This document shows, one piece after another, positions 1 to 64,000 of a DNA stretch of 64,000 bases. Both the position numbers and the translations under genes were made by a program. Below the pieces are notes generated by a model that had not been told where the DNA came from, made no database searches, and saw nothing but the letters and a program-made list of their open reading frames with translations. Every line of letters starts with the position of its first letter. Position 1 is the stretch's first letter. Origin of the DNA: Haloarcula hispanica ATCC 33960 (GTDB lineage: Archaea; Halobacteriota; Halobacteria; Halobacteriales; Haloarculaceae); contig NC_015948.1 of assembly GCF_000223905.1 (NCBI RefSeq), positions 930,001-994,000 of the forward strand. The letters run 5' to 3'.

Positions 1-1002
1 CGGGAGAAAGCGCGGAATCTGGTCGTTACAGTGGAGACAGATTCTGGCGTGGTCGGCCACGGTGAGGGGTCCCCGCTGCCGCCGGTGACCGGCGAGACGC
101 AGGCGGCCGCCGTGGCGACCGCCCGGTCGGGTACGTCGCTGCTTGAGGGAGCGTCTCTCGCCGATTACCGCGAACTCGTCAGTGACCTGCGGGCAGCCGT
201 GCCCGGAGGGGTTTCAGCACTGTTCGCCGTCGAGACGGCACTGCTCGACGCCTACTGTCGCGACCGGGCCATCCCGCTCTCGGAGCTGTTCGGCGGAGCG
301 CCGACCACAGTTACGACGGATATCACCGTTCCGATAGTCACGCCCGATGCGGCAGCCGAGCGAGCCACGCGGGCCGCAACTGCGGGCTTCGACCACATCA
401 AGGTCAAAGCCGGCGGAGAGGTCGGCGCTGACGTGGCCCGGACTGTCGCAGTCGCGGACGCCGCGCCCGACGCAACGATTACCGTGGACGCGAATCAGGG
501 CTGGACGCCGAAGGCCGCAGCGACGTTTGTCGACGAGGTGACCGCGGCCGGGGTCGACCTCGCCCTGGTCGAACAGCCGACGCCGAAAGACGACATCTGC
601 GGGCTTGCGAGAGCGCGCGACAGACTCCCGGTTCCCGTCGCCGCGGACGAGACCGTGTTCACGCCGGCAGACGCAACGGCCGTGGTTCGCGAAGGGGCTG
701 CCGACGTGATCAACGTCAAACTCGGGAAATCGGGGCTCCTCGGGGCAGCGGCGATTGTGAACATCGCCGAGGCCGCCTCCCTCGACTGTATGCTCGGCTG
801 TATGCTCGAAGGCGCAACCGGGATCGCGACGAGCGCCCACCTCGCCGCTGGGCTCGGTGCCTTCGATTACGTCGACCTGGACGGCCACCTGCTGTTTGAC
901 GAGTGTCCGCCGTCAATGTCGTTCGGCCCGCGTATCGATATCGACGGGCCGGGACACGGGGTTTCACCGCCGGCGGCTGTGTGTGACGCGACTGAACGCT
1001 GA
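1..1002 (+). CDS. Enolase-superfamily enzyme (mandelate racemase / muconate-lactonizing or dipeptide epimerase-like), 5'-truncated
   Basis: The frame is open to the first base of the window, and residues such as RNLVVTVETDSGVVGHGE match the N-terminal capping domain of the family, so the true start lies outside; the GTG at 31 is not a convincing start. The barrel shows the superfamily residues in order: a KxK pair (HIKVKAGG), an Asp metal ligand (VDANQGW), Glu (VEQP), Asp (AADET) and a second catalytic Lys (INVKLGKSG). These enzymes abstract an alpha proton from a carboxylate bound to magnesium. Substrate cannot be told: dipeptide epimerase and cycloisomerase members look alike here. The gene ends 41 bp before a convergent neighbour. 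Confidence 0.85.
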   Translation, partial: REKARNLVVTVETDSGVVGHGEGSPLPPVTGETQAAAVATARSGTSLLEGASLADYRELVSDLRAAVPGGVSALFAVETALLDAYCRDRAIPLSELFGGAPTTVTTDITVPIVTPDAAAERATRAATAGFDHIKVKAGGEVGADVARTVAVADAAPDATITVDANQGWTPKAAATFVDEVTAAGVDLALVEQPTPKDDICGLARARDRLPVPVAADETVFTPADATAVVREGAADVINVKLGKSGLLGAAAIVNIAEAASLDCMLGCMLEGATGIATSAHLAAGLGAFDYVDLDGHLLFDECPPSMSFGPRIDIDGPGHGVSPPAAVCDATER

Positions 1003-1043
1003 CGCTGTGTGGCGTTTCTCTACGCAAAATAGCGTCCGAGCGG

Positions 1044-2141
1044 TTACTCTGCCGACTCCGCCGCCTCTTCGACATCGGGACCGTCCTCGGAAGCATCGCT
1101 ACCGGTTGTCGCTCCGTCTGCATCCCCGCCGTCGGTTGCCGCACTGTCCGCAGTGGCGGGGTCGTCGGCTGCTGCATCGGCCGCCGACTCGCTGTTGTCT
1201 GAATCGCTTCGTTCGTCAGCTGGCTCCGTAGTGTCAGTGTCAGCTTCGAGCGATTCGGCCATCTCAGCCATCGCTGCAGCGGATTCGTCCGGCCGGTCCA
1301 GCACCGCCTCGGTGTGCATCCGCATCTCCTCGCTGGTCCGGATCGTCCCGTCGACCGTCGCGTTCTCGTGGAGTTCGACGGTCGTCCCCGAGATGTCGCC
1401 CCAGATCTTCGCTCCCGGGCCGACACGGACGGTGCCGCTGCGAGTCGTTACGTCCCCTTTGATCTCCGTGCCCCGGCCGACCACGATATCGTCTTTCGCG
1501 CGGAGGCTCCCGAAGACGACCGTGTCACGGCCGACTTCGAGGGACTTCGCGCGGATGTTGCCGTGGAGCCGGCAGTCGTCGCCGACCGTTGCCGGCGTCG
1601 AGACGCGCCAGGCGTCGTCCGAGACGCTCGCACCGCGTGGAATCAGAACCGGGTCGTGCTCGTCACTGCCGTCGTCTAGCATCTCGTCGATTACTTCCTC
1701 GGCCGCGTCTTCCTCGCCGATGCGGAGGAGTTGCGAGAGGTAGACGAACAGGAAGACGATGGTCGGCATCGGGTTCCGGATGACGATCCAGCCGTTCGCC
1801 TCGAACCCGTTCTCGATGTCCACGTCGTCGCCGATATCAAGGTCGCCCGCGACACGGAGTTCGCCGCCGATGTGTACCCGTTCGCCGATGTAGGCGTCTT
1901 CGCCGACGAGGACGTTGTCCGCGACGTCACACCACATATCCAGCCGACAGTCACCTTCGGCTTCGATGTGGCCGCCAAAGCGGACCCGCTCGTCGGCGAT
2001 GACTGTCCGCCCGCGTACGCCGAACTCCACGGTCGACTGGCCGCCGACGATGACGTCGCCGTCGGTCACCAGGTCGTGTTCCTCGACGGTCGTCCCGTCG
2101 GGAATGTCGAGTTCGGACAGCGGGTCGGAGCCGAGAGGCAC
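1044..2141 (-). CDS. Polymer-forming cytoskeletal (bactofilin-like) protein with acidic tail
   Basis: A 365-residue protein built of short beta-helix turns (repeats like VGEDAYIGERVHIGGELRVAGDLDIGDDVDIE and later VGRDTVVFGSLRAKDDIVVGRG), the pattern of bactofilin/DUF583 proteins that self-assemble into filaments. Two beta-helical blocks (about residues 20-125 and 165-270) are separated by a hydrophobic stretch near residues 123-140 (NPMPTIVFLFVYLSQLLR) that could anchor it to the membrane. The last 90 residues are a low-complexity Asp/Glu/Ala/Ser tail typical of haloarchaeal surface-exposed or disordered regions. The start at 2141 is supported by a TATA-like box at 2165-2171 on the minus strand, giving a leaderless mRNA. 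Cellular role in archaea is not established. Confidence 0.75.
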   Translation of the reverse strand: MPLGSDPLSELDIPDGTTVEEHDLVTDGDVIVGGQSTVEFGVRGRTVIADERVRFGGHIEAEGDCRLDMWCDVADNVLVGEDAYIGERVHIGGELRVAGDLDIGDDVDIENGFEANGWIVIRNPMPTIVFLFVYLSQLLRIGEEDAAEEVIDEMLDDGSDEHDPVLIPRGASVSDDAWRVSTPATVGDDCRLHGNIRAKSLEVGRDTVVFGSLRAKDDIVVGRGTEIKGDVTTRSGTVRVGPGAKIWGDISGTTVELHENATVDGTIRTSEEMRMHTEAVLDRPDESAAAMAEMAESLEADTDTTEPADERSDSDNSESAADAAADDPATADSAATDGGDADGATTGSDASEDGPDVEEAAESAE

Positions 2142-2345
2142 GGTTACTATAGCGGTTCCGTTCGTATTAAACCCTCATGACGTGCATGACGGGCGTCTGA
2201 CGCTGGTCCGACGGGAACGGCATTCCCCTCCGTAGTGCGCTGGTGACGGCGCAGTCAGTAACGGTCTGTTCGAACGTCGATAACAGCGAGAACGTGACAG
2301 CTGAACGGCCATAACGAACTAGTTCGCTGATACAGTGGCTCCGGT

Positions 2346-3197
2346 ATGTTACTCGAACGCCGCCACCTCTCGCTTGCACTCGTAATGCTACTGACAGCGT
2401 CCGCCGGCTGTAGCGGGCTGCTGGGTACTGATTCGGGCACAGACGGTACGGACGCCGAAGTAACGGCGACGCAGATTGATGCCAACGGCCCCGCACCCGG
2501 GTCGTCCGGGTTCGACGCGGCGGCCGTCGAACGCGGGCACTTCGAGACGCTATCGAACTCGTCGTTCACCACCTCGCTGTCGTTCCAGCTTTCGACGGTC
2601 CGCGACGGCGAGAACCGGTCGGTGTTCATCAACCGGACCATCGCTATCGACCGCGACAGCGACCGGTCGCTGGCGACGGGCGAACTGGTCCAGGCCAGCG
2701 GCGACACGCTGGCGACGACGACCTACACGGCTGACGGGACCACCGCCGAGCGTCGAGTCCTCATCCGCGGTGACGACACGAGGACGGACTACCGCTCGGC
2801 ATCACCGCCGTACGATGGCCAGGTCCAGCCCGTCAACGAGAGCAGCGTCATCGACCGCTCGCTGCTGCAATCACTAGGGTCGGACATCAACTGGACCTAC
2901 GCCGGTACCGAGACGGTCGACGGTGACAGCGTCTCGCGGTTCGAAGCAACCGGGAGCGACGTCACCGGCTTCGCTGCCGACGACGCCGTCTCGACGAACG
3001 TCTCGGCCAACGGGACGACGGACTCGGCCAGTGCAACCGTGCTCGTCGACGATGACGGCGTCGTCCGGTCGTTCCAGTACCGGGTGACGACTGAGCGGGA
3101 CGGCCAGCCGGTGACGGTGACGCTGTCGCTCTCCGCCTCGAAGGTCGACGACACCATCGTCGCGGAACCGGACTGGCTGTCAAAGGCAGCGAACTGA
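2346..3197 (+). CDS. Haloarchaeal lipoprotein, function unknown
   Basis: A 283-residue protein with an N-terminal hydrophobic signal ending in a lipobox (TASAGC, Cys about 22), so it is probably exported and lipid-anchored. The mature part is Thr/Ser/Asp-rich, with repeated TLSLS/VTERDGQPVTVT-like beta strands; it resembles the large family of haloarchaeal lipoproteins of about 250-300 residues with an outer-membrane-lipoprotein-like beta fold. No catalytic motif is visible. It faces the trehalose synthase gene convergently with 15 bp between stops. Function is unknown. Confidence 0.7.
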   Translation: MLLERRHLSLALVMLLTASAGCSGLLGTDSGTDGTDAEVTATQIDANGPAPGSSGFDAAAVERGHFETLSNSSFTTSLSFQLSTVRDGENRSVFINRTIAIDRDSDRSLATGELVQASGDTLATTTYTADGTTAERRVLIRGDDTRTDYRSASPPYDGQVQPVNESSVIDRSLLQSLGSDINWTYAGTETVDGDSVSRFEATGSDVTGFAADDAVSTNVSANGTTDSASATVLVDDDGVVRSFQYRVTTERDGQPVTVTLSLSASKVDDTIVAEPDWLSKAAN

Positions 3198-3212
3198 CGA
3201 ACGACGGGAAAA

Positions 3213-4673
3213 CTACAGGGACTGGCCGGCGCTGAACTGCCTGGCGACCCACTGTGAACTGTCGAGCGCCTCGACGCCGTCCTGAAGACGCGACAGCCGG
3301 TCCCTTGTTTCCGCTTCGTCCAGTTCAAACGCCCGCTCGATGGCGTCCGCAATCGCCTCGATGTCGTGCGGATTGACCGTCAGCGCGCCGTCGAGATGGG
3401 TCGCCGCGCCGGCCAGTTCGCTCAGCACGAGCGAGCCGTCGCCGTCGACACAGGCCGCTGGGTACTCGTGGGCGACGAGGTTCATGCCGTCGCGATGGGG
3501 CGTCACGACCGCGACTTCTGCGGCCCGGTACAGCCCGGCGAGCGTCTCGTTGTCGAGTTTGGCCTCGGTGTAGACGATGGGCTGCCAGTCGTCGGTCCCG
3601 AAGCGGTCGTTGACGCGCTCGACGGCATCGACGACGTCCGCTCTGTAGCGGCGGTAGGCGGCGATCCCCTCCCGGGTTCGGCTCGCCTTCTGGACGTAGG
3701 TGAACGCTCCGCGGAGGTCCGGCCGCCGGTCCCAGAGGTGTGCCAGCGCCTCGATCCGTTCGGGGATGCCCTTCGAATAGTCGAGCCGTTCGACGCCGAG
3801 CGCGAGGCGAATCGACGTGTCCGAGCGGCTGCCGCCCAGCACAGTATCCCGGATACTGGTCACGTCAGCAGCCCGTGCTCGGTCCCGAACCCCCTCGACG
3901 TCGATTCCCAGCGGGTTCGCGACGGCTCGTGTCTTGTCACCGCTGCGGGTGACTATTCCGCCGTCCGTGTCGACGGTCGCCGCGGGGAACGCGCTGTCGA
4001 CGCAGTGCAGGAACTGCTCGGCGTACGCTGTCGTGTGAAAGCCGATGACGTCACAGGCCAGCAATCCGTCGAGGAGCGCGTCGCTGTGGGGGCAGTGCCG
4101 GAACACCGACGGCGCGGGCCAGGGGATGTGCCAGAACTGCAACAGCGTCGTATCCGGTCGCCGCTGTCGGACCAATCTGGGCGCGAGCGCCAGGTGGTAG
4201 TCCTGGAACCAGACCGGCTGGTCCGCGTCGGCGACCGTATCGACGGCCTCGGCGAACTGCTCGTTGACGGCGCGGTACTGCTCCCAGTAGGCGGGCTCGG
4301 CCCACATTCGGCCCGTGTCTTCGTGACAGAGGGGCCAGAGAACCTGATTGGCGTAGCCGTAGTAGTAACCCTGAACTGCCGCGTCGGAGAGGGGAACGCG
4401 TTTCAGGTCGTATGTGGGGGCAGACGGCGGGACTTCGACGATGCCCTCCCCGGCAACGGCCATATCGGCGTCGCCGCTGCCCCAGGCGACCCAGGTGCCG
4501 CCCCGTGACTGCATCACCGGGTCGAGTGCGCTCGTCAGCCCACCCGCCGCGGACTGGACCCGTATCTCACCGTCGTCGTCCCGCTCGTGGCTATACGGTT
4601 CGCGGTTCGAGACGACCACCAGCGAATCCGGAACTGCACCGTCTTGCGCGTTTACTGACAGTTCCGGGGCCAT
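3213..4673 (-). CDS. otsA: Alpha,alpha-trehalose-phosphate synthase (GT20)
   Basis: A 486-residue glycosyltransferase family 20 protein that joins UDP- or GDP-glucose to glucose-6-phosphate to make trehalose-6-phosphate, a compatible-solute precursor. Visible signatures are SNREPYSH and [11 protein letters not shown] near the N terminus (acceptor and donor loop), [15 protein letters not shown] near residue 155, [10 protein letters not shown] at about 182, [12 protein letters not shown] and the C-terminal [10 protein letters not shown] donor-nucleotide loop. Length matches bacterial OtsA (about 475). No trehalose-6-phosphate phosphatase gene is next to it. It is transcribed alone, divergently from the MptE gene across a 329-bp gap. 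Confidence 0.9.
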
Positions 4674-4792
4674 TTGCCTGCGGTAAGTGCTTCCCTGCCT
4701 TGAGACTGTCGTGGACTACTGACTCGTGTTTCCAACGTAACAAGTCCTCGGGCTTGTGACGCCTGTCCTCCATGTCTGACGGTAAGAGAAAA

Positions 4793-4799
4793 CTTATAC
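4793..4799 (+). promoter_or_regulatory. TATA-like box upstream of a structured leader
   Basis: The sequence aaacttata lies at about 4791-4799. Using the usual archaeal spacing of about 26 bp, transcription would begin near 4820-4825, immediately before the hairpin at 4827-4872 and about 180 bases before the MptE start. A second TATA-like stretch (gtttatct, about 4879-4886) could start a shorter transcript near 4910. Confidence 0.4.
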
Positions 4800-4819
4800 C
4801 GGAGGCCTCGAAAGAAAGG

Positions 4820-4900
4820 GGTGAAAGCCGAAAGGGCACCCGGGTAGGGGTACACGGACGTGCCATTTCGGCTCAACTCGGTTTATCTGGACACGAATTC
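4820..4900 (+). ncRNA. Candidate structured leader or small RNA upstream of mptE
   Basis: Within the 329-bp gap between divergent otsA and mptE, a stem is formed by GCCGAAA (4827-4833) with TTTCGGC (4866-4872), extended inside by GGCAC (4835-4839) pairing with GTGCC (4859-4863) and a small CCG/CGG inner pairing. A TATA-like box sits about 26 bp before it, so the RNA would start at the foot of the stem. It could be the 5' part of an unusually long mptE leader or a free-standing small RNA. It does not match any RNA family I can recognise by eye. The rest of the gap shows a small acagc/gctgt inverted repeat (about 4908-4920) and a 16-codon ORF at 4946-4996 that I do not trust. Confidence 0.35.
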
Positions 4901-5002
4901 GATAGCGACAGCTACGCTGTGGGACGTTGGTAGTGTGAAAGCGGTATGACTGGCTCGGTGAACAAGACAGAAGCACGTCCACTCCGTGGTGTCTGACAAC
5001 AG

Positions 5003-5695
5003 ATGGAATTTCACACCTGGGAACCAGTGTACGAGGATATCCTCGACGATTTCGGCTATCCTCGTGATGGCGACGAGCGTGCCCGCGACCGATTCGGTGA
5101 CCTGCTCGGCGACGACAGCACGTACGACCCGGCGCGACTCGGACTCGACGGCGCAACGGTTGCCGTCGCCGGGGCCGGCCCATCACTCGAAGCCGAGGCC
5201 GACCGGGTAGTCGATGCTGACGTGGTCTTCGCGGCCTCCACGGCCGCCGACCGCCTCAAGACGGAAGGTGTGGCCATCGACTGCATGGTCACGGACCTGG
5301 ACAAGAACGCCGATACCGGACGGGAACTGACCGCCGACGGGACGCCGGTCGTCGCCCACGCCCACGGCGACAACATCCCCGCACTGGAGACACACATTCC
5401 GACTTACGACAGCGAGTTCGTCGTGCCGACGACACAGGCGGCCCCCGCCCCGCCGGTCCGCAACTACGGCGGTTTCACCGACGGCGACCGCGCCGCGTTC
5501 CTCGCGGACCACTTCGGCGCTGCCGCGCTGGTGTTCCCCGGCTGGGACTTCGACGACCCGTCCGTGACTGCGGAAAAGCGACAGAAACTCCGCTGGGCCG
5601 AGCGCCTGCTCCACTGGCTAGAACAGCGCCGCGGCGAGCGCTTCGACGTGCTCGACGGCCGACGTGACGACATCGAGCCAGTCGCTACCGACTGA
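5003..5695 (+). CDS. mptE: 6-hydroxymethyl-7,8-dihydropterin pyrophosphokinase, MptE type (DUF115)
   Basis: A 230-residue DUF115 protein. Family members replace bacterial FolK in archaea: they transfer diphosphate from ATP to 6-hydroxymethyl-dihydropterin, the substrate of dihydropteroate synthase. Visible features are the glycine-rich VAVAGAGPSLE (about residues 51-61), FAASTAADRL, the metal-binding VTDLDKN, and HAHGDN followed by a PTTQAAP loop. The ending YGGFTDGDRAAFLADHFGA is also typical of the family. A DHPS gene lies 5.4 kb away (11048-12205) and an MptG-like gene at 58254, so the pathway is dispersed. The start ATG is the first Met of the conserved N terminus. Confidence 0.85.
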   Translation: MEFHTWEPVYEDILDDFGYPRDGDERARDRFGDLLGDDSTYDPARLGLDGATVAVAGAGPSLEAEADRVVDADVVFAASTAADRLKTEGVAIDCMVTDLDKNADTGRELTADGTPVVAHAHGDNIPALETHIPTYDSEFVVPTTQAAPAPPVRNYGGFTDGDRAAFLADHFGAAALVFPGWDFDDPSVTAEKRQKLRWAERLLHWLEQRRGERFDVLDGRRDDIEPVATD

Positions 5696-5710
5696 AAACG
5701 ACGCCCCGAC

Positions 5711-6709
5711 TCAGGGCGCTAACACGTCGATGGTCGTGTCGATAGTGTCCGGTTCGGCAGCGCGGGGGAACGAGATGTTGATCGCGTCCACGCCATCGAT
5801 GTCTTCGAACTGTGTGATGTGGTCGCGACAATCCTCGGGCGTACCGGCGACGGCGATGCTGTCCAGTAGCTCGTCGCTGATCGCGTCGACGGCAGCCGCT
5901 TTGTCGCCCGATCCCCACTGCTCGGCGATCTCGTAAGCGGTGTCCTCGTACCCCTGGCGGGCCAGCGCGTCGCGGTAGAACGTCCCCATACCGCCGATGT
6001 AGAACGCGACGTGCTGACGGGCCAGTTCGCGGGCCTGCTCCCGGTCGTCCATCGCACAGCACGTCAGCGACAGCGTCACCCGCTGGTCTGACCGGTCGCG
6101 GTCGCCGAGATCCGCTCCGCGCTCGAAGTCTTCCAGTCGGTCTCGGAGGCCGTCGGCGGTCAGCATCAGCGCGTGCCAGCCGTCGGCGAAGCGACCGGCG
6201 AGTTCGACCGATTTCGGGCCGAGGCCGCCGGCGTCTACGGGCGGCGCGGGTTCGGGCGGCTCACAGCGCAGTCGGAACCCGGACAGCGAAAAGATGTCCC
6301 CGTCGTAGTCGACGGTCTCCCCGGAGAGCACCAGTTTCATGATGTCGACGGTCTCCCGCGTGTACTTGAGCGGATTCTCGAATTCACGGCCGTGCCAGCC
6401 TTCGATGACGATAGGGCCCGACGGGCCGACACCGGCGCGGAAGCGGCCGTCCGAAACCTCCTGCAGCGTCGCCGCAGTCTGGCCGAGCAGCGCCGGCGAC
6501 CGCGAGTACACGTTCAGAATCGAGGACCCGAGACCGACCGTCGACGTGTGCTCGGCGATGCTAGTCAGCGTCGTCACCGCGTCCCGCCCCCACGTCTCCG
6601 GGAGCCAGACCCGGTCGTAGCCACTGTCCTCGGCCTGCTGACTCATCTCGACCAGCGTGTCGACCGACGGCTGTGCCGCGACCGGGAGATACACGTCTCG
6701 CGCTGTCAT
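5711..6709 (-). CDS. F420-dependent luciferase-like (LLM class) oxidoreductase
   Basis: A 332-residue bacterial-luciferase-like TIM barrel. The N terminus MTARDVYLPVAAQPSVDTLVEMSQQAEDSGYDRVWLPETWGRDA and the segment GLGSSILNVYSRSPALLGQTAATLQE are typical of archaeal flavin/F420-dependent oxidoreductases; haloarchaea make coenzyme F420, which is the likely hydride carrier. The open frame continues upstream to 6991, but that extension is Arg/Pro-rich and unlike the family, so I start at 6709. Substrate unknown. It converges on mptE with 15 bp between stops, where a small cgccc/gggcg inverted repeat (5702-5718) could help termination. Confidence 0.8.
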   Translation of the reverse strand: MTARDVYLPVAAQPSVDTLVEMSQQAEDSGYDRVWLPETWGRDAVTTLTSIAEHTSTVGLGSSILNVYSRSPALLGQTAATLQEVSDGRFRAGVGPSGPIVIEGWHGREFENPLKYTRETVDIMKLVLSGETVDYDGDIFSLSGFRLRCEPPEPAPPVDAGGLGPKSVELAGRFADGWHALMLTADGLRDRLEDFERGADLGDRDRSDQRVTLSLTCCAMDDREQARELARQHVAFYIGGMGTFYRDALARQGYEDTAYEIAEQWGSGDKAAAVDAISDELLDSIAVAGTPEDCRDHITQFEDIDGVDAINISFPRAAEPDTIDTTIDVLAP

Positions 6710-6840
6710 CTGTCGCCCTCCACGCGTCGAGCGATGACTAGCTGGACGCCTGTCAGCGACTGGAACGTACGTACCTGAGACATGGCTCGCAGTGCGGCCG
6801 CACGGGAGATAAAGCCACATGAGAGGGGGAGTGTCGCCCG

Positions 6841-7037
6841 TTGTCCGCGGTTTATTCACGGGACGGTGACCGGGTCGCCACGCCTCAGGAGGGGCTACCC
6901 GGTGTCGTCGTCGGCTACGGCCTGGCTTTCTACTTGGTGTCGCTGACGCTCGAAGACCTCCCGGTGCCGTCGGCATCCTGCTCATCATCATCGCCGTGTA
7001 CTGTGGCAGCGTCCTGTCCGAGATGTCCGTGCACTGA
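6841..7037 (+). pseudogene. Frameshifted small two-helix membrane protein gene
   Basis: Frame 1 from about 6841 reads ...TPQEGLPGVVVGYGLAFYLVSLTLEDL and then turns into Ser/Cys nonsense. The next frame from about 6963 reads GAVGILLIIIAVYCGSVLSE and ends at a TGA (7035-7037). Joined, the two halves give a plausible protein of about 65 residues with two transmembrane helices. A one-base deletion around the run gacctcccggtg (about 6955-6966) would explain the break; a sequencing error is equally possible. The start is uncertain (TTG at 6841). The rest of the 6710-7145 gap shows only a TATA-like ctatatg before the next gene. Confidence 0.45.
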
Positions 7038-7145
7038 GCGGGGACCGGTCACGTCACATGTGAAGCTGTGAGTGGGCCCGTACCGGACGGCTGGACGCTC
7101 GACTCGGCGACCGGCTATATGAGGCCGCCGCTTCTACGGGTGCCT

Positions 7146-7826
7146 ATGCCGTTCGACCCGGACCGCGTGACGACGATTACCTTTGACTCGTACAGCACCA
7201 TCGTTGATGTCGAAGCGGCGCAAAAGGCCCTCGCCGACCGGGTGGACGACCCCCGGCCGGTGTCCCGGCTCTGGCGCTCCCGTTCGCTGGCGTACACCTT
7301 CCTCGCCAACCAGATCGACGCCTACAAGCCGTTCTACGAGATGAATCGCGATGCGCTCCAGTACGCGCTGGACGCCCACGGCGTCGACATCACGATGGAG
7401 GAGCGCGACGAGATTCTCGCGGTCTACCACGAACTCGACGTGTTCGACGACGTACGGGACGGCATGAACAGGCTCTACGACGCCGGCTACGACCTCTATG
7501 TCGTCTCGAACGGCAACCCCGAGATGCTTGAATCGATGGTCGACTTCGCCGGCATCGGCGGTCTGCTCGAAGACACCGTCAGTGCCGACGAGATCCAGAC
7601 GTTCAAGCCGGCGGCCGAACTGTACCGTCATGCGGCAGAGAGAACGGAGACCGAAATCGAGGAAATCGCCCACGTCACCGCGGGCTATTTCGACGTGTAC
7701 GGTGCGATGCACGCCGGGATGCAGGGCGTCTGGGTCAACCGCGATGACGGCCCGTGGGACGCCTTCGCCGGCGAGCCTGACCTGACCATCAGGTCGTTCC
7801 ACGACCTCCACGACGAACTAGTCTGA
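7146..7826 (+). CDS. HAD-superfamily hydrolase, haloacid dehalogenase type II-like
   Basis: A 226-residue HAD phosphatase-fold protein. Motif I is ITFDSYSTIVD with the nucleophilic Asp, motif II is VVSNGNPEML, motif III has Lys in TFKPAAELY, and motif IV is VTAGYFDVYGAMHAGMQGVWVNR, close to the VASNAWDVAGA pattern of type II 2-haloacid dehalogenases. The true substrate may be a phosphate ester instead. The open frame runs back to a GTG at 7068, but a TATA-like ctatatg at 7112-7118 places the transcript start near 7143, so the leaderless ATG at 7146 is preferred. The helical cap (about residues 20-90) is complete. Confidence 0.8.
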   Translation: MPFDPDRVTTITFDSYSTIVDVEAAQKALADRVDDPRPVSRLWRSRSLAYTFLANQIDAYKPFYEMNRDALQYALDAHGVDITMEERDEILAVYHELDVFDDVRDGMNRLYDAGYDLYVVSNGNPEMLESMVDFAGIGGLLEDTVSADEIQTFKPAAELYRHAAERTETEIEEIAHVTAGYFDVYGAMHAGMQGVWVNRDDGPWDAFAGEPDLTIRSFHDLHDELV

Positions 7827-7937
7827 GACGGGACAGTACCACCGTTGGGGTCTCTGTGTTGGTTCGCCGATAGAGCGTCAGTTTCCGTATATAACCAGGA
7901 AGACCTGAGCGGCGGCCTCTGACAACGTACTATGTTG

Positions 7938-8591
7938 CTACCCGCGCAGGAGATTCAACACTTCATCGACAACATCGGTTTCGACGGCGAGAATATAGTG
8001 CTCGTCAGGTTCCAAAACCGTCTCAGGTCCTGCCAGTTCCGTTCGGTCTGCCGTCGAAATCAGCAGGCTACCGGCCGGGAGAGCGATTTCATCGAGGCGA
8101 CGCCCAGCAACGGGGGCCGACGGGGAGACGCTCACCTCAATGATATCGAGATCGGCAGTCGGATAGACAAGCGTCCGAATATCCTCGCCGGTCAGTATAT
8201 CAGCCGCGTGGTCGCCACCGAGATACTCGGGTAGCAGCGTCGCATCCACCACCTCGTCGTACTCCTGCTCCGTCCCCGTCTCTGCCCTCGCAATGGTCCG
8301 AATCGATGGGGCGTACTGTTGGGCCTCCATACAGATTGCGAGGTTCGTTCCCGGTTCGTCAGTGAGTGCGGCGATGGCGTCGGCATCGGCCAGGTCGGCC
8401 TGCTCAAGAATCGACGGGCGTGTGGCGTCGCCGTGGATAACGGGGCCGAGATACGCATCGGACAACGCCGCAACACGCTCCTCGTCAGACTCGATTAGCA
8501 GTACGTCGTGACCCTGATCCGCGAGATTCTCAGCGGTCTGTTTCCCGACACGGCCGCCACCAGCGATGACGAATCGCTTTGTTCGGGTCAT
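7938..8591 (-). CDS. RCK / TrkA-type regulatory protein (TrkA-N plus TrkA-C)
   Basis: A 217-residue protein with an N-terminal Rossmann domain (FVIAGGGRVGKQTAENLADQGHDVLLIESD; GDATRPSILEQADLADADAIAALT) that binds NAD(H) or a nucleotide, and a C-terminal TrkA-C domain (about 135-217: VSVSPSAPVAGRRLDEIALPAGSLLIS). RCK proteins gate K+ or other cation transporters. No TrkH/KtrB pore gene is nearby. Instead the gene is divergent from an APC permease (8805), whose downstream partner (10262) is a paralogue of exactly the same length. That arrangement suggests these RCK proteins regulate the permease. Confidence 0.85.
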   Translation of the reverse strand: MTRTKRFVIAGGGRVGKQTAENLADQGHDVLLIESDEERVAALSDAYLGPVIHGDATRPSILEQADLADADAIAALTDEPGTNLAICMEAQQYAPSIRTIARAETGTEQEYDEVVDATLLPEYLGGDHAADILTGEDIRTLVYPTADLDIIEVSVSPSAPVAGRRLDEIALPAGSLLISTADRTELAGPETVLEPDEHYILAVETDVVDEVLNLLRG

Positions 8592-8804
8592 TGAGAGATT
8601 GTTTAAAACGCGTCATCTTCAATGCCCCGGCGGTTCTAATGGACCGGGAACACAACCTGTCGTGCCGGGGGACAGGCTATCATAAGCCTTTAAGAAATCC
8701 ACTTACCGTTCTTACAATAGAAGAACTTACCCCGGTAATCAAATGGACCGAAAAGAGTGCATACGGCGTACGATGGATGGCACGCCGAATAAAAACAGGA
8801 CGCA
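8592..8804. promoter_or_regulatory. Shared divergent control region of RCK gene and APC permease
   Basis: The 213 bp between the two divergent starts hold several AT-rich and symmetric sequences: GTTTAAAAC at 8601-8609 close to the RCK start, an inverted repeat GTTCTT (8708-8713) / AAGAAC (8721-8726), and aataaaaac just before the permease ATG. AT boxes only 10-18 bp from both starts are too close to be standard TATA boxes. They may be operator sites or unusual promoters. An ORF of 77 codons crossing the region in the plus direction has no coding character. Confidence 0.4.
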
Positions 8805-10259
8805 ATGAGTAAGAGCCAGACTCGATCACCCGAGGCTGAACTCGGGTTACTTGACGCGACGATGATTGGGATGGGAGCGATGATCGGGGCCGGTATCTTT
8901 GTGCTGACAGGACTGGCTGCCGAAATCGCTGGTCCGGCAGCGATTCTTGTCTTTGCGTTGAATGGCGTCGTCACAGCGTTCACAGGACTCTCGTATGCGG
9001 AACTTGCCGCCTCGATTCCGAAAAGCGGCGGTGGATACGCCTTCGTGCGAGAGATATTCGACGACTTCGCCTCGTTCATCATGGGCTGGATGCTCTGGTT
9101 TGCCTACATGATTGCGGGGGCGCTGTATGCGCTGGGTTTTGCACCGAACTTTCTCGAATTGCTGCACGTCTATGGTGTGGTCCCGCCACCGGATCAAGTG
9201 GGGGCTGTCGCGGTTCCAGTCATCGACGCGGCGCTCCCGCTGGCCTTCCTGCTGGCGTTCGTGGCGGTACTCGGTTTGGTGGCGCTCAACGCCGTCTCGA
9301 CGGCCGCCAGCGGCAGTGTCGAGACGATTTTCACCATCATCAAAGTCTCCATTCTGGTGGTGTTCGTCGCGTTCGGACTCGCGTCTCCGATGTTCTCCGG
9401 GGCCGAATTCCAGCCGCTGTTTCCACAGAGCAGCGGGGCGGCCGCGGTTCTGCCGGCGATGGGGCTAACCTTCATCGCCTTCGAGGGGTACGACCTCATC
9501 ACCACCGTCACCGAGGAGGTACAGAACCCGCGTGAAAACATCCCCAAGGCGATATTCATCAGTCTCGCTGTTACGGTTGTCGTCTATCTGGCAGTTGTGA
9601 CCGTCGCCGTCGGCACGCTCGGGGCTCAAGGACTCGCCGACGCCGGCGAGGCGGGCATCGCCACGGCAGCCACATCGTTCATGCCGACCGGATTACCGAT
9701 TATCCAGAACGGTGGTGCACTCATTGTTTTCGGGGCCGTGTTCTCGACACTCACCGCCCTCAACGCAGTCGTCATCGCGTCGTCACGCGTGGCGTTCTCG
9801 ATGGGACGTGAGGGACAGTTGCTCCCGTCGATCGGTCAGATTCACCACCGCTACGGGACGCCGTTCGTCGCAATCCTCGCCAGCGCAGTCGTGATGCTCG
9901 GGTCAGTGGCACTGCCGACACAAAGTGCTGGCAACATGTCGAGCCTGTTTTTCCTGTTATCGTTCGTCATCGTCAACGTCGCCGTCATCAGACTCCGCAG
10001 GGAGCGCCCGAACATGAACCGGCCGTACGAGATGCCGTTCTACCCGGCGCCGCCACTGATTGGTATCGCGCTCAATCTGCTTCTAACAGGGGTGCTCGTG
10101 GAGTACCTGCTCCGAACAGATCCATTGGCGTTGGCACTCAGCATGGCGTGGATTCTGCTCGGAGCCCTCGTGTATTTCGCGCTTAAACGTGTGAGAGAGC
10201 AATCGGACCGCGAACAGGCGGCTGCCGCCACTGAAATAACACCTGAAGCTGAAGACTAA
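8805..10259 (+). CDS. APC-superfamily amino acid / cation permease
   Basis: A 484-residue integral membrane protein with about 12 predicted helices. The first helix carries the substrate-binding signature GMGAMIGAGIFVLTGLAAE, and later SYAELAASIPKSGGGYAFVRE and TFIAFEGYDLITTVTEEVQNPRENIPKAI are classic for the APC (amino acid-polyamine-organocation) family. Substrate is probably an amino acid or polyamine, although K+-transporting members (KimA-like) also exist in the superfamily. It is followed after two bases by an RCK protein gene and preceded by a divergent RCK paralogue, so transport activity is likely under RCK control. The tail is short, without a USP domain. Confidence 0.85.
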   Translation: MSKSQTRSPEAELGLLDATMIGMGAMIGAGIFVLTGLAAEIAGPAAILVFALNGVVTAFTGLSYAELAASIPKSGGGYAFVREIFDDFASFIMGWMLWFAYMIAGALYALGFAPNFLELLHVYGVVPPPDQVGAVAVPVIDAALPLAFLLAFVAVLGLVALNAVSTAASGSVETIFTIIKVSILVVFVAFGLASPMFSGAEFQPLFPQSSGAAAVLPAMGLTFIAFEGYDLITTVTEEVQNPRENIPKAIFISLAVTVVVYLAVVTVAVGTLGAQGLADAGEAGIATAATSFMPTGLPIIQNGGALIVFGAVFSTLTALNAVVIASSRVAFSMGREGQLLPSIGQIHHRYGTPFVAILASAVVMLGSVALPTQSAGNMSSLFFLLSFVIVNVAVIRLRRERPNMNRPYEMPFYPAPPLIGIALNLLLTGVLVEYLLRTDPLALALSMAWILLGALVYFALKRVREQSDREQAAAATEITPEAED

Positions 10260-10261
10260 CC

Positions 10262-10915
10262 ATGACTAGTGACCTCGACATTATCATCGCTGGCGGTGGA
10301 CGCGTCGGTTTCCAAACAGCCGAGATACTCGCTGACCGCGGTCACGACGTGACGATAATCGAACGCGATGACCGGATTGTCTCGGATATCGCCGATCAAT
10401 GGATAGCGACTGTTATCCAGGGTGACGCGACAAATCCGGATATCATCGAACAGGCAGGCCTTGAGCGAGCGGACGTAATTGCCGCGCTTACGGGTGAAAC
10501 AGGGCTAAACCTCGCGGTCTGTTTAGCTGCTGCAGAGTTGACACCCGACATCCGAACGGTCGCCCGTATCGACCGCACTGGCGGGGAGTCATACACCCGA
10601 TTTGTCGACGCAGTGGTCTTTCCCGAACGGGCCGGCTCGAGGGTGGCAGCCAACGAAATCATAGGGAGTGATGTCCAGACGCTCGCCGACGTGACGGGCA
10701 ACCTTGATATCATGCTCATCCGCGTTGCTGACGACGCCCCGGCCGCCGGAAAACCCCTCTCAAATGTCCGCTTTCCCGAGGGAACCCTCGTCGTGTCCGA
10801 CGCGAACGGTGAGCGAATCGCTCGTGCTGACACGATCCTGACACCGGGGAGCAGCTACGTCGTCGCTGTCGAACCTGCTGTGGTCGATGAGGTCATGCAT
10901 TTGATGCGTGGCTAG
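10262..10915 (+). CDS. RCK / TrkA-type regulatory protein, partner of the APC permease
   Basis: A 217-residue paralogue of the protein at 7938: the N-terminal dinucleotide-binding segment IIIAGGGRVGFQTAEILADRGHDVTIIERD, then GDATNPDIIEQAGLERADVIAALTGETGLNLAVC, and a C-terminal TrkA-C domain ending VEPAVVDEVMHLMRG. Both proteins end in nearly the same VVDEVxxLxRG sequence. The ATG lies two bases after the permease stop, so the two are one transcript. The likely job is ligand-dependent gating of the permease; which ligand is bound (NAD, ATP or a cyclic dinucleotide) cannot be seen. Confidence 0.85.
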   Translation: MTSDLDIIIAGGGRVGFQTAEILADRGHDVTIIERDDRIVSDIADQWIATVIQGDATNPDIIEQAGLERADVIAALTGETGLNLAVCLAAAELTPDIRTVARIDRTGGESYTRFVDAVVFPERAGSRVAANEIIGSDVQTLADVTGNLDIMLIRVADDAPAAGKPLSNVRFPEGTLVVSDANGERIARADTILTPGSSYVVAVEPAVVDEVMHLMRG

Positions 10916-11047
10916 TGACCCGTGGTCGGTCCTATTCCCTGATGGAGAGAGCCGCGTGATTTCCTCGTTCCGATGAACAGCCACCGACGGCCAGTATTGT
11001 TGCACCGGACTGTGTGGGCATCGCTGCAGTCGGCCCAGTCGCGCCAC

Positions 11048-12205
11048 CTACACACGCCGCGATAGCGACGCTCGCAACTCGCCGGCGAGTTCGCGGTGGC
11101 CGTCTTCGGCGAGGCTGTCGGCGACCACTTTCAGTGCTACCGCGGCGCCGCCGACGTAGAGGCTGCCGCTGTCTTTCTCGACGACTACCACGTCGGTCAC
11201 CTCGGCGACGGCCCGGAGACTTGCCCGTGCGTCGTCGGTCAGGTCACCGAGCAGGAACGTCAGCGTCGCGCCGTCGTCGGTGCCGCCGGCGACCGTCTCG
11301 CCGAGGGCCTGATGCCGGGCCACCTCCCGCAGCGTCACGTCGGTCAGTTCCGCCACGGTGGGGCCGGGCTCAGTTTCGGCACGCGTCGTCCGCTCGTCGC
11401 CGAGCGCGTCGGCCACCTTGACCACGTCGTGGGTCTCGCGTGTGTCGTGCGTTCGGATGATGTGGGCCCCGCGTTCGACTTCCATCGTCGCCGCAGCCAG
11501 TGACACGGCGAGTTGGTTCTCCGTCTCGGGCTGGTCGGCCAGGTCACCGAGGAAGTCCTCGCGGTTGGTCGCCGTGAGCATCGGTCTGTCGAAGGCGCGG
11601 AACTCTCGGAGGCGGCGGAACATCTCCCAGTTGTCCTCGAACTCCTTGCCGTCGTACCAGCCGCCGAATGCCGGGTCGATGATTGTCTTGTCCGTGAACC
11701 CGTCCCGCTGGAGCGCCTCGAAGATGTCGTCGATGCTCTTCAGCGCGCCGGGCCGGGCCAGGTCCGGCGGACTGGCCATCTTGACGACCGGCATGTCGTG
11801 GTCTTCGACGACACCTTTCATCTCCGGGTCGGCGAAGCCACACACGTCGTTGATAAGGTCAAACCCGTGGCCGATGGCCTCCTCGGCGACCTCTGCGTAC
11901 CGAGTTTCGAGCGACAGCGGCACGTCGGCGTCGAGTTCGTCGACGAGCGGCGCGACCTCTTCGAGCCGGTCTTTCTCCATCTCGACCGGCTTGGACTCGT
12001 ACTTGGGGTTGGCCGACTGGAGGCCGACGTCGATGATGTCTGCGCCGGCGGGGACGAGGTTCTCCTCGATTGCGTCGGCGGCTTCCGCGGGGTCCAGATA
12101 CACGCTCGGCTTGTACCCGGAGTTCGAACTCATGTTCAACACGCTCATGACGCGTGTCGGGTGCCCATCACCCACCGGGAGGCCGTCGATTTCGACCGTT
12201 CGCAT
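11048..12205 (-). CDS. folP: Dihydropteroate synthase with C-terminal extension
   Basis: Condenses a pterin diphosphate with an aminobenzoate substrate to form a dihydropteroate-type C1 carrier. The barrel (about residues 1-275) has MSVLNMSSNSGYKPSVYL, ADIIDVGLQSANPKYE (equivalent of the bacterial DxGxxSxxPG loop), LINDVCGFADPEM, KMASPP, IIDPAFGG and HIIRTHDTRETHD. About 110 residues follow (GPTVAELTDVTLREVARHQ...ASLSRRV) that are not part of standard DHPS. The open frame begins at 12232, but the family N terminus starts with MRTVEIDGL, giving 12205 and 385 residues. In Haloferax a FolC-FolP fusion is described; here the enzyme is not fused to FolC. Confidence 0.82.
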   Translation of the reverse strand: MRTVEIDGLPVGDGHPTRVMSVLNMSSNSGYKPSVYLDPAEAADAIEENLVPAGADIIDVGLQSANPKYESKPVEMEKDRLEEVAPLVDELDADVPLSLETRYAEVAEEAIGHGFDLINDVCGFADPEMKGVVEDHDMPVVKMASPPDLARPGALKSIDDIFEALQRDGFTDKTIIDPAFGGWYDGKEFEDNWEMFRRLREFRAFDRPMLTATNREDFLGDLADQPETENQLAVSLAAATMEVERGAHIIRTHDTRETHDVVKVADALGDERTTRAETEPGPTVAELTDVTLREVARHQALGETVAGGTDDGATLTFLLGDLTDDARASLRAVAEVTDVVVVEKDSGSLYVGGAAVALKVVADSLAEDGHRELAGELRASLSRRV

Positions 12206-12296
12206 ACCGCTCCCTGAGGACTGTGGATACAAAGGTCCCGCGACATCGGCGGACCGACGACGCTATGCTACGTATCACTGACACGAGATCACCGCG

Positions 12297-12307
12297 TTTT
12301 ATATATA
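12297..12307 (+). promoter_or_regulatory. TATA box of the GAF histidine kinase gene
   Basis: The sequence ttttatatata is the strongest TATA-like box in the window. Its centre at 12302 puts the transcript start close to 12329, exactly at an in-frame ATG, which decides the start of the next gene and makes the mRNA leaderless. Confidence 0.6.
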
Positions 12308-12328
12308 CGGTTGCATGAATTATACGGG

Positions 12329-13516
12329 ATGGGTGGGGAGTTAATGGTCGCATTCGATCTCGATTCGTTCGAGGCCGTAACACAGCAGTTGATGGCTGCG
12401 GAGTCCGAGCGTGAGATATGCGAGATCGCAATGTCGGGGATTTCGTCTGTGTTCGACGTGCCACTCGGAGCGCTGTGGCTGTATGACAGCGACGCGTCGG
12501 AACTGCAGTTGGCGGCGTCGACGGAGCGGGCGGACGAGGTATTCGACTGGCCGGTCACCTACCGGCCCGGCAACAGTCTCTCGTGGGAGGCGTTCGAGCA
12601 GGACGAAGTTCGGACGTACTCGGAACTCGACGACGAGCAGCGCCAGTACAACGAGAACTCGCCCGTCAGCAGCGAGATCATCCTGCCGCTTGCCGAGTAC
12701 GGCGTTATCAACATCGGGTCCCTCGCCCCCGTTACGTTTGACGGCGAAACGCTTCGACTCGCCCGGATGTACGCGACGCACGTCCAGGCAGCACTGCAAA
12801 AAGCCGAGCGCGAGCACGACCTCCGCGTCCAGCGCGACCGGATGGAACAGTTCATCGGCGTCGTCTCCCACGACCTCAGAAATCCCCTCCACGTCGTCGA
12901 GGGGCGACTCGAACTCGTGCGAGAGACCGGCGACCTGTCCCATCTCGAAGATGCGGAGGAAGGTGTGGCTCGCATGGAAGCGCTCATCGACGACCTGCTG
13001 ACCCTCGCAAAGAAGGGGTATGCGGTCGAAGACCGAACCGCCATTTCGCTCGATACCATTGTCGAACAGACCTGGGAGATGGCCAGAACGGCTGACGCAA
13101 CGCTGCGGGTCGAAGGGTCCGCCCCGGTGTTCGGTGACCAGAACCGCCTCAAACAGGTGTTCGAGAACCTCTTTCGGAACGCGGCGGACCACGCGGGCGA
13201 CGACGTGACCGTCTGGGTCGGTCCGATTCTCGACGACGGGACAGCCGAGATAGACACTGCAGACGAGCGAACCGAGGGCCGCGTGACCGGCTTCTACGTC
13301 GCTGATGACGGGCCCGGCATCCCCTCCGATGAACTAGACTCCCTTCTCTCGGTAGACAGCTTTTCAGGGAGTGACACCGGCCTTGGCCTGTCTATCGTAA
13401 CGCAGATAATCGACGCCCACGGCTGGGACATCTCGGTGACAGAGAGCAGGGCCGGCGGCGCACGATTCGAAGTGACTGACGGGACGAAACCAGTCTCACC
13501 GTTCCACTCCTGGTAG
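12329..13516 (+). CDS. Sensor histidine kinase with GAF domain
   Basis: A soluble 395-residue two-component kinase. Residues about 15-160 form a GAF-type sensor (SGISSVFDVPLGALWLYDSD...YATHVQAALQKAE). The dimerisation/phosphoacceptor domain has VVSHDLRNPLHVVEGRLEL with the H-box His. The catalytic ATPase domain has an N box (FENLFRNAADHAGDDV), a G1 box (VADDGPGIP) and a G2 box (TGLGLSIVTQIIDAHGW). No membrane segment is present, so it senses something in the cytoplasm. No response regulator lies beside it, as is common in haloarchaea. The TTG at 12311 is upstream of the predicted transcript start; a further ATG at 12344 is possible. Confidence 0.85.
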   Translation: MGGELMVAFDLDSFEAVTQQLMAAESEREICEIAMSGISSVFDVPLGALWLYDSDASELQLAASTERADEVFDWPVTYRPGNSLSWEAFEQDEVRTYSELDDEQRQYNENSPVSSEIILPLAEYGVINIGSLAPVTFDGETLRLARMYATHVQAALQKAEREHDLRVQRDRMEQFIGVVSHDLRNPLHVVEGRLELVRETGDLSHLEDAEEGVARMEALIDDLLTLAKKGYAVEDRTAISLDTIVEQTWEMARTADATLRVEGSAPVFGDQNRLKQVFENLFRNAADHAGDDVTVWVGPILDDGTAEIDTADERTEGRVTGFYVADDGPGIPSDELDSLLSVDSFSGSDTGLGLSIVTQIIDAHGWDISVTESRAGGARFEVTDGTKPVSPFHSW

Positions 13517-13636
13517 CGCGGAGACGGCGACTGACAGCGTCCGAACCGGGTCGACCGACAACGCCCGAATCGGGTATCAGTGCTGTCCACGACGGGATTG
13601 ACAGATTTATTTGCTCGCCCGCTATATGGTACGCCA

Positions 13637-14653
13637 GTGCAGACTCCGGAACAGGACATCGAAGCCGTGCTGACAGAGTCGGGCCCGGATTACGAGGGGT
13701 TTCAGTTCGAGACACCGGGTGGGGGCCACCAGAGCGATGTCTACATGGTAACGCTACGCCACAAGGGCGAGGCGTACGAGGTGGTCGTGAAATTCAAGCC
13801 ACAGGGCGATGTCCCGTTCGCCGTCGAACCCTGTCTCCACGACTTCGTCGCCGCCCGGACCGACGTCCCTGTTCCACGCATCCTCGTCTACGAGGACGAC
13901 CCCGACGCCGACGTGCCGCCGTATTTTGTCACCGAACGCATCCACGGCGAGAACCTGGCCGAAGAGTTCGCCGGGCTTTCGACCGAGGACCGACGGCGGG
14001 TGCTAGCCCAGTCCGGTCGGATTCTCGGCGATATGCACTCTGAGATCGGATTCGAGGCGTTCGGCCGACTCACGCTCCACGACGACCGGATCATCGTGAG
14101 TGACTGGATGGGTAACTGGCGGGAGTACTTCGAGAGTCTCACCAGATCCCACCTCTCTCATCTCGACGGGACGCCCTTCGAGGACATGACAGACCGGGCG
14201 TGGGACTGTATCGAACCGGCCCTGAGTATGGTGCCCGAGGACGGCGTTCCGCGGCTGGTACACGACGATTTCAGGCCGGCAAATCTGATGTTCGAGCAGA
14301 CGGAGGAATCGCCGATTACAGCTGTCCTCGACTGGCAGGACGTACTCGCAGCGCTGCCGGAGTACAACCTCGCACAGACCGAATTCCTCTTCATCGACTC
14401 GTCGTTTCAGGACCCGGAGCTGCGCGATTCGCTCCGGACGGTGTTCCACGAGGGGTATCAGGAGATGCGCCCGATGGAGTTCGACGAGGGCTACGAGCGG
14501 CGACGGCCCCTCTACCAGCTCTCGACGCTCCTGTGGCGGATGGCCGGATTCGAGGCGGTCTTCGCCGACGAGTCCGGCCTCGCCGCCGCTCGTGCCGAAG
14601 CCCAGTACCGCCAGCAGTTCGAGCGGCTCGTCGAGGAGATACAGGCGGATTAG
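13637..14653 (+). CDS. Aminoglycoside-phosphotransferase-like (APH) small-molecule kinase
   Basis: A 338-residue protein kinase-like fold phosphotransferase. It shows the ATP-binding Lys in EVVVKFKP, the catalytic loop HDDFRPANLMFE (Brenner motif HxDxxxxN) and the metal-binding DWQDVLAALPEYNLA. Family members phosphorylate aminoglycosides, sugars, choline or similar small molecules; resistance is an unlikely role in this setting. A TATA-like atttat at 13605-13610 predicts a transcript start near 13633, supporting the GTG at 13637 rather than the longer frame from 13580. Its stop overlaps the stop of the convergent PfkB gene by a few bases (14650-14653). Confidence 0.75.
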   Translation: MQTPEQDIEAVLTESGPDYEGFQFETPGGGHQSDVYMVTLRHKGEAYEVVVKFKPQGDVPFAVEPCLHDFVAARTDVPVPRILVYEDDPDADVPPYFVTERIHGENLAEEFAGLSTEDRRRVLAQSGRILGDMHSEIGFEAFGRLTLHDDRIIVSDWMGNWREYFESLTRSHLSHLDGTPFEDMTDRAWDCIEPALSMVPEDGVPRLVHDDFRPANLMFEQTEESPITAVLDWQDVLAALPEYNLAQTEFLFIDSSFQDPELRDSLRTVFHEGYQEMRPMEFDEGYERRRPLYQLSTLLWRMAGFEAVFADESGLAAARAEAQYRQQFERLVEEIQAD

Positions 14654-15528
14654 GCCGTCTCGGGCGATTGCCCGCTGTCGACAAGCTCCCACACAGACTC
14701 CCAGTCGAGTGTCGTCTGTGCGCCGGGTGACTGCGCTGCGAGCGCGCCACAGGCGTTGGCGACTGCGAGCGCCCGTTCCGGATTGGTCTCCTCTGCACTG
14801 GCGAGAAGGTACCCGGCGGCGAACGCGTCCCCCGCGCCTGCGGTGTCCACAGATTCTATGGGATACCCGGCGTTCGTGACTGTCCGGTCGTCGATATAGG
14901 CTGTCGCGCCGCAGTCCCCGTGTTTGACGACGACCGTCGGCACTGTGTCGAAAAGGCCGCTGTCCTCGGCGTGGTCGGCCTCCCGGTCGTTGCAAAACAG
15001 GAGATCCGCGTGTGAGAGCACCGCCGAGTAATCGCGGTACGGGAGCCGACGGCCGGGGTCGAAGCTCACCGGGACGTCCGCGGCCGCGGCGTCGCGGGCG
15101 AGCGTCGCAGCCGTCGCGGGGTCCTGGCCGGTCAGATGGAGGTGGTCTGCCTCGGCCAGGGTCTCGGCCGGGAGATCTGACGCACAGAACGCCTCGTTGG
15201 CCCCGTCGTTTCCAAGCACCGCGACGCCGCCGTTCTCGTCCACGATGAGGTATTTCACCGCCGTCGGTTCGTCCGACTCGACCAGTAGCGTCTCGACGCC
15301 GGCCGCCGCCAGTTCGCGCCGAGCCATGGTACCGTGGTCATCCCGGCCGACGCTCCCGAGGACCAGCGGGTCCGCATCAAGCCCGGCGAGTGCGACGGCC
15401 GCATTCGACGCGCTCCCTCCGCTGGACTGTGACCGGTCGGTGATGCGCCCCTCGCCGTCGGGCTTCGGGAAGTGGTCGACGTGGAGCGTCACGTCCCAGT
15501 TGACGTGGCCGGCACAGATGACGCGCAT
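14650..15528 (-). CDS. PfkB-family carbohydrate kinase
   Basis: A 292-residue ribokinase-fold kinase. The N terminus MRVICAGHVNWDVTLHVDHFPKPDGEGR and SGGSASNAAVALAGLDADPLVLGSVGRDDHG form the sugar-binding region. The C-terminal signature DTAGAGDAFAAGYLLA holds the anion hole and catalytic Asp. The sugar is not identifiable; fructose-type, ribose and nucleoside kinases share this pattern. The start at 15528 fits the family better than the in-frame 15612, which would place the start inside the hairpin at 15571-15629. That hairpin lies 43 bp upstream of the start codon. Confidence 0.82.
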   Translation of the reverse strand: MRVICAGHVNWDVTLHVDHFPKPDGEGRITDRSQSSGGSASNAAVALAGLDADPLVLGSVGRDDHGTMARRELAAAGVETLLVESDEPTAVKYLIVDENGGVAVLGNDGANEAFCASDLPAETLAEADHLHLTGQDPATAATLARDAAAADVPVSFDPGRRLPYRDYSAVLSHADLLFCNDREADHAEDSGLFDTVPTVVVKHGDCGATAYIDDRTVTNAGYPIESVDTAGAGDAFAAGYLLASAEETNPERALAVANACGALAAQSPGAQTTLDWESVWELVDSGQSPETA

Positions 15529-15570
15529 GTCCACCGCTGGGGGTGGCGTTGTGATAGCAGTTTCCCACTG

Positions 15571-15629
15571 ATACGGGCTGGTGTCGCCCCTTCCCACTCC
15601 CGGGAGGGACATAGCGACACCAGCCCGTA
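15571..15629. repeat. Perfect 16-bp inverted repeat with nested palindrome
   Basis: The arm TACGGGCTGGTGTCGC (15571-15586) is exactly repeated in inverse at 15614-15629, and the 27-bp loop holds a second palindrome, CTCCCGGGAG (about 15597-15606). It lies between the divergent PfkB and CARDB genes, just upstream of the TATA-like box (15646-15652) of the CARDB operon and 43 bp from the PfkB start. It could be a regulator-binding site, a cruciform, a terminator for an upstream antisense transcript or the relic of a mobile palindrome. Confidence 0.7.
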
Positions 15630-15677
15630 CGAGAGATATGCAGCATATTTAACATCGACCGGAACAGACCGGCGCAC

Positions 15678-15758
15678 ATGGTAATGGTCCCCGATAGCAT
15701 CCTCCCGAGGAGTGGTTGGACCGGCATACGACTACTGCAGGTAGAGGTGACTGCGTGA
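15678..15758 (+). CDS. Possible 26-residue leader ORF coupled to the CARDB gene
   Basis: An ATG at 15678 opens 26 codons ending at a TGA (15756-15758) that overlaps the ATG of the CARDB gene by one base (TGATG). A TATA-like tatttaa at 15646-15652 predicts the transcript start near 15676, so this ORF would be read in leaderless fashion and would pass ribosomes to the next gene. The peptide (beginning MVMVPDSILPRSGW) has no recognisable motif. It is too short for coding statistics, so the evidence is positional only. Confidence 0.4.
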   Translation: MVMVPDSILPRSGWTGIRLLQVEVTA

Positions 15759-17251
15759 TGCGCCACGGTGTGGCTGTACTCGCCTGCTTAGTCGTCGTCG
15801 GCTCGCTTCCGCTTTCAGTCGCCGGCGCGAGCGTCAACGCGTCGATATCGAACGTCGAGGTGTCGCCGTCGTCACCAGCACCGGGTGAAACCGTCACGTT
15901 CGACACGACTGTCCGAAACCTAGAGAGTAGCGACGCGCCCCTCGAAATCAACGACATCGCGATCCGGAAGTCGGGCGGCAGAGGAATCACAGAATACGAG
16001 CGCGTCTCGAATCTGGGCTCGATTGCGCCGGGCAGTACGCTGGAAGTACCCCTGACTGCATCGTTTGATTCGTCCGGCAGCAAAGACCTCCGCGTCATCG
16101 TGTACGGCCGTGACCGCGGGACGGGCGAGAACGTCGAACTCAGATACCCGGTGAAGCTAAACGTCAAAGAGCGTCACCCGCAGGTAGATATCACGGCCAA
16201 CGACTCCGTCGCGGGCGTCGAATCGACCGGTGAAGTCACTGTCGCCAACGGGCTCGACACCCAGATAACGAACGTCGAAGTCGTCGTCGAGGGCGACGGC
16301 GTCGAGATGACAAAGAGCCGGACGGTCCGGTCCAGCGTCGCACAGAACGGGTCGATTACAGCCCCGTTCCGGTTCCGACCTGAATCCGCCGGCGAACACT
16401 CGCTGACTGCAACGATCAGCTACACCGTTGACGGGGATACCACTCGCAACACGACTCGGACGACAGTCATCGAGTCGGACCCGCTCCGGAACAGCGTGGA
16501 ACTCGATACGACTGCAGTCGGTAGCGGCACCGACCGCGCGCTACGGGTCGCCGTCTCCAACGGGGGCAACGCTCCGCTCTCTGATGTCATGATCAGTGCA
16601 ACGTCCGAGAACGCGTCGTTCCAGCGCGTACTGCTCGAGAACATCTCGGCCAGTACGACCCGGCAGGTGCGGCTGAACGCCACGATGGACGAGCCCCGGG
16701 CGGACGTCACCGTCACGGCCAACTACGAACTCGGAACCGAAACGGAGCAGACGACCACCGAAACGACGCTCCGGTCCGTCCCGGGAACGATAGATCTTAC
16801 CGGTCTGGACGTGGTCAGACAGGGCGGTCGACTGCAGATTTCCGGAAGTGCAAGCAACGTCGGGTCGACGGATGCGGACAGCGTCCTCGTGAGTGTCGTC
16901 AATACTGAAACCGTCACTCCGGCGACGCCGAACCGCGACTACTTCGTCGGCACGGTCCCGGCCAGCGACTTCGTCTCCTTCGACGTGTACGCACGGACGG
17001 AGGGGAACGTCACGTCGGTGCCACTGGAAGTGACGTACCTCGTCGACGACACGCGGAAGCGACAGACGTTCGACGTAAACATCGACCGGATGGGCGGTAT
17101 GGCACCACAGCCGGAGCAGGACGGTGACAGCGAAGGTGGTGACCAGAACAGCATGCTGCCGGTGTTCGTCGCCGGTGGTCTGGCGCTACTGGTCGTCGTC
17201 GGTGTCCTCGTGCGTCGCTACCGCCGCGGTGACGACGATATCGAGGTATGA
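15758..17251 (+). CDS. Exported, membrane-anchored CARDB/COG1361-like surface protein
   Basis: A 497-residue protein with a signal peptide (MRHGVAVLACLVVVGSLPLSVAGA), several immunoglobulin-like beta domains of the CARDB type (ISNVEVSPSSPAPGETVTFDTTVRNLESSD; VELDTTAVGSGTDRALRVAVSNGGNAPLSDV) and a C-terminal transmembrane helix (MLPVFVAGGLALLVVVGVLVRRYRR) followed by an acidic tail. It therefore sits on the outside of the membrane. Its stop overlaps the ATG of a MacB-type ATPase gene (ATGA, 17248-17251), so it is the first large gene of a three-gene transport operon. It may be the extracytoplasmic adaptor or substrate-binding part of the exporter. Confidence 0.75.
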   Translation: MRHGVAVLACLVVVGSLPLSVAGASVNASISNVEVSPSSPAPGETVTFDTTVRNLESSDAPLEINDIAIRKSGGRGITEYERVSNLGSIAPGSTLEVPLTASFDSSGSKDLRVIVYGRDRGTGENVELRYPVKLNVKERHPQVDITANDSVAGVESTGEVTVANGLDTQITNVEVVVEGDGVEMTKSRTVRSSVAQNGSITAPFRFRPESAGEHSLTATISYTVDGDTTRNTTRTTVIESDPLRNSVELDTTAVGSGTDRALRVAVSNGGNAPLSDVMISATSENASFQRVLLENISASTTRQVRLNATMDEPRADVTVTANYELGTETEQTTTETTLRSVPGTIDLTGLDVVRQGGRLQISGSASNVGSTDADSVLVSVVNTETVTPATPNRDYFVGTVPASDFVSFDVYARTEGNVTSVPLEVTYLVDDTRKRQTFDVNIDRMGGMAPQPEQDGDSEGGDQNSMLPVFVAGGLALLVVVGVLVRRYRRGDDDIEV

Positions 17252-17931
17252 CGGTCATCGACGCACAGGGACTGGTCAAGCGCTACCGTACCGGCGGCCA
17301 GACCCTCTACGCACTGGCGGGTATCGACTTCGCCCTCGAAGCCGGCGAGTTCGTCTCGATTATGGGGCCCAGCGGCAGTGGCAAAACGACCCTACTGAAC
17401 ATCCTCGGACTACTTGATACGCCGACGGAAGGGACCGTCTTGCTGGAGGGGCAGGACGTGACCGGACTCGGCGACAGCAAGCGGACCGCGCTCCGCAAGC
17501 GAACGATCGGGTTCGTGTTCCAGCACTTCTATCTCCTGCCGACGCTGACTGCCGTCGAGAACGTCGAGGTGCCCCTGCTGTTGGACAGTGATCCGAAAGT
17601 CACAAAACGGGCCAGAACGCTTCTGGAGCGGCTTGGACTCGGTGACCGACTCGACCACAAGCCCGACGAACTCTCCGGTGGCCAGAAGCAGCGCGTCGCC
17701 ATCGCGCGCTCGCTCATCAACAGCCCGAAGGTCGTACTCGCCGACGAGCCGACGGGTAACCTCGACAGCGAAACCGGACGGCAGATACTCGACGAGTTCC
17801 GCCGCATCGCCGACGAGGACGACGTGGCAATCGTCGCAGTCACCCACGACGACCTGGTCAACGAATACGTCGACCGGACCGTCCATCTGGTCGACGGCAC
17901 CATCGGGAGGGAACGGAAGAATGGCGGGTAG
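17248..17931 (+). CDS. ABC transporter ATP-binding protein, MacB/LolD type
   Basis: A 227-residue ATPase with Walker A GPSGSGKTT, the LolD/MacB-like context LLNILGLLDTPTEGTVLLEG, Q-loop region GFVFQHFYLLPTLTAVENVE, signature LSGGQKQRVAIARSL, Walker B VVLADEPTGNLDSETG and the switch His in VTHDD. It powers the FtsX/MacB-fold permease encoded next, whose start overlaps its end by 11 bp (17921-17931). Members of this type act as mechanotransmitters for export or lipoprotein handling and do not import solutes. Confidence 0.9.
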   Translation: MTVIDAQGLVKRYRTGGQTLYALAGIDFALEAGEFVSIMGPSGSGKTTLLNILGLLDTPTEGTVLLEGQDVTGLGDSKRTALRKRTIGFVFQHFYLLPTLTAVENVEVPLLLDSDPKVTKRARTLLERLGLGDRLDHKPDELSGGQKQRVAIARSLINSPKVVLADEPTGNLDSETGRQILDEFRRIADEDDVAIVAVTHDDLVNEYVDRTVHLVDGTIGRERKNGG

Positions 17932-19054
17932 GTTCTTCCCGGCCGCACTGATGGCGCGTCGCAACCTCACGCGGACGAAGATGCGGTCGTTGCTGGCGTC
18001 GCTGGGTATCGTCATCGGCGTCGTCGCCATCGCTTCGTTGGGGATGTTCGGCGTCGCGCTCCAGTACTCGTTCACCCAGAACCTCGGCAACGTCGGCAAC
18101 CAGCTCACGGTGTACCCGAACTCAGGCGAAAACATCACTGAACTCACCGAACGCGATATCCGTACGATCCGCAGAGAGGCAAGCCCGACAGCGACTGTCT
18201 CGCCGGTAAAGACTCGCATTGAGCCGGTGTCGTACAACCGCGAGGACGCAGTCAGGGAACAAATATACGGCGTCGAGGACCCGGCGGCGTTGTACGAGGC
18301 CAAGGAGGGACGGGTCTCGCCGTTCCGGTCCGGTGCCCTCGTCGGGTCAGACGTCGCGGAGGAGCACGACCTGCATCCCGGGAGCCAGATCACTGTCAAC
18401 GGGACCAGCGTCCGCATCCGGGCCGTGCTCGAAGAAGGCGACCCGTTCTCCTCGACGAACCCCGACAACCGAATCATCATGCCGGCTACGTCGTTCAGCC
18501 AGCGTGGCTACTCGGAAGTGTACGTTATCGAGTCCACTGGGACGCAGGCCAACGAAACAGCCATGGGGATACGTAACTCTCTCAACGACCGCGAGGAGCG
18601 GGTCTTCGTTCAGGAACTGGGCTCTCTCGTCGATACCATCGAGGAGCAGTTCCAGATAATCAACACCGTCCTCGCCGGCATCGCATCGATCTCGCTGCTC
18701 GTCGCCGGTATCTCGATTCTCAACGTCATGCTGATGTCCACCGTCGAACGCCGGGAGGAAATCGGCGTCCTCAGAGCGGTCGGCTACCAGAAGCGGGACG
18801 TCCTCAAAGTGATGTTGATGGAAGCGACGCTGCTCGGGTTCCTCGGCGGCATCGCTGGTGTCATTCTGAGTGTCGGAGCCGGGCTGGCGATAAACCACTA
18901 CGCCGTCGGCGATGCGATGGCGGTCTTCAGGCTGCCAAACGCCTGGTACGTCGGCGCAGCGTTCACCTTTGGGGTGCTGACGAGCATCGTCAGCGGCCTG
19001 TATCCGGCCTGGAAAGCAGCGAGCGAAGAACCGGTCGACGCGCTACGCGGTTAA
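17921..19054 (+). CDS. ABC transporter permease, MacB/FtsX fold
   Basis: A 377-residue permease with the MacB topology: one N-terminal helix (LLASLGIVIGVVAIASLGMFGVALQ), a large extracytoplasmic domain (about residues 60-230, PNSGENITELTERDI...), and three C-terminal helices with the conserved ILNVMLMSTVERREEIGVLRAVGYQKRDVLKVMLMEA cytoplasmic loop that couples to the ATPase. The frame is open from 17588, but the upstream part is a shadow of the ATPase gene; MAGRFFPAALMARRNLTRTKMRSLL is the family start. Its stop overlaps the convergent next gene by 4 bp. Confidence 0.88.
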   Translation: MAGRFFPAALMARRNLTRTKMRSLLASLGIVIGVVAIASLGMFGVALQYSFTQNLGNVGNQLTVYPNSGENITELTERDIRTIRREASPTATVSPVKTRIEPVSYNREDAVREQIYGVEDPAALYEAKEGRVSPFRSGALVGSDVAEEHDLHPGSQITVNGTSVRIRAVLEEGDPFSSTNPDNRIIMPATSFSQRGYSEVYVIESTGTQANETAMGIRNSLNDREERVFVQELGSLVDTIEEQFQIINTVLAGIASISLLVAGISILNVMLMSTVERREEIGVLRAVGYQKRDVLKVMLMEATLLGFLGGIAGVILSVGAGLAINHYAVGDAMAVFRLPNAWYVGAAFTFGVLTSIVSGLYPAWKAASEEPVDALRG

Positions 19055-19563
19055 ATCGTCGCGTCGACGCCCGGTTCCAGCAACGGGTCGGTTCGGTCGA
19101 CCGACAGCGAGTCGAACTGTGCAAGCCAGTGCTCGTCGCCGCGCTCGAAGGCCTCCAGCGCGTCACCGACGGTGTAGGTCCGTTCGTTGTCCGAACACGG
19201 GAACACGCCCTCCAGGTCGTCGCCGTCGTAGATCGCCAGCGAGACGACTGGGAACACGACGACGTCGTCGACGCGGTCCATCCCGACGTAGCTCCGATTC
19301 CGTCGTTCGAAGGCCGGTTCGAGCGAGTGGCCGTTCTGGCCTGCCCAGTCTGTGAACTCCTCGTAAGTCTGGATGGCTTCCGACCGCTTGTCCTCCGCCA
19401 TCGTCCTGATCCGCTGCCACTCACCGGCGACCATCGACTCGCTGAACACGCCATTGGCCTCCAGTCGCTTGACCCGATTGAGCACCTGCTGTTGAGCGTC
19501 GAACGTGCCGTAGGTATCTCCGCGAAGATACAGTTCTGCCCGAAGATGTGTGTCCCCTGTCAT
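19051..19563 (-). CDS. Haloarchaeal HTH-type hypothetical protein
   Basis: A 170-residue acidic protein. The N-terminal half (LYLRGDTYGTFDAQQQVLNRVKRLEANGVFSE) looks like a small winged-helix-like or helix-turn-helix domain seen in haloarchaeal hypothetical proteins; the C-terminal half (VVFPVVSLAIYDGDDLEGVFPCSDNERTYTVGDALEAFERGDE) is uncharacterised. The start at 19563 is chosen because a TATA-like gttttga at about 19599-19605 puts the transcript start near 19575, downstream of the longer in-frame start 19599. It stands alone facing the AT-rich gap. Function unknown. Confidence 0.55.
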   Translation of the reverse strand: MTGDTHLRAELYLRGDTYGTFDAQQQVLNRVKRLEANGVFSESMVAGEWQRIRTMAEDKRSEAIQTYEEFTDWAGQNGHSLEPAFERRNRSYVGMDRVDDVVVFPVVSLAIYDGDDLEGVFPCSDNERTYTVGDALEAFERGDEHWLAQFDSLSVDRTDPLLEPGVDATI

Positions 19564-20084
19564 AGCTTTCACATCGCTAGCTTCTCCAGAGACCCTCAAA
19601 ACTCTTTCCCAGACTTACATGCTAGCATATAACATAATCTTGGAATAGAGAATCAGTGGTATGAGTGTCTCTATATACATAATATGGGGTATCTACCTGA
19701 ATACGGAAGCCCCTTATATTATTAGTACGTCAACAATTATTTTCCTCTTAGGTCGATGTTAGTTTCGATATCTGTCGAACAAATTAGTGGCCTGTTCCTT
19801 TCAGTTGTGACGATCAATTCACAAATTTATAAGGAATCGTATACTTGTCTATTCGGGACTTTGGTGTTCAAGCATTCCCGTGATGACCTGTTCGAGGGCT
19901 CGCTGGCCAGAGGTTCCACATGTCTTGCTCGATCCCGCACCGGGGATGGTCGCATACGTGTCCGCTACATTTGCCGGTTCCGTGACCGGTGCGCCTGAGA
20001 ATATTCGATAGCTGCCGAAATCGCAGCCCACCTTCGTCGAAAATACGGGTAGTCGCGTCCACGCCGCATTTGGACTCCTGTTGA
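19564..20084. other. AT-rich intergenic gap with no recognisable gene
   Basis: The base composition falls sharply here (for example 19630-19760 and 19800-19850 are runs of A/T), unlike the GC-rich neighbours. Apart from a probable promoter for the 19563 gene and the palindrome ATGCTAGCAT (19619-19628), I see no feature. A minus-strand frame at about 19849-20031 (ending LEQVITGMLEHQSPE) has semi-plausible protein character and could be a decayed gene remnant, but it has no promoter or family match I can recognise. Confidence 0.5.
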
Positions 20085-20330
20085 CCGCTCCAACCGCGCT
20101 GCTCGCGGGTCGCTACGTTCACGGCTCCGCCGTTCATTTTCGAGGCGCAGTGCGCCTCGCTCTCCCCGCTCGCTATTCGAGAGCCCTCACTACGTTCGGC
20201 CTCTCGCTGTTCGCGGCTCACCCCGTTCGCCGCTCACGTCTCGCAGTTTTCGCTTCCGCTGGTCGCTCAAACCGCGCTGCTCGCGGTTTCACCGCTCGCT
20301 ATCCGAGATTCTCGCTCCGCTCGAATCTCG
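20085..20330. repeat. Hyper-palindromic GC-rich patch downstream of metE
   Basis: About 245 bp are packed with short perfect inverted repeats: CGAGGCGCA/TGCGCCTCG with a one-base loop (20141-20159), AAACCGCG/CGCGGTTT around ctgct (20269-20289), a degenerate copy of the same hairpin at 20092-20110 sharing ACCGCGCTGCTCGCGG, and CGAGATT/AATCTCG (20304-20330). Words such as CGCTCGCT and CCGCTC recur throughout. No gene reads well through it. Confidence 0.6.
20304..20330 (-). terminator. Hairpin immediately after the metE stop codon
   Basis: CGAGATT (20304-20310) pairs with AATCTCG (20324-20330) around a 13-base loop, and the metE stop codon occupies 20331-20333, so the hairpin starts directly after the stop on the minus strand. 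It could end the transcript or protect its 3' end. No T-run follows. Confidence 0.35.
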
Positions 20331-21404
20331 CTAGTCGTCAGCGTGCGCTTCCGCACCACTCGCAACGACCTCTAGCTCGCCGGCGTCCAGCTCTTCTTCG
20401 ATTTCGCGAGCCGCCTGCACCATGTTCTCCATCTTGCCGCGGGCGACCTCGCGGGGCAGGAGCTTCACGCCGCAGTCCGGCGAGACGGTGAGTCGCTCCG
20501 GCGGGACGACCTCCAGCCCCTTCTTGATGTTCTCCTTGATCTCCTCGACGGACTCGACTTCGGCGGTGTGTGCGTCTAGGACGCCCATCGCGAAGTCCTT
20601 CGTGAACTCGTGCTCTTTGAACACGTCGAGCTGGTCGTAGTCGCCGTTGGCGAGTTCCAGGTCGTACTCGTGGACCGGGTAGTCCAGAATCTCGGGGTAG
20701 ATGCGCGAGTAGTCGCCGTAACAGACGTGCAGGCCCAGCCGCACATCGTCGGGGATCTCGTCGACGATGCGCTCAAGACACTCGCCGACGATAGCGTGGT
20801 CGTCTGGCGTCGTGGCCAGCGCGGGCTCGTCGATCTGGATGTAGCGAGCGCCGGCCTCAACCAGCGCCTCGATCTCCTCGTTGACGAGGTCGGCCAGTTC
20901 ATATGCCAACTGTTCTTCGCTGTCGTACACTTCGTTGAACGACCAGTTCGCAAGGGTGTACGGTCCCGTAATCGGAACCTTGACGGGCCGTTCGGCGACC
21001 TCGTCGGTGAACTCGAATTCCTCGACGAGCCACTGCTCGCCGTACTTGACCTCGTCGGCGACGCTTGGCTTGTCGAAGTAGTTGTGGCCCCACACCTTCA
21101 CGCGGCCGTTGAACTCGTAACCGTCGATGCGGTGGGCGAAGTACTCTACCATCTCGTTGCGGCGCATCTCGCCGTCACAGATGACGTCGAGACCCGCGCG
21201 TTCGTGCTCGTGGGTGATGAGCCGCGAGGCGTCGTCTTTCGATTCCTCCCACTCGTCCTCGCCGAAGTCGGCGTCCTCGTCCTCGAACAGCTCGCGGGCA
21301 CGGTCGTGCCACTTGGGTTTGGGGTAGGAGCCGACGACGGTCGTCAGCAGGAAGTGGTCGTTCGGGTGGTCCGCCGGTTTGAACTGGTCTCGTGGTCCTG
21401 TCAT
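20331..21404 (-). CDS. metE: Methionine synthase, cobalamin-independent core (MetE C-terminal type)
   Basis: A 357-residue single-barrel methionine synthase that methylates homocysteine. The zinc site is complete: His and Cys in GLHVCYGDYS, Glu in the following YDLELANGDYD segment and Cys in SPDCGVK. The N-terminal TTVVGSYPKP and IQIDEPAL are family signatures. It lacks the N-terminal barrel of long bacterial MetE; such short archaeal enzymes are thought to take the methyl group from a donor other than polyglutamylated methyl-folate. Encoded two bases downstream of a paralogue (21407) on the same transcript, so the pair resembles a MetE split into two chains. Confidence 0.85.
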   Translation of the reverse strand: MTGPRDQFKPADHPNDHFLLTTVVGSYPKPKWHDRARELFEDEDADFGEDEWEESKDDASRLITHEHERAGLDVICDGEMRRNEMVEYFAHRIDGYEFNGRVKVWGHNYFDKPSVADEVKYGEQWLVEEFEFTDEVAERPVKVPITGPYTLANWSFNEVYDSEEQLAYELADLVNEEIEALVEAGARYIQIDEPALATTPDDHAIVGECLERIVDEIPDDVRLGLHVCYGDYSRIYPEILDYPVHEYDLELANGDYDQLDVFKEHEFTKDFAMGVLDAHTAEVESVEEIKENIKKGLEVVPPERLTVSPDCGVKLLPREVARGKMENMVQAAREIEEELDAGELEVVASGAEAHADD

Positions 21405-21406
21405 CG

Positions 21407-22405
21407 TTATGCCTCCGCCGCCTCCAGACCCGCGGCGTTTGCGAGCGCTTCGAGCTTGTCTTCGAACTTGTTCACCGGGAGATAGAACGTTTCCGTGTTC
21501 GCCGTCGCGTAGACGGTGTCGTAGGCGGTGTTGGTCTGCTGTTCGAACCAGTCGATGCGGTCCCGAATCGTCTCGGGGGCCTCGACCAGCGTGTTCTGGC
21601 CGTCGACGACGCCAAGCGCCACGTCGTCCTTGGTGCCGTACTCCTGCACGTTGTAGACGGTCTGGTCGTGGTTCGCAACGAGGTCGAAGCCGATGGCATC
21701 CACGTCAGCGTCCATCAGGTGCGCGTAGGCCTTCTCCTCGATTGCGCCCCAGTAGGTGTGGGCGACGACATCGGCGTCGGCGGCCGAGGCGACGGCGTCG
21801 ATTGCCTCGGCAGCACGTTCGTCCTCGCCGTCGGCGGGCGTGTTCTCGACGAGCGACGGCTCAAGCAGGAACAGCGTCTCAATATCGGAGAACGCGGTCA
21901 CTTCCTCGGCGAGGAAGTCGGCGATGGCGTCGAGGAACTCGGCGTCGTCGCCGTAGTGCTCGTCGGTCGCCAGGTCCGCAAGCGAGTACGGGCCAGGGAG
22001 CACAGCCTGCAGGCCGTCGTCGACGTGGTCGGCTGCGGCACCGAGGTCTGCGGCGACGTCGCCGCCGTCAGCACCGAGGTCGCCCTGCACGACCGGCTCT
22101 CGGTAGAAGTTGTTGTTGTCGTAGTAGCGGACGATACCTTTGGTCTCCACATTGTCGTGGACCGCGAGCGGGTGCGCGAGCATATCATCCCAGCGGAACT
22201 GGCCCTCGACGACGCGGTCGAGCCCGGCGTCCTGCTGGATGGAGATGACTTCCTCGCGCGCTTGGTCGTAGGCCGCGACGACCTCGCCGGACTCGTCGCC
22301 CGAGATGAGGTCGGTCTTCTGATGGCCTTTCAGATCTGCCAGTTCGTCCTTGGCCCAGTCCGGGAGCGGAAAGAGCCCAGGGGTCGTGGCGATTACCTGT
22401 GTCAT
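21407..22405 (-). CDS. MetE-like barrel protein lacking the zinc ligands
   Basis: A 332-residue paralogue of the next gene product (TTPGLFPLPDWAKDELADLKGHQKTD; VLPGPYSLADLATDEHYGD; LFLLEPSLV; VVAHTYWG). At the position where active MetE has HxC it has HTY, and at the SPDCG position it has NTETFY, so the zinc site seems absent. It is usually labelled 5-methyltetrahydropteroyltriglutamate-homocysteine methyltransferase, but by sequence it is more likely an accessory or methyl-donor-binding subunit, as the N-terminal barrel is in full-length MetE. First gene of the two-gene operon; the TATA-like box at 22431-22440 gives a leaderless start at 22405. Confidence 0.75.
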   Translation of the reverse strand: MTQVIATTPGLFPLPDWAKDELADLKGHQKTDLISGDESGEVVAAYDQAREEVISIQQDAGLDRVVEGQFRWDDMLAHPLAVHDNVETKGIVRYYDNNNFYREPVVQGDLGADGGDVAADLGAAADHVDDGLQAVLPGPYSLADLATDEHYGDDAEFLDAIADFLAEEVTAFSDIETLFLLEPSLVENTPADGEDERAAEAIDAVASAADADVVAHTYWGAIEEKAYAHLMDADVDAIGFDLVANHDQTVYNVQEYGTKDDVALGVVDGQNTLVEAPETIRDRIDWFEQQTNTAYDTVYATANTETFYLPVNKFEDKLEALANAAGLEAAEA

Positions 22406-22430
22406 TGCCGTGGAGTAGGAAATGACGGGC

Positions 22431-22440
22431 TTTAATATTT
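22431..22440 (-). promoter_or_regulatory. TATA-like box of the metE pair
   Basis: On the minus strand this reads aaatattaaa. Its centre is about 27 bp from the start codon at 22405, consistent with a leaderless transcript of the two methionine synthase genes. Neighbouring sequence to 22467 is AT-rich and separates the pair from the methyltransferase gene of the ribosomal cluster. Confidence 0.45.
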
Positions 22441-22467
22441 CCTATTCAATAAAATGCCCAGCAGTAA

Positions 22468-23100
22468 TCATTCTCGATAGAACCGCAGGACGACGAGCGC
22501 TTCGTATGGGTGTTTCTCACTCGCAAGCTGCTCGCTCGCCAGGCCGTGCTCAGCCGCGTACGCTCGCACTGCCTCCGGGTTCGTGAGACTGCTGACGAGC
22601 ATGAGCGCTTCGCCGCTCGGGGCCAGCACGCGCTCGACAGTTTCGAGGAACGGGTCGACGAGTCGACGGCCGTCGTCGCCGCCAGACAGCGCGTGTTCCA
22701 TCCAGTCGTCCCACTCCTGTTCCGGCGGCGTCGGCAAGTAGGGCGGATTGAACGCTACGAGGTCGAAGGCGTCCGTCCGGAACGGCTCGACGAGGTCGCC
22801 ACGAACGACCGGGACGCCGTTTTCTGCCGCTTCTTGACAGGCCAGCGGGCTCACGTCGACGCCGACCGCCCGCGCTCCGGCGTCGGCGAGCGTCGCGGCG
22901 ACGTAGCCGGAGCCCGTCCCCACGTCGAGGACGGTGTCGCCCGCTTCGACTCGTTCGCGGGCCGTCCGGGCCAGCAGGTCCGAGTCCTCTGCGGGCTGGT
23001 ACACCGATTCGACGCCGCGCTGGTTGGCCAGCGACGGGCGTTCGGTGCCGCTCTCCTCGGCTGTCTCTCCCGCTCCTCCGGCGTCGGACTCCTCACCCAT
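22468..23100 (-). CDS. HemK2/Mtq2-like protein-(glutamine-N5) methyltransferase
   Basis: A 210-residue class I SAM methyltransferase with VLDVGTGSGYVAATLADAGARAVGVDVSP (SAM site) and the catalytic NPPYLP (about 118-123), the signature of enzymes methylating the GGQ glutamine of release factors. YQPAEDSDLLART is typical of the eukaryote/archaeal HemK2 (Mtq2) branch. It is the last gene of the L21e-Rpb4-DUF655-KsgA cluster, starting one base after the ksgA stop. The open frame extends to 23184, but that part overlaps ksgA out of frame; MGEESDAGG at 23100 is chosen. The first 20 residues are acidic low-complexity sequence. Confidence 0.85.
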   Translation of the reverse strand: MGEESDAGGAGETAEESGTERPSLANQRGVESVYQPAEDSDLLARTARERVEAGDTVLDVGTGSGYVAATLADAGARAVGVDVSPLACQEAAENGVPVVRGDLVEPFRTDAFDLVAFNPPYLPTPPEQEWDDWMEHALSGGDDGRRLVDPFLETVERVLAPSGEALMLVSSLTNPEAVRAYAAEHGLASEQLASEKHPYEALVVLRFYRE

Positions 23101-23101
23101 C

Positions 23102-23959
23102 TCAGACCTCCGGCTGGCCGACTTCGTAGGCGAGTGTCGCCAGCGTAGCGAAGTCGGCCGGCGTGAGCTTCCCGGCACGGGCACTCATAAGCTCCTCATC
23201 GGCGGCTTCGACTACCGCGTCGGGGTCGCCCAGCCCGGAGATGTGGGCCGTGTTTCGGACGGCGTTGCGCATCGTCTTCCGGCGCTGGGTGAACACTGCC
23301 TTCAGGAAGTCCATGAAGAACTCGTCACTGGGGACGGTGTAGTCGGGTTGCCTCGGCGTCGTCCGGACGAGCGCGCTGGTGACGCGGGGTTGCGGGTCGA
23401 ACGCTTCCGGCGGCACTGTCTCAACAATCTCCGCGTCGGCGTAGTGGCCTGCTGTGACCGAGAGCCGCCCGTAGTCGTCCGTCGCGGGGTCGGCGGCCAT
23501 GCGCTCGGCGAACTCCCGCTGGAACATCAACAGGAGCGGGCGCTGCTCGGGCAGCAGTCGGAAGGCGATCTCTGAGGACGCGCCGTAGGGTAGATTCGAG
23601 ATGCTGGCGGTGAACTCAGGCAGGCCGATATCGAGCGCGTCGCCCTTGACGACGGTGAGGCGGTCCGCCGCGATTTCCTCGGCGAACTCCTCGTGGAGAT
23701 GGGCCGCGAAGTCCGGGTCCCGCTCGATTGCGGTCACCGTCTCGGCCGCCGCGAGCAATCGGTCCGTTAGCGCACCCGGGCCTGCACCGATCTCCAGTAC
23801 ATGCGAGAGGTCAACGTCCGCGTCTGTCGCGTATTGCGGAATGCGGTCCAGTACCCGGTCGTCGACGAGAAAGTGCTGGTCCTGCCGGGTATCGGCCCGC
23901 TTGCCGGCCCGCCGGACGAGCGCGTCGGGGTCCCGAGCCCCTGTCTCGGTCGTGGTCAT
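23102..23959 (-). CDS. ksgA: 16S rRNA (adenine dimethyltransferase) KsgA/Dim1
   Basis: A 285-residue enzyme that dimethylates two adjacent adenines in the 3'-terminal hairpin of 16S rRNA during small-subunit maturation. It has the family start DQHFLVDDRVLDRI, SAM motif EIGAGPGALTDRLL, VTAIERDPDF, the adenine-pocket motif SNLPYGASSEI and the C-terminal RRKTMRNAVRN rRNA-binding segment. Length is close to other archaeal KsgA proteins. It sits in the conserved archaeal order L21e - Rpb4 - DUF655 - ksgA, separated from DUF655 by an 81-bp stretch that carries a short palindromic repeat. Confidence 0.93.
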   Translation of the reverse strand: MTTTETGARDPDALVRRAGKRADTRQDQHFLVDDRVLDRIPQYATDADVDLSHVLEIGAGPGALTDRLLAAAETVTAIERDPDFAAHLHEEFAEEIAADRLTVVKGDALDIGLPEFTASISNLPYGASSEIAFRLLPEQRPLLLMFQREFAERMAADPATDDYGRLSVTAGHYADAEIVETVPPEAFDPQPRVTSALVRTTPRQPDYTVPSDEFFMDFLKAVFTQRRKTMRNAVRNTAHISGLGDPDAVVEAADEELMSARAGKLTPADFATLATLAYEVGQPEV

Positions 23960-24001
23960 TAGCTGGCCGTAGCGGGTCGCGGTAGAAAAGGGTCGCCTTA
24001 T

Positions 24002-24039
24002 ACTGGTGGCTGTCAGCTTCGCTGCTTGCAGCCGACAGT
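24002..24039. repeat. Palindromic element, short copy (copy D)
   Basis: Ends ACTGGTGGCTG and CAGCCGACAGT are imperfect inverted repeats matching the ends of the longer copies at 41904 and 43397, with the middle reduced to about 16 bases. On the minus strand the element starts exactly one base after the TAA of the DUF655 gene. It occupies most of the gap before ksgA. Confidence 0.55.
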
Positions 24040-24040
24040 G

Positions 24041-24613
24041 TTACGAGGACTGCTCCTCGCGCCGGACGAACAGCCGGTACTTCAGGTCGTCGTCCTGTAG
24101 CTCTTCGAGTATCCGCTCGACAAGTGTCTCTTTGGGGCTGTGGAGGCCGCTGACGCGCTCTTCGAGGTCTTCAAAGCTCTCGAAAGGCTTTCGCTTCCGC
24201 TCGTCGAGAAGCGTGTTCCGGAGCTTCTTCCCGATACCCGGCAGGAGGTTCAGCTGGTGGAGCCGCAGCGTGATCGGCTGGGCGTCGTTGTAGAAGTCGA
24301 CGAACCGCTGTTCGTTCGCTTCGACGATTTCCTCGACGGCGTAGTCAAGCTCCGAGCGGGCACCGCTCGGGATATCCTCGAACTCGACTTCCGTCACGCG
24401 GCCGAACTCCGTCAGGTCGACGCGGTCACCGAATGCAATATCAACGTCCTTGTCGTCGAGCTGGAGCTCGTAAATGTAGAACTCCTCGACGTCGAGCGCG
24501 TACGCGAGCGGCTCCTTCTGGTGCTGTGGCCGGTCGTCTCCGGGCCGCCCGTGTGGGAGGACATCGAGGACAGCCGCCATCATAGAGTCGCCGCCGCTCT
24601 CCGATTCAGTCAT
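24041..24613 (-). CDS. DUF655 HhH-containing RNA/DNA-binding protein
   Basis: A 190-residue DUF655 protein. The central part (DVEEFYIYELQLDDKDVDIAFGDRVDL) resembles an OB/S1-like strand region, and residues about 125-160 hold a helix-hairpin-helix (LNLLPGIGKKLRNTLLDERKRKPFESFEDLEERV), a nucleic-acid-binding motif. It is encoded between Rpb4 and KsgA in many archaea, suggesting a role in ribosome biogenesis or transcription, but its activity is unknown. Start 24613 (MTESESGG) is preferred over 24670. A short palindromic repeat begins one base after its TAA. Confidence 0.8.
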   Translation of the reverse strand: MTESESGGDSMMAAVLDVLPHGRPGDDRPQHQKEPLAYALDVEEFYIYELQLDDKDVDIAFGDRVDLTEFGRVTEVEFEDIPSGARSELDYAVEEIVEANEQRFVDFYNDAQPITLRLHQLNLLPGIGKKLRNTLLDERKRKPFESFEDLEERVSGLHSPKETLVERILEELQDDDLKYRLFVRREEQSS

Positions 24614-24792
24614 GCCAGGCAGTACGACCACAGCACACTTAATGCCGGTGGATGCCCCGAACCGCGACACGGAGCGCCGTCGCTATTTTCGCTTCGGTCC
24701 AGCGGCAGCGGAAACTAGATCTCGACCGCGTAGCTGGTCGTCCGTGAAAGTAGGGATAGAGCGGCGAAGAGCCGAACTGACGATTGTCCTCG

Positions 24793-25149
24793 CTACGCGT
24801 ACTGCTTGACGATGTTGAGAATCTCGTCGAGTTCGTCGCCATCGAGCGTGTACCGCTCCTTGGCGAACACGGCGCGGAGCTCGTCGCGGTCCAGCGGCCG
24901 CAGGTTCGCGATCTTGTAGGCCGTCGGCGTGTCGACCTTTTCGAGTTCTTCGAGGTCTTCGACCAGCTGCAGCGACTCCTCGGGGTCGAGGACGGCAAAG
25001 CGGTTGACGTGCTCGATAGCCCGCTTGAGCTCGTAGCGCATCTCGCGGTCCTCCTCGGCCGCCCGCTCCATCTCGAGGTCTTCGAGTATCTCCTTGGTCT
25101 CCGCGACCGTCAGAAACTCCTCACTGACCTTCTCTTTGAATATCGTCAT
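24793..25149 (-). CDS. rpoF: DNA-directed RNA polymerase subunit Rpo4 (Rpb4/F)
   Basis: A 118-residue helical protein of the Rpb4 family, which pairs with Rpo7 to form the stalk of archaeal RNA polymerase that helps open complexes and termination. It contains the typical [35 protein letters not shown] and the C-terminal HRDC-like [37 protein letters not shown]. Its ATG overlaps the L21e stop (ATGA, 25146-25149), so both are translated from one mRNA. A 179-bp gap without visible features separates it from DUF655. Confidence 0.92.
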
Positions 25150-25436
25150 TCTTGCCGGCGCAGGTGCGCAGCGGTGACGATGATGGTCTTCGCCTTGCCA
25201 CCGTCGACGATGTCGACCTTGTACGCGTCACCCTGCTTCCCTTCGACGGTGCCGGTCTGGCCGTCGAACCGCGGGTGGAAGCGGCCGTTCGGCACTGACG
25301 GGTCGATCTTGAGGTGGACTTTCTCGCCGTCGTCGAACTCTTCGACGGCGCGCTGTGGCGGCGAGGTGCCGCGGTCGCGGGGCTTGTTCTTGAGCTTGTC
25401 TCGTGTTCCTTCGAGGGGTCCGTTTGAACTAGGCAT
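25146..25436 (-). CDS. rpl21e: Large ribosomal subunit protein L21e
   Basis: A 96-residue ribosomal protein with the family segments [55 protein letters not shown] and the C-terminal [14 protein letters not shown]. It is a component of the 50S subunit found in archaea and eukaryotes. First gene of the L21e-rpoF-DUF655-ksgA-methyltransferase cluster. A TATA-like gttttatta on the minus strand (about 25466-25474) lies close to the right distance for a near-leaderless transcript. Confidence 0.95.
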
Positions 25437-25549
25437 TCTTGCTCCTCGCTAATCCGGTCGCCCTAATAAAACGTGCGTTCCGCGACCGTCGCTGGTCACG
25501 CTCTTGCAGTCGCTACAGACCCGAGTGGAAAACTACAGCGGTGAGTCGA

Positions 25550-25816
25550 TTACAGGCGGCCGGTGCTCTCGACGGAGACCGACTCGACGTCATCGACGTT
25601 CGCAAAGGCCTCTTCGACGGCTTCCGTCCCGCCGGTGTCGTCAGGGACGATGACTGTCGGCGTCAGCGCGACGAGGCCGAACGCGACGTCCTCGCGCTCG
25701 AACCCGTTGATCTTCGTTCCTTCCGGAAGCACGCCCTCGAGACGCTCCTGCAGGTCGTCGAGGTCGACTTCGGGGCTTTCCGGCATGACCTTGATCTTGG
25801 CTGCTACTTTCCCCAT
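25550..25816 (-). CDS. ef1b: Translation elongation factor 1-beta
   Basis: An 88-residue nucleotide-exchange factor for aEF1-alpha. It has the family start [26 protein letters not shown], the conserved [11 protein letters not shown] and a C terminus [17 protein letters not shown] that forms the alpha-beta sandwich. Length agrees with archaeal EF-1 beta (about 88-90). It starts two bases after the stop of a small zinc-finger gene and shares its promoter. The longer in-frame reading from 25966 is a shadow of the zinc-finger gene. Confidence 0.93.
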
Positions 25817-25818
25817 TG

Positions 25819-25998
25819 TTATGGCCCCATGAAGCCGCAGTCCGGGCATTTGTAGAGGTTGCTCTGCTTCCGGCAGGTGGCACAGCGGTAGATCTGCTGT
25901 CCACAGTCCGGGCACTTGAACGCGGCGGCGTTCGTGCCGGCGATGTTGATGCCACACGAGACGCACTTGCGCGCCTGTTTCTGTTGGCTCTCGCTCAT
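25819..25998 (-). CDS. HVO_2753-type small zinc-finger protein
   Basis: A 59-residue protein with four CxxC knuckles (CVSCG, CPDCG, CATCR, CPDCG) that would bind two zinc ions. Length and motif order match the haloarchaeal HVO_2753 family of micro-proteins, whose Haloferax member affects swarming and biofilm formation. It is joined to the EF-1 beta gene with a two-base gap, hinting at a translation-linked role. A TATA-like cttttaac at 26021-26028 (minus: gttaaaag) predicts a transcript starting at the ATG itself (25998), so the longer frame from 26037 is rejected. Confidence 0.85.
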
Positions 25999-26070
25999 AC
26001 CACTCCGTATCCGACCGCGGCTTTTAACGATTGCCAAACGCGACCGCCACCGCGAGTGACTGCCATGGCC

Positions 26071-26670
26071 CTAGTTCCCGGGCAGGATGTCCCCGAGCGC
26101 AGCGCCGATTGCCATGGGGACGAACGCCACGGCACAGATGCAGGCCGACTCGTAGACGACCGCAGGCTCGGTCGACCACTCGACCAGCCCCCAGCCAGTA
26201 AGCAGCGCGACGGAGACGACGAGTGCCGTCCCGGTGACGCCGACGAGTCGCCGCGGGATGAATCCGAAAATCGGGTTCGCCACCCGAACGTCCTGAAACT
26301 CGGCCACGTACAGAATGGAGATGACTAGCCCGACAGCGATAGCGACTGTCGCGGCGAGATACAGCGGGTGCTGGGCGATGTGTAGCCCGGCGTCGACTGT
26401 CCCGCCCTCGACAGCCATGGGAATCCCGAACAGCAGCGAGCCGAGCAGCGCCTCCGCGAGGTCGGACCGGCCGAAGCCCCAGACGACCCGGCCGAAGGTC
26501 GCTGGCTCGTGGTCCTGGGAATCCGCGGCCGCGCGCATCGCGTCCCGGACCTGCCGTCGCTCGTCTTCGGAGTCGACGAGCTGTTCCAGCTCCTGAAGTT
26601 CGTCGAACAGGGCCGCAAATTCGTCGTCATCTCCATCCGGTTCGACCGGAGGGCGGTTCGACTGGCTCAT
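26071..26670 (-). CDS. DUF2391-like integral membrane protein
   Basis: A 199-residue protein. Residues 1-60 are acidic and probably coiled-coil (FAALFDELQELEQLVDSEDERRQVRDAMRAAA). The remainder has four or five hydrophobic helices, including LAEALLGSLLFGIPMAVEG, LYLAATVAIAVGLVISILYVAEF and TGTALVVSVALLTGWGLVEW, with IFGFIPRRLVGVTG between. This agrees with the DUF2391 membrane family. Its ATG overlaps the stop of the upstream dehydrogenase-like gene (26667-26670), so the two form an operon. Function unknown. Confidence 0.7.
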   Translation of the reverse strand: MSQSNRPPVEPDGDDDEFAALFDELQELEQLVDSEDERRQVRDAMRAAADSQDHEPATFGRVVWGFGRSDLAEALLGSLLFGIPMAVEGGTVDAGLHIAQHPLYLAATVAIAVGLVISILYVAEFQDVRVANPIFGFIPRRLVGVTGTALVVSVALLTGWGLVEWSTEPAVVYESACICAVAFVPMAIGAALGDILPGN

Positions 26671-27539
26671 CTGAACTCGGGCTCGCTATCTCGCGTTGGG
26701 ACGTCCGGGTCCGGGTCGGCACCGGCCGTCGGGGTACCCTCCTCCCAGACGTAGAACCCCTCGCCGGTGACAGCGCCTCGCTGTCCGTCCTCGACCTTCC
26801 GGCGGAGCAACGCTGGTGGTTCGAACCGCTCGTCGAGCCGGTCGGCGAGGTCTTCGAGCGCGGTTAGCACTGTTTCCAGCCCGTGGCGGTCGGCCCGGAC
26901 GAGTGGCCCGTCGCGGTCTGAATCGCCACGCTCGAACGTGCGGTCGATATCTCGAATCCCCGCGACGCCGTCCTCGACCATCCGAACGGCTTCGGCAATG
27001 GTAGCGAGTTCGAGGCGTAGCGCGGCAAATCCCGGCGTGTCGCGGACGACGACCGGCGACGCGTCCAGGCTCTCGACGAAGTCGGTGACTCGGTCGCGGG
27101 TCGCCGCCGTCGTCTGTTCGGCGATGACCACCTCGACAATAGCGCCGTCCGGCGGGTCAACGAGGTTGAGGCCGACGGCCCGGTTCGGGCTCCGCAGGCC
27201 GGTCGCGACTGCGGTCACCGACATCGACGTGTCGCTGACGGCGATGAGCGTCTCATCCTCGACCATCGTCTCAGTTTCGGCGACCACTTCTCGGTGGCTG
27301 TCCGTCCCACCGTCGGTCGCGTCGATGACGATACCGCTGCCGCTGACGGCGCTTTCGAGTCCCGTGGTTCCGTCGATACCGGCCGAAACATCCCCGTTGA
27401 GTGCGTGCCGGATCTCGTCGACGCGGTCCATCACGTCCGTCGCATCCGTCCCCCGTAGACGTACCTCGTGGCCCGCACGGACACATCGCTGTGCGATATC
27501 CCGCCCCCGCCGTCCGGTTCCGAGTACGGCCACAATCAT
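26667..27539 (-). CDS. 3-hydroxyacyl-CoA dehydrogenase-like protein lacking the catalytic His
   Basis: A 290-residue protein with an N-terminal NAD-binding fold (IVAVLGTGRRGRDIAQRCVRAGHEVRLRGTD) and a C-terminal helical HCDH domain (VVRDTPGFAALRLELATIAEAVRMVEDGVAGIRDIDRTFERG). True enzymes have a catalytic His in a GxHFFNP motif; here the same place reads VGLNLVDPPDG, so the His is missing. It may bind CoA esters without oxidising them, or have a different reaction. It overlaps the DUF2391 gene by 4 bp. Annotation as dehydrogenase would rest on the fold only. Confidence 0.7.
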   Translation of the reverse strand: MIVAVLGTGRRGRDIAQRCVRAGHEVRLRGTDATDVMDRVDEIRHALNGDVSAGIDGTTGLESAVSGSGIVIDATDGGTDSHREVVAETETMVEDETLIAVSDTSMSVTAVATGLRSPNRAVGLNLVDPPDGAIVEVVIAEQTTAATRDRVTDFVESLDASPVVVRDTPGFAALRLELATIAEAVRMVEDGVAGIRDIDRTFERGDSDRDGPLVRADRHGLETVLTALEDLADRLDERFEPPALLRRKVEDGQRGAVTGEGFYVWEEGTPTAGADPDPDVPTRDSEPEFR

Positions 27540-27684
27540 GACTAAACCACTGTACGCTCCGGGTTAAGCCTTTACGCCACCGTCTGTCATGGTCCCGTCT
27601 CCGGTCCGTGTCGCTTGCTGACCAGACAGGTGGGCCGTGGGGCCGGCGGTGCGTTTTTTTACAACACCGGTTGTATCGCCGGCC

Positions 27685-28653
27685 ATGGATATCGGTGTAC
27701 TGACGGTCCCTCTGGGCGGACAGCCACTCGACGAGGCGCTGGCGTATCTCAGCGACCTAGGCGTCGATGCGGTCGAACTGGGCTGTGGCGGCTGGCCCGG
27801 CGACGACCACCTCGACAGGCAAGCGTATCTCGACAACGAGGACAAACAGGCCGAACTGCACGACCTGCTCGACGAGCACGACCTTCGGGTGAGCGCGCTG
27901 GCGACCCACAACAATCCGCTCCATCCCGACGACGACCAGGCCGCCGAGGCCGACCGGGAACTCCGGGAAGCGATCCGGCTGGCCGACCAGCTCGACGTGA
28001 ACACCGTTACGGGGTTCTCTGGCCTGCCTGCCGGCGGCCCGAACGACGAGGTGCCGAACTGGATCACCGCGCCGTGGCCGACCGAACACGCCGACGCCCA
28101 CGAGTATCAGTGGCGCGTCGCCGACGAGTACTGGTCGGACCTCGCGGCCCACGCCGGCGCACACGACGTGGACATCGCCATCGAGATGCATCCCAATATG
28201 CTGGTGTACGAACCCCGCGGGCTGCTCGAACTCCGCAGGCGGACGAACGACCGAATCGGCGCGAACTTCGACCCGTCGCATCTGTACTGGCAGGGCATCG
28301 ATGTGACCGAGGCCATCCGCCTGCTCGGCGAGCACGACGCCATCCACCACTTCCACGCCAAGGACACGAAGGTGTACGAGTCAAACGCCCGGGAGAAGGG
28401 CGTGCTAGACACCGCGCCGTACACAGACGAAGCGGACCGGTCGTGGCTGTTCCGCTCTATCGGCTATGGGCACGACGAATCCCACTGGAAGGATGTGGTG
28501 TCGACGCTGCGGATGGTCGGCTACGACGGTGCGCTCTCCATCGAACACGAGGACTCACTCACTAGCGCATGCGAGGGACTGGAGAAGGCCGTCGACGTGC
28601 TCGACCGCGCCGTCTTCGAGACCCAGCCCGGCGACGCCTACTGGGCGGAGTAG
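27685..28653 (+). CDS. Sugar phosphate isomerase/epimerase (xylose-isomerase-like TIM barrel)
   Basis: A 322-residue AP-endonuclease-2/IolE-like TIM barrel. It starts MDIGVLTVPLGGQPLDEALAYLSDLGVDAVELGCGGWPG and shows the metal-ligand segments of the family: IAIEMHPNM (Glu, His), GANFDPSHLYWQG (Asp, His), IHHFHAKDTK (His) and LSIEHEDSL (Glu). The substrate is probably a sugar or inositol derivative. A TTTTTTTA stretch at 27654-27661 predicts a transcript start at the ATG 27685, so the upstream reading from 27637 is rejected. A Gfo/Idh/MocA dehydrogenase at 29975 could act in the same pathway. Confidence 0.82.
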   Translation: MDIGVLTVPLGGQPLDEALAYLSDLGVDAVELGCGGWPGDDHLDRQAYLDNEDKQAELHDLLDEHDLRVSALATHNNPLHPDDDQAAEADRELREAIRLADQLDVNTVTGFSGLPAGGPNDEVPNWITAPWPTEHADAHEYQWRVADEYWSDLAAHAGAHDVDIAIEMHPNMLVYEPRGLLELRRRTNDRIGANFDPSHLYWQGIDVTEAIRLLGEHDAIHHFHAKDTKVYESNAREKGVLDTAPYTDEADRSWLFRSIGYGHDESHWKDVVSTLRMVGYDGALSIEHEDSLTSACEGLEKAVDVLDRAVFETQPGDAYWAE

Positions 28654-28746
28654 CCGATACGGCCACCAGCACGACCGTTTCTGGCACTTACGCTTATATA
28701 GTGTCTGTGTGATACTACGACTGGACTACCGTATCCAGTGACACTT

Positions 28747-29460
28747 ATGGACATCGAACTCACACACAAGCCCTCGTACACGCACGTCCGCGTTGCGCTC
28801 GACAGCGGCGAATCGATACTCGCGGAACCCGGCGCGATGGTCAGCCACTCGCCGACCATCGAGATCGAGACGACGACCAGCCGGGACGGCCTCCTCAGCT
28901 CCGCGAAGTCGATGCTCGGCGGTGAGTCGCTCCTAGCGAACGAGTTCACCGCGCAGGGCGGTTCGGGCACCCTGACCCTCGCGCCGCCGACACCGGGCGA
29001 CGTACACCATCACGAACTCACTGGCGAGACGCTGTACGCCGTCGACGGGGCGTTCCTCGCAGCCGACCCGGATATCGACATCGATTCGGAGTTCGGCGGC
29101 ATCAAGTCGATGCTGGCCGGCGCGAGCATCACGCCGCTGGCGCTGAAAGGGACCGGAAACGTCCTCATCGAGGCCTTCGGCGGGCTGGAAACCGTCGAAC
29201 TCGACGCCGGCGAGTCCTACACAATCGACAACGACCACGTCGTCGCCTGGGAGGAGTCAGTCAACTTTGACGCCCACCGCGTCGGCGGGCTGAAGTCGAC
29301 GTTACTCAGCGGTGAGGGGCTCGTGATGGACTTCACCGGTCCCGGAACGGTCTGGTATCAGACGCGCGGTCTCGACTCGTTCACCTCGGCTATCGCTGAC
29401 GCGCTGCCCGGGACGGGTGATAACGACGGTGACGCGTCCGGTCTGGACGACTTCATCTGA
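28747..29460 (+). CDS. AIM24 / TIGR00266-family protein
   Basis: A 237-residue beta-rich protein of the AIM24 family (LTHKPSYTHVRVALDSGESILAEPGAMVSHSPTIEIETTT; LFDELTGETLYAVDGAFLA-like centre; ESYTIDNDHVVAWEESVNFDAHRVGGLKSTLLSGEGLVMDFTGPGTVWYQTRG). Members are widespread, form a beta-helical prism, and have unknown biochemical function. A TATA box (ttatata, 28694-28700) predicts a transcript start near 28723, leaving a short leader; the GTG at 28738 in the same frame is the alternative start. Confidence 0.8.
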   Translation: MDIELTHKPSYTHVRVALDSGESILAEPGAMVSHSPTIEIETTTSRDGLLSSAKSMLGGESLLANEFTAQGGSGTLTLAPPTPGDVHHHELTGETLYAVDGAFLAADPDIDIDSEFGGIKSMLAGASITPLALKGTGNVLIEAFGGLETVELDAGESYTIDNDHVVAWEESVNFDAHRVGGLKSTLLSGEGLVMDFTGPGTVWYQTRGLDSFTSAIADALPGTGDNDGDASGLDDFI

Positions 29461-29491
29461 CTGTCGGAAGTCCGCTGGAGAACAGCCGCGT

Positions 29492-29872
29492 TCAGGAGAG
29501 TGCTTGCGTGATATCCGTCGACGACACCATGCCGACGTAGTCCTGATGCTCGTCGATGACGGGGAGGTGCTTGATGTCGTAGGTCGTCATCATCGCTGCG
29601 GCCTCGCCGAGTTCGAGCGAGGTCGTCACCCGCTCGACTGGCGACGTCATCACGTCGCCGACGGTCGCCGACGAGAGGTCCTTCCCGCTTGCGACGGCAT
29701 CAACGATGTCGGTGGTGGTGATGATACCCGCCTCTGCCCCCGGCACGAAGATGCCGTTGATGTTCTGCGCTTGCATCTGCGTCGCGGCCGCTTTGACGGT
29801 TTCGTCGGCAGAAATCGTCTCTAACGGCGTCGACATGATATCCTCGATACGAACGGTCGTTTCAGTGGCCAT
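29492..29872 (-). CDS. CBS-domain pair protein
   Basis: A 126-residue protein made only of two CBS motifs (IEDIMSTPLETISADETVKAAATQMQAQNINGIFV and VGDVMTSPVERVTTSLELGEAAAMMTTYDIKHLPVIDEHQDYVGMVSSTDI). Such stand-alone Bateman modules bind adenine nucleotides and act as sensors for a partner. The partner cannot be named from the neighbours. It is divergent from the Gfo/Idh/MocA gene across about 100 bp and convergent with the AIM24 gene. Confidence 0.87.
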   Translation of the reverse strand: MATETTVRIEDIMSTPLETISADETVKAAATQMQAQNINGIFVPGAEAGIITTTDIVDAVASGKDLSSATVGDVMTSPVERVTTSLELGEAAAMMTTYDIKHLPVIDEHQDYVGMVSSTDITQALS

Positions 29873-29974
29873 GGAGTATCAACACGGGCATCCGGTTTTG
29901 GCTTTTCCCTCGGGGCGGCCCGCTGCCCTGCCGTCACCATGAGCGTTATTTCGGCTCCGAGTGAACAGCCAGCT

Positions 29975-31084
29975 ATGACCCTCGATATCGGTATGCTCGG
30001 CTACCGCTTCATGGGCAAGGCCCACGCAAACGCGCTGGACCGCCTGCCCATGTTTTTCCCCGAAGCGCCCGCCGTCAACAAGGACGTGCTCGTCGGCCGC
30101 GACGAGGACGCGCTGGCCGACGCGGCCGACCAGTTCGGATTCGACCGGACTGCAACAGACTGGCGGGCTATCGTCGACGAGGTAGACGTGTTCTACAATC
30201 TCGGCCCGAACCACGTCCACGCCGAGCCGTCCATCGCGGCGCTAGAGGCCGGTACGCCGACGTTCTGCGAGAAACCGCTTGCGCCCACGCTCGATACGGC
30301 TGAGGAAATGGCCGAGGCCGCCGCGGACGCCGACGTGCCCGCGGGCGCGGCGTTCAACTATCGGTTCGTCCCGGCCATCCAGTACGCGAAGGGACTCATC
30401 GACGACGGCACACTCGGCGAGATTCACCACTTCCGCGGCCAGTACCTGCAGGACTGGCTGGTCGACTCCGACGCGCCGTGGTCTTGGCGCAACGACGCGG
30501 AGATGGCTGGCAGCGGGGCGCTCGGCGACCTCGGGTCGCACACCATCGACCTGGCCCGGTTCCTGCTTGGCGACACCGCCGGCGAGATAACCGATGTGAG
30601 CGGTCACCTCCAGACGTTCACCGAGGAGCGCCCCGTGGAGGGAAGCGACGAGACGCGACAGGTGACTGTCGATGACGCCTACAGCGCACAGCTTTCGTTC
30701 GACAGCGGCGCGATGGGAACGCTGGAGGCCTCCCGCGTCGCCAACGGCCACAAGAACGCCCACACCATCGAAATCGAGGGGTCGAAGGGCGCGATCAAGT
30801 TCGACCTCGAACGGCTGAACGAACTGCAGGTGCTGACCGAGGGCGACCGCGGCTTCCAGCAGGTGCTTATCACCGACGAAGACGACCCCTACGTCGACCA
30901 CTGGTGGCCCCCCGGCCACGTCATCGGCTGGGAGCACACGTTCGTCCACGAGAATTACGAGTTCCTCTCGGCCGTGGCCGATGGCAGGCAACAGGAGCCG
31001 TCCTTCGCCGACGGCCTCGCCGCACAGCGAGTCCTCGACGCCATCGAACAAAGTGACGACCGCGGCGAGCGGGTCAGCCTGTAG
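29975..31084 (+). CDS. Gfo/Idh/MocA-family oxidoreductase
   Basis: A 369-residue NAD(P)-dependent sugar or inositol dehydrogenase-like protein. The N-terminal Rossmann fold (IGMLGYRFMGKAHANALDRLP) is followed by VFYNLGPNHVHAEPSIAALEAGTPTFCEKPLAPTLDTAEEM, holding the EKP motif with the Lys that binds substrate, and GSGALGDLGSHTIDLARFLLGD with the catalytic His region. A TTATTT box (29946-29951) predicts a leaderless transcript at ATG 29975, so the earlier start 29939 is unlikely. Substrate unknown. Confidence 0.85.
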   Translation: MTLDIGMLGYRFMGKAHANALDRLPMFFPEAPAVNKDVLVGRDEDALADAADQFGFDRTATDWRAIVDEVDVFYNLGPNHVHAEPSIAALEAGTPTFCEKPLAPTLDTAEEMAEAAADADVPAGAAFNYRFVPAIQYAKGLIDDGTLGEIHHFRGQYLQDWLVDSDAPWSWRNDAEMAGSGALGDLGSHTIDLARFLLGDTAGEITDVSGHLQTFTEERPVEGSDETRQVTVDDAYSAQLSFDSGAMGTLEASRVANGHKNAHTIEIEGSKGAIKFDLERLNELQVLTEGDRGFQQVLITDEDDPYVDHWWPPGHVIGWEHTFVHENYEFLSAVADGRQQEPSFADGLAAQRVLDAIEQSDDRGERVSL

Positions 31085-31131
31085 GGCCGCGAACCGAAAC
31101 CCCCTTTCGGCGGCCACTGGTAGGTCCTGGC

Positions 31132-32313
31132 ATGCTCTCTATCGCGCTGGCCGGCAAACCGAACGCCGGCAAGTCTACTTTCTACAAGGCGGCCACGATG
31201 GCCGACGTCGACGTCGGCAACTACCCGTTCACGACCATCGACGCCAACCGCGGCGTCAGCCACGTCCGAACGGACTGCCCCTGTCTCGACCGGGAGGAAC
31301 GCTGTGGTGACGATAACTGCCGGGACGGCAAGCGCTACGTCCCGGTGGAGCTCATCGACGTGGCCGGCCTCGTCCCCGGCGCACACGAGGGCCGCGGCCT
31401 CGGCAACCAGTTCCTCGACGAGCTGTCGACCGCCGACGTAATTCTCAACGTCGTCGACGCCTCCGGCGGGACCGACGCCGAGGGCGAACCGGTCGAGGTC
31501 GGCGAGCACGACCCCGTCGAGGACGTGCACTTCGTCGAGGAGGAGATGGACCTGTGGCTCGCCAGCATCGTCGAGCGAAACTGGGAGTCCATCGAACGGC
31601 AGTCCCGCTCGCCGGATTTCAAACTCGACGAGTCGCTCGTGGATATGCTGGCCGGTGTCGGGGCCTCCGAACTCGACGTGGCACGGACGCTCCGTGACCT
31701 AGAGTACCCCGAGGACCCCATCGCCTGGACCGACGAGCACCGCGAAGCACTGGCGACAGAGATACGCCAGCGGACGAAGCCGCTCGTCGTCGTCGCGAAC
31801 AAGGCCGATATCGCTCCGGAGGGAAACATCGAAGCCCTGCAGGAAGCCGCCGACGTGGTCGTGCCCGCGACCGCCGACGGCGAACTCGCGTTGCGCAACG
31901 CCGCACAGGCTGGCGTCATCGACTACGACCCGGGCGACCCGGACTTCGATATCGTCGGCGACGTGAGCGACCAGCAACGAGAGGGGCTGAACCGCATCCG
32001 TGGCGTGATGGACGACTGGGGCGGCACCGGCGTTCAGGGCGCTCTCGACACCGCCGTCTACGACCTGCTCGACCATCTGACGGCCTACCCCGTCCAGAAC
32101 GAAACGCACTGGACCGACGGCCAGGAGAACGTCCTCCCCGACGCGTTCCTGCTGCGCCAGGGCGCAACGCCCAAAGACCTCGCCTACGCCGTCCACTCCG
32201 ACATCGGCGACGGGTACATCCACGCCGTCGACGCCCGCGAGAACCGGCGCATCAGCGATGAGACGGAACTTGAGGAGGGAGCGGTCATCAAAATCGTCAG
32301 CGACGCGAACTGA
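31132..32313 (+). CDS. YchF/Obg-related GTPase (archaeal type)
   Basis: A 393-residue P-loop NTPase. G1 is ALAGKPNAGKSTFYKA, G3 is LIDVAGLVPGAHEGRGLGNQFLDEL, G4 is VVVANKADI, and the C terminus is a TGS domain (FLLRQGATPKDLAYAVHSDIGDGYIHAVDARENRRI). A four-Cys insert (CPCLDREERCGDDNC) typical of the archaeal/eukaryotic branch may bind zinc. Relatives bind ribosomes and hydrolyse ATP or GTP as translation-associated switches. It lies 47 bp downstream of the Gfo/Idh gene and probably has its own promoter. Confidence 0.9.
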   Translation: MLSIALAGKPNAGKSTFYKAATMADVDVGNYPFTTIDANRGVSHVRTDCPCLDREERCGDDNCRDGKRYVPVELIDVAGLVPGAHEGRGLGNQFLDELSTADVILNVVDASGGTDAEGEPVEVGEHDPVEDVHFVEEEMDLWLASIVERNWESIERQSRSPDFKLDESLVDMLAGVGASELDVARTLRDLEYPEDPIAWTDEHREALATEIRQRTKPLVVVANKADIAPEGNIEALQEAADVVVPATADGELALRNAAQAGVIDYDPGDPDFDIVGDVSDQQREGLNRIRGVMDDWGGTGVQGALDTAVYDLLDHLTAYPVQNETHWTDGQENVLPDAFLLRQGATPKDLAYAVHSDIGDGYIHAVDARENRRISDETELEEGAVIKIVSDAN

Positions 32314-32349
32314 GCGCGCGGACGGCGCTACAACCGCCATCTCGGCCAC

Positions 32350-33276
32350 CTATTTCGGCAGCAGGTCCCGAAGCGTTGCCCGAATATCCTCGCTCCCGGG
32401 ACTCTGTGGCACTTGCCCGAGCACGTCCTGACCGAGTCGCTCTGTCGTCGCACCGACTGAAAGCCTGTCCAAGAGCGACCCGTATTTTAGCGCCAGTCGC
32501 GGCGACACGTCGAACAGCAGGTCACGCTTCCCGATGAGCGAATGGGTTATCGACAGAATTTCGACGGCGTTGTCGACGTACTGCTGTCTGGCGTCGTCGT
32601 CACCGTAGCCAGCCAGCGCAGCCAGCAGGAACCCCTCCAGTTCGGCCTCGCGGTCGTGCAGCGCCGGCGGGTCCGAGAGCATCGTCGTCCCGTCGGGCCG
32701 TTCCGGGAGCATGCTCCGGCGGGGCGCATACGAGAGGACCGCGCCGGTGGTGGGCGTGGTTGCAGCGGGCAGTGGTACAGACAGGCGCTTCGAGGGGTCC
32801 GTGTCGGTGAAGACGACGTGGAAGTTCGCCGGTTCGCCGCGCACCGGCTCGTCCCAGCCGTCTGGAACGTGCTCGTAGCCGCGCCGGAGCGCCTCCCGAA
32901 GCGTGCGCACAATCCGCCCGCCGTCGCCCTGGAGTTCCAGATGGAGCACGACGGGACCGTCGCCGCTCTCGTCGATGAGAGACCACAGGGCCGGAAGCGC
33001 GTCCGCAGCGCCAGCCGAGAGTTCGTAGCAGACGGCGTCTCGCTCTGCAGCCAGCAGCCGGGCGAGCGTGCCGCCGCGCCAGCCGGTCAGGTCGGCCACG
33101 TAGAACCACGGGATGGTGTGTATTGGGCCGACTGCGGCGTCGCCGGCCGCCGTGTCGATAGTTGGTGGGACGGTCTCCAGATAGCTATCAATAGTCGCCA
33201 GTTCGGGCGCGAAATACTCGGTCGTCGCTGGGGGGAGGTCGGTCGTCCGGCGACGGTGGTCGTCGAGTGAGGCCAT
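32350..33276 (-). CDS. Uncharacterised haloarchaeal protein beside hisD
   Basis: A 308-residue acidic protein I do not recognise. It starts MASLDDHRRRTTDLPPATTEYFAPELATIDSYLETVPPTID and has an internal segment VVLHLELQGDGGRIVRTLREALRRGYEHVPDGWDEPVRGEPANFHVVFTDTD that looks like an alpha/beta sheet core, then a helical C-terminal part with LFDVSPRLALKYGSLLDRLSVGATTERLGQDVLGQV. No signal or membrane segment is present. Its codon use matches neighbours and the frame is intact. It is divergent from hisD with 77 bp between starts. A NurA-like nuclease was considered but the catalytic Asp motifs are not visible. Confidence 0.65.
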   Translation of the reverse strand: MASLDDHRRRTTDLPPATTEYFAPELATIDSYLETVPPTIDTAAGDAAVGPIHTIPWFYVADLTGWRGGTLARLLAAERDAVCYELSAGAADALPALWSLIDESGDGPVVLHLELQGDGGRIVRTLREALRRGYEHVPDGWDEPVRGEPANFHVVFTDTDPSKRLSVPLPAATTPTTGAVLSYAPRRSMLPERPDGTTMLSDPPALHDREAELEGFLLAALAGYGDDDARQQYVDNAVEILSITHSLIGKRDLLFDVSPRLALKYGSLLDRLSVGATTERLGQDVLGQVPQSPGSEDIRATLRDLLPK

Positions 33277-33353
33277 AGACGGTGTAGGCCCGAGTGCCGG
33301 AAAACGCTGACGAGAAGGGAAACCCGTTTTTTGCCCCGTCCCGAACCAGGGGT

Positions 33354-34625
33354 ATGAACGTACGGACGATAGCCGACCTGGGGCCCGACGAGCGGGCCGC
33401 TTTCTTCGACCGCGACGCCGGTGTCGACGCCGTCAGAGACGATGTACGCGATATTGTCTCGCAGGTCCACGAGGAGGGCGACGTGGCGCTCCGGCGCTTC
33501 GCCGAGGAGTTCGACGACGTGTCGGTGGGCAACATCGACATCACGGACGCCGCCGAGCGAGCCTACGAAGAAATCGACGACGACGTGTGCGACGCTATCG
33601 AGGACGCCGCGGCGAACATCCGCGCGTTCCACGAGCGACAGGTCCCCGAGGACTGGCGCGACGACTTCGAGGGGCGGGAACTCGGTCGGCGGTACCGGCC
33701 GCTTGACAGCGCCGGCGTGTACGCGCCCGGCGGCACGGCGGCGTACCCCTCCAGCGCGCTGATGGGCGTCATCCCGGCGAAGGTCGCCGGCGTCGAGCAC
33801 GTCGCCGTCGCCACCCCGCCAGCCGAGGAGGTCAACCCCGTCACGCTGGCGGCCATCCACGTCGCTGGCGCTGACGCCGTCTACCAGGTCGGCGGCGCAC
33901 AGGCCATCGCGGCGCTGGCCTACGGGACCGAGACGGTCAGCGCGACGGACATCGTCGTCGGCCCCGGCAACCGCTGGGTCACAGCGGCGAAGGCCGAGGT
34001 CCGTGGCGACGTTGCCATCGACTTCCTCGCCGGCCCCTCCGAAATCATGGTCGTCGCCGACGGCGACGCGGACGCGGAACTGGTCGCGGCCGACCTCGTC
34101 GCACAGGCCGAACACGATGAGAACGCCTCCGTCGTCGCCGTCACCGACGACGAGACCCTCGCCGAGCAGGTCGTCGATGCCGTTGACGAGCAGGCTGACG
34201 GCCGGGAGCGCGAGGCAGTCATCCGCGCCGCACTGGACAACGACGCATCTGGCGTCCTCCTCGCTCGTTCGATGAGCGAAGCCGTCCTCTTCGCCGAGGA
34301 GTACGCCGCCGAACACCTCTCGATTCAGGCCGCTGACGACGAATCGCTCCTCGAACGGATTCCCTCCGCCGGGTCCGTGTTCCTCGGCCCGTACAGCCCC
34401 GTTGCAGCCGGCGACTACGCGACCGGGACGAACCACGTCTTGCCGACCGGCGGCAACGCGCGGGTCACCGGCGGTCTCTCCGTAGACACGTTCGTCCGGT
34501 CGACGACTGTCCAGCGCCTCTCGGAGGACTCGCTGAGCGATATTTCGGACACGATTACGACTCTCGCCGAAGCCGAAGGGCTGGAAGCCCACGCCGAGAG
34601 CGTCCGCAAACGGTTCGAGGAGTAA
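33354..34625 (+). CDS. hisD: Histidinol dehydrogenase
   Basis: A 423-residue zinc enzyme that oxidises L-histidinol to histidine in two steps, ending histidine biosynthesis. Recognisable segments are GRRYRPLDSAGVYAPGGTAAYPSSALMGVIPAKVAGV, VYQVGGAQAIAALAYGT, DIVVGPGNRWVTAAKAEV, IDFLAGPSEIMVVAD, LVAQAEHDENAS and the C-terminal EEYAAEHLSIQ. The canonical order is intact. A TTTTTT box (33327-33332) is at the correct distance for a leaderless start at 33354. No other his gene is adjacent, as is usual for scattered archaeal his genes. Confidence 0.93.
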   Translation: MNVRTIADLGPDERAAFFDRDAGVDAVRDDVRDIVSQVHEEGDVALRRFAEEFDDVSVGNIDITDAAERAYEEIDDDVCDAIEDAAANIRAFHERQVPEDWRDDFEGRELGRRYRPLDSAGVYAPGGTAAYPSSALMGVIPAKVAGVEHVAVATPPAEEVNPVTLAAIHVAGADAVYQVGGAQAIAALAYGTETVSATDIVVGPGNRWVTAAKAEVRGDVAIDFLAGPSEIMVVADGDADAELVAADLVAQAEHDENASVVAVTDDETLAEQVVDAVDEQADGREREAVIRAALDNDASGVLLARSMSEAVLFAEEYAAEHLSIQAADDESLLERIPSAGSVFLGPYSPVAAGDYATGTNHVLPTGGNARVTGGLSVDTFVRSTTVQRLSEDSLSDISDTITTLAEAEGLEAHAESVRKRFEE

Positions 34626-34725
34626 AGCGGTTCCTGGGACTTTCTCGCAGGTCAACTCAGGACGTATCCCTCCGAGCCGTTCCACCGGCGTCACTGTTAA
34701 CACGTTCGGGCGTGGATACTTGTGT

Positions 34726-35100
34726 ATGAGCAGCACAGCGGACGACGGCGATCCGAACCTCGGAGGCGAGGACGTAGCCGTCACCGAGCAGGCAGCGGGC
34801 GAGGCACTGGACCTCCTCGAAAGCGAGGGGATGGACGTCGACGAATCCGGACTCCGCCTGTATGTCCAGCAAGGCGGCTGTGCTGGACTTTCCTACGGAA
34901 TGCGGTTCGAGCATGCACCCGAAGAAGACGACGAGGTGTTCGAGCGCAACGGGCTCCGCGTGTTCGTCGACGACGCTAGCATCGACTACATCGAGGGGTC
35001 GGTACTGGACTACGAGGGCGGCCTGCAGGGGGCCGGGTTCCACGTCCAGAACCCGAACGTGGTCAGCGAATGCGGTTGTGGCGAGTCCTTCCGGACGTAG
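34726..35100 (+). CDS. A-type iron-sulfur carrier (IscA/ErpA-like)
   Basis: A 124-residue HesB/IscA-family protein with the conserved cysteines LYVQQGGCAGLSYGMRF and ECGCGESF that hold or hand over a 4Fe-4S cluster. The first 20 residues are an acidic halophilic extension. The ATG at 34726 is chosen because the alternative TTG at 34720 is unlikely. Its stop directly abuts the stop of the convergent dodecin gene (35100/35101), leaving no intergenic sequence. Confidence 0.88.
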   Translation: MSSTADDGDPNLGGEDVAVTEQAAGEALDLLESEGMDVDESGLRLYVQQGGCAGLSYGMRFEHAPEEDDEVFERNGLRVFVDDASIDYIEGSVLDYEGGLQGAGFHVQNPNVVSECGCGESFRT

Positions 35101-35301
35101 CTACTCTTCGAGTTCGAACGCCACGACGACTTCGGCCTGGTACTCGCGGCCCTCGACGCCGGCGATCTCGACGCCGAGTTCCTCCACCTCGACCCACTTG
35201 AGATTGTCAAGTGTCGCCTCCGCGCGTTCGATGGCGTCGTCAGCGGCTTTGTCGAAGCTTTCCGAACTGGTCCCGATCAGCGTGATTTTCTTGAAAACCA
35301 T
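35101..35301 (-). CDS. Dodecin (flavin-binding)
   Basis: A 66-residue dodecin: [66 protein letters not shown]. (Shown in parts: [37 protein letters not shown].) Haloarchaeal dodecins form hollow 12-mers that store riboflavin or lumichrome between paired Trp residues; the Trp in LKWVEV is present. The gene is complete and starts with the usual MVFKK. Confidence 0.92.
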
Positions 35302-35348
35302 ATGCGTGAGATTGATTCACACGTCCATGTCATAAAAGTACGGACAGG

Positions 35349-36008
35349 TCACTGAGACTGCCGGTCGAGCAACGTCTCGACGTGACCGACCACGCCGGTG
35401 AGGTGTGCGGTCCCCCAGATTGCCACGATGATGGCACCGATAGCGTCGAACACGAGGTCGAGCATCGTGTCGCTGAGACCGAACTGTGTCAGAATCGTGT
35501 CGTTCCCGGTCGCCGACGCGGCGAGCGTAATTGAGAACTCGATGACCTCCCAGAGCACGCCGAAGGCCATCACGAACAGGAGGAGGAACACGAACATGAA
35601 CCGCGAGGGAATCGATATCTCGTCGGTGTGCTCGTCGAGCGCACGGACCGTCGTGTATCCGACCGCGGCGACGACCGACGACGAGAGGGCGTGGGTGAAG
35701 TGGTCCCACCACCAGATGGTGACGTAGAAGTTCTCTTCGGACCCAGGCAACCCGACAGTTCCGAGTGCGTGAAAGAACGCCGCCGACGTAATCCACAGCG
35801 TCAGCGCGGGGTCGAGCGTGATGCCGTAGTCCCGTTCCAGCAGCGCCGGGAGTTGTGTGACGAGGATTGCGACGCCCGAATTGACGATGATGCCGACGTT
35901 GCCCCGCTCGATACCGACCGCCAGGAGCCCGATGAGTGCGAGTGACAGGGCTCGCGAGAGCAGTTGTTGTGTCGCCGGACTGATTCGGAGGCGGTCACGG
36001 ACCTTCAT
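35349..36008 (-). CDS. Integral membrane protein, DUF2238/YjdF-like
   Basis: A 219-residue membrane protein with about six helices. Characteristic segments are WWWDHFTHALSSSVVAAVGY, FMFVFLLLFVMAFGVLWEVIEF and FGLSDTMLDLVFDAIGAIIVAIWG; the conserved H, E and D residues in hydrophobic surroundings resemble the DUF2238 family. The start MKVRDRLRISP (36008) overlaps the stop of the preceding membrane protein gene (ATGA, 36005-36008), so they form an operon. The longer reading from 36122 belongs to a shadow frame. Function unknown. Confidence 0.65.
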   Translation of the reverse strand: MKVRDRLRISPATQQLLSRALSLALIGLLAVGIERGNVGIIVNSGVAILVTQLPALLERDYGITLDPALTLWITSAAFFHALGTVGLPGSEENFYVTIWWWDHFTHALSSSVVAAVGYTTVRALDEHTDEISIPSRFMFVFLLLFVMAFGVLWEVIEFSITLAASATGNDTILTQFGLSDTMLDLVFDAIGAIIVAIWGTAHLTGVVGHVETLLDRQSQ

Positions 36009-36625
36009 ACGTCCGGCTGGACCTCCTCGGGGACGCGACTGGTCCCGGCCTGCTGTCGGACGTAGTACGCGAAAACCACGCCAGCGCCGATACCGGCGAT
36101 GGTCGACGCGACGAACTCCCACATCACCGCTTCCTCGATGACGTGTTCTGACACCGTCGGATCGAGGATGAAGGTGGTCCCGAAGAACTGGTCGGCCACC
36201 CAGCGGACGACCGCCCAGACGCCGGCGGTGGCCATCGTGGTGATGGCGACGAAGACGACGGCGAACCGGGGCGTCATCCGGACGGGGGTAAAGAGCTGGA
36301 GTTCGACGGCGAGGATGAGCGCGATGGCGGCGACCGAGAGGTAGGTCGCGAGATTACCGGTCAGCGAGAGCGTCGCAAACAGACGGCCAACGACGGGCGA
36401 CGCCGCCAACAGGAGGATTTCCCAGGGGAGCATGGCGTCCCGGTTACGCAATAGAACCGGCGGAAACAGCGCCAGTGCCGCGACGGCAGCCGCGAACCCG
36501 GCCCACAGCACGTCGGCCTGAACAGCACTCGTCACAGAAACGGCGGCGAGCATGGCGACGATGCACCACGCCGCGAGGGCGTTGACGCGCCTGTCCCGGA
36601 GCAACCGCGCTACGTCTCGGCTCAT
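36005..36625 (-). CDS. Integral membrane protein of unknown function
   Basis: A 206-residue protein with about six hydrophobic helices (ALAAWCIVAMLAAVSVTSAV; FAAAVAALALFPPVLL; YLSVAAIALILAVELQLF; FAVVFVAITTMATAGVWAVVRW; FVASTIAGIGAGVVFAYYV) and Arg-rich cytoplasmic termini. The segment DPTVSEHVIEEAVMWEFVAST resembles the conserved acidic motif of the downstream partner gene (35349), with which it is translationally coupled by a 4-bp overlap, so they may form a complex. Confidence 0.6.
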   Translation of the reverse strand: MSRDVARLLRDRRVNALAAWCIVAMLAAVSVTSAVQADVLWAGFAAAVAALALFPPVLLRNRDAMLPWEILLLAASPVVGRLFATLSLTGNLATYLSVAAIALILAVELQLFTPVRMTPRFAVVFVAITTMATAGVWAVVRWVADQFFGTTFILDPTVSEHVIEEAVMWEFVASTIAGIGAGVVFAYYVRQQAGTSRVPEEVQPDV

Positions 36626-36685
36626 AGTGTCAGGTGAGCCGCGACTCGAAAAACCCTATCGACCGATGCCGGCGGCGTGGGCTGT

Positions 36686-37600
36686 TCAGATAGCCCCATA
36701 CGCCATGGCATACGCGAGCGCAGCGATGGTCACCGCCGCCAGCCCCGTCACGACGGTCTCCAGCCAGTCGACGCCGTCACTGAACGGCCGGGTCGGCGCT
36801 CCGACGACGCCCAGTGCGAGGACGCTGAACACGAAGTGCGCCGACCGTTCGAGCGTCGGTGCGGGCAAGAACAGGACGGCCGCCCCGTAGCCGATTCCCA
36901 GCGCTGCCCGGGGGCGGACGAGTTCGGTCAGCGTGTATCCACGGAGGTGGACGTAGGTCCACACGGCGAGCCAGACCGTCGCCAGTTCGATAGCGAACGC
37001 CGCCAGGAGGTGCGTGGTCGGGTCGGGGTGGAGTATCACCCGCTCGGCGACGAGGGTCACGTCGAAGGGGTAGAAGAACGGGGGCGGGCCGCCAGTGAAG
37101 AGGTCACCGAACGGGTGGGTGAGCAGTCCAAGTAGGGCCAGCCCGGCCACCGTTCGGGGGCTGATATCGCGGGACTGTGCGACCGTGACGACACCGAGCA
37201 CGGCCAGGACGAACACGAGCATCACGAGTCCTGCGATGGGGCCGCTGAGTACGCCTGTGAGAACAGTCGCTGCGACGCCGATTGCCAGCGATGCAATTCG
37301 GGCGGGCCGTGATTCGGTCGCCCAGAGACCGGCCGCGACAGCGAGTGCCGCCCCCAGCAGGAGCGAGTGCGTCGGCCCGCGGTGGACGACGTTCGCGGTC
37401 TCCCAGAAGCCGTCCGCCGTCAGATTCTCGGCGGCTCCGACGAGCAGCCCGAAGGGGGCGTAGACGATGTCGACGTCGGGAACCGCGGCGAACAGGCCAG
37501 CGATGACGCCCAACTGGACCGCACGCTCGCGGGAGAGTCCAAGCCACCACGCGGCGAGGCCTCCGAGGGCGAACGCGAACAGCGCGTGCCCGACGAACAT
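36686..37600 (-). CDS. Membrane-bound metal-dependent hydrolase, YdjM/DUF457 family
   Basis: A 304-residue multi-helix protein. The N terminus MFVGHALFAFALGGLAAWWLGL, AGLFAAVPDVDIVYAPFGLL and VVHRGPTHSLLLGAALA have the conserved His/Asp pattern (H, DxD, HRGxTHS) of the DUF457 family, proposed membrane hydrolases with a metal site. A second His patch, GLLTHPFGDLFTGG, completes it. It stands in a minus-strand run of membrane protein genes. Substrate unknown. Confidence 0.75.
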   Translation of the reverse strand: MFVGHALFAFALGGLAAWWLGLSRERAVQLGVIAGLFAAVPDVDIVYAPFGLLVGAAENLTADGFWETANVVHRGPTHSLLLGAALAVAAGLWATESRPARIASLAIGVAATVLTGVLSGPIAGLVMLVFVLAVLGVVTVAQSRDISPRTVAGLALLGLLTHPFGDLFTGGPPPFFYPFDVTLVAERVILHPDPTTHLLAAFAIELATVWLAVWTYVHLRGYTLTELVRPRAALGIGYGAAVLFLPAPTLERSAHFVFSVLALGVVGAPTRPFSDGVDWLETVVTGLAAVTIAALAYAMAYGAI

Positions 37601-37666
37601 ACGCCGAGTACGACGGCAATACGCTTAAACTCCATGTGTGACGGGATAGCGCGGGCCTCGGCCCGC

Positions 37667-38200
37667 TCAGGCCTCGGAATCGACTTTCGTCCAGCGTTCT
37701 TCGATGGCCGCGTTAGCCCTGACGACAGTATCGCCGTCGACCCGGAACCGCGTCTTCCGGAGTTCGATGGCGGCCACCTCACCGGTGGTGTCGCCGGCTG
37801 TGATCGTGTCGCCGGGGTTGAAGTCGGGGTCGCGGAGGAGGTAGACGCCAGCGACGGCGTCCTTGATCATCTCCGAGAGCGCGTAGGAGACGCCGAGCGC
37901 GAGGAAGCCGGTCGCCGTGCCCAGCGACGCGGCGATGGCGGTCAGGCCGACGATAGAGAGGAAGGATAGCGCCACGCCGAACCACAGGAACACGAGCACG
38001 ATGACCCCGAGAAACTGTCGATAGACGGGTGACTCGCCGGGCAGCGACCGCTTCAGAACCGCCCGGACGACGACCATGATGGCTTTGATGCCCACTGCGG
38101 CGATTACGAGAAAGACGAACCCAGTTATGAGACGCGGGAGCGCGTCGACGACATTCGTGACTAGCTGTTCGAGCGCTCGATTGATGACACCGACTTGCAC
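37667..38200 (-). CDS. Small mechanosensitive-channel-like (MscS core) protein
   Basis: A 177-residue shortened MscS-type protein: two N-terminal helices (LPRLITGFVFLVIAAVGIKAIMVVV; QFLGVIVLVFLWFGVALSFLSIVGL), the pore helix region IAASLGTATGFLALGVSYALSEMIKDAVAGVYLL and the beta domain FNPGDTITAGDTTGEVAAIELRKTRFRVDGDTVVRANA. It lacks the large C-terminal vestibule of full MscS, so it may form a minimal channel or assist one. The start codon lies 24 bp after the stop of the gene at 38225, suggesting co-transcription. Confidence 0.72.
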   Translation of the reverse strand: MQVGVINRALEQLVTNVVDALPRLITGFVFLVIAAVGIKAIMVVVRAVLKRSLPGESPVYRQFLGVIVLVFLWFGVALSFLSIVGLTAIAASLGTATGFLALGVSYALSEMIKDAVAGVYLLRDPDFNPGDTITAGDTTGEVAAIELRKTRFRVDGDTVVRANAAIEERWTKVDSEA

Positions 38201-38224
38201 GCCGGATGGTGGACGGAGAGCCCC

Positions 38225-38557
38225 CTAAGTGTTGGCGTCAGCCGACATTGTTGTGTCGCCGGGGTGACGGACCACCTCGTAGTCACCGTCCTCGGTAATA
38301 CCGATGACGGCCCAGTCATAGGATACGTCTCGTCGAGTGAGACGGCGGCTGAGGTGCGTTGCCTCGCCCGTTCGTGTGACGAAACAGCGCAAATCGCCGC
38401 TCTCGGGTATCGGGTCCTGCGAGTCGAGCACTGAGATAGTGACGACGCGCCAGTCGCGTTCCGCTCGCAGTTCGGTGCCAGTGCGCGACACGGTGTATCC
38501 GAGGTCGTCGAATATCGACCGGGCCTGCTCGTCGAGTGATGTGGTAACGGCCCCCAT
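38225..38557 (-). CDS. Small haloarchaeal protein, possibly DUF7116
   Basis: A 110-residue protein: MGAVTTSLDEQARSIFDDLGYTVSRTGTELRAERDWRVVTI, then a C-terminal part with RLTRRDVSYDWAVIGITEDGDYEV. It looks like a small alpha/beta domain widespread in haloarchaea; I think it is the DUF7116 family but cannot confirm. The start at 38557 is the first Met of the conserved region; the frame upstream to 38782 overlaps the DUF5816 gene out of frame. It precedes the small MscS gene. Confidence 0.6.
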   Translation of the reverse strand: MGAVTTSLDEQARSIFDDLGYTVSRTGTELRAERDWRVVTISVLDSQDPIPESGDLRCFVTRTGEATHLSRRLTRRDVSYDWAVIGITEDGDYEVVRHPGDTTMSADANT

Positions 38558-38681
38558 CTGAGAGTCAGTACCACCGGCTATCTGATAAACGTTCCCACTA
38601 GCTATGTGGCTGACAGTTCGGCCGGCGACACAGCCGTCGAAAAACGCGGAACAGCACGGGTCTGTCACCCGGACCCGACTG

Positions 38682-38921
38682 TTACTCGTGGGCCGCGTCC
38701 CACTCCTCAGCCTTGCGGAGGTTCGAGCAGTCGTTACAGCGGATGCGGCCCATCGAGTCCATCGCGTTGTTGAACGTCTCACAGTTGCTACAGAAGTAGC
38801 CCCAGCGCCGCTCGCGGTCGGCGTCGCGGTAGACGACGTGAAACGCGCCTTTCGTGCCGATGTCGCCGTCGCTCCTGTCGACGTACAGCGTCTCGCCGTC
38901 GGGACCTTCGAGTGCGTCCAT
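38682..38921 (-). CDS. DUF5816-like small zinc-ribbon protein
   Basis: A 79-residue protein with two CxxC knuckles (WGYFCSNCETF and IRCNDCSNLRKAEEWDAAHE) that should bind one zinc ion, preceded by a beta-rich region (GETLYVDRSDGDIGTKGAFHVVYRDADRERR). This agrees with the DUF5816 family seen only in haloarchaea, as far as I know. A TATA-like ttta on the minus strand near 38945-38950 fits a near-leaderless start at 38921. It is divergent from the 5'-nucleotidase gene. Confidence 0.68.
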   Translation of the reverse strand: MDALEGPDGETLYVDRSDGDIGTKGAFHVVYRDADRERRWGYFCSNCETFNNAMDSMGRIRCNDCSNLRKAEEWDAAHE

Positions 38922-38993
38922 ACGTACGCATGACGGGCCAGCGGCTAAATCACTGCGGAAACCATTAATGACTGGTTCCCCTGAACTGTGGGT

Positions 38994-40352
38994 GTGAGTC
39001 CCCGGATCATCCAGTACTCCGACGTGGAGAAAGCGTACGATACACCCGAGCGAATCGGGCGATTTGCGGGGACAGTGGCCGCCGCTGACGGCCCGGATGC
39101 GCTGGTGGTCGGCACTGGGGACAACACCGGTCCGGGGGTGCTATCGCTGGTCACCGATGGCGAGCAGTCGCTGGACCTCTTTACTGCGCTGACACCCGCG
39201 TTCGAGACGCTTGGCAACCACGACTTCGACCACGGGCTCGACGCGACGCGGGACATCATCGCCAGGTCGCCCCAGACGTGGCTGACTGCGAACGTCGAAC
39301 AGGACGGCGAGCGGTTCGCCCGACGACTGACCCGGCCGTGGGCGAGCCGGACCGTCGACGGGAAACAGCTCGGCTTCGTCGGCGTGACCGACCCCGACAC
39401 GGCCGCAGCTAATCCACAGGCGACGACGCTGACGTTCACGGACCCGCTCGAAGCCGTCGCCGAGGCGGCCACCGCGCTTCGAGCGGACGGGGCCGACGTT
39501 ATTGTCGTGCTCTCACACCTAGGCCGGACCGACGAGGAACTGGCCCGCACCTGCGACGTGGACGTCATCCTCGGCGGGCACGTCCACGAGCGCCGCATCG
39601 ACCGCGTCGCCGGCACGCTGCTCACCAGACCGGGAGCCAACGGCAAGACCGTCGTCGAGGTCGACCTCGGTGGGCCGGAACCGACTGCGCAGTTCCGCGA
39701 GACTGCCGACGGTCCCGTCGACGACCGCGTCGCGGAGGCTATCGAGGACAGACTCTCTGCGGCAGGACTCGACGAGGTCGTCGGGCACGTCGAGGAACCG
39801 CTGGACCGGAGCAGGGCGACGACCTACGGCGGCGAGTGCCGCCTCGGCAACCTCGTCGCGGACGCGTACCGATGGGCGACGGGCGCGGACGTTGGCCTCC
39901 AGAACAGCGGCGGCCTCCGGAACGACACGGTCCCGCTGGACGGGGCGCTGACGGTCGGCGATATGGTCTCGGTCGTCCCCTTCGAGGAACCCCTGACAGT
40001 CGCTGAACTGACGGGTTCGGAACTCCGGACGCTGTGTCGACAGGGCAGCGGGAGACAGGTCGAGTTCGGAGAACCGGACTGGTGGCACGCCCACCTCAGC
40101 GGCGTCGAACTGATCTGGAACGACGACACGCAGACTATCGAGCGACTGCGGGTGGACGGGCGACCGGTCCGCGAGGCCGAGACGTACACGCTCGCGACGA
40201 GCAACTACCTCTACTACACTGAGCGGGAGTTCCCGGTCCTGACCGAGTCCCACCGTGTCAGCGTCGCCGACGTGCAGTACGAGGCGCTGGCCGATTACGT
40301 CCGCCAGACGGATATCGCCCCGACCGTCGACGGGCGACTCACTCGTCGCTAG
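38994..40352 (+). CDS. 5'-nucleotidase/metallophosphatase (UshA-like)
   Basis: A 452-residue bifunctional phosphatase. The N-terminal metallophosphoesterase has VVGTGDNTGPG, LGNHDFDHG, VLSHLGRTDEE and GGHVHERR metal-ligand motifs; the C-terminal nucleotidase domain has YGGECRLGNLVADAYRW, QNSGGLRNDT and YTLATSNYLYY. There is no signal peptide, so, unlike periplasmic UshA, it probably acts in the cytoplasm on nucleotides. A TATA-like attaat at 38964-38969 predicts a transcript beginning at about 38993, favouring the GTG at 38994 (MSPRIIQYSDVE) over the GTG at 38988. Confidence 0.82.
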   Translation: MSPRIIQYSDVEKAYDTPERIGRFAGTVAAADGPDALVVGTGDNTGPGVLSLVTDGEQSLDLFTALTPAFETLGNHDFDHGLDATRDIIARSPQTWLTANVEQDGERFARRLTRPWASRTVDGKQLGFVGVTDPDTAAANPQATTLTFTDPLEAVAEAATALRADGADVIVVLSHLGRTDEELARTCDVDVILGGHVHERRIDRVAGTLLTRPGANGKTVVEVDLGGPEPTAQFRETADGPVDDRVAEAIEDRLSAAGLDEVVGHVEEPLDRSRATTYGGECRLGNLVADAYRWATGADVGLQNSGGLRNDTVPLDGALTVGDMVSVVPFEEPLTVAELTGSELRTLCRQGSGRQVEFGEPDWWHAHLSGVELIWNDDTQTIERLRVDGRPVREAETYTLATSNYLYYTEREFPVLTESHRVSVADVQYEALADYVRQTDIAPTVDGRLTRR

Positions 40353-40384
40353 CGATTTAAACCTCGGCACGGTACATCTCGCCG

Positions 40385-40831
40385 ATGCCACAGGTCGTCG
40401 TCCCAGTCAGATACCCGCTCTCGGAGAACTCCCGAGCCACGCTTGCGGAGGCCATTCAGATCGCCGACGAGGAGGACGCGGACCTCACCGTCTTACACGT
40501 TAATCTCTACCAGAACAGCCACCGGGTCGACCGGACGGAACTCAAACGTGCCGTCGAGCAGTCGTTCGGCCACGTCCCGCGGACGCGGTACGTCGTCCGG
40601 TCGGGGATGCTCGTCGAAGAGACGATTCTCGATGAGGTCGCCGCACAGGACGCCGACATTGTCGTCATCGGGAGCAAACAGGCGAGTCGCTGGCGACAGA
40701 TGATCCGTCGGTTGGTTGACGACCCCGATGTCGAACAGTTCCTTCGCGAGGAACTCGACTGCGAAATCGTCACCGTCGAGCCGGATACCCCGTCTAGCCG
40801 TCACTCGTCGGCGAGGTCGTCGGGGTCCTGA
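40385..40831 (+). CDS. Universal stress protein (UspA fold)
   Basis: A 148-residue single-domain USP: MPQVVVPVRYPLSENSRATLAEAIQIADEEDADLTVLHVNLYQ and IVVIGSKQASRWRQMIRRLVDDPDVEQFLREELDCEIVTVE. The ATP-binding glycine loop of the ATP-binding USP subgroup (G-2x-G-9x-G-S) is replaced by GSKQASRWRQM, so it may not bind ATP. A tttaaa box (40357-40362) gives a leaderless start at 40385. Its last 31 bases overlap the 3' end of the convergent MscS gene. Confidence 0.8.
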   Translation: MPQVVVPVRYPLSENSRATLAEAIQIADEEDADLTVLHVNLYQNSHRVDRTELKRAVEQSFGHVPRTRYVVRSGMLVEETILDEVAAQDADIVVIGSKQASRWRQMIRRLVDDPDVEQFLREELDCEIVTVEPDTPSSRHSSARSSGS

Positions 40832-41850
40832 CGCGGCGGGACGGGAGAGTCACCAGTGGCCGTGTGGCTCCGGCCACCGTTGTTCAGTCCGCTCAGTCCG
40901 TCGTTGAGTGAGACGTTCATCTCCCCGCTGGTGTCGTCGAAGTACAGGTGCGAGTGCGGGTAGGCGATTTCGACGCTTGCGTCTTCGAGCCGTCGCCAGA
41001 CGTTCGTTTGGACTTTCGAGCGGGCAGCGAGCAGTTTGTACGGTTCAGTCACCCAGTACCGGAGCGTCAGCAACACGCCGTGGTCGGCGAAGTTGTTGAT
41101 GTACACAGTCGGCGAGGCGGGGTATCGAGCCGCGCCGACGCGGATGTCCGGCCCGCCGGAGATAACGTTGTCAACTTCCCGAGCCGCCGCTTCGATGAGG
41201 GTCCGCGCGGCGGCGATGTCACTCTCGTACGTGACCAGGACGTCGAGTGACAGCCGTGTCCGTGAGTCCTCCGCCGAGTAATTGATAACGTCCCGCTGGC
41301 GGATCTCCCCGTTGGGGATGACGAGAAACGTATTGTCGAGCGTGAACATCTTCGTGTGTCTGAGCGTGATGTCCTCGACGAAGCCTCGCTGGCCAGTGTC
41401 GGCGAGTTCGATCATATCACCGATCTCGTAGGGCTGGTCGGCCAGCAGGAACATGCCGGAGATGTAACTGCCGAGGATCGGGGCGAGCACGACACCAACC
41501 ACGGCCGAGAAGATAGCGACGGACAGACCGATATCCGTTAGCCGTAAGCCGTAGATGTTCAGAATGGTCAACAACGCGAAGATATACACACTGGCACGGA
41601 TGCCGCGCAGTGCCGTTCGGGTGAGACTTGGCCGCCGGAACTGCTGGGCGACACGTCGCCCGAGTAGGCGGACGAGAAGCCTTGAAACGACGATTGCCAG
41701 CCCGACGACGATCAGGGACTCCCCGATGTTCACCACCCACATCGGAATATCGAAGGGCAACAGCCCACCGATGTCGGTAGCCACTTCGGTCGCGGTTTCG
41801 GTCGGTGTCGGAGTGGGTGTCTGCAAGGGCCAGACAGGGCCAAAACGCAT
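40801..41850 (-). CDS. mscS: MscS-family mechanosensitive channel
   Basis: A 349-residue channel with helices at about residues 35-60 (MWVVNIGESLIVVGLAIVVSRLLVRLL), 85-105 and 110-145. The pore-lining segment is LSVAIFSAVVGVVLAPILGSYISGMFLLADQPYEIGDMI, and the beta domain is GFVEDITLRHTKMFTLDNTFLVIPNGEI, matching MscS. It relieves osmotic downshock by opening under membrane tension. The N terminus TPTPTPTETATEVATD is a Thr/Pro-rich extension. The C-terminal 30 residues are disordered and are shared antisense with the USP gene (31-bp overlap). Confidence 0.85.
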   Translation of the reverse strand: MRFGPVWPLQTPTPTPTETATEVATDIGGLLPFDIPMWVVNIGESLIVVGLAIVVSRLLVRLLGRRVAQQFRRPSLTRTALRGIRASVYIFALLTILNIYGLRLTDIGLSVAIFSAVVGVVLAPILGSYISGMFLLADQPYEIGDMIELADTGQRGFVEDITLRHTKMFTLDNTFLVIPNGEIRQRDVINYSAEDSRTRLSLDVLVTYESDIAAARTLIEAAAREVDNVISGGPDIRVGAARYPASPTVYINNFADHGVLLTLRYWVTEPYKLLAARSKVQTNVWRRLEDASVEIAYPHSHLYFDDTSGEMNVSLNDGLSGLNNGGRSHTATGDSPVPPRQDPDDLADE

Positions 41851-41903
41851 GCCATGGAATCGACACCGCCCCGAGAAAAGGGTTCCCCTCCCGAACTACG
41901 TAT

Positions 41904-41979
41904 ACTGTCAGCTGTAACTATTTCAAGACATCCGCTACCCCGAGGTGGCGAAATTCTTCACAGACGTACAGCCGACAGT
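41904..41979. repeat. Palindromic element, full-length copy (copy A)
   Basis: A 76-bp element with imperfect terminal inverted repeats (ACTGTCAGCTGTAA ... TACAGCCGACAGT) and an inner near-palindrome (ctaccccgaggtggcg) around its centre. It aligns with the copy at 43397 over the whole length, including ATTTCAAGA and GAAATTCTTCACAGAC. It lies between the divergent mscS and PAC2 genes. On the minus strand it is preceded by taac, as at 24040. Confidence 0.75.
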
Positions 41980-42008
41980 GTTACCCCGCGCGGCCCGTCT
42001 GAAAAAAC

Positions 42009-42743
42009 ATGTCTTCCGATGACATCTCGGTGGTCCTCTCGGACGACCGACCACCGGTCGATACGCTGGCAGTCGGCGTCTCGGAGTACGGTCTGGCCGG
42101 CCTCACAGCCGTCGATTATCTCGCCGACCAGCATTCGATGCGCGAAGTCGGCCATCTGCGGACGCCGGGACCGCCGTTCATCACCCCATTCGAGAACGGA
42201 ACGCCGAGACATCACACGCGGCTGTATGTCGACGAAGCAGCGTCGTTTGCCGTCTTAGTCGGTGAGCGGTTCGTGCCGCCGGCCCAGGCTGTGTCGCTCG
42301 CTGAGGCAATCGTGACGGCTGGGCAAAAACTGGACGCTTCGAACATGACGATGCTCACCGGTGTCCCCATCGCACACGGCCCGGACGACCACGCCCCATT
42401 CTACATCGCAACGCCGGCGTACCAGGAAACGTATCTCGACGACACCGCCATCAGACCGATGGGGAACGGGTTCCTCGACGGATTGAGTGCGGAGCTTGTC
42501 ACCCGAGGTATCGATGAGTCGTTTCCGACAGGCGTGTTCACGACGCCGACGCATCCGCAAGCGCCCGACGCCGCGGCCGCGATCAGACTGCTCACCGCGC
42601 TGAAAGAGACCCATGCAATCCAGATCGACACCGGTCCGCTGGAGGCCTTCGCCGCAAACATCGAGGCCCACTACCAGGCGCTCGCAGAACGGCTGGACGC
42701 TGCCGATACCGACCTACTGCCGGATGACCGAATGTATATGTAA
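42009..42743 (+). CDS. PAC2-family (proteasome assembly chaperone-like) protein
   Basis: A 244-residue alpha/beta protein of the PAC2 family: ISVVLSDDRPPVDTLAVGVSEYGLAGLTAVDYLADQHSMREVGHL, then AQAVSLAEAIVTAGQKLDASNMTMLTGVPIAHG and GMSAE-like GNGFLDGLSAELVTRGI with FTTPTHPQAPDAAAAIRLLTALKETHAIQIDTGPLEAFA. In archaea these proteins are related to eukaryotic proteasome-assembly chaperones, but their role here is not demonstrated. Starts 30 bp after the palindromic repeat at 41904-41979. Confidence 0.78.
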   Translation: MSSDDISVVLSDDRPPVDTLAVGVSEYGLAGLTAVDYLADQHSMREVGHLRTPGPPFITPFENGTPRHHTRLYVDEAASFAVLVGERFVPPAQAVSLAEAIVTAGQKLDASNMTMLTGVPIAHGPDDHAPFYIATPAYQETYLDDTAIRPMGNGFLDGLSAELVTRGIDESFPTGVFTTPTHPQAPDAAAAIRLLTALKETHAIQIDTGPLEAFAANIEAHYQALAERLDAADTDLLPDDRMYM

Positions 42744-42868
42744 TTGCTAAAATTTGGAACGTTCGTCCATATTCCTATGGATTAAAACTATATCAATTCC
42801 ACATTGTGCGTGAACAATAAAACATTTCGCCGACACCTTTTTCAGCGTACAGCGCGTTCCTTTCCTTG

Positions 42869-43063
42869 ATGACCTCCACCGAAATCTATACCACTAGCGC
42901 GGTCGACTCAGACCCACCGCCACAGACGCGGTCCAAGACATCGCTGTTTTGCCCCAACTGCGGCCACGAGAGCGCAGTAACGGGCGACTGGACAGCCGAA
43001 GCAACGGAACACAGTCTACAGCTCCGGTGTCCGGACTGTGACACCGTCGTCCAACAGCGGTAG
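42869..43063 (+). CDS. Small two-knuckle zinc-finger protein
   Basis: A 64-residue protein with CPNCG and CPDCD knuckles (LFCPNCGHESAVTGDWTAEATEHSLQLRCPDCDTVVQQR) that should hold one zinc ion. Such small CPxCG proteins are abundant in haloarchaea and often affect motility, biofilm or stress, but this one is not identified. The ATG at 42869 is preferred over an immediately preceding TTG at 42866. The 125-bp gap before it is AT-rich with no other feature seen. Confidence 0.7.
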   Translation: MTSTEIYTTSAVDSDPPPQTRSKTSLFCPNCGHESAVTGDWTAEATEHSLQLRCPDCDTVVQQR

Positions 43064-43076
43064 GACCACTACGTAA

Positions 43077-43298
43077 TTACTCCTCATCCTCTGTAGACGA
43101 GGAGCCGTCAAGACTCTCAGCGGGCGGATTCACTTTGATGAACTCAACGACGAGATACACCACTGAGACGACGGCCAGTATGAGCAAGAAACCCGCTTCT
43201 GAAGAACTCTGCAGACTCACTCCAAGGGTGGCGAGCGTTGCAACGAGTACGGCGGTACACCGACGGATCGTCTGGCGGAGGAGGGCAGTGTCGTCCAT
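43077..43298 (-). CDS. Small membrane protein with one or two helices
   Basis: A 73-residue protein: MDDTALLRQTIRRCTAVLVATLATLGVSLQ, then AGFLLILAVVSVVYLVVEFIKV and an acidic tail PPAESLDGSSSTEDEE. Two hydrophobic helices are predicted. It ends 14 bp from the convergent zinc-finger gene. The start at 43298 is the Met before the first helix; an upstream Met (43325) would add a few basic residues only. Family and role are unknown. Confidence 0.6.
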   Translation of the reverse strand: MDDTALLRQTIRRCTAVLVATLATLGVSLQSSSEAGFLLILAVVSVVYLVVEFIKVNPPAESLDGSSSTEDEE

Positions 43299-43396
43299 AC
43301 GTGGCTTCTTCACTGCCAGCAACAAGAACCTTCGACCCCGATTTCCGTTGCCGGGGACTCGCCTTGCCGGATGCGGAAAACAGTAGTCCGCCTCAT

Positions 43397-43471
43397 ACTG
43401 TTGGCTGTGACTATTTTAAGATATTCGCCACCCCGGGTGGCGAAATTCTTCACAGACTTACAGCCGACAGT
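43397..43471. repeat. Palindromic element, best-preserved copy (copy B)
   Basis: A 75-bp element with ends ACTGTTGGCTGTGA and TACAGCCGACAGT and a central inverted repeat TTCGCCACCC/GGGTGGCGAA with a one-base loop (about 43425-43446). On the minus strand it starts exactly one base after the TGA of the eIF2B-like gene (43473-43475). Matches copies at 41904, 56352 and 24002. Confidence 0.8.
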
Positions 43472-43472
43472 A

Positions 43473-44324
43473 TCAGTACTCGTGGATTCCGTCGTCAGTG
43501 ACGACCGTATCAAGCAGGTGCGTCGGCGTGGCGTCGTAGGCCGGGTTTGCGACCTCGAACCCCTCCGCGGGTTCCCGGAGTACCTCAGATGGTGACCGGA
43601 TCTCGTTTTCGAAGGCGAAGGCCCCGTCGACGTACTTCGCGGCGGCCCCGACGACCGTCACCGGCACGTCGTTGTCCGCCGCCGCCGTCGCAATCGGATA
43701 GGTGCCGATGCGGTTGTACAGCGTGTCGTCGACGATGCAGTCCATGCCGACGAGCACGCGGTCGACCTCTGGCATGAAGTGCCCGGCGGCGCTGTCGACG
43801 ATGAGCGTGATGTCGACGCCGTCCCGGTCAGAGAGGTGGCGGGTCATCTTTCGACCGAGGAAGCGTGGTCGCGACTCCGTCACGTACACCTCGAAGCTGT
43901 GGCCGGCCTCGATGGCGTCGTCGATGGCCGCAAGGACCGTCGAGGAGAAGTCGTGGGTCAACAGCACGTCGTCGTCAGCGATCTCCGACACGGCGCGTGC
44001 AGCGGCGCGGTCTTTCGACGACTCCACCGACTCGACAACGTCGTCGATAGCCTCGGTAGTCAGTTCCTTGGCAGTCGCCACATCGTCGGGGTCCGCATCC
44101 GAGACAGTGGTCACGATTTTGTGCTGAGTGGTATGGAGGGAGGCATGGGAGGGGTTCGCCCGCCGGAGGGCGCTGCTGTTCCGGTCGAGCGAGCGGAGGT
44201 AGTCCTCGACCGTCGGGTACTCCCTGTCAGTCAGGTCCCGGAGCGCCTGGGCGGCTTTGACTGCGACCACGGAGGAACTGTGGGTCTGCATCTCCGAGAT
44301 CTCCTCGACAGTCTCGTCTATCAT
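43473..44324 (-). CDS. eIF2B-alpha/beta/delta-related sugar-phosphate isomerase (R15P isomerase-like)
   Basis: A 283-residue protein of the eIF2B-like isomerase family: VLLTHDFSSTVLAAIDDAIEAGHSFEVYVTESRPRFLGRKM, DITLIVDSAAGHFMPEVDRVLVGMDCIVDDTLYNRIGTYPIATAAADNDVPVTVVGAAAKYV. Archaeal members isomerise ribose-1,5-bisphosphate to ribulose-1,5-bisphosphate for the nucleoside degradation/RuBisCO route; archaeal eIF2B-like regulators cannot be ruled out. The palindromic element at 43397-43471 begins one base after its stop. Confidence 0.78.
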   Translation of the reverse strand: MIDETVEEISEMQTHSSSVVAVKAAQALRDLTDREYPTVEDYLRSLDRNSSALRRANPSHASLHTTQHKIVTTVSDADPDDVATAKELTTEAIDDVVESVESSKDRAAARAVSEIADDDVLLTHDFSSTVLAAIDDAIEAGHSFEVYVTESRPRFLGRKMTRHLSDRDGVDITLIVDSAAGHFMPEVDRVLVGMDCIVDDTLYNRIGTYPIATAAADNDVPVTVVGAAAKYVDGAFAFENEIRSPSEVLREPAEGFEVANPAYDATPTHLLDTVVTDDGIHEY

Positions 44325-44414
44325 ACCGGTGGCTGTGAGTTGAACCGATATGTGTCTTCCCCTCGCCGTCGAACAGCATTTAACGCCGTCTCACATTAGG
44401 GGTGATAGACGGTC

Positions 44415-44846
44415 ATGGGACGGTTCAGCACTGACACAGCCGGAATGACAGAGGGCATCGGCGTCGCCGTACTCATCGGACTGACACTACTCGTGACGGC
44501 TATCGTCGGGCTGAACGTCCTCGTCATCGAGGACGACGACAGCGGTGGCCCGCAGGCGAATTTCAGCTACGACTACGTCGAGGACAACGAACTGCTCATC
44601 GTCACACACGCTCGCGGCGACGAGTTCGAGGCGGGGAACGTCGAATTCGAAGGGCCGAGCAGAACGGTCACCTGGGCGCAGGTGGCGAACCGGGAGCCCG
44701 ACGCGATGATTGGCCGGGGCGATATCGCACAGTTAAGCAGCGGGAACGCCTACGAGCGGCGGGTGGGTGCCCGGGACACGATTACGATATACCACAACGC
44801 GAGCGGGAACCGGACCCAGCTAGACCAGTGGGACGGCGCGAACTGA
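44415..44846 (+). CDS. Archaeal type IV pilin-like protein
   Basis: A 143-residue protein with a short positively charged leader and one N-terminal hydrophobic helix (GMTEGIGVAVLIGLTLLVTAIVGLNVLVI), a type III signal that would be cut by the prepilin peptidase PibD. The rest (QANFSYDYVEDNELLIVTHARGDEFEAGNVEFEG...) is an acidic beta-rich head seen in haloarchaeal pilin families. A catttaac box (44377-44384) gives a short leader. It may assemble into a pilus or stay as a surface protein. No assembly gene is nearby. Confidence 0.72.
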   Translation: MGRFSTDTAGMTEGIGVAVLIGLTLLVTAIVGLNVLVIEDDDSGGPQANFSYDYVEDNELLIVTHARGDEFEAGNVEFEGPSRTVTWAQVANREPDAMIGRGDIAQLSSGNAYERRVGARDTITIYHNASGNRTQLDQWDGAN

Positions 44847-44868
44847 CGGCGGTACTGCTGTAGACCAG

Positions 44869-45963
44869 TCAGTCCGCCGAAGCGACGGTCTCACGGTCGC
44901 TCTGTGCCGGCCGACCGAACCAGTCGTCGAAGGAGAGCGGCCCGGCGCCCATTGTGAACACCGCCGAGGCCATTCCGAACAGCGTGATGTGCGCGAGTAC
45001 CGGGTCGTCCGGCAGGCCGAACAGCGTCGTGGTGAACAGGACAAAGGAGACGGCCGCGGCCCCGCGAGTCATGAACCCGAAGATCAAGACCAGACCGACC
45101 AGCATCTCGGTCAGGCCGGCCCCGAGCACCCACATCCCGGGGTCGACGGGGACGACGGCGGTGAGGTCGTACTTTTCGACGACCAAGAGCGCCTGGCCGG
45201 GGTCGGCGAGTTTCTGGAACAGTCCGAGGTAGATGAACGTCACACCCATGCCGACCCGGACGATGACCGGGACGTACTCGCGGTACGGTGCCGTCGCCGA
45301 GTCGAGAAAGCCCTTGAGATAGTGGACCGGGTCGACACGGCCGTAGTAGGTCCCGTCGGTGCTGGCGACCTGCTGGAGCATGTGGTCGGCGCTCGGGCGA
45401 CCACCGCCCAGAATCAACAGTGCCAGAAAGGCCGGGACGTACTCCATAGCGAGAACGACGCCCGGGTCGACGGTCAGTGCCCACCCGTAAGTCAATAGCC
45501 CGATAGTCGTGACGATACGGGTCGCGAGCCCGAACAGGAGTGTGAACCCCAGCCCGATAAACAGGATGCGGACGACCGGGCTTGTTGCGGGGTCAAACGT
45601 CACCGTCGGGGCGAACAGGTATCCCTGGAAGCCAGCGCCGACGAGCGGCAGCCCCACGCTGAGTCGGAGCATCCACGGGACGAGGTCCGCGTACCCGGCG
45701 AGTACGTTCCGGAGGATAACGATGTCCGCAATCGTGGGTCGGACCCAGAGATATGCCGCGAGGCCGACAGTCACGGCCAACCCCGAGACGCCGAAAACGG
45801 CCGCGTTCACCGGGTTCGACAGCACAGATATCGCAAACGCCACCGCATTGAGGGCCTCTCCCGGCCCCTCGGTCACGTAGTCGACGTGTGCCGCCGCCGG
45901 TCGCGGAAAGAGAGTGAGAACGAGCGCGGCAGTTCCGACGACACTCGGAATACGCGTCTTCAT
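44869..45963 (-). CDS. DoxX-like integral membrane protein with signal-like N terminus
   Basis: A 364-residue membrane protein. After an N-terminal signal-like helix (VVGTAALVLTLFPRPAAAH) it has about nine helices. The C-terminal 140 residues (YVPVIVRVGMGVTFIYLGLFQKLADPGQALLVVEKYDL...GMWVLGAGLTEMLVGLVLIFGFMTRGAAAVSF) match the DoxX fold of redox-related membrane proteins. The first half (NAVAFAISVLSNPVNAAVFGVSGLAVTVGLAAYLWV) is a further membrane region not found in simple DoxX. The start at 45963 is the Met before the basic n-region. Function unclear. Confidence 0.7.
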   Translation of the reverse strand: MKTRIPSVVGTAALVLTLFPRPAAAHVDYVTEGPGEALNAVAFAISVLSNPVNAAVFGVSGLAVTVGLAAYLWVRPTIADIVILRNVLAGYADLVPWMLRLSVGLPLVGAGFQGYLFAPTVTFDPATSPVVRILFIGLGFTLLFGLATRIVTTIGLLTYGWALTVDPGVVLAMEYVPAFLALLILGGGRPSADHMLQQVASTDGTYYGRVDPVHYLKGFLDSATAPYREYVPVIVRVGMGVTFIYLGLFQKLADPGQALLVVEKYDLTAVVPVDPGMWVLGAGLTEMLVGLVLIFGFMTRGAAAVSFVLFTTTLFGLPDDPVLAHITLFGMASAVFTMGAGPLSFDDWFGRPAQSDRETVASAD

Positions 45964-46086
45964 ACCTGACAATTCGTGGGCTAGCTACCTAATCCTTCGT
46001 CCGGTCCCTGCCGCTCCGACAACTCACTGGTGGCCCATCTCTGTAGGCGGTGGAATTATATCTACGCCTCCACTACTTATACGGCA

Positions 46087-46566
46087 GTGAGCGTCAACAT
46101 CGAGACACAGATCGTCGAACGCGGGGACGACGAACACGTCGACGCGGCGTGGCGGCTCAAGGAAAACATCCGCGAATCCGACGGGGTCCTGCGACAGCGG
46201 CGGGGGTTCTTTCGCGACGCCTACCGACGGTCGACCACCTATCTCTACATCGACCGGTCCAAGGACCGCCTCATCGGCTTCGCCGCGGTTCGACGCGACG
46301 GCTACATTCTCTTTCTCGCAGTCGACGAGGAGTACAGGGGCCACGGCTTCGGCAAGCGACTCGTCGCCCGCGTCGCCGAGGACTACGGCAGCGTGACCTG
46401 CCACGCCCGGGCGACGAATCGGGAGGCTATCGGCTTCTACAAACACATCGGCTTCGAGATCCGGCGGCGCATCGACAACTACTACGAGGACGGCGGCGAC
46501 GCCTACTACCTCAAGCTCGGCGAGGACTCGATTACGGACAAACTGTCGAAGTTCCTGCGTAGCTAA
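46087..46566 (+). CDS. GNAT-family N-acetyltransferase
   Basis: A 159-residue GNAT protein with acetyl-CoA-binding motif A ILFLAVDEEYRGHGFGKRLVARVAED and the motif B region ARATNREAIGFYKHIGFEIRRRI; RimI-like N-terminal acetyltransferases look similar. The GTG at 46087 is chosen over the longer reading from 46030 because the ttata box (46056-46060) places the transcript start at about 46085. It precedes the DNA primase gene by 39 bp and has its own promoter, so the two are not obviously linked. Confidence 0.83.
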   Translation: MSVNIETQIVERGDDEHVDAAWRLKENIRESDGVLRQRRGFFRDAYRRSTTYLYIDRSKDRLIGFAAVRRDGYILFLAVDEEYRGHGFGKRLVARVAEDYGSVTCHARATNREAIGFYKHIGFEIRRRIDNYYEDGGDAYYLKLGEDSITDKLSKFLRS

Positions 46567-46605
46567 GCGAACGCTTTTCAAGGGACCTCCCCAACGAGGT
46601 AGCCG

Positions 46606-47784
46606 ATGGAAGAGCGGACCCGCGCGTACCTCCGTGGCCGGTTCGGCGATCACTACCGACAGGCGTCCGTAACGCCGCCGCCGGCCGCGAACGAACGTGA
46701 ATGGGGGTTCATTCCCTGGACCGACGGCCCCGGCGAGACGATGGTCCGCCATCGCTCGCTGCTGGACCTCGGCGAGATCGAGGACTTCCTCGGTCGCCGG
46801 AAGCCCCGCCACGTCTACTTCTCCGCGGGCCGCTACGACGAACCGAGCGCCTCGACGATGTCGGACAAGGGCTGGCGCTCCTCGGACCTCGTGTTCGACC
46901 TCGACGCCGACCACCTGCCCTCCGTGGTGCTTGGCGAGGACAGCTACGCCGAGATGCTCGCTAAGTGCAAGGACGCACTACTCAGGCTGCTCGACTTTCT
47001 GGAGGACGATTTCGGGTTTGAAGACCTGACGGTCGTGTTCTCCGGCGGTCGTGGCTACCACGTCCACGTCCGCGACGAGCGCATCCGTCACCTCGAACGG
47101 GACGCGCGCCGGGAGATCGTCGACTACGTCCGCGGTATCGGCCTGGAGTTCGACGAACTGGTCGACGAGGAGTCCGTCGCCGGCACGGCCGGCCGGTCCA
47201 GTCCGGCACAGAAGCGGACGCTCTCGACGGAGGGCGGCTGGAGCGCCCGCGCGCACCGGCATATGCTTGCCGTCGTCGACGACCTGCTCGAGATGGACGA
47301 GGCGGACGCCCTCGAACAACTGCAGGAGTACGACGGCATCGGCGAGGGGAAGGCGACCGCGGCGCTGAACGCGGCCCGGTCGAACTACGAACAGCTGGAA
47401 GCCGGCAACATCGACGTCCACCCCGCGTTCTACCAGCTGGCGAAGATTCTCCTGCACGAAGTTGTCGCGGCGGACAACGCGCCGATAGACGAACCGGTGA
47501 CGACGGACACGAACCGGCTCATTCGCCTGCCCGGCTCGCTGCACGGCGGCAGCGGGCTGGAAGTCCAGCGCATCGACCGCGGGGATATCGACGCGTTCGA
47601 CCCGCTGGTCGACACTGTCCCGGAGACGTTCCGGGGCCACGACATCACCGTCGAGGTGACCGACGGCGGCCTCGTCGAACTGGATGGCGATAGCTTTACA
47701 CTGGAGGCGGGTAATCAGACTGTACCAGAGCACGTGGGCGTGTTTCTCATGGCCCGTGGCCGCGCCGAGAAGGGGAAAGAATGA
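46606..47784 (+). CDS. priS: DNA primase small (catalytic) subunit
   Basis: A 392-residue archaeal/eukaryotic primase catalytic subunit that makes RNA/DNA primers for replication. The metal-binding Asp residues are in VFDLDADH (about 97-103), the motif FSGGRGYHVHVRDE is next to the active site, and RLPGSLHGGSGLEV is the C-terminal signature; a Cys-poor zinc region is typical of halophile proteins. It is coupled by a 4-bp ATGA overlap (47781-47784) to a GINS gene, the common priS-gins arrangement in archaea. A cttttcaag box (about 46573-46581) gives a leaderless start. Confidence 0.93.
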   Translation: MEERTRAYLRGRFGDHYRQASVTPPPAANEREWGFIPWTDGPGETMVRHRSLLDLGEIEDFLGRRKPRHVYFSAGRYDEPSASTMSDKGWRSSDLVFDLDADHLPSVVLGEDSYAEMLAKCKDALLRLLDFLEDDFGFEDLTVVFSGGRGYHVHVRDERIRHLERDARREIVDYVRGIGLEFDELVDEESVAGTAGRSSPAQKRTLSTEGGWSARAHRHMLAVVDDLLEMDEADALEQLQEYDGIGEGKATAALNAARSNYEQLEAGNIDVHPAFYQLAKILLHEVVAADNAPIDEPVTTDTNRLIRLPGSLHGGSGLEVQRIDRGDIDAFDPLVDTVPETFRGHDITVEVTDGGLVELDGDSFTLEAGNQTVPEHVGVFLMARGRAEKGKE

Positions 47785-48746
47785 ACGTAGACGAACTCCA
47801 GTCCGTCCAATCGCGGGAACGCCAGACCGACCAGCTCCAGCAGCTGCGCGAGACGTTCTACGAGGACGCCGGCCAGTTCATTCAACAGCTCCGGTCGGAG
47901 CGCGACCGCGCGGCCGAGCGCGCCGAGGACCCGTTCGACTCGCCCGAGGTCAACCGCCTGACTGACGATATTAAGACTGCCGAACAGACCGTCGAAGCCG
48001 TCTACGAACGGCGCGTCGGCAAGATCGTGAAGATGGCGTCGCTGGCCGCGGCGGACATGCCGACCGAGGACGACGGCCTCACACGCGAGGAGCGGGACCT
48101 GTTCGAGACGATGGTCGAGGCTATCGAGTCCAACCGGGGCCACGTCCTTGACGTCATCGCGGGAGAGGCCCCGACCGGCGCGGTCGGCGACGAGCCGAAA
48201 TCCGACGAGCGACAGGCCCCCGACCCGGAGCCACGCCAAACGGCGAACGAACCGGCAGCCGACACGGCCGACACGGCCGACCCGCCCGAGCCGCCATCGA
48301 CGCCAGACACGGGTGTCGACGCGGCTGACATGATGGGCAGCGGCGGGGACCAGTCGGAGCCCGCGGAGGAACCCGACACACCGACGCCGCCGCCCGACCT
48401 GGATACGGGCAGCAATCCCACTGCCGACAGTCAGCCCGACCAAGCAGACGTGCCGGCCGCCGGTGACGACGTGCCGGTTCCTCCGGCCGAGCCCGGCGTT
48501 GAGTCCGACCCCGGCCCGGCGGCGGACCCGGCGCACGCCGACAGCGGACCGCAGTCACCAGCCGGTTCAGACACCGCTGGGACCGCCGACGTGGACCGAC
48601 GGACGGTCCGCATCACGGACGACGTGGGCGAGATATTCGGCGTCGACCAGCGTGAGTACGACCTCTCGACGGACGACGTGGTGACGCTGCCGGCCGACAA
48701 CGCCGACCCGCTGGTCGAACAGGACGCCGCCGAACCGTTAGAATAA
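47781..48746 (+). CDS. GINS-complex subunit (Gins51-type) with long acidic linker
   Basis: A 321-residue replication factor. The N-terminal 120 residues (LQQLRETFYEDAGQFIQQLRSERDRAAER...TVEAVYERRVGKIVKMASLAAADMPTEDDGLTREERDLFETMVEAIE) are the helical A domain that binds MCM and primase. Residues about 135-265 are a Pro/Asp/Glu/Ala-rich low-complexity linker. The last 55 residues (RRTVRITDDVGEIFGVDQREYDLSTDDVVTLPADNADPLVE) are the small B domain. The gene shares an mRNA with priS. Archaeal Gins51 is normally shorter; the linker is the main difference. Confidence 0.82.
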   Translation: MNVDELQSVQSRERQTDQLQQLRETFYEDAGQFIQQLRSERDRAAERAEDPFDSPEVNRLTDDIKTAEQTVEAVYERRVGKIVKMASLAAADMPTEDDGLTREERDLFETMVEAIESNRGHVLDVIAGEAPTGAVGDEPKSDERQAPDPEPRQTANEPAADTADTADPPEPPSTPDTGVDAADMMGSGGDQSEPAEEPDTPTPPPDLDTGSNPTADSQPDQADVPAAGDDVPVPPAEPGVESDPGPAADPAHADSGPQSPAGSDTAGTADVDRRTVRITDDVGEIFGVDQREYDLSTDDVVTLPADNADPLVEQDAAEPLE

Positions 48747-48849
48747 GCCGACGCGATGGGCTGGAACAGGCCGCTGTGCGAAGTACCGCCCGACACTCTG
48801 TTCTGTGACAGCGATGGACTATTTGTGGACAGTCGTGCAGTTGATACGT

Positions 48850-49281
48850 ATGAACACGCACGTCCGCATCGTCGTCGCGCTGCTCCTCGGCGTCCTTGCG
48901 TTTGCCGTCACGACCGTCTCGGTGACCGCCGGCTTCGAACCGCAGATAGAGTTCTCACTGCTCATCGGCCTCCCGGTAGGCGTGTCGGCCGGTCTGACCG
49001 GACTGTTCGCCGGCTACGTCCTGCTGTGGCACCGCGACCGAGCGGCGGCGGGCGAACTCTCCGACCGCGCGGCCCGCCTCCGACTGGCCGCGTTGGCGAC
49101 CATCGCGGACTTCGTCGTGGTCACTGCGGCCGGCGTTGCGCTCTACGTGTTCGGCAATAGGGGCCTCGGTATCAGCCTGCTCGTCGCGGGGCTCCCGGTG
49201 ACACTGCCCCTCGCTGCCGCCGTCAGCTACGTCCTGGCCGGTGGCAGCCGTAACGAACAGGGCGGGCTCCGGACGCGGTAA
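48850..49281 (+). CDS. Small four-helix membrane protein
   Basis: A 143-residue protein with four hydrophobic helices (IVVALLLGVLAFAVTTVSVTAG, FSLLIGLPVGVSAGLTGLFAGYVLLW, ALATIADFVVVTAAGVALYVFG, ISLLVAGLPVTLPLAAAVSYVLAGG). The ATG 48850 fits a TATA-like ctattt at about 48818-48823; the earlier frame start 48805 would lie upstream of it. It follows the GINS gene but with 103 bp and its own promoter. No family is recognised. Confidence 0.65.
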   Translation: MNTHVRIVVALLLGVLAFAVTTVSVTAGFEPQIEFSLLIGLPVGVSAGLTGLFAGYVLLWHRDRAAAGELSDRAARLRLAALATIADFVVVTAAGVALYVFGNRGLGISLLVAGLPVTLPLAAAVSYVLAGGSRNEQGGLRTR

Positions 49282-49318
49282 CCACGGTCGGAGCAGCAGA
49301 TTCGGCCGCCGACGCTCG

Positions 49319-50404
49319 TTACGGCTCCGGGCGCGAGCCGAGCGTGAGTTCGACTGTTTCCTGTGTCCCGTCGCGCTCGACCAGCACGTCGACGGTCTCG
49401 TCGGGACTGGTCTCCAGCGCCAAGAAGCTCCCCAGCGCCTGCCGCGTCGGCGTCGGCGTGTCGTTCATCTGTCTGACCACGTCACCGCCAGTGGGAATCT
49501 CCGTCCCCGAAATCGTCGTCTCCCCGTCGCTTCCCTGTAGGACGCCCGCCGCTGGCCCACCACTGACGACACGGGTGATGTACACCCCGGACCCGGGGTC
49601 TAAGTTGTTCGCCTCGGCGATCCGCGGCGACACGCTCTGGAGGCCAACACCCATGTACGGATGGTCGTAGTCGCCGGTCTGGATGAGCGACGGCACGACA
49701 CGCTGGGCGAGCGGGGCCGAGATGGCAAAGGCGACGTTGTCGCCGCCGCCGGAGTTGATGACACCGACCACGTCGCCCTCAAGCGTGACCAGCGGCCCGC
49801 CGCTGTTCCCCGGGTTGACCGGTGCGTCGGTCTGGACCGCGTCCGCGATGGAGAAGTTGTTCGCGCTCTGGAGCGTGCGGTCGACGCCGCTGACGATGCC
49901 CGCGGACACCGAGCCGGAGAGGCCAAACGGGTTCCCGATAGCGACGACTTCGGTCCCGACCGTCGGCTCGGTCTCCACAAACGAGAGAGGTGTCACGTCC
50001 GGTGTCGCGCCGATGCGGAGGACCGCCAGGTCGCTGTACACGTCCGCGCCGACGACGGAAGCGGAACGCCAGCCGGTGTCGGCAAAGCGGACGTAGTACT
50101 CGTCCCCGCCCGCGACGACGTGTTCGTTTGTGACGATGTGTTCGTCGTCGATGAGGAAGCCGCTCCCCTGCCCACCACGCGAGTCTTCGGCGTACACCCT
50201 GATCGAGACGACGGCATCAGCGACCTCTTGATAGACGTCGGTGTAGACGCTGTCGGACTGCACGACCGCGTCGGCCGACCCCGACTGGTCGGGGGCGGTA
50301 CCGTCCGAATTGCTGCTGGTTCCGGGGCTCTGACAGCCAGCCGTGGCCGCGACGGCCGTCCCGAGGGCCCCTAACATCGCCCGGCGCGTGAAAGACTGTT
50401 TCAT
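49319..50404 (-). CDS. htrA: HtrA/DegP-type serine protease, Tat-exported lipoprotein
   Basis: A 361-residue protease. N terminus: RR (residues 7-8) followed by a hydrophobic segment and TAGC lipobox (Cys 24), giving a Tat-exported lipid-anchored protein. The chymotrypsin-like domain has the triad His 95 (TNEHVV), Asp 125 (SDLAVL) and Ser 201 (NPGNSGGPL). A single PDZ domain (about 250-361: YMGVGLQSVSPRIAEANNLDPGSGVYITRV) follows. It probably degrades or refolds damaged proteins outside the membrane. It is a complete, ordinary-length archaeal HtrA and stands alone. Confidence 0.9.
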   Translation of the reverse strand: MKQSFTRRAMLGALGTAVAATAGCQSPGTSSNSDGTAPDQSGSADAVVQSDSVYTDVYQEVADAVVSIRVYAEDSRGGQGSGFLIDDEHIVTNEHVVAGGDEYYVRFADTGWRSASVVGADVYSDLAVLRIGATPDVTPLSFVETEPTVGTEVVAIGNPFGLSGSVSAGIVSGVDRTLQSANNFSIADAVQTDAPVNPGNSGGPLVTLEGDVVGVINSGGGDNVAFAISAPLAQRVVPSLIQTGDYDHPYMGVGLQSVSPRIAEANNLDPGSGVYITRVVSGGPAAGVLQGSDGETTISGTEIPTGGDVVRQMNDTPTPTRQALGSFLALETSPDETVDVLVERDGTQETVELTLGSRPEP

Positions 50405-50549
50405 ACTGGGGCGTAGGCCTGGGCTGCGAAAAAGGCACGGTCAGGTCTCTCTACCGCACCCGGGTGCTCGATTGCGGTGTGTCGTGACTTTCAGTTCGGC
50501 CCCGAAGACGGGCACAAACTACAATCGTCCCGATAGCATACGGGGGGGC

Positions 50550-50813
50550 ATGGCAGAGGATTCATCGGGAACGAAAACGCCGACGCCGGGGTTCGTGTTG
50601 CCCGGTCTGCGATGTGGTGTCGAGATGGCACTCGTCGGGACAATCGTACTGCTCATCGGCCTCCCGACCGAGGAGCCGATACGGCTGGGAATCGTCTTCC
50701 TGTCGGCCCTACTGGCGATGACTGTGGTACTGTTCTGGGCGGTCGGCCGACATATGCGACGCTGGATCCGCTACGCACAGGGAAAGCCGACCCGGACGAC
50801 GCCGTTCGACTGA
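50550..50813 (+). CDS. Small two-helix membrane protein
   Basis: An 87-residue protein: MAEDSSGTKTPTPGFVLPGLRCGVEMALVGTIVLLIGLPTEEPIRLGIVFLSALLAMTVVLFWAVGRHMRRWIRYAQ (shown here in part), with two helices and a basic, cytosolic C terminus. The ATG at 50550 follows an A/T-poor upstream region; the longer reading starting at 50343 is a shadow of the protease gene and overlapped region. It lies between the protease and P-ATPase promoters. Function unknown. Confidence 0.6.
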   Translation: MAEDSSGTKTPTPGFVLPGLRCGVEMALVGTIVLLIGLPTEEPIRLGIVFLSALLAMTVVLFWAVGRHMRRWIRYAQGKPTRTTPFD

Positions 50814-50862
50814 GGGAAGTGTCTGAGCCAGGCCGGCCAACAGTGCGGTCGATGCCGGCCGG

Positions 50863-50934
50863 ATTAATAACAAAACCGAATTTATTTATTAATCAATCCC
50901 ACTTAGAGCGTAGGTTTTAGCAGTTGAATTAATA
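50863..50934. promoter_or_regulatory. Promoter/operator region of the metal P-ATPase with repeated ATTAATA
   Basis: ATTAATA at 50863-50869, its inverse TATTAAT at 50887-50893 and a direct repeat ATTAATA at 50928-50934 lie upstream of the ATPase start (50959). Both forward copies read attaata followed by aCaa or aGaa. The first two form a 31-bp inverted repeat around an AT-rich core that also contains TATA-like ttattta. A metal-responsive repressor could bind here. Spacing to the ATG suggests a transcript start around 50920-50955. Confidence 0.45.
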
Positions 50935-50958
50935 AGAACGGGTAGCCTAGCACCGGTA

Positions 50959-53544
50959 ATGACGGAGTCCGGCGGCTGTTCGGATGGCGATGGATGTAGT
51001 TGCTCAAATGCCGATAATCACCCGACAGCAACGGACTCGCACGATGGGGGCCACATCGCACAGCTGTCCGTCCCGGAGATGGACTGTCCCTCCTGTGCGG
51101 GAAAGGTGGAGTCGAGCGTCCGCGAACTGGCGGGCATCGAGGCCGTCGACCCGCAGGTAGCGACGGGTCGGCTCACCGTCGAGTACGACGAGGCCGAGAC
51201 GGACGTGGACGCGATAGCGGCGCGCGTCGAGGCGGCGGGCTACAGCGTCGCAGACGACGGCGGCGAGACGCTCCGGTTCGGCGTCCCGGAGATGGACTGT
51301 GCATCCTGTGCCGGCAAGGTCGAAAGCGCGCTGGGGAGGGTTGACGGTCTCAGAGCCGTCGAAACGCGTCCGACTACCGGGACGGCCGTCGTCACGTACG
51401 ACCGGAACGCGACGACGGAGGGCGACCTCGTGGCGGCAATCGAGAGCGCCGGGTACGAGGTCACGGAGACGACAGGCGAGGACGACACGGCGACCGGGCA
51501 GACGGACGAAAACGGCTCGCTCTGGACCAGTTCGCGGGCGCTGAAGACGTGGGTCAGCGGCGTGTTCGTCGCCGTCGGCCTCCTCTTCGAGTTCCTGCTG
51601 GCCGGCGCGAACACGCAGGTCGGAAGCGTCTTCGGGTCGCCACTGCACGTCGCCGACATTCTGTTTCTCATCGCAGTCGCGACGGGCGGCCAGGAAATCC
51701 TGCGTGGCGGCTACTACTCCCTGAAAAACCGGAACCTGGACATCGACCTGCTGATGTCCATCGCCATCCTGGGCGCGCTCACCGCCAGTCTGGCCTTCGG
51801 CGAGGCGCTGTACTTCGAGGCCGCGACGCTTGCGTTCCTGTTCAGCGTCGCGGAACTGCTGGAGCGCTACTCGATGGACCGCGCCCGAAACTCGCTTGCG
51901 GAACTGATGGATCTCTCGCCCGACGAGGCGACGGTCCTGCGGGACGGCGAGGAGGTGACGGTCTCCGTCGACGAGGTGCGGGTCGGCGATGTCGTCGTCA
52001 TCAGGCCCGGCGAGAAGATACCGATGGACGGCGAGGTCATCGACGGGACCAGCGCGGTCAATCAGGCTCCGATCACCGGCGAGAGCGTCCCAGTCGACAA
52101 GACCGAGGGCGACGAGGTGTACGCCGGGACAATCAACGAGGAGGGATATCTGGAAGTACAGGTCACGGCGGCGGCCAGCGACAATACCCTCTCACGCATC
52201 GTCCAGATGGTCGAGGACGCCCAGTCGAACAAGACCGAGCGCGAGCAGTTCGTCGAGCGCTTCTCGGCGTACTACACGCCAGTCGTCGTCGCCTTCGCCG
52301 TCCTCGTGACGCTGACGACCCCCGCCGTGCTCGGCGTGGCGTGGCCGACCGCCGTCGTGTACGGCCTGACCCTGCTTGTGCTGGCCTGTCCCTGCGCGTT
52401 CGTCATCTCGACGCCCGTTTCGGTCGTCTCGGGCATCACCAGCGCCGCGAAGAACGGCGTGCTCATCAAGGGCGGCAATCACCTCGAAGCGATGGGCGCG
52501 GTCGACGTGGTCGCGTTCGACAAGACGGGCACGCTGACGAAAGGCGAACTGACCGTCACCGACGTGATTCCGCTGAACGGGAACACCGAGGATGAAGTCC
52601 TGCAGTGTGCCCGTGGGCTCGAACAGCGGAGCGAACATCCCATCGGCGAGGCCATCGTCGCGGAGGCGGGAGCGACCGGCGTCGAAAGCGCCGAGGTCGA
52701 TGACTTCGAGAGTATCACTGGCAAGGGCGTCCGGGCAGACCTCGACGGGACGCCCCACTACGCCGGGAAGCCGGGGCTGTTTGACGACCTCGGCTTCGAT
52801 CTCTCACACGTCCACGCCACTACCGATGGCGGTGTCGTCACGAAAACGGCCCAGCAGCTCTGTGAGCGCAACAACTGCATAGACTTGCTGGAAGACACTG
52901 TTCCCGAACTCCAGGCCGAGGGGAAGACGGTCGTCATCGTTGGCACGGAAGACGAGATCGAGGGGATCATCGCCGTCGCCGACGAGGTGCGCCCGGAAGC
53001 GGAGGCCACAGTCTCCCGGCTCCGCGACCTGGGCGTCGAACGGACGGTGATGCTCACCGGCGACAACGAGCGCACTGCTGGGGCTATCGCTCGGGAAGTG
53101 GGTGTCGACGACTACCGGGCGGAACTCCTGCCGGACGAGAAAGTCGCCGCTATCGACGGCCTCGTCGAGGAGTACGAGGAGGGGGTAGCGATGATCGGAG
53201 ACGGTATCAACGACGCCCCGGCGCTGGCGAGCGCGACCGTCGGCGTCGCGATGGGGGCCGCCGGAACAGACACGGCCCTCGAAACGGCTGATATCGCCCT
53301 CATGAGCGACGACCTCTCGAAGCTCCCGTACCTGTACAAACTGGCCAACGACGCCAACGGCGTCATCCGCCAGAACATCTGGGCCAGTCTCGCGGTCAAG
53401 GCCGGCCTTGCACTCGCTGTACCGTTCGGCCTCGTCCCCATCTGGGTCGCCGTGCTCGCGGGCGACGCCGGCATGACGACGGCCGTGACCGGGAACGCGA
53501 TGCGGCTCTCGCGAATCCGCCCGGACGAAAACGACGAATCCTAA
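50959..53544 (+). CDS. P1B-2-type Zn2+/Cd2+/Pb2+-exporting P-type ATPase with two HMA domains
   Basis: An 861-residue heavy-metal ATPase. A Cys-rich start (GGCSDGDGCSCS) leads to two HMA domains with CxxC (MDCPSCAGKVE, Cys 43/46; MDCASCAGKVE, Cys 114/117). The core has TGES, metal-site CPC at about 477 (LACPCAFVISTPVSV), the phosphorylated Asp in DKTGTLTKG (about 521), SEHPIG and GDGINDAPAL. The ion signature CPCxxxxSTP plus a C-terminal VKAGL...GDAG pattern points to the ZntA/CadA branch and not to copper exporters. It expels divalent metals across the membrane. A repeated operator-like motif precedes it. Confidence 0.88.
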   Translation: MTESGGCSDGDGCSCSNADNHPTATDSHDGGHIAQLSVPEMDCPSCAGKVESSVRELAGIEAVDPQVATGRLTVEYDEAETDVDAIAARVEAAGYSVADDGGETLRFGVPEMDCASCAGKVESALGRVDGLRAVETRPTTGTAVVTYDRNATTEGDLVAAIESAGYEVTETTGEDDTATGQTDENGSLWTSSRALKTWVSGVFVAVGLLFEFLLAGANTQVGSVFGSPLHVADILFLIAVATGGQEILRGGYYSLKNRNLDIDLLMSIAILGALTASLAFGEALYFEAATLAFLFSVAELLERYSMDRARNSLAELMDLSPDEATVLRDGEEVTVSVDEVRVGDVVVIRPGEKIPMDGEVIDGTSAVNQAPITGESVPVDKTEGDEVYAGTINEEGYLEVQVTAAASDNTLSRIVQMVEDAQSNKTEREQFVERFSAYYTPVVVAFAVLVTLTTPAVLGVAWPTAVVYGLTLLVLACPCAFVISTPVSVVSGITSAAKNGVLIKGGNHLEAMGAVDVVAFDKTGTLTKGELTVTDVIPLNGNTEDEVLQCARGLEQRSEHPIGEAIVAEAGATGVESAEVDDFESITGKGVRADLDGTPHYAGKPGLFDDLGFDLSHVHATTDGGVVTKTAQQLCERNNCIDLLEDTVPELQAEGKTVVIVGTEDEIEGIIAVADEVRPEAEATVSRLRDLGVERTVMLTGDNERTAGAIAREVGVDDYRAELLPDEKVAAIDGLVEEYEEGVAMIGDGINDAPALASATVGVAMGAAGTDTALETADIALMSDDLSKLPYLYKLANDANGVIRQNIWASLAVKAGLALAVPFGLVPIWVAVLAGDAGMTTAVTGNAMRLSRIRPDENDES

Positions 53545-53594
53545 CCCGGCCCGGTGTACTATTAAGTATGCGCCGGGAGTAGCGTGCATCCGAC

Positions 53595-54314
53595 ATGGAA
53601 CTCACATGGTACGGCCATTCGACGTGGCACGTAACAGTCGACGACACCGAGTTGCTCATCGACCCGTTCTTCGATAACCCCAAGACGGACACGGACCCCG
53701 AGGAACTGGACCCGGACTACGTGTTGCTGACCCACGGCCACGCCGACCACATCGGCGACGTGGACCGCTACGAGGGCTGTGGGCTCGTGGCCACGCCGGA
53801 AATCGTCGAGTACTGCGAAGACAACTTCGGTGACTTCGACGCCGTCGGTGGCATGGGAATGAACCTCGGCGGCACCGTCGAAATCGGCGACGCGTTCGTC
53901 ACGATGCACCGGGCTGACCACACGAACGGCATGGAAACCAGCTACGGCGCGAGCGGCGGGATGCCGGGCGGGTTCATCATCTCCGATACGAAGCCGACAC
54001 AGGTCAGCGACGCAGAGTCGACGACGTTCTACCACGCCGGCGACACCGGTCTCATGACGGAGATGCGCGACGTCATCGGGCCGTTCCTCGAACCGGACGC
54101 TGCGGCGGTGCCGGTCGGCGACCACTTCACGATGGGGCCGATGCAGGCCGCCGTCGCCGTCGACTGGCTGGACGTCGACCACGCGTTCCCGATGCACTAC
54201 GACACGTTCCCACCAATCGAAATCGAAACGCAAGACTTCGTGAACGAGGTCAAAGGCACCGGTAGCGACGCCGAGGTCCACGTCCTCGACGGCGACGAAA
54301 CGTTCGAACTCTAG
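53595..54314 (+). CDS. UPF0173 metal-dependent hydrolase (metallo-beta-lactamase fold)
   Basis: A 239-residue enzyme of the UPF0173/YtkL type. The metal-binding motifs are TYGHST-like WYGHSTWH (N terminus), [14 protein letters not shown] (HxHxDH), [15 protein letters not shown] and [10 protein letters not shown]. These proteins are small hydrolases of unknown physiological substrate, possibly lactones, esters or phosphate derivatives. A tattaag box (53561-53567) predicts a start near 53590. Its stop overlaps the end of the convergent kinase gene (54311-54314, CTAG). Confidence 0.88.
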
Positions 54315-55660
54315 TCCGGTCGTTCCACGTCGGTCACGGTAAACCGCGCGCCGCCCGCCTCGCTGTCATCGACGGACAGCGACCAGCCGTGTTCTTTCGC
54401 GATCCGGTTGGCGATGTAGAGCCCGAACCCGCTGTTTTGTTTCTCTGATGCGTACCCCGCTTCGAGCACCCGCTCCGGTGGCGAGACGTCGACACCAGGC
54501 CCGTCGTCCGCGACGAAAAAGCCCGAAGACGTGGCACCGACGCGAATCGCGACGTCGGGGCCGCCGTGTTCGACGGCGTTCGAGAGCAGAATCTCGAGAA
54601 ACAGGCGCATCGACTCCGCGTCCGCCAGCAGTCTCCTGTCCGATGTCACTTCGAGCGATGCGGCTTCGAGCGATAGCGAACTCCACACGTCCCAGACGAC
54701 CGTCGAGAGCCACTGTTGTTCGGGCTCGAACGCTGGCGAGTCGCTCGACGCCAGCGAGACGACCTTGTCGACGATACCGGAGAGCTGGTCGATAGAACGC
54801 TCCACAGCGTCGATGTGTTCGTCGTCGGCCTCGACCTGCGAGAGATGGCCGGTCGACACCTGGAGTTCGTTTCGGAGTTCGTGTGCGGCCAGCAGCGCCA
54901 CCTTCCGGAGACGTTCGTTCTGTTGTCTGAGGAGACGTTCGCGCTCTTTCTGGTCGGTGATATCCTGCGTGATACCGATGAGGCCGATTAGCTCGTCGGT
55001 CTCGTCGTACCAGGGGATCTTCGACGTTTGGAGGTGTTTCCCCATCGACGGCGAGAACTCGTGGACGTCGAGGACGTCGGCCCCGTCGTTGATGACTTGC
55101 AGGTCGTCGCCGCGTGCTGCATCCAGATACGTCGCCCCGGCGGGGAGTCCGTCTTCGTCCCGCCGGCCGAGCAGTTCCGGCGGGGCGTACGACGAATCGT
55201 TGAGCAACAGATAGTGCCGGTCATCGTCTTTCACGTACAGGTGCTCGGAGTACCGTTCGAACATCGTGGCGAGAATCGTCTCCGGCCGGGAAGCCGGTCG
55301 GGCGGCCATCGTCTCACTGTCTTCGAGTGCTGCACCGACTGCGGCTGCCAGTTCCGGCGACCCAAGATCGCCGTCGACCGTCCGAATGTGGTCACCACGG
55401 TCCGCCTCACTGCCGTACATGATCACCGGGAGGTTCGGGTAGAGCCCGGTGGCTGCCGCCGCCAGATGACCGCCCGCCATCCCTCCACACGTCACCGGGA
55501 CGACGAGGCAGTCAACCGCGGTACGTAGCAGTGTCGTATCGACGCATTCGGGCTCTGTCGTCTCGACCGTTGCGTCGATTGCTGCCTGTTCAAGTGCCGC
55601 CCGTAACTGCTCTCCGGCAGTAGTCTCGGCAGCGATGAGGAGGACTGTCGGCGGGGACAT
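54311..55660 (-). CDS. PAS-domain sensor histidine kinase with receiver-like N terminus
   Basis: A 449-residue soluble kinase. Residues about 1-115 ([24 protein letters not shown]...[11 protein letters not shown]) have a receiver-like alpha/beta fold lacking the phospho-acceptor Asp. A PAS domain follows ([22 protein letters not shown] to [14 protein letters not shown]). The kinase core has [18 protein letters not shown] with the His, N-box [10 protein letters not shown] and FVADDGPGV, then [22 protein letters not shown]-like taaataag (about 55690-55697) puts transcription start near 55667, so ATG 55660 is preferred to ATG 55672. No response regulator is adjacent. Confidence 0.8.
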
Positions 55661-55986
55661 CAACACGCCCATGATTTGTCCCGGGATTGTAAATAAGTTT
55701 AGCAGTCATGTTGAAAATAAAACAGGATACAACAGCGGAACGACCCCTCCGGCCGATACTGGACACCGCTGCCCGAAGCAACCAGCCGACTTCCGGATTG
55801 CCCCGTTACGTGAACTGAAATGCTCGCTATAGGCCCATCTCATGTCACGATGGTTGTCTCCCGACCAGAGAACAGTGGCGTGATATTCGAGACAACGGGC
55901 CGTTGACGGGGCAGTCGATAGTCAATACTGACACACACTTGAAAGGATTCACAACATCCGAGTATCCGGGCGGCGTATAGTCAGGT
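55661..55986. other. Intergenic gap between a histidine kinase and a zinc-ribbon gene
   Basis: The gap holds the kinase promoter (taaataag at about 55690-55697) on the minus strand. I could not find a convincing gene or repeat in the rest. Short ORFs starting at 55635 and 55845 do not resemble proteins. A weak TATA-like gtatag at 55976-55981 lies too close to the next start to be used. Confidence 0.4.
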
Positions 55987-56229
55987 GTGTCCGAAACGTA
56001 CGTGTGCGCCCGATGCCAGGACGCCGTCGAGCGGAACTTCGAGGTTCGGTCGATCATCAGGACCTGCAGCGAGTGCGGCGAGAACGGTCGGTTCCTCCAC
56101 AGGTCGCTGGTCGAGTCACTTTCCGAGATCGCCACAGAGGACCAGCCGGACGGCTGGGATCAGATGACACTGGACGAGCGGTTCGAAGCGGCGCTCAAAG
56201 AGGGGCTCATCACGGTCACACGGACGTAA
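55987..56229 (+). CDS. Small zinc-ribbon protein
   Basis: An 80-residue protein with two CxxC pairs (YVCARCQDAVERNF and RTCSECGENGRFLHRSL) and an acidic helical C-terminal tail (MTLDERFEAALKEGLITVTRT), so one zinc ion is expected. It begins with GTG at 55987. Such small zinc proteins are common in haloarchaea. No role is known, and its neighbours (kinase gap; ilvD) do not help. Confidence 0.68.
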   Translation: MSETYVCARCQDAVERNFEVRSIIRTCSECGENGRFLHRSLVESLSEIATEDQPDGWDQMTLDERFEAALKEGLITVTRT

Positions 56230-56351
56230 GTCTGTGCCGCCACGCTGACGACTCCGTTCGGTTCTGACGGCGCCTAGTTCTGCCAGCGACCTGCTTCGGC
56301 GGCGTTCGTCAGTCGACCCGCTACCCGACGTCACTGTCGTCGGTTTCTCAC

Positions 56352-56404
56352 ACTGTTGGCTGTGACTACTGTACGATGTTCGTGGTGGAAAAATTCGGGA
56401 CAGT
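56352..56404. repeat. Palindromic element, degenerate copy (copy C)
   Basis: ACTGTTGGCTGTGACTA at the left end equals copy B, then the centre is diverged (GTTCGTGGTGGAAAAATTC) and the right end is reduced to GGGACAGT, consistent with an internal deletion. On the minus strand it starts exactly one base after the ilvD stop (TGA, 56406-56408). The remainder of the gap (56230-56351) shows no other feature. Confidence 0.55.
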
Positions 56405-56405
56405 C

Positions 56406-58133
56406 TCAGTCCCACTTCGCGCCGGGGTTCGTCACCGCGCCGTTCGCCGCGGAGCCGAAGTCGCTGTGGTACTTCGCCAGCACGCCGCTGTCGTACGTCG
56501 GTTCAGGGTCGTAGTCTTCGAGGCGCTGCTCGATCTCCTCGTCGGTGAGGTCGACCGACAGTTCGTGGTCGTCGATGTCGATGGTGACGGTATCGCCGTC
56601 CTCCAGCGCGGCGATGGGGCCGCCGACGAACGCCTCGGGGGCGACGTGGCCGATAGAGAAGCCCCGAGTCGCGCCGGAGAAGCGGCCGTCGGTGAACAGC
56701 GCCACGTCTTCGGCGTGACCCTGGCCGGCGACGGCCGAGGTCACGCCCAGCATCTCGCGCATGCCGGGGCCGCCCTGTGGCCCCTCGTTGCGGATACAGA
56801 TCACGTCGCCGGACTTGACGCGGCCTTCCTGCACGTACTCCATAGCCCCCTCCTCCTGTTCGAACACGCGGACCGGACCCTCGTGATGGAGGTGGTCCTC
56901 ACCCGTGATCTTGATGACCGAGCCGTCGGGCGCGAGGTTGCCCGAAAGGATGCGGATCGCGCCGCGCTCGTGGATCGGGTCGTCGACCGTGTTGAGATAG
57001 TCCACGTCGAGGTCTTCGACCGTTGGCGGGTCGATCTGTTCAAGTTCCTCCGCGATGGTGTTGCCCGTGACGGTGAGCGCGTCACCGTGGAGCAGGCCGG
57101 CGTCGTGCAGCGCCCGCAACACGACCGGGACGCCGCCGACCTCGTGGAGGTCGTTCATGACTCGCTCGCCGCCGGGCTGGAGGTCGGCGATCTTGGGCGT
57201 GCGGGCGCTGATCTCGTTGAACGTCTCGATATCGAGGTCGATGCCGGCCTCCGCCGCGAGCGCGAGCAGGTGGAGAACGGCGTTGGTCGACCCGCCGACC
57301 GCGACCTGCAGGGCGATGGCGTTCTCGAACGATTCGCGGGTGAGGAAATCCGAGGGGCTGCGGCGTTCCTGCACCACCTCGACGGCGAGTTCGCCGGCCC
57401 GGCGGGCCTCCTCGTAGCGGGACTCGTGTTCGGCCGGCGGAGAGGCCGACCCCAGCGGCGCGAAGCCGAGCGCTTCGGAGATAGACGCCATCGTGTTGGC
57501 GGTGAACATCCCGCCACAGGAGCCCGCACCGGGGCAGGCGTGGCGTTCCATCTCGTCGAGTTCGCCCTCGCTCATCTCGCCGTCGGCGACCGCGCCGACG
57601 CCCTCGAAGACGTTCTGGATGGTGACCTCGCGGCCGTCGTGCTCGCCGGGCATGATCGACCCGCCATAGAGGAAGACGCTTGGCAGGTCCGTCCGGATGG
57701 CGGCCATCATCATCCCGGGCATGTTCTTGTCACAGCCGCCGATGGTGACGATGCCGTCCATGCGCTCGCCGAAGGTGACGAGTTCGACCGAGTCGGCGAT
57801 TATCTCGCGGGAGATGAGCGACGCCTTCATCCCCTCGGTCCCCATCGAGATGGCGTCGGAGATGGTGATGGTCCCGAACTCGATTGGCATCCCTTCGGTG
57901 TCGTCTATGCCGTCGTAGGCGGCGTCCGCAACGTCGTCGAGATGGACGTTACACGGCGTGATGTCGGCCGCTGGATTGGCGATGCCGATCATCGGCGAGG
58001 ACAGGTCCTCGTCGTCGTAGCCCATCGCGCGGAACATCGCGCGGTGGGGTGCCTTCTCGTATCCCTCCGTCACCTCGGTACTCCGGAGGTCCGGGTCCTT
58101 CTCCGGCCGTTCTTGCCGTTCCTGCTTGCTCAT
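56406..58133 (-). CDS. ilvD: Dihydroxy-acid dehydratase
   Basis: A 575-residue IlvD that dehydrates 2,3-dihydroxy-carboxylates in valine, isoleucine and leucine biosynthesis. Conserved Cys residues that hold the iron-sulfur cluster are Cys 61 (TPCNVH), Cys 134 (GCDKNMPG) and Cys 206 ([12 protein letters not shown]). The C-terminal [20 protein letters not shown] is also characteristic. A ttaaataac box (58159-58167) gives a leaderless start at 58133. It is divergent from the MptG-like gene. The palindromic repeat at 56352-56404 abuts its 3' end. Confidence 0.95.
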
Positions 58134-58253
58134 ATGTGAGCGACGCCGTGAGCAACCTTAAATAACTTGTACTCGCGGTAACGTCCCACGTGGAGCACGG
58201 CGAAACCCACCGGTGACAGCAGGTTCTTTTCCGTCGGGGACTTCCGCCGCCGT

Positions 58254-59219
58254 ATGCCGACGGTCACGACCGCCGCGCGACTCCATTTCGGGTTTCAGAA
58301 CCTCTCGCTCGCCCACGAGCGCCTCTACGGCGGCGTCGGGCTCGCACTCGACGAGCCGCGGCTGACCGTCGAAGCGACACGGGCCGAGACGGTCCAGTGT
58401 GACGACCCGGCGACCGAACCGTACGTCCGGCGCGTCGTCGACGCACTCGACGTACCCGGCGCGGCCGTCACCGTCGAGGAGCGCTTCCCGCGACACGTCG
58501 GCCTCGGGAGCGGCACGCAGCTCTCACTGGCGACGCTCATCGCCGTCGTTCGGGCCTACGACCGGACCGCTGACGCACGGACCTACGCGCCGCAACTGGG
58601 ACGGGGCGGCCGAAGCGGCGTCGGCGTAGCCGCGTTCGAGTCGGGCGGATTCATCGTTGACGGCGGTCACCCAACGGAGCGGTTCACGGCCGAACCCCCA
58701 GCGGAAGGCGACTGGGATGTGCCGCCAGTGCTGGCCCATCACCACGTCCCCGCACACTGGCGTTTTGTTATCGTCGTCCCGGACACCGACCCCGGCCAGA
58801 GCGGAGCAGCAGAGGACCAGAGCATGCGGCAGGCCGTCGAGCGCGCCGACCCCGGCATCGCCGACGAGATCTCGACGCTGTTGACCCGGCGGCTGCTCCC
58901 CGCGATTGCCACCAGAGACCACGACGACTTCGGGCAGGCCGCGGCGCGGCTGGGCCGACTCAACGGCGCGTGGTACGCTGACGAACAGGGCGGCGTCTAC
59001 CGCCCGCCAGCCGGCGCACTCGTCGAGTCACTGGCGAGCGCCCCGGTCATCTCCGGGGCCGGCCAGAGCTCTTGGGGGCCAACCGTCTGGGGACTGACGA
59101 CAGCGGACTACGAATCGGAGGCCCGTGACGCGGGTGTGCTGGCACTCGATGCGGCCGATGTCGACGGAACGGTTCGCGTTGTCGCGCCCCGGAACACCGG
59201 TGCGTCGCTGACTGAATAG
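58254..59219 (+). CDS. Beta-ribofuranosylaminobenzene 5'-phosphate synthase-like protein (MptG-like GHMP)
   Basis: A 321-residue GHMP-superfamily protein like methanogen MptG, the first committed step toward methanopterin: joining of p-aminobenzoate-type substrate to PRPP. Recognisable segments are TTAARLHFGFQNLS, HVGLGSGTQLSLATLIAVVRAY, GRGGRSGVGVAAFESGGFIVDGGH and the C-terminal VISGAGQSSWGPTVWG. The family in haloarchaea is annotated but its role is unsettled because these organisms are thought to use folate-type carriers. Combined with the MptE and DHPS genes in this window it suggests a mixed or altered C1-carrier route. Confidence 0.78.
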   Translation: MPTVTTAARLHFGFQNLSLAHERLYGGVGLALDEPRLTVEATRAETVQCDDPATEPYVRRVVDALDVPGAAVTVEERFPRHVGLGSGTQLSLATLIAVVRAYDRTADARTYAPQLGRGGRSGVGVAAFESGGFIVDGGHPTERFTAEPPAEGDWDVPPVLAHHHVPAHWRFVIVVPDTDPGQSGAAEDQSMRQAVERADPGIADEISTLLTRRLLPAIATRDHDDFGQAAARLGRLNGAWYADEQGGVYRPPAGALVESLASAPVISGAGQSSWGPTVWGLTTADYESEARDAGVLALDAADVDGTVRVVAPRNTGASLTE

Positions 59220-59317
59220 GGACCAAGCGGCGGGCCGTTCAGTACCAGTCGCCAGAACTAACGACGATGCTTGCAGCCGCCAGTGCGGTTATCAGTCTCG
59301 GCAGCAAACCCCCGTCG

Positions 59318-60421
59318 ATGACTGCACTGTTCTCACCGCTGGAACTCCGTGAGACGACAGTCCCGAATCGCGTCATGGTCTCTCCAATGTGCCAGTACTC
59401 CTGTGAGGCCCGCGACGGCCTCGCCACCGACTGGCACCGCACCCACCTCGGCTCTCGTGCCGTCGGCGGTGCAGGTCTGGTCATGACTGAAGCGACCGCC
59501 GTCGAAGCTCGCGGCCGTATCTCGCCGGAGGACCTGGGTATCTGGAGCGACGAGCACGCGGCGGCGCTGGAACCGATTACAGAGTTCATCACTGAACAGG
59601 ACAGCGTGCCGGGCATCCAGTTGGCCCACGCCGGGCGGAAAGCCTCTATCGAACGACCGTGGGACGGCCACGACCCGCTCCAACCCGACGACGGCGGCTG
59701 GGAAGTCGTCGGACCGAGTGACGACCCCTGGCCGTACGAAGACGGTGAGGCTCCGCCGACAACAGCGCTCGATCAGGACGGCATCGAGGCAGTCATCGAT
59801 TCGTTCCGCGCCGCCGCCGAGCACGCGCTCGACGCCGGCTTCGAGGTCGCAGAGGTCCACGCCGCCCACGGCTACCTCTTGCATCAGTTCCTCTCGCCGG
59901 TGACGAACCACCGCGAGGACGACTACGGCGGCGACTTCGAGGGCCGCACGCGACTGGTCCGTGAAATCACGACCGCCGTCCGCGAGGTCTGGCCCGACGA
60001 CAAGCCGGTGTTCGTCCGTATTTCCGCGACGGACTGGCTTCCCGACCGCAATTCCTGGACCGTCGAGGACTCCGTGCGACTGTCGGACCGACTCGCCGAC
60101 ATCGGCGTGGACCTCATCGACGTGAGCGGCGGCGGCATCCACCCCGAATCCCGCCCCGACTACGCCGGCCCGAACTACCAGCTCCGGTACGCCGAGCGGA
60201 TTCGCGAGGAAACGAAGTCGGACATCGCCGTCGGCGCTGTCGGCGGCATCACGACCCCCGAACAGGCCGAAGCCGTTATCGCCAACGACCGGGCCGATAT
60301 GGCTATCGTCGGCCGCGAACACCTCCGGGACCCGTACTTCACGATGAATGCCGCGAGGGAACTCGACGCGACCGACGAGATAGAGGGGCCGCCGCAGTAC
60401 CGCCGTGCCTGGGGCTTCTGA
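59318..60421 (+). CDS. Old Yellow Enzyme-family NADH:flavin oxidoreductase (YqjM-like)
   Basis: A 367-residue FMN-dependent TIM barrel. It shows the start ALFSPLELRETTVPNRVMVSPMCQYSC with the Cys of the YqjM-type active site, HLGSRAVGGAGLVMTEATAV, QLAHAGRKAS with two catalytic His, and the FMN-phosphate segment VGAVGGITTPEQAEAVI followed by DMAIVGREHLRDPYF. It reduces activated double bonds in unsaturated aldehydes, ketones or nitro compounds using NAD(P)H. The longer reading from 59267 is not required; MTALFSPLELRE is the normal start. Confidence 0.9.
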   Translation: MTALFSPLELRETTVPNRVMVSPMCQYSCEARDGLATDWHRTHLGSRAVGGAGLVMTEATAVEARGRISPEDLGIWSDEHAAALEPITEFITEQDSVPGIQLAHAGRKASIERPWDGHDPLQPDDGGWEVVGPSDDPWPYEDGEAPPTTALDQDGIEAVIDSFRAAAEHALDAGFEVAEVHAAHGYLLHQFLSPVTNHREDDYGGDFEGRTRLVREITTAVREVWPDDKPVFVRISATDWLPDRNSWTVEDSVRLSDRLADIGVDLIDVSGGGIHPESRPDYAGPNYQLRYAERIREETKSDIAVGAVGGITTPEQAEAVIANDRADMAIVGREHLRDPYFTMNAARELDATDEIEGPPQYRRAWGF

Positions 60422-60427
60422 ACCTGT

Positions 60428-61432
60428 TTAGATCTTATCCAGGTCGAGGTCGACGGCGTACCAGTCGAGCGCGAGCAGGAAGGCCGCGCCGATAGCGGCG
60501 GCAGCGACGAACGCGATGAGAACGTCCGTCGAGAAGCCGACTTCACTCCGGACCTTCACGACCGGAGCGCGGAGTGCGCCGACGACGAGCGCGACGAGGA
60601 AGGCCAGCGTTGCCCGGCGGTTGTACTCCAGTGCCCGACGGACGACGCGTGCGATGGTGAACAGGCCGACCAGCCCGCCGACGATGAACGTCACGACCGG
60701 CACGGCGGTCGTTGTCACGTCTTCGGCTGGCCCGCCGGTGGCGAGCGCAATGAGCGCGTCCACGAAGTCGGCGAGCGCCATTGACATCCTGTCGTACTGC
60801 CCGAGGATGACGAGCAACAGCGATCCCGAGATGCCGGGCAGAATCATCGCGCTGACGCCGATCATGCCGGCGATGAAGACGAGTGCGAGACTGCCGCCGT
60901 CGGCGGCGGTGTTCGAGACGCCGGACACGTAGAACGCAAGCAGAAACCCGAGGACGCCGGCCCCTATCTGGAACGGCGACTCGACCGTGAGACTGCGCAG
61001 CAACACCACCGCGGAGGCGGCGATGAGGCCGAAGAAGAAGCCGAAAAGCAACGCCGGCGTCTCCTGGCTGGCGACGGTGACGATGTGTGTTACGATGACG
61101 ACGGCGGTACCGACGCCGGCGACCAGCGCGAGGAGGAACCAGATGTCGAGTTCGAGGAGTTCGGCAAACGCACCGCGCAAATCAACACCGCCGTCTAGCG
61201 GTGTGAGAGCGCGAACGAACCGTATTACGCGGCCCGGCGTAACGGCGGTAATCGCGGCGATGAGTCGCTCGTAGACCCCGGCGATGAGCGCGATTGTGCC
61301 CCCGGAAACACCGGGGACCCCGTCCGCGCTGCCCATACAGAGGCCGATGAGAAACGTTCGAATCCACGCACGAAGCGGTGGCACCGAGCCCAGAACCGTC
61401 GGCGGGTCCTGGTCGGGAGGGGTGGTCATCAC
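60428..61432 (-). CDS. DUF368-family membrane protein (polyprenyl-phosphate transporter-like)
   Basis: A 334-residue protein with about nine or ten helices. The repeated family signature LIGLCMGSADGVPGVSGGTIALIAGVYERLI near the N terminus is echoed by SAMILPGISGSLLLVILGQYDRM in the middle, an internal repeat with Pro/Gly-rich re-entrant loops. DUF368 proteins in bacteria were recently shown to translocate undecaprenyl phosphate; in archaea the substrate might be dolichyl phosphate used for protein glycosylation. It converges on the flavin oxidoreductase gene, six bases apart. Confidence 0.82.
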   Translation of the reverse strand: MMTTPPDQDPPTVLGSVPPLRAWIRTFLIGLCMGSADGVPGVSGGTIALIAGVYERLIAAITAVTPGRVIRFVRALTPLDGGVDLRGAFAELLELDIWFLLALVAGVGTAVVIVTHIVTVASQETPALLFGFFFGLIAASAVVLLRSLTVESPFQIGAGVLGFLLAFYVSGVSNTAADGGSLALVFIAGMIGVSAMILPGISGSLLLVILGQYDRMSMALADFVDALIALATGGPAEDVTTTAVPVVTFIVGGLVGLFTIARVVRRALEYNRRATLAFLVALVVGALRAPVVKVRSEVGFSTDVLIAFVAAAAIGAAFLLALDWYAVDLDLDKI

Positions 61433-61535
61433 TGAACGCTTCCAGCATCACGCTCAAATTCCTTGTGGAGTCACGTCGTATTGTGCTGCTGTCACAACTG
61501 CGAGACTGCGGCTGAACAAGTGGTCCGCGACAGCG

Positions 61536-61787
61536 CTAGCTCCGCTTCGATAGCGTGAGCACGCCGTTTCTGAGTGTCTGGACCGCGCCGGCGGCCGGCA
61601 GGTCGACGTCGAACTCCGTCTGGAGGTGCGGGGCGTCGACGGCAACGATGGCTTCCGTCCCGATGATATCGACTGTCACATGCTCGTCGCTGACCTGAAG
61701 CGAGTCGAGGTCGACGGCGACCGTCCAGCCGTCGTCGTGGTCGGTGTGCGAGACGTGTAGCGGCGACCGTTCAGTTTGTGCGTCCAT
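61536..61787 (-). CDS. Small Hsp20/alpha-crystallin-like protein
   Basis: An 83-residue beta-rich protein: HTDHDDGWTVAVDLDSLQVSDEHVTVDIIGTEAIVAVDAPHLQTEFDVDLPAAGAVQTLRNGVLTLSKRS, which resembles a minimal alpha-crystallin domain with the conserved VDLP and NGVLTL. The N- and C-terminal extensions of true Hsp20 proteins are lacking. I believe it belongs to a haloarchaeal DUF7127-like group. The promoter carries a 17-bp palindrome (61802-61818) over the TATA region, so it may be repressed until stress occurs. Confidence 0.68.
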   Translation of the reverse strand: MDAQTERSPLHVSHTDHDDGWTVAVDLDSLQVSDEHVTVDIIGTEAIVAVDAPHLQTEFDVDLPAAGAVQTLRNGVLTLSKRS

Positions 61788-61801
61788 TCGTCAATCATGG
61801 G

Positions 61802-61820
61802 TATGTGTTACACACATAAA
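61802..61820 (-). promoter_or_regulatory. Palindrome overlapping the TATA box of the Hsp20-like gene
   Basis: TATGTGT-tac-ACACATA is a perfect inverted repeat at 61802-61818 and overlaps a TATA-like tttatgtg on the minus strand. The predicted transcript start is near 61790, just before the ATG at 61787. This position suits a repressor-binding site. Confidence 0.55.
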
Positions 61821-61878
61821 GGTCCACGTTCGGCGCGTGCCAAAGCTCGGTCAGACAGGAACGCTATCCTGCACGTCG

Positions 61879-63246
61879 CTACACAGCAGGGCCGAGATAG
61901 CCCCATGCCTGCAGGCGGTCCCCGTCGCCCTCTATCCACCGCTCGCCGATGTCGTCGCGGTAGTAACAGTTCGGAATGAGGATATCGTCGACGCGCCCGT
62001 AAGCCTGCTCCCGCGCCCCCTGCATCGTATCGCCTTTGCCCGTGACGACCAGCGGCATCCCGCTCTCGCCAGCCACGCGCCACTGCCCGTCGACCGCCGC
62101 TCCTGACTCGCTTCTCTCGCCGGTCGCGCGGTCCGTGCCCTCGACGGGCACGCGCTTCGCGTCCTCGATGTGGATGCCCTCGCGGCTGTCGGATCCGAAG
62201 ACGACCGCGGCGTTGCGGGAGTTCTCGTCGTACGTCTTCTGGTCGTCGAACGGGAACGGCGGGAGGACGACCCGAACCGCGACCTGATACCCGCGGTGGA
62301 CCTCCAGTTCGGGGTCGCGCCCGTTCGCCAGATCGAGGAAGAACTGGCCTGTTTCTGATTCGAACGACTCCTCTTGGAGCGTGATTGTGGGGTACCCGAA
62401 CCGCGGCGTGAACTCCAGCGGATAGATACCGTCCTCGTTGACGATGCAGTTGATGTCGATGCTGCCGACGTACCCCTCGTCGGCGAGCCAGCCTTCCACC
62501 TTGCCGAGTGTCTCCGCGAACAGTTCGTTCCGGCCGGCCCAGAACATCGAAGTACCCATCTCGCCGGTCGAGGGACCGATGTTGCCCGGAAACAGCTTCT
62601 TGTGCTCGAAGTTGAAGTTGATCGGTTCGACGAACGACTCGCCGTTGAAGAAACCACAGACGGCGATTTCGACGCCCTCGACCTTCCGCTGGAGCTGGAA
62701 CCCTTTCATCCGGTGACCCCACGCCTTCTTGTACGCTCGAAGCACATCGACGATGTCGCTGCCGTCATCCTCGTTCCCGACGTAGAGCAGTCGCTTGACG
62801 TTCTGGACTTCCCCGAGCGGTTTGATGACGTACGGCGCAGGGTTCTCCTGGACGTGCTTGATGCCGGCGTCGAAGTCCTCGAAGACGTGATGCTCGATAG
62901 TGTTGACACCGTGGTCTTCGAGGACCTCCATCGCGTAGCCGCGGTCCTCTTCGAGCGCATCTGTGTTGGGTGTCCCGCCAACGACGGCGTGGCCTTCGGC
63001 CCGGAGTTCCTGTGCGAGTTCGCCGGTGCCGATGTCGCCGCCGACCCAGATGTCGTCGAAGACGACGACATCGGCCCAGCCGAGGTCGCCCCGCCAGTCG
63101 TCGGTCTTCGGTACGAACCCGTCGGCGATCTCCTGATCGCTGTCGGCTTCGATGTAGTACCGGACGTCGTGTCCCTCCCGGCTGACCTGCCAGGCGATGT
63201 CACCGATGAGCGCCGCGTCTAACGAACAAAAGAGGAAATTCGCCAT
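61879..63246 (-). CDS. ATP-grasp carboxylate-amine ligase, PurD-like
   Basis: A 455-residue ATP-grasp protein. Recognisable parts are MANFLFCSLDAALIGDIAWQVSREGHDVRYYI, YAMEVLEDHGVNTIEHHVFED, APYVIKPLGEVQNVKRLLYVG (nucleotide loop), GVEIAVCGFFNGESFVEPINFNFEHKKLFPGNIGPSTGEMGTSMFW and the metal-ligand segment LEFTPRFGYPTITLQE. It is often annotated phosphoribosylamine-glycine ligase, but its N terminus lacks the GSGGREHAL motif of PurD, so the substrates may differ. The frame extends to 63297; the family start with a gtttac box upstream supports 63246. Stands alone. Confidence 0.72.
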   Translation of the reverse strand: MANFLFCSLDAALIGDIAWQVSREGHDVRYYIEADSDQEIADGFVPKTDDWRGDLGWADVVVFDDIWVGGDIGTGELAQELRAEGHAVVGGTPNTDALEEDRGYAMEVLEDHGVNTIEHHVFEDFDAGIKHVQENPAPYVIKPLGEVQNVKRLLYVGNEDDGSDIVDVLRAYKKAWGHRMKGFQLQRKVEGVEIAVCGFFNGESFVEPINFNFEHKKLFPGNIGPSTGEMGTSMFWAGRNELFAETLGKVEGWLADEGYVGSIDINCIVNEDGIYPLEFTPRFGYPTITLQEESFESETGQFFLDLANGRDPELEVHRGYQVAVRVVLPPFPFDDQKTYDENSRNAAVVFGSDSREGIHIEDAKRVPVEGTDRATGERSESGAAVDGQWRVAGESGMPLVVTGKGDTMQGAREQAYGRVDDILIPNCYYRDDIGERWIEGDGDRLQAWGYLGPAV

Positions 63247-63426
63247 GGCGCGTCTGCGGGCGGGTGCGGGGTAAACGTTTCCTGTCCTGTCGACCACAGG
63301 TCATCGCTATCGCGATGGCAGCGAACCGGCCAGTCATGCCCGGTTGCTCGATGCCCACTGATCTATTTAAATAAACCCACTTCCGTAAGCCGAACCGTTT
63401 TAGTCCCCATCTGTAAATCCCCACGT

Positions 63427-63699
63427 ATGACACGCGACGAACTCGCGTCCGCGAGTGAACTGCTCGAATCAGCGGCCGAAGACACTGACAGCGACGAGGC
63501 GAGCGAGCGCCTCGCCGAACTCGCTGCCCAGCTCGACTCCCTCGCGACCGACGAACGCGGCCCGGACCACGGCCGACTCGCCCGCATCCAGTCGGCGCTC
63601 AACGACCTCAGCAGTGGCGACGCGGAAGACGTGACCGAAGCCATCGACGACGCCGACGACCAGATCAACGAGTACCGGTCCGACCTCGAAGGGGTCTGA
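63427..63699 (+). CDS. Small acidic helical haloarchaeal protein (DUF7553-like)
   Basis: A 90-residue helical protein with a heptad-rich pattern: LASASELLESAAEDTDSDEASERLAELAAQLDSLATDERGPDHGRLARIQSALNDLSSGDAEDVTEAIDDADDQINEYRSDLEGV. It resembles the haloarchaeal DUF7553 group; a coiled coil is likely. The gttttag box (63395-63401) predicts a start at 63426, matching the ATG. Stop is followed by a GGCGC/GCGCC hairpin (63703-63716). Role unknown. Confidence 0.7.
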   Translation: MTRDELASASELLESAAEDTDSDEASERLAELAAQLDSLATDERGPDHGRLARIQSALNDLSSGDAEDVTEAIDDADDQINEYRSDLEGV

Positions 63700-63702
63700 G
63701 GC

Positions 63703-63716
63703 GGCGCTCCTGCGCC
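63703..63716 (+). terminator. Small GC hairpin after the DUF7553-like gene
   Basis: GGCGC (63703-63707) pairs with GCGCC (63712-63716) around tcct, four bases after the TGA at 63697-63699. It lies in the convergent gap before the partial minus-strand gene and may mark a transcript end. No T-run follows. Confidence 0.35.
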
Positions 63717-63776
63717 AACACACGGCTGTCCGGTGACTTTCTGCGACGGAAAGACGGCTTTCGAACCGATGAGTCG

Positions 63777-64000
63777 CTACGACTCGGTCGCGGTTTCCTC
63801 GTCGACCGGCTTGATCCGGTGTGTCGCGTCGTTGTTATCGTCCGGGGCCCGCAGATGATACGTGACTTCACGCGGCTCCGTATCGTCGACGTACGGTGTC
63901 TTAGCGTCGTGCGTGATACCCGCTGTTTCTCCTGGCTCCAGTACCCTATCAAATCGGCCGACAGGCGCGTAGGCGACGCGTGGGCCGGTTCGGTTGAGTG
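63777..64000 (-). CDS. C-terminal fragment of an unrecognised protein, start outside the window
   Basis: A minus-strand frame is open from the window edge (first complete codon 63998-63996) to a TAG at 63777-63779, about 74 codons. The residues include RTGPRVAYAPVGRFDRVL, PGETAGITHDAKTPYV and PREVTYHLRAPDDNNDATHRI, ending DEETATES. Composition is acidic and protein-like with strong third-position GC, so it is a real 3' end. It has no start inside the window. I could not assign a family; a beta-rich protein or domain is likely. Confidence 0.6.
   Translation of the reverse strand, partial: LNRTGPRVAYAPVGRFDRVLEPGETAGITHDAKTPYVDDTEPREVTYHLRAPDDNNDATHRIKPVDEETATES

Follow-up and report, generated by a model that had tools for sequence, protein, structure and literature searches.

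The palindromic repeat that recurs in a 64,000-nucleotide stretch of the Haloarcula hispanica ATCC 33960 genome (here called the window) is very probably a MITE-like, non-autonomous DNA transposon. In this reading, it duplicates a 3-bp TSA triplet within a GAC-TSA-GTC target that stop codons often match, and insertions that fall inside genes are eliminated. At gene ends, the element inserts at the native stop codon and duplicates it, leaving the open reading frame (ORF) intact. Even at equal motif match, stop codons are preferred about 3-fold over the rest of the non-coding sites, an excess that is left unaccounted for.

Structure and distribution of the element

The repeat is one imperfect palindrome of about 78 bp, non-coding and MITE-like, with the ends TACTGYYGGCTGTA in full copies. 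Full copies consist of two inverted versions of a single 38-bp end, made up of the outer TACTGYYGGCTGTA, a variable spacer, and the inner ATTCGCCACC. A first-pass annotation of this DNA had described four palindromic copies sharing inverted ends and, in the two long ones, a core, each starting one base past a stop codon. All four sites proved homologous, two at full length (77 and 78 bp) and two shortened (one of 40 bp with an internal deletion and one degenerate, of 55 bp), and the core is present as the inner part of the 38-bp end. The adjacency to stops is exact; the boundary, however, is TACTG rather than ACTG, so the element adjoins the stop directly, and the supposed one-base gap is the element's own first base.

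Three of the four copies lie at the ends of genes on the minus strand. The full-length 77-bp copy at 43396..43472 (plus strand; TACTGTTGGCTGT...(TTCGCCACC/GGTGGCGAA)...ACAGCCGACAGTA; E=1e-24) lies between TCA duplications at 43393..43395 and 43473..43475, the right-hand one of which is the TGA stop of a 283-aa IF-2B family gene (43473..44324; PF01008, E=4e-52). The internally deleted 40-bp copy (24001..24040, plus strand) is bordered by TTA at 23998-24000 and at 24041..24043, the latter being the TAA stop of a 209-aa DUF655 gene (24041..24670; PF04919, E=1.5e-61). The degenerate 55-bp copy (56351..56405, plus strand), which scores only E=0.44 with the model and is identified by its end, its target duplication, and its orthologue (L517), has TCA at 56348-56350 and at 56406..56408; the second is the TGA stop of a 575-aa ilvD gene (56406..58133; PF00920, E=4e-126, and PF24877). 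Pfam backs the DUF655, IF-2B, and IlvD labels proposed earlier, and each stop falls exactly at the boundary. The remaining full-length copy, of 78 bp (41903..41980, plus strand), is off any gene stop, in the intergenic space between the divergent gene starts 41850- and 42009+. Its flanking triplets are GTA/TTA, and its counterpart in another genome (G007, L159) has an intact TAA/TAA pair. The TAA that had been taken as a stop for this copy (placed at 41904) exists, but the frame upstream of it spans 44 codons without coding signal. With this copy away from any gene end, the stop rule holds for three of the four window copies.

With up to two mismatches, the window contains ACTGTYGGCTGT 27 times, compared with 8.4 expected from shuffling and a shuffle maximum of 16. 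The host genome holds 31 copies, namely about 30 places found with a covariance model built from 15 copies and, in addition, the 40-bp copy; the weakest of these host matches (E 0.005 to 0.44) are assigned by their ends and flanking triplets. At least 43 copies are present in a relative (G001), where 14 of 40 examined copies are byte-identical over 78 bp. Another genome (G061) has 23 copies in 400 kb, which would extrapolate to well over 100 per genome, and a third (G059) likewise has a very high copy number.

Exact ends occur in 58 of the 146 genomes of the family (Haloarculaceae relatives), and relatives of the element reside on plasmids of Haloarcula, Halomicrobium, Natribaculum, Haloplanus, Halostella, and Haladaptatus. 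Phages yielded no copy. In viral contigs, 14-mer matches were apparently due to chance, and no copy of the element turned up with an 18-base pattern. Subfamilies keep the palindrome while the letters change (L222, TTCGGCAC/GTGCCGAA; L221, TCTGGCAC/GTGCCAGA), as does a 71-bp form, ATTCGC..GCGAAT (L478 and others). In G034, some copies (e.g., C6:13167-13327) keep these ends but are longer, at about 150 to 160 bp.

Insertion, target duplication, and the search for a parent transposon

In 90 of 111 copies, the triplets on either side of the element match exactly, as TGA/TCA in 78 and as TAA/TTA in 12. Among the orthologous loci of eight other Haloarcula genomes, some sites are occupied and others empty. 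The DUF655 gene, for example, reads TCCTCG-TAA-[40 bp]-TAA-GGCGACCC where the site is occupied and TCCTCG-TAA-GGCGACCC where it is empty (G017, L516). Orthologous sites are also empty for the IF-2B gene (L528, L542, L543, and L545) and for ilvD (L526 and L535), and three more genes (L059, L067, and L053) show the same contrast of occupied and empty orthologues. BLAST matches that are split by an insertion have halves that share exactly 3 bp, namely the stop codon. The empty orthologues use this stop although they lack the element; insertion therefore duplicates the native stop and leaves the protein unchanged.

The first-pass annotation had offered, as one of two readings, a mobile palindrome whose end contributes the stop. 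Mobility is borne out by the terminal inverted repeats, the 3-bp duplication, the identical dispersed copies, and the occupied and empty sites. The second half of that reading, in which genes are shortened by insertion and the stop is carried on the element's end, would fit the fact that the triplet adjoining the element is the stop, and a weakly scored ORF (L071:3608-4015) crosses the target duplication and ends at a TAA inside the element. The empty sites of relatives, however, carry the same native stop: in the empty orthologues of six genes, the reading frame closes at the same position, with an identical or a different stop codon, which refutes the idea for those genes, and for three of the proteins the Pfam match runs to the end of the family or close to it. 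We therefore regard an element-borne stop as extremely improbable as a general explanation. The copy in L071 (host genome, C3:490298) is a possible individual case.

The family has the hallmarks of a MITE, being short and non-coding, with terminal inverted repeats, a fixed 3-bp duplication, and many near-identical dispersed copies. We propose that its paired, inverted 38-bp ends are bound by a transposase supplied in trans, presumably of the DDE type. A 3-bp staggered cut would then duplicate TSA, or rarely TWA, within the palindromic GAC-TSA-GTC target. Insertion at a stop would duplicate the codon and alter no residue, and insertions within ORFs would be removed, presumably by selection. In G001, one member of a MITE subfamily is nested in another, with TAA duplicated (L220:3763-3922).

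Searches by end and by transposase found no autonomous partner with these ends, although a partner sharing few bases would escape them; the transposase is for this reason hypothetical. No parent transposon was returned by a half-element model applied to the host genome, G033, and G001, by exact-end pairs in the copy-rich genomes G110 and G034, by a genome-wide pattern made to skip intact MITEs, or by a comparison of insertion sequence (IS) boundaries and an end-pair scan of the retrieved DNA. The DDE_Tnp_1 loci listed in G001, G061, G059, and G096 are without these ends, and DDE_Tnp_4 gave nothing above the cut-off in five genomes. One locus in G001 (L201, 1008-2498, 1,491 bp) mimics a full-length parent at first sight, with an ORF for a 458-aa transposase; it is really an IS with CATCCG/CATTCG ends that lies inside a MITE copy.

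Stop codons as insertion targets

In 18 of the 31 copies in the host genome, the duplicated triplet is the stop codon of an ORF that shows coding signal, where ORFs were called by a codon-usage score rather than a curated gene finder. Across six genomes, 44 of 117 independent insertions lie exactly on a stop (offset 0), and any other offset accounts for at most 3. Random distances, which the first-pass annotation had named beforehand as the outcome that would count against it, are thus not what we found. An independently annotated Halomicrobium plasmid (NZ_CP044130.1) agrees: 5 of its 13 copies adjoin an annotated CDS end exactly (12940, 70886, 129982, 150402, and 166626). The same plasmid carries dense clusters of Ser/Thr protein kinases together with HEAT-repeat, vWA, and AAA proteins (L113-L114, about 26-54 kb and 84-97 kb).

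Sequence preference explains part of this pattern. At non-stop sites, the target consensus is the palindrome GAC-TSA-GTC (G.46, A.44, and C.61 before the triplet, and the mirror image after it). Non-coding TSA sites that do not match GAC..GTC at all take 0.0009 insertions per site, and the rate climbs with the degree of match, reaching 0.11 where five positions match. Before the stops that carry insertions, the most frequent last codon is GAC (12 of 44), and because GAC-TGA, encoding Asp-stop, is a common gene end in acidic haloarchaeal genes, the motif matches stops more often than it matches other sites. Motif stratification gives an odds ratio of 28 for stops against coding sites, a strong avoidance of coding DNA that we attribute to selection. 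The motif and the loss of genic insertions together account for part of the stop rule.

It could be argued that nothing else is needed, that is, that the element inserts into any non-coding TSA site and reaches stops in proportion to the motif, which by itself favors Asp-stop. A first estimate pointed in this direction, with 10 to 24% of insertions expected at stops; it was biased toward the null because the motif had been learned from stop sites. When the motif was learned from non-stop sites only and coding DNA was excluded, 13.0 of 117 insertions were expected on stops, compared with the 44 observed. At equal motif match, stops remained favored over intergenic sites (odds ratio, 3.77), 3' flanks (3.3), and 5' flanks (2.7). 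We consider it unlikely that there is no genuine preference for stops. The rule announced in the first-pass annotation is accordingly real but statistical, not universal. Selection against insertion into promoters fails to account for the excess, since 5' flanks take insertions as often as 3' flanks. A transposase that senses stops beyond the 9-bp motif, for example by responding to the boundary between coding and non-coding DNA or by being coupled to translation or transcription termination, is conceivable, and we hold this idea with little confidence.

The other reading in the first-pass annotation was a 3'-end processing or termination signal. Under this explanation, the palindrome is a terminator, an RNA-processing signal, or an mRNA-stabilizing hairpin of the host that is sited by stops for its function. 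Both full window copies are predicted to form a very stable RNA hairpin (z −5.5 to −9.5), and the adjacency to stops is exact; the palindrome is, however, equally explained by two inverted transposase-binding ends. A larger share of copies lies at stops in the host (18 of 31) than in the remaining genomes (26 of 86; Fisher P=0.009). This is compatible with retention and hints at it, but among the host copies, greater age does not go with a significantly higher frequency at stops (P=0.14 to 0.29). Against a host signal, 73 of the 117 independent copies are off stops, and orthologues in sister species end without the element. Rfam gave no match in the window. The common orientation of the window copies, which had been noted earlier, reflects chance: genome-wide, 8 of 18 stop-located host copies are on the gene's strand. 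Its random orientation, its frequent positions away from gene ends, and the empty orthologues all weigh against a primary role at 3' ends, which we judge to be very improbable. A hairpin placed right after a stop could nonetheless influence mRNA ends.

Relation to known repeats and significance

IS5-family elements of the IS1031 group duplicate a TNA target. Our family resembles that group in its TNA-type 3-bp duplication and short inverted ends, and each of the 90 exact duplications is either TGA/TCA or TAA/TTA. Unlike in the IS5 and PIF/Harbinger groups, the central base of the duplication is nearly always G or C (TSA), and we found no related transposase. Tourist-type PIF/Harbinger MITEs such as mPing are similar in the same two features, going by the accessible portion of the source (PMC4561436).

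Among haloarchaeal repeats, the closest in form are the MITEs of Haloquadratum walsbyi, which are likewise short, non-coding, and multicopy, with inverted ends and a target duplication. As far as the accessible text of PMC3119063 goes, some of these have no intact partner transposase in their genome; their ends are related to known transposons, whereas our family has no parent that we could find, and neither a GAC-TSA-GTC target nor a stop preference is described for them in that text. The same portion of that paper covers two other classes of short, non-coding, mobile haloarchaeal repeats, the SMRs, which have inverted ends without a known transposon, and the PATEs, which are without inverted ends. 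Neither duplicates its target there, and the present family, with both a 3-bp duplication and inverted ends, belongs to neither (PMC3119063). REP/BIME sequences are short intergenic palindromes able to form hairpins; as characterized in the part of PMC3733652 available to us, they differ from our family, which is without their tetranucleotide end tag and has a duplication and inverted ends. A text search of the literature, which covered few subscription journals, returned no paper on this family or on a stop-codon rule. The MITE form is known; the family is new, with an unusual and partly explained preference for stop codons.

Duplicating the stop on which it lands is harmless to the protein and lets the element multiply even where about 80% of the genome is coding. 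The family occurs widely, and its occupied and empty sites can be compared between relatives. By adding a hairpin straight after the stops of ordinary genes, it provides natural pairs for testing the effects of 3' hairpins on archaeal mRNA. The roughly 3-fold excess at stops that persists once the motif is corrected for can be tested directly; if stops are indeed recognized, this would be a mobile element that uses gene ends as safe harbors genome-wide.
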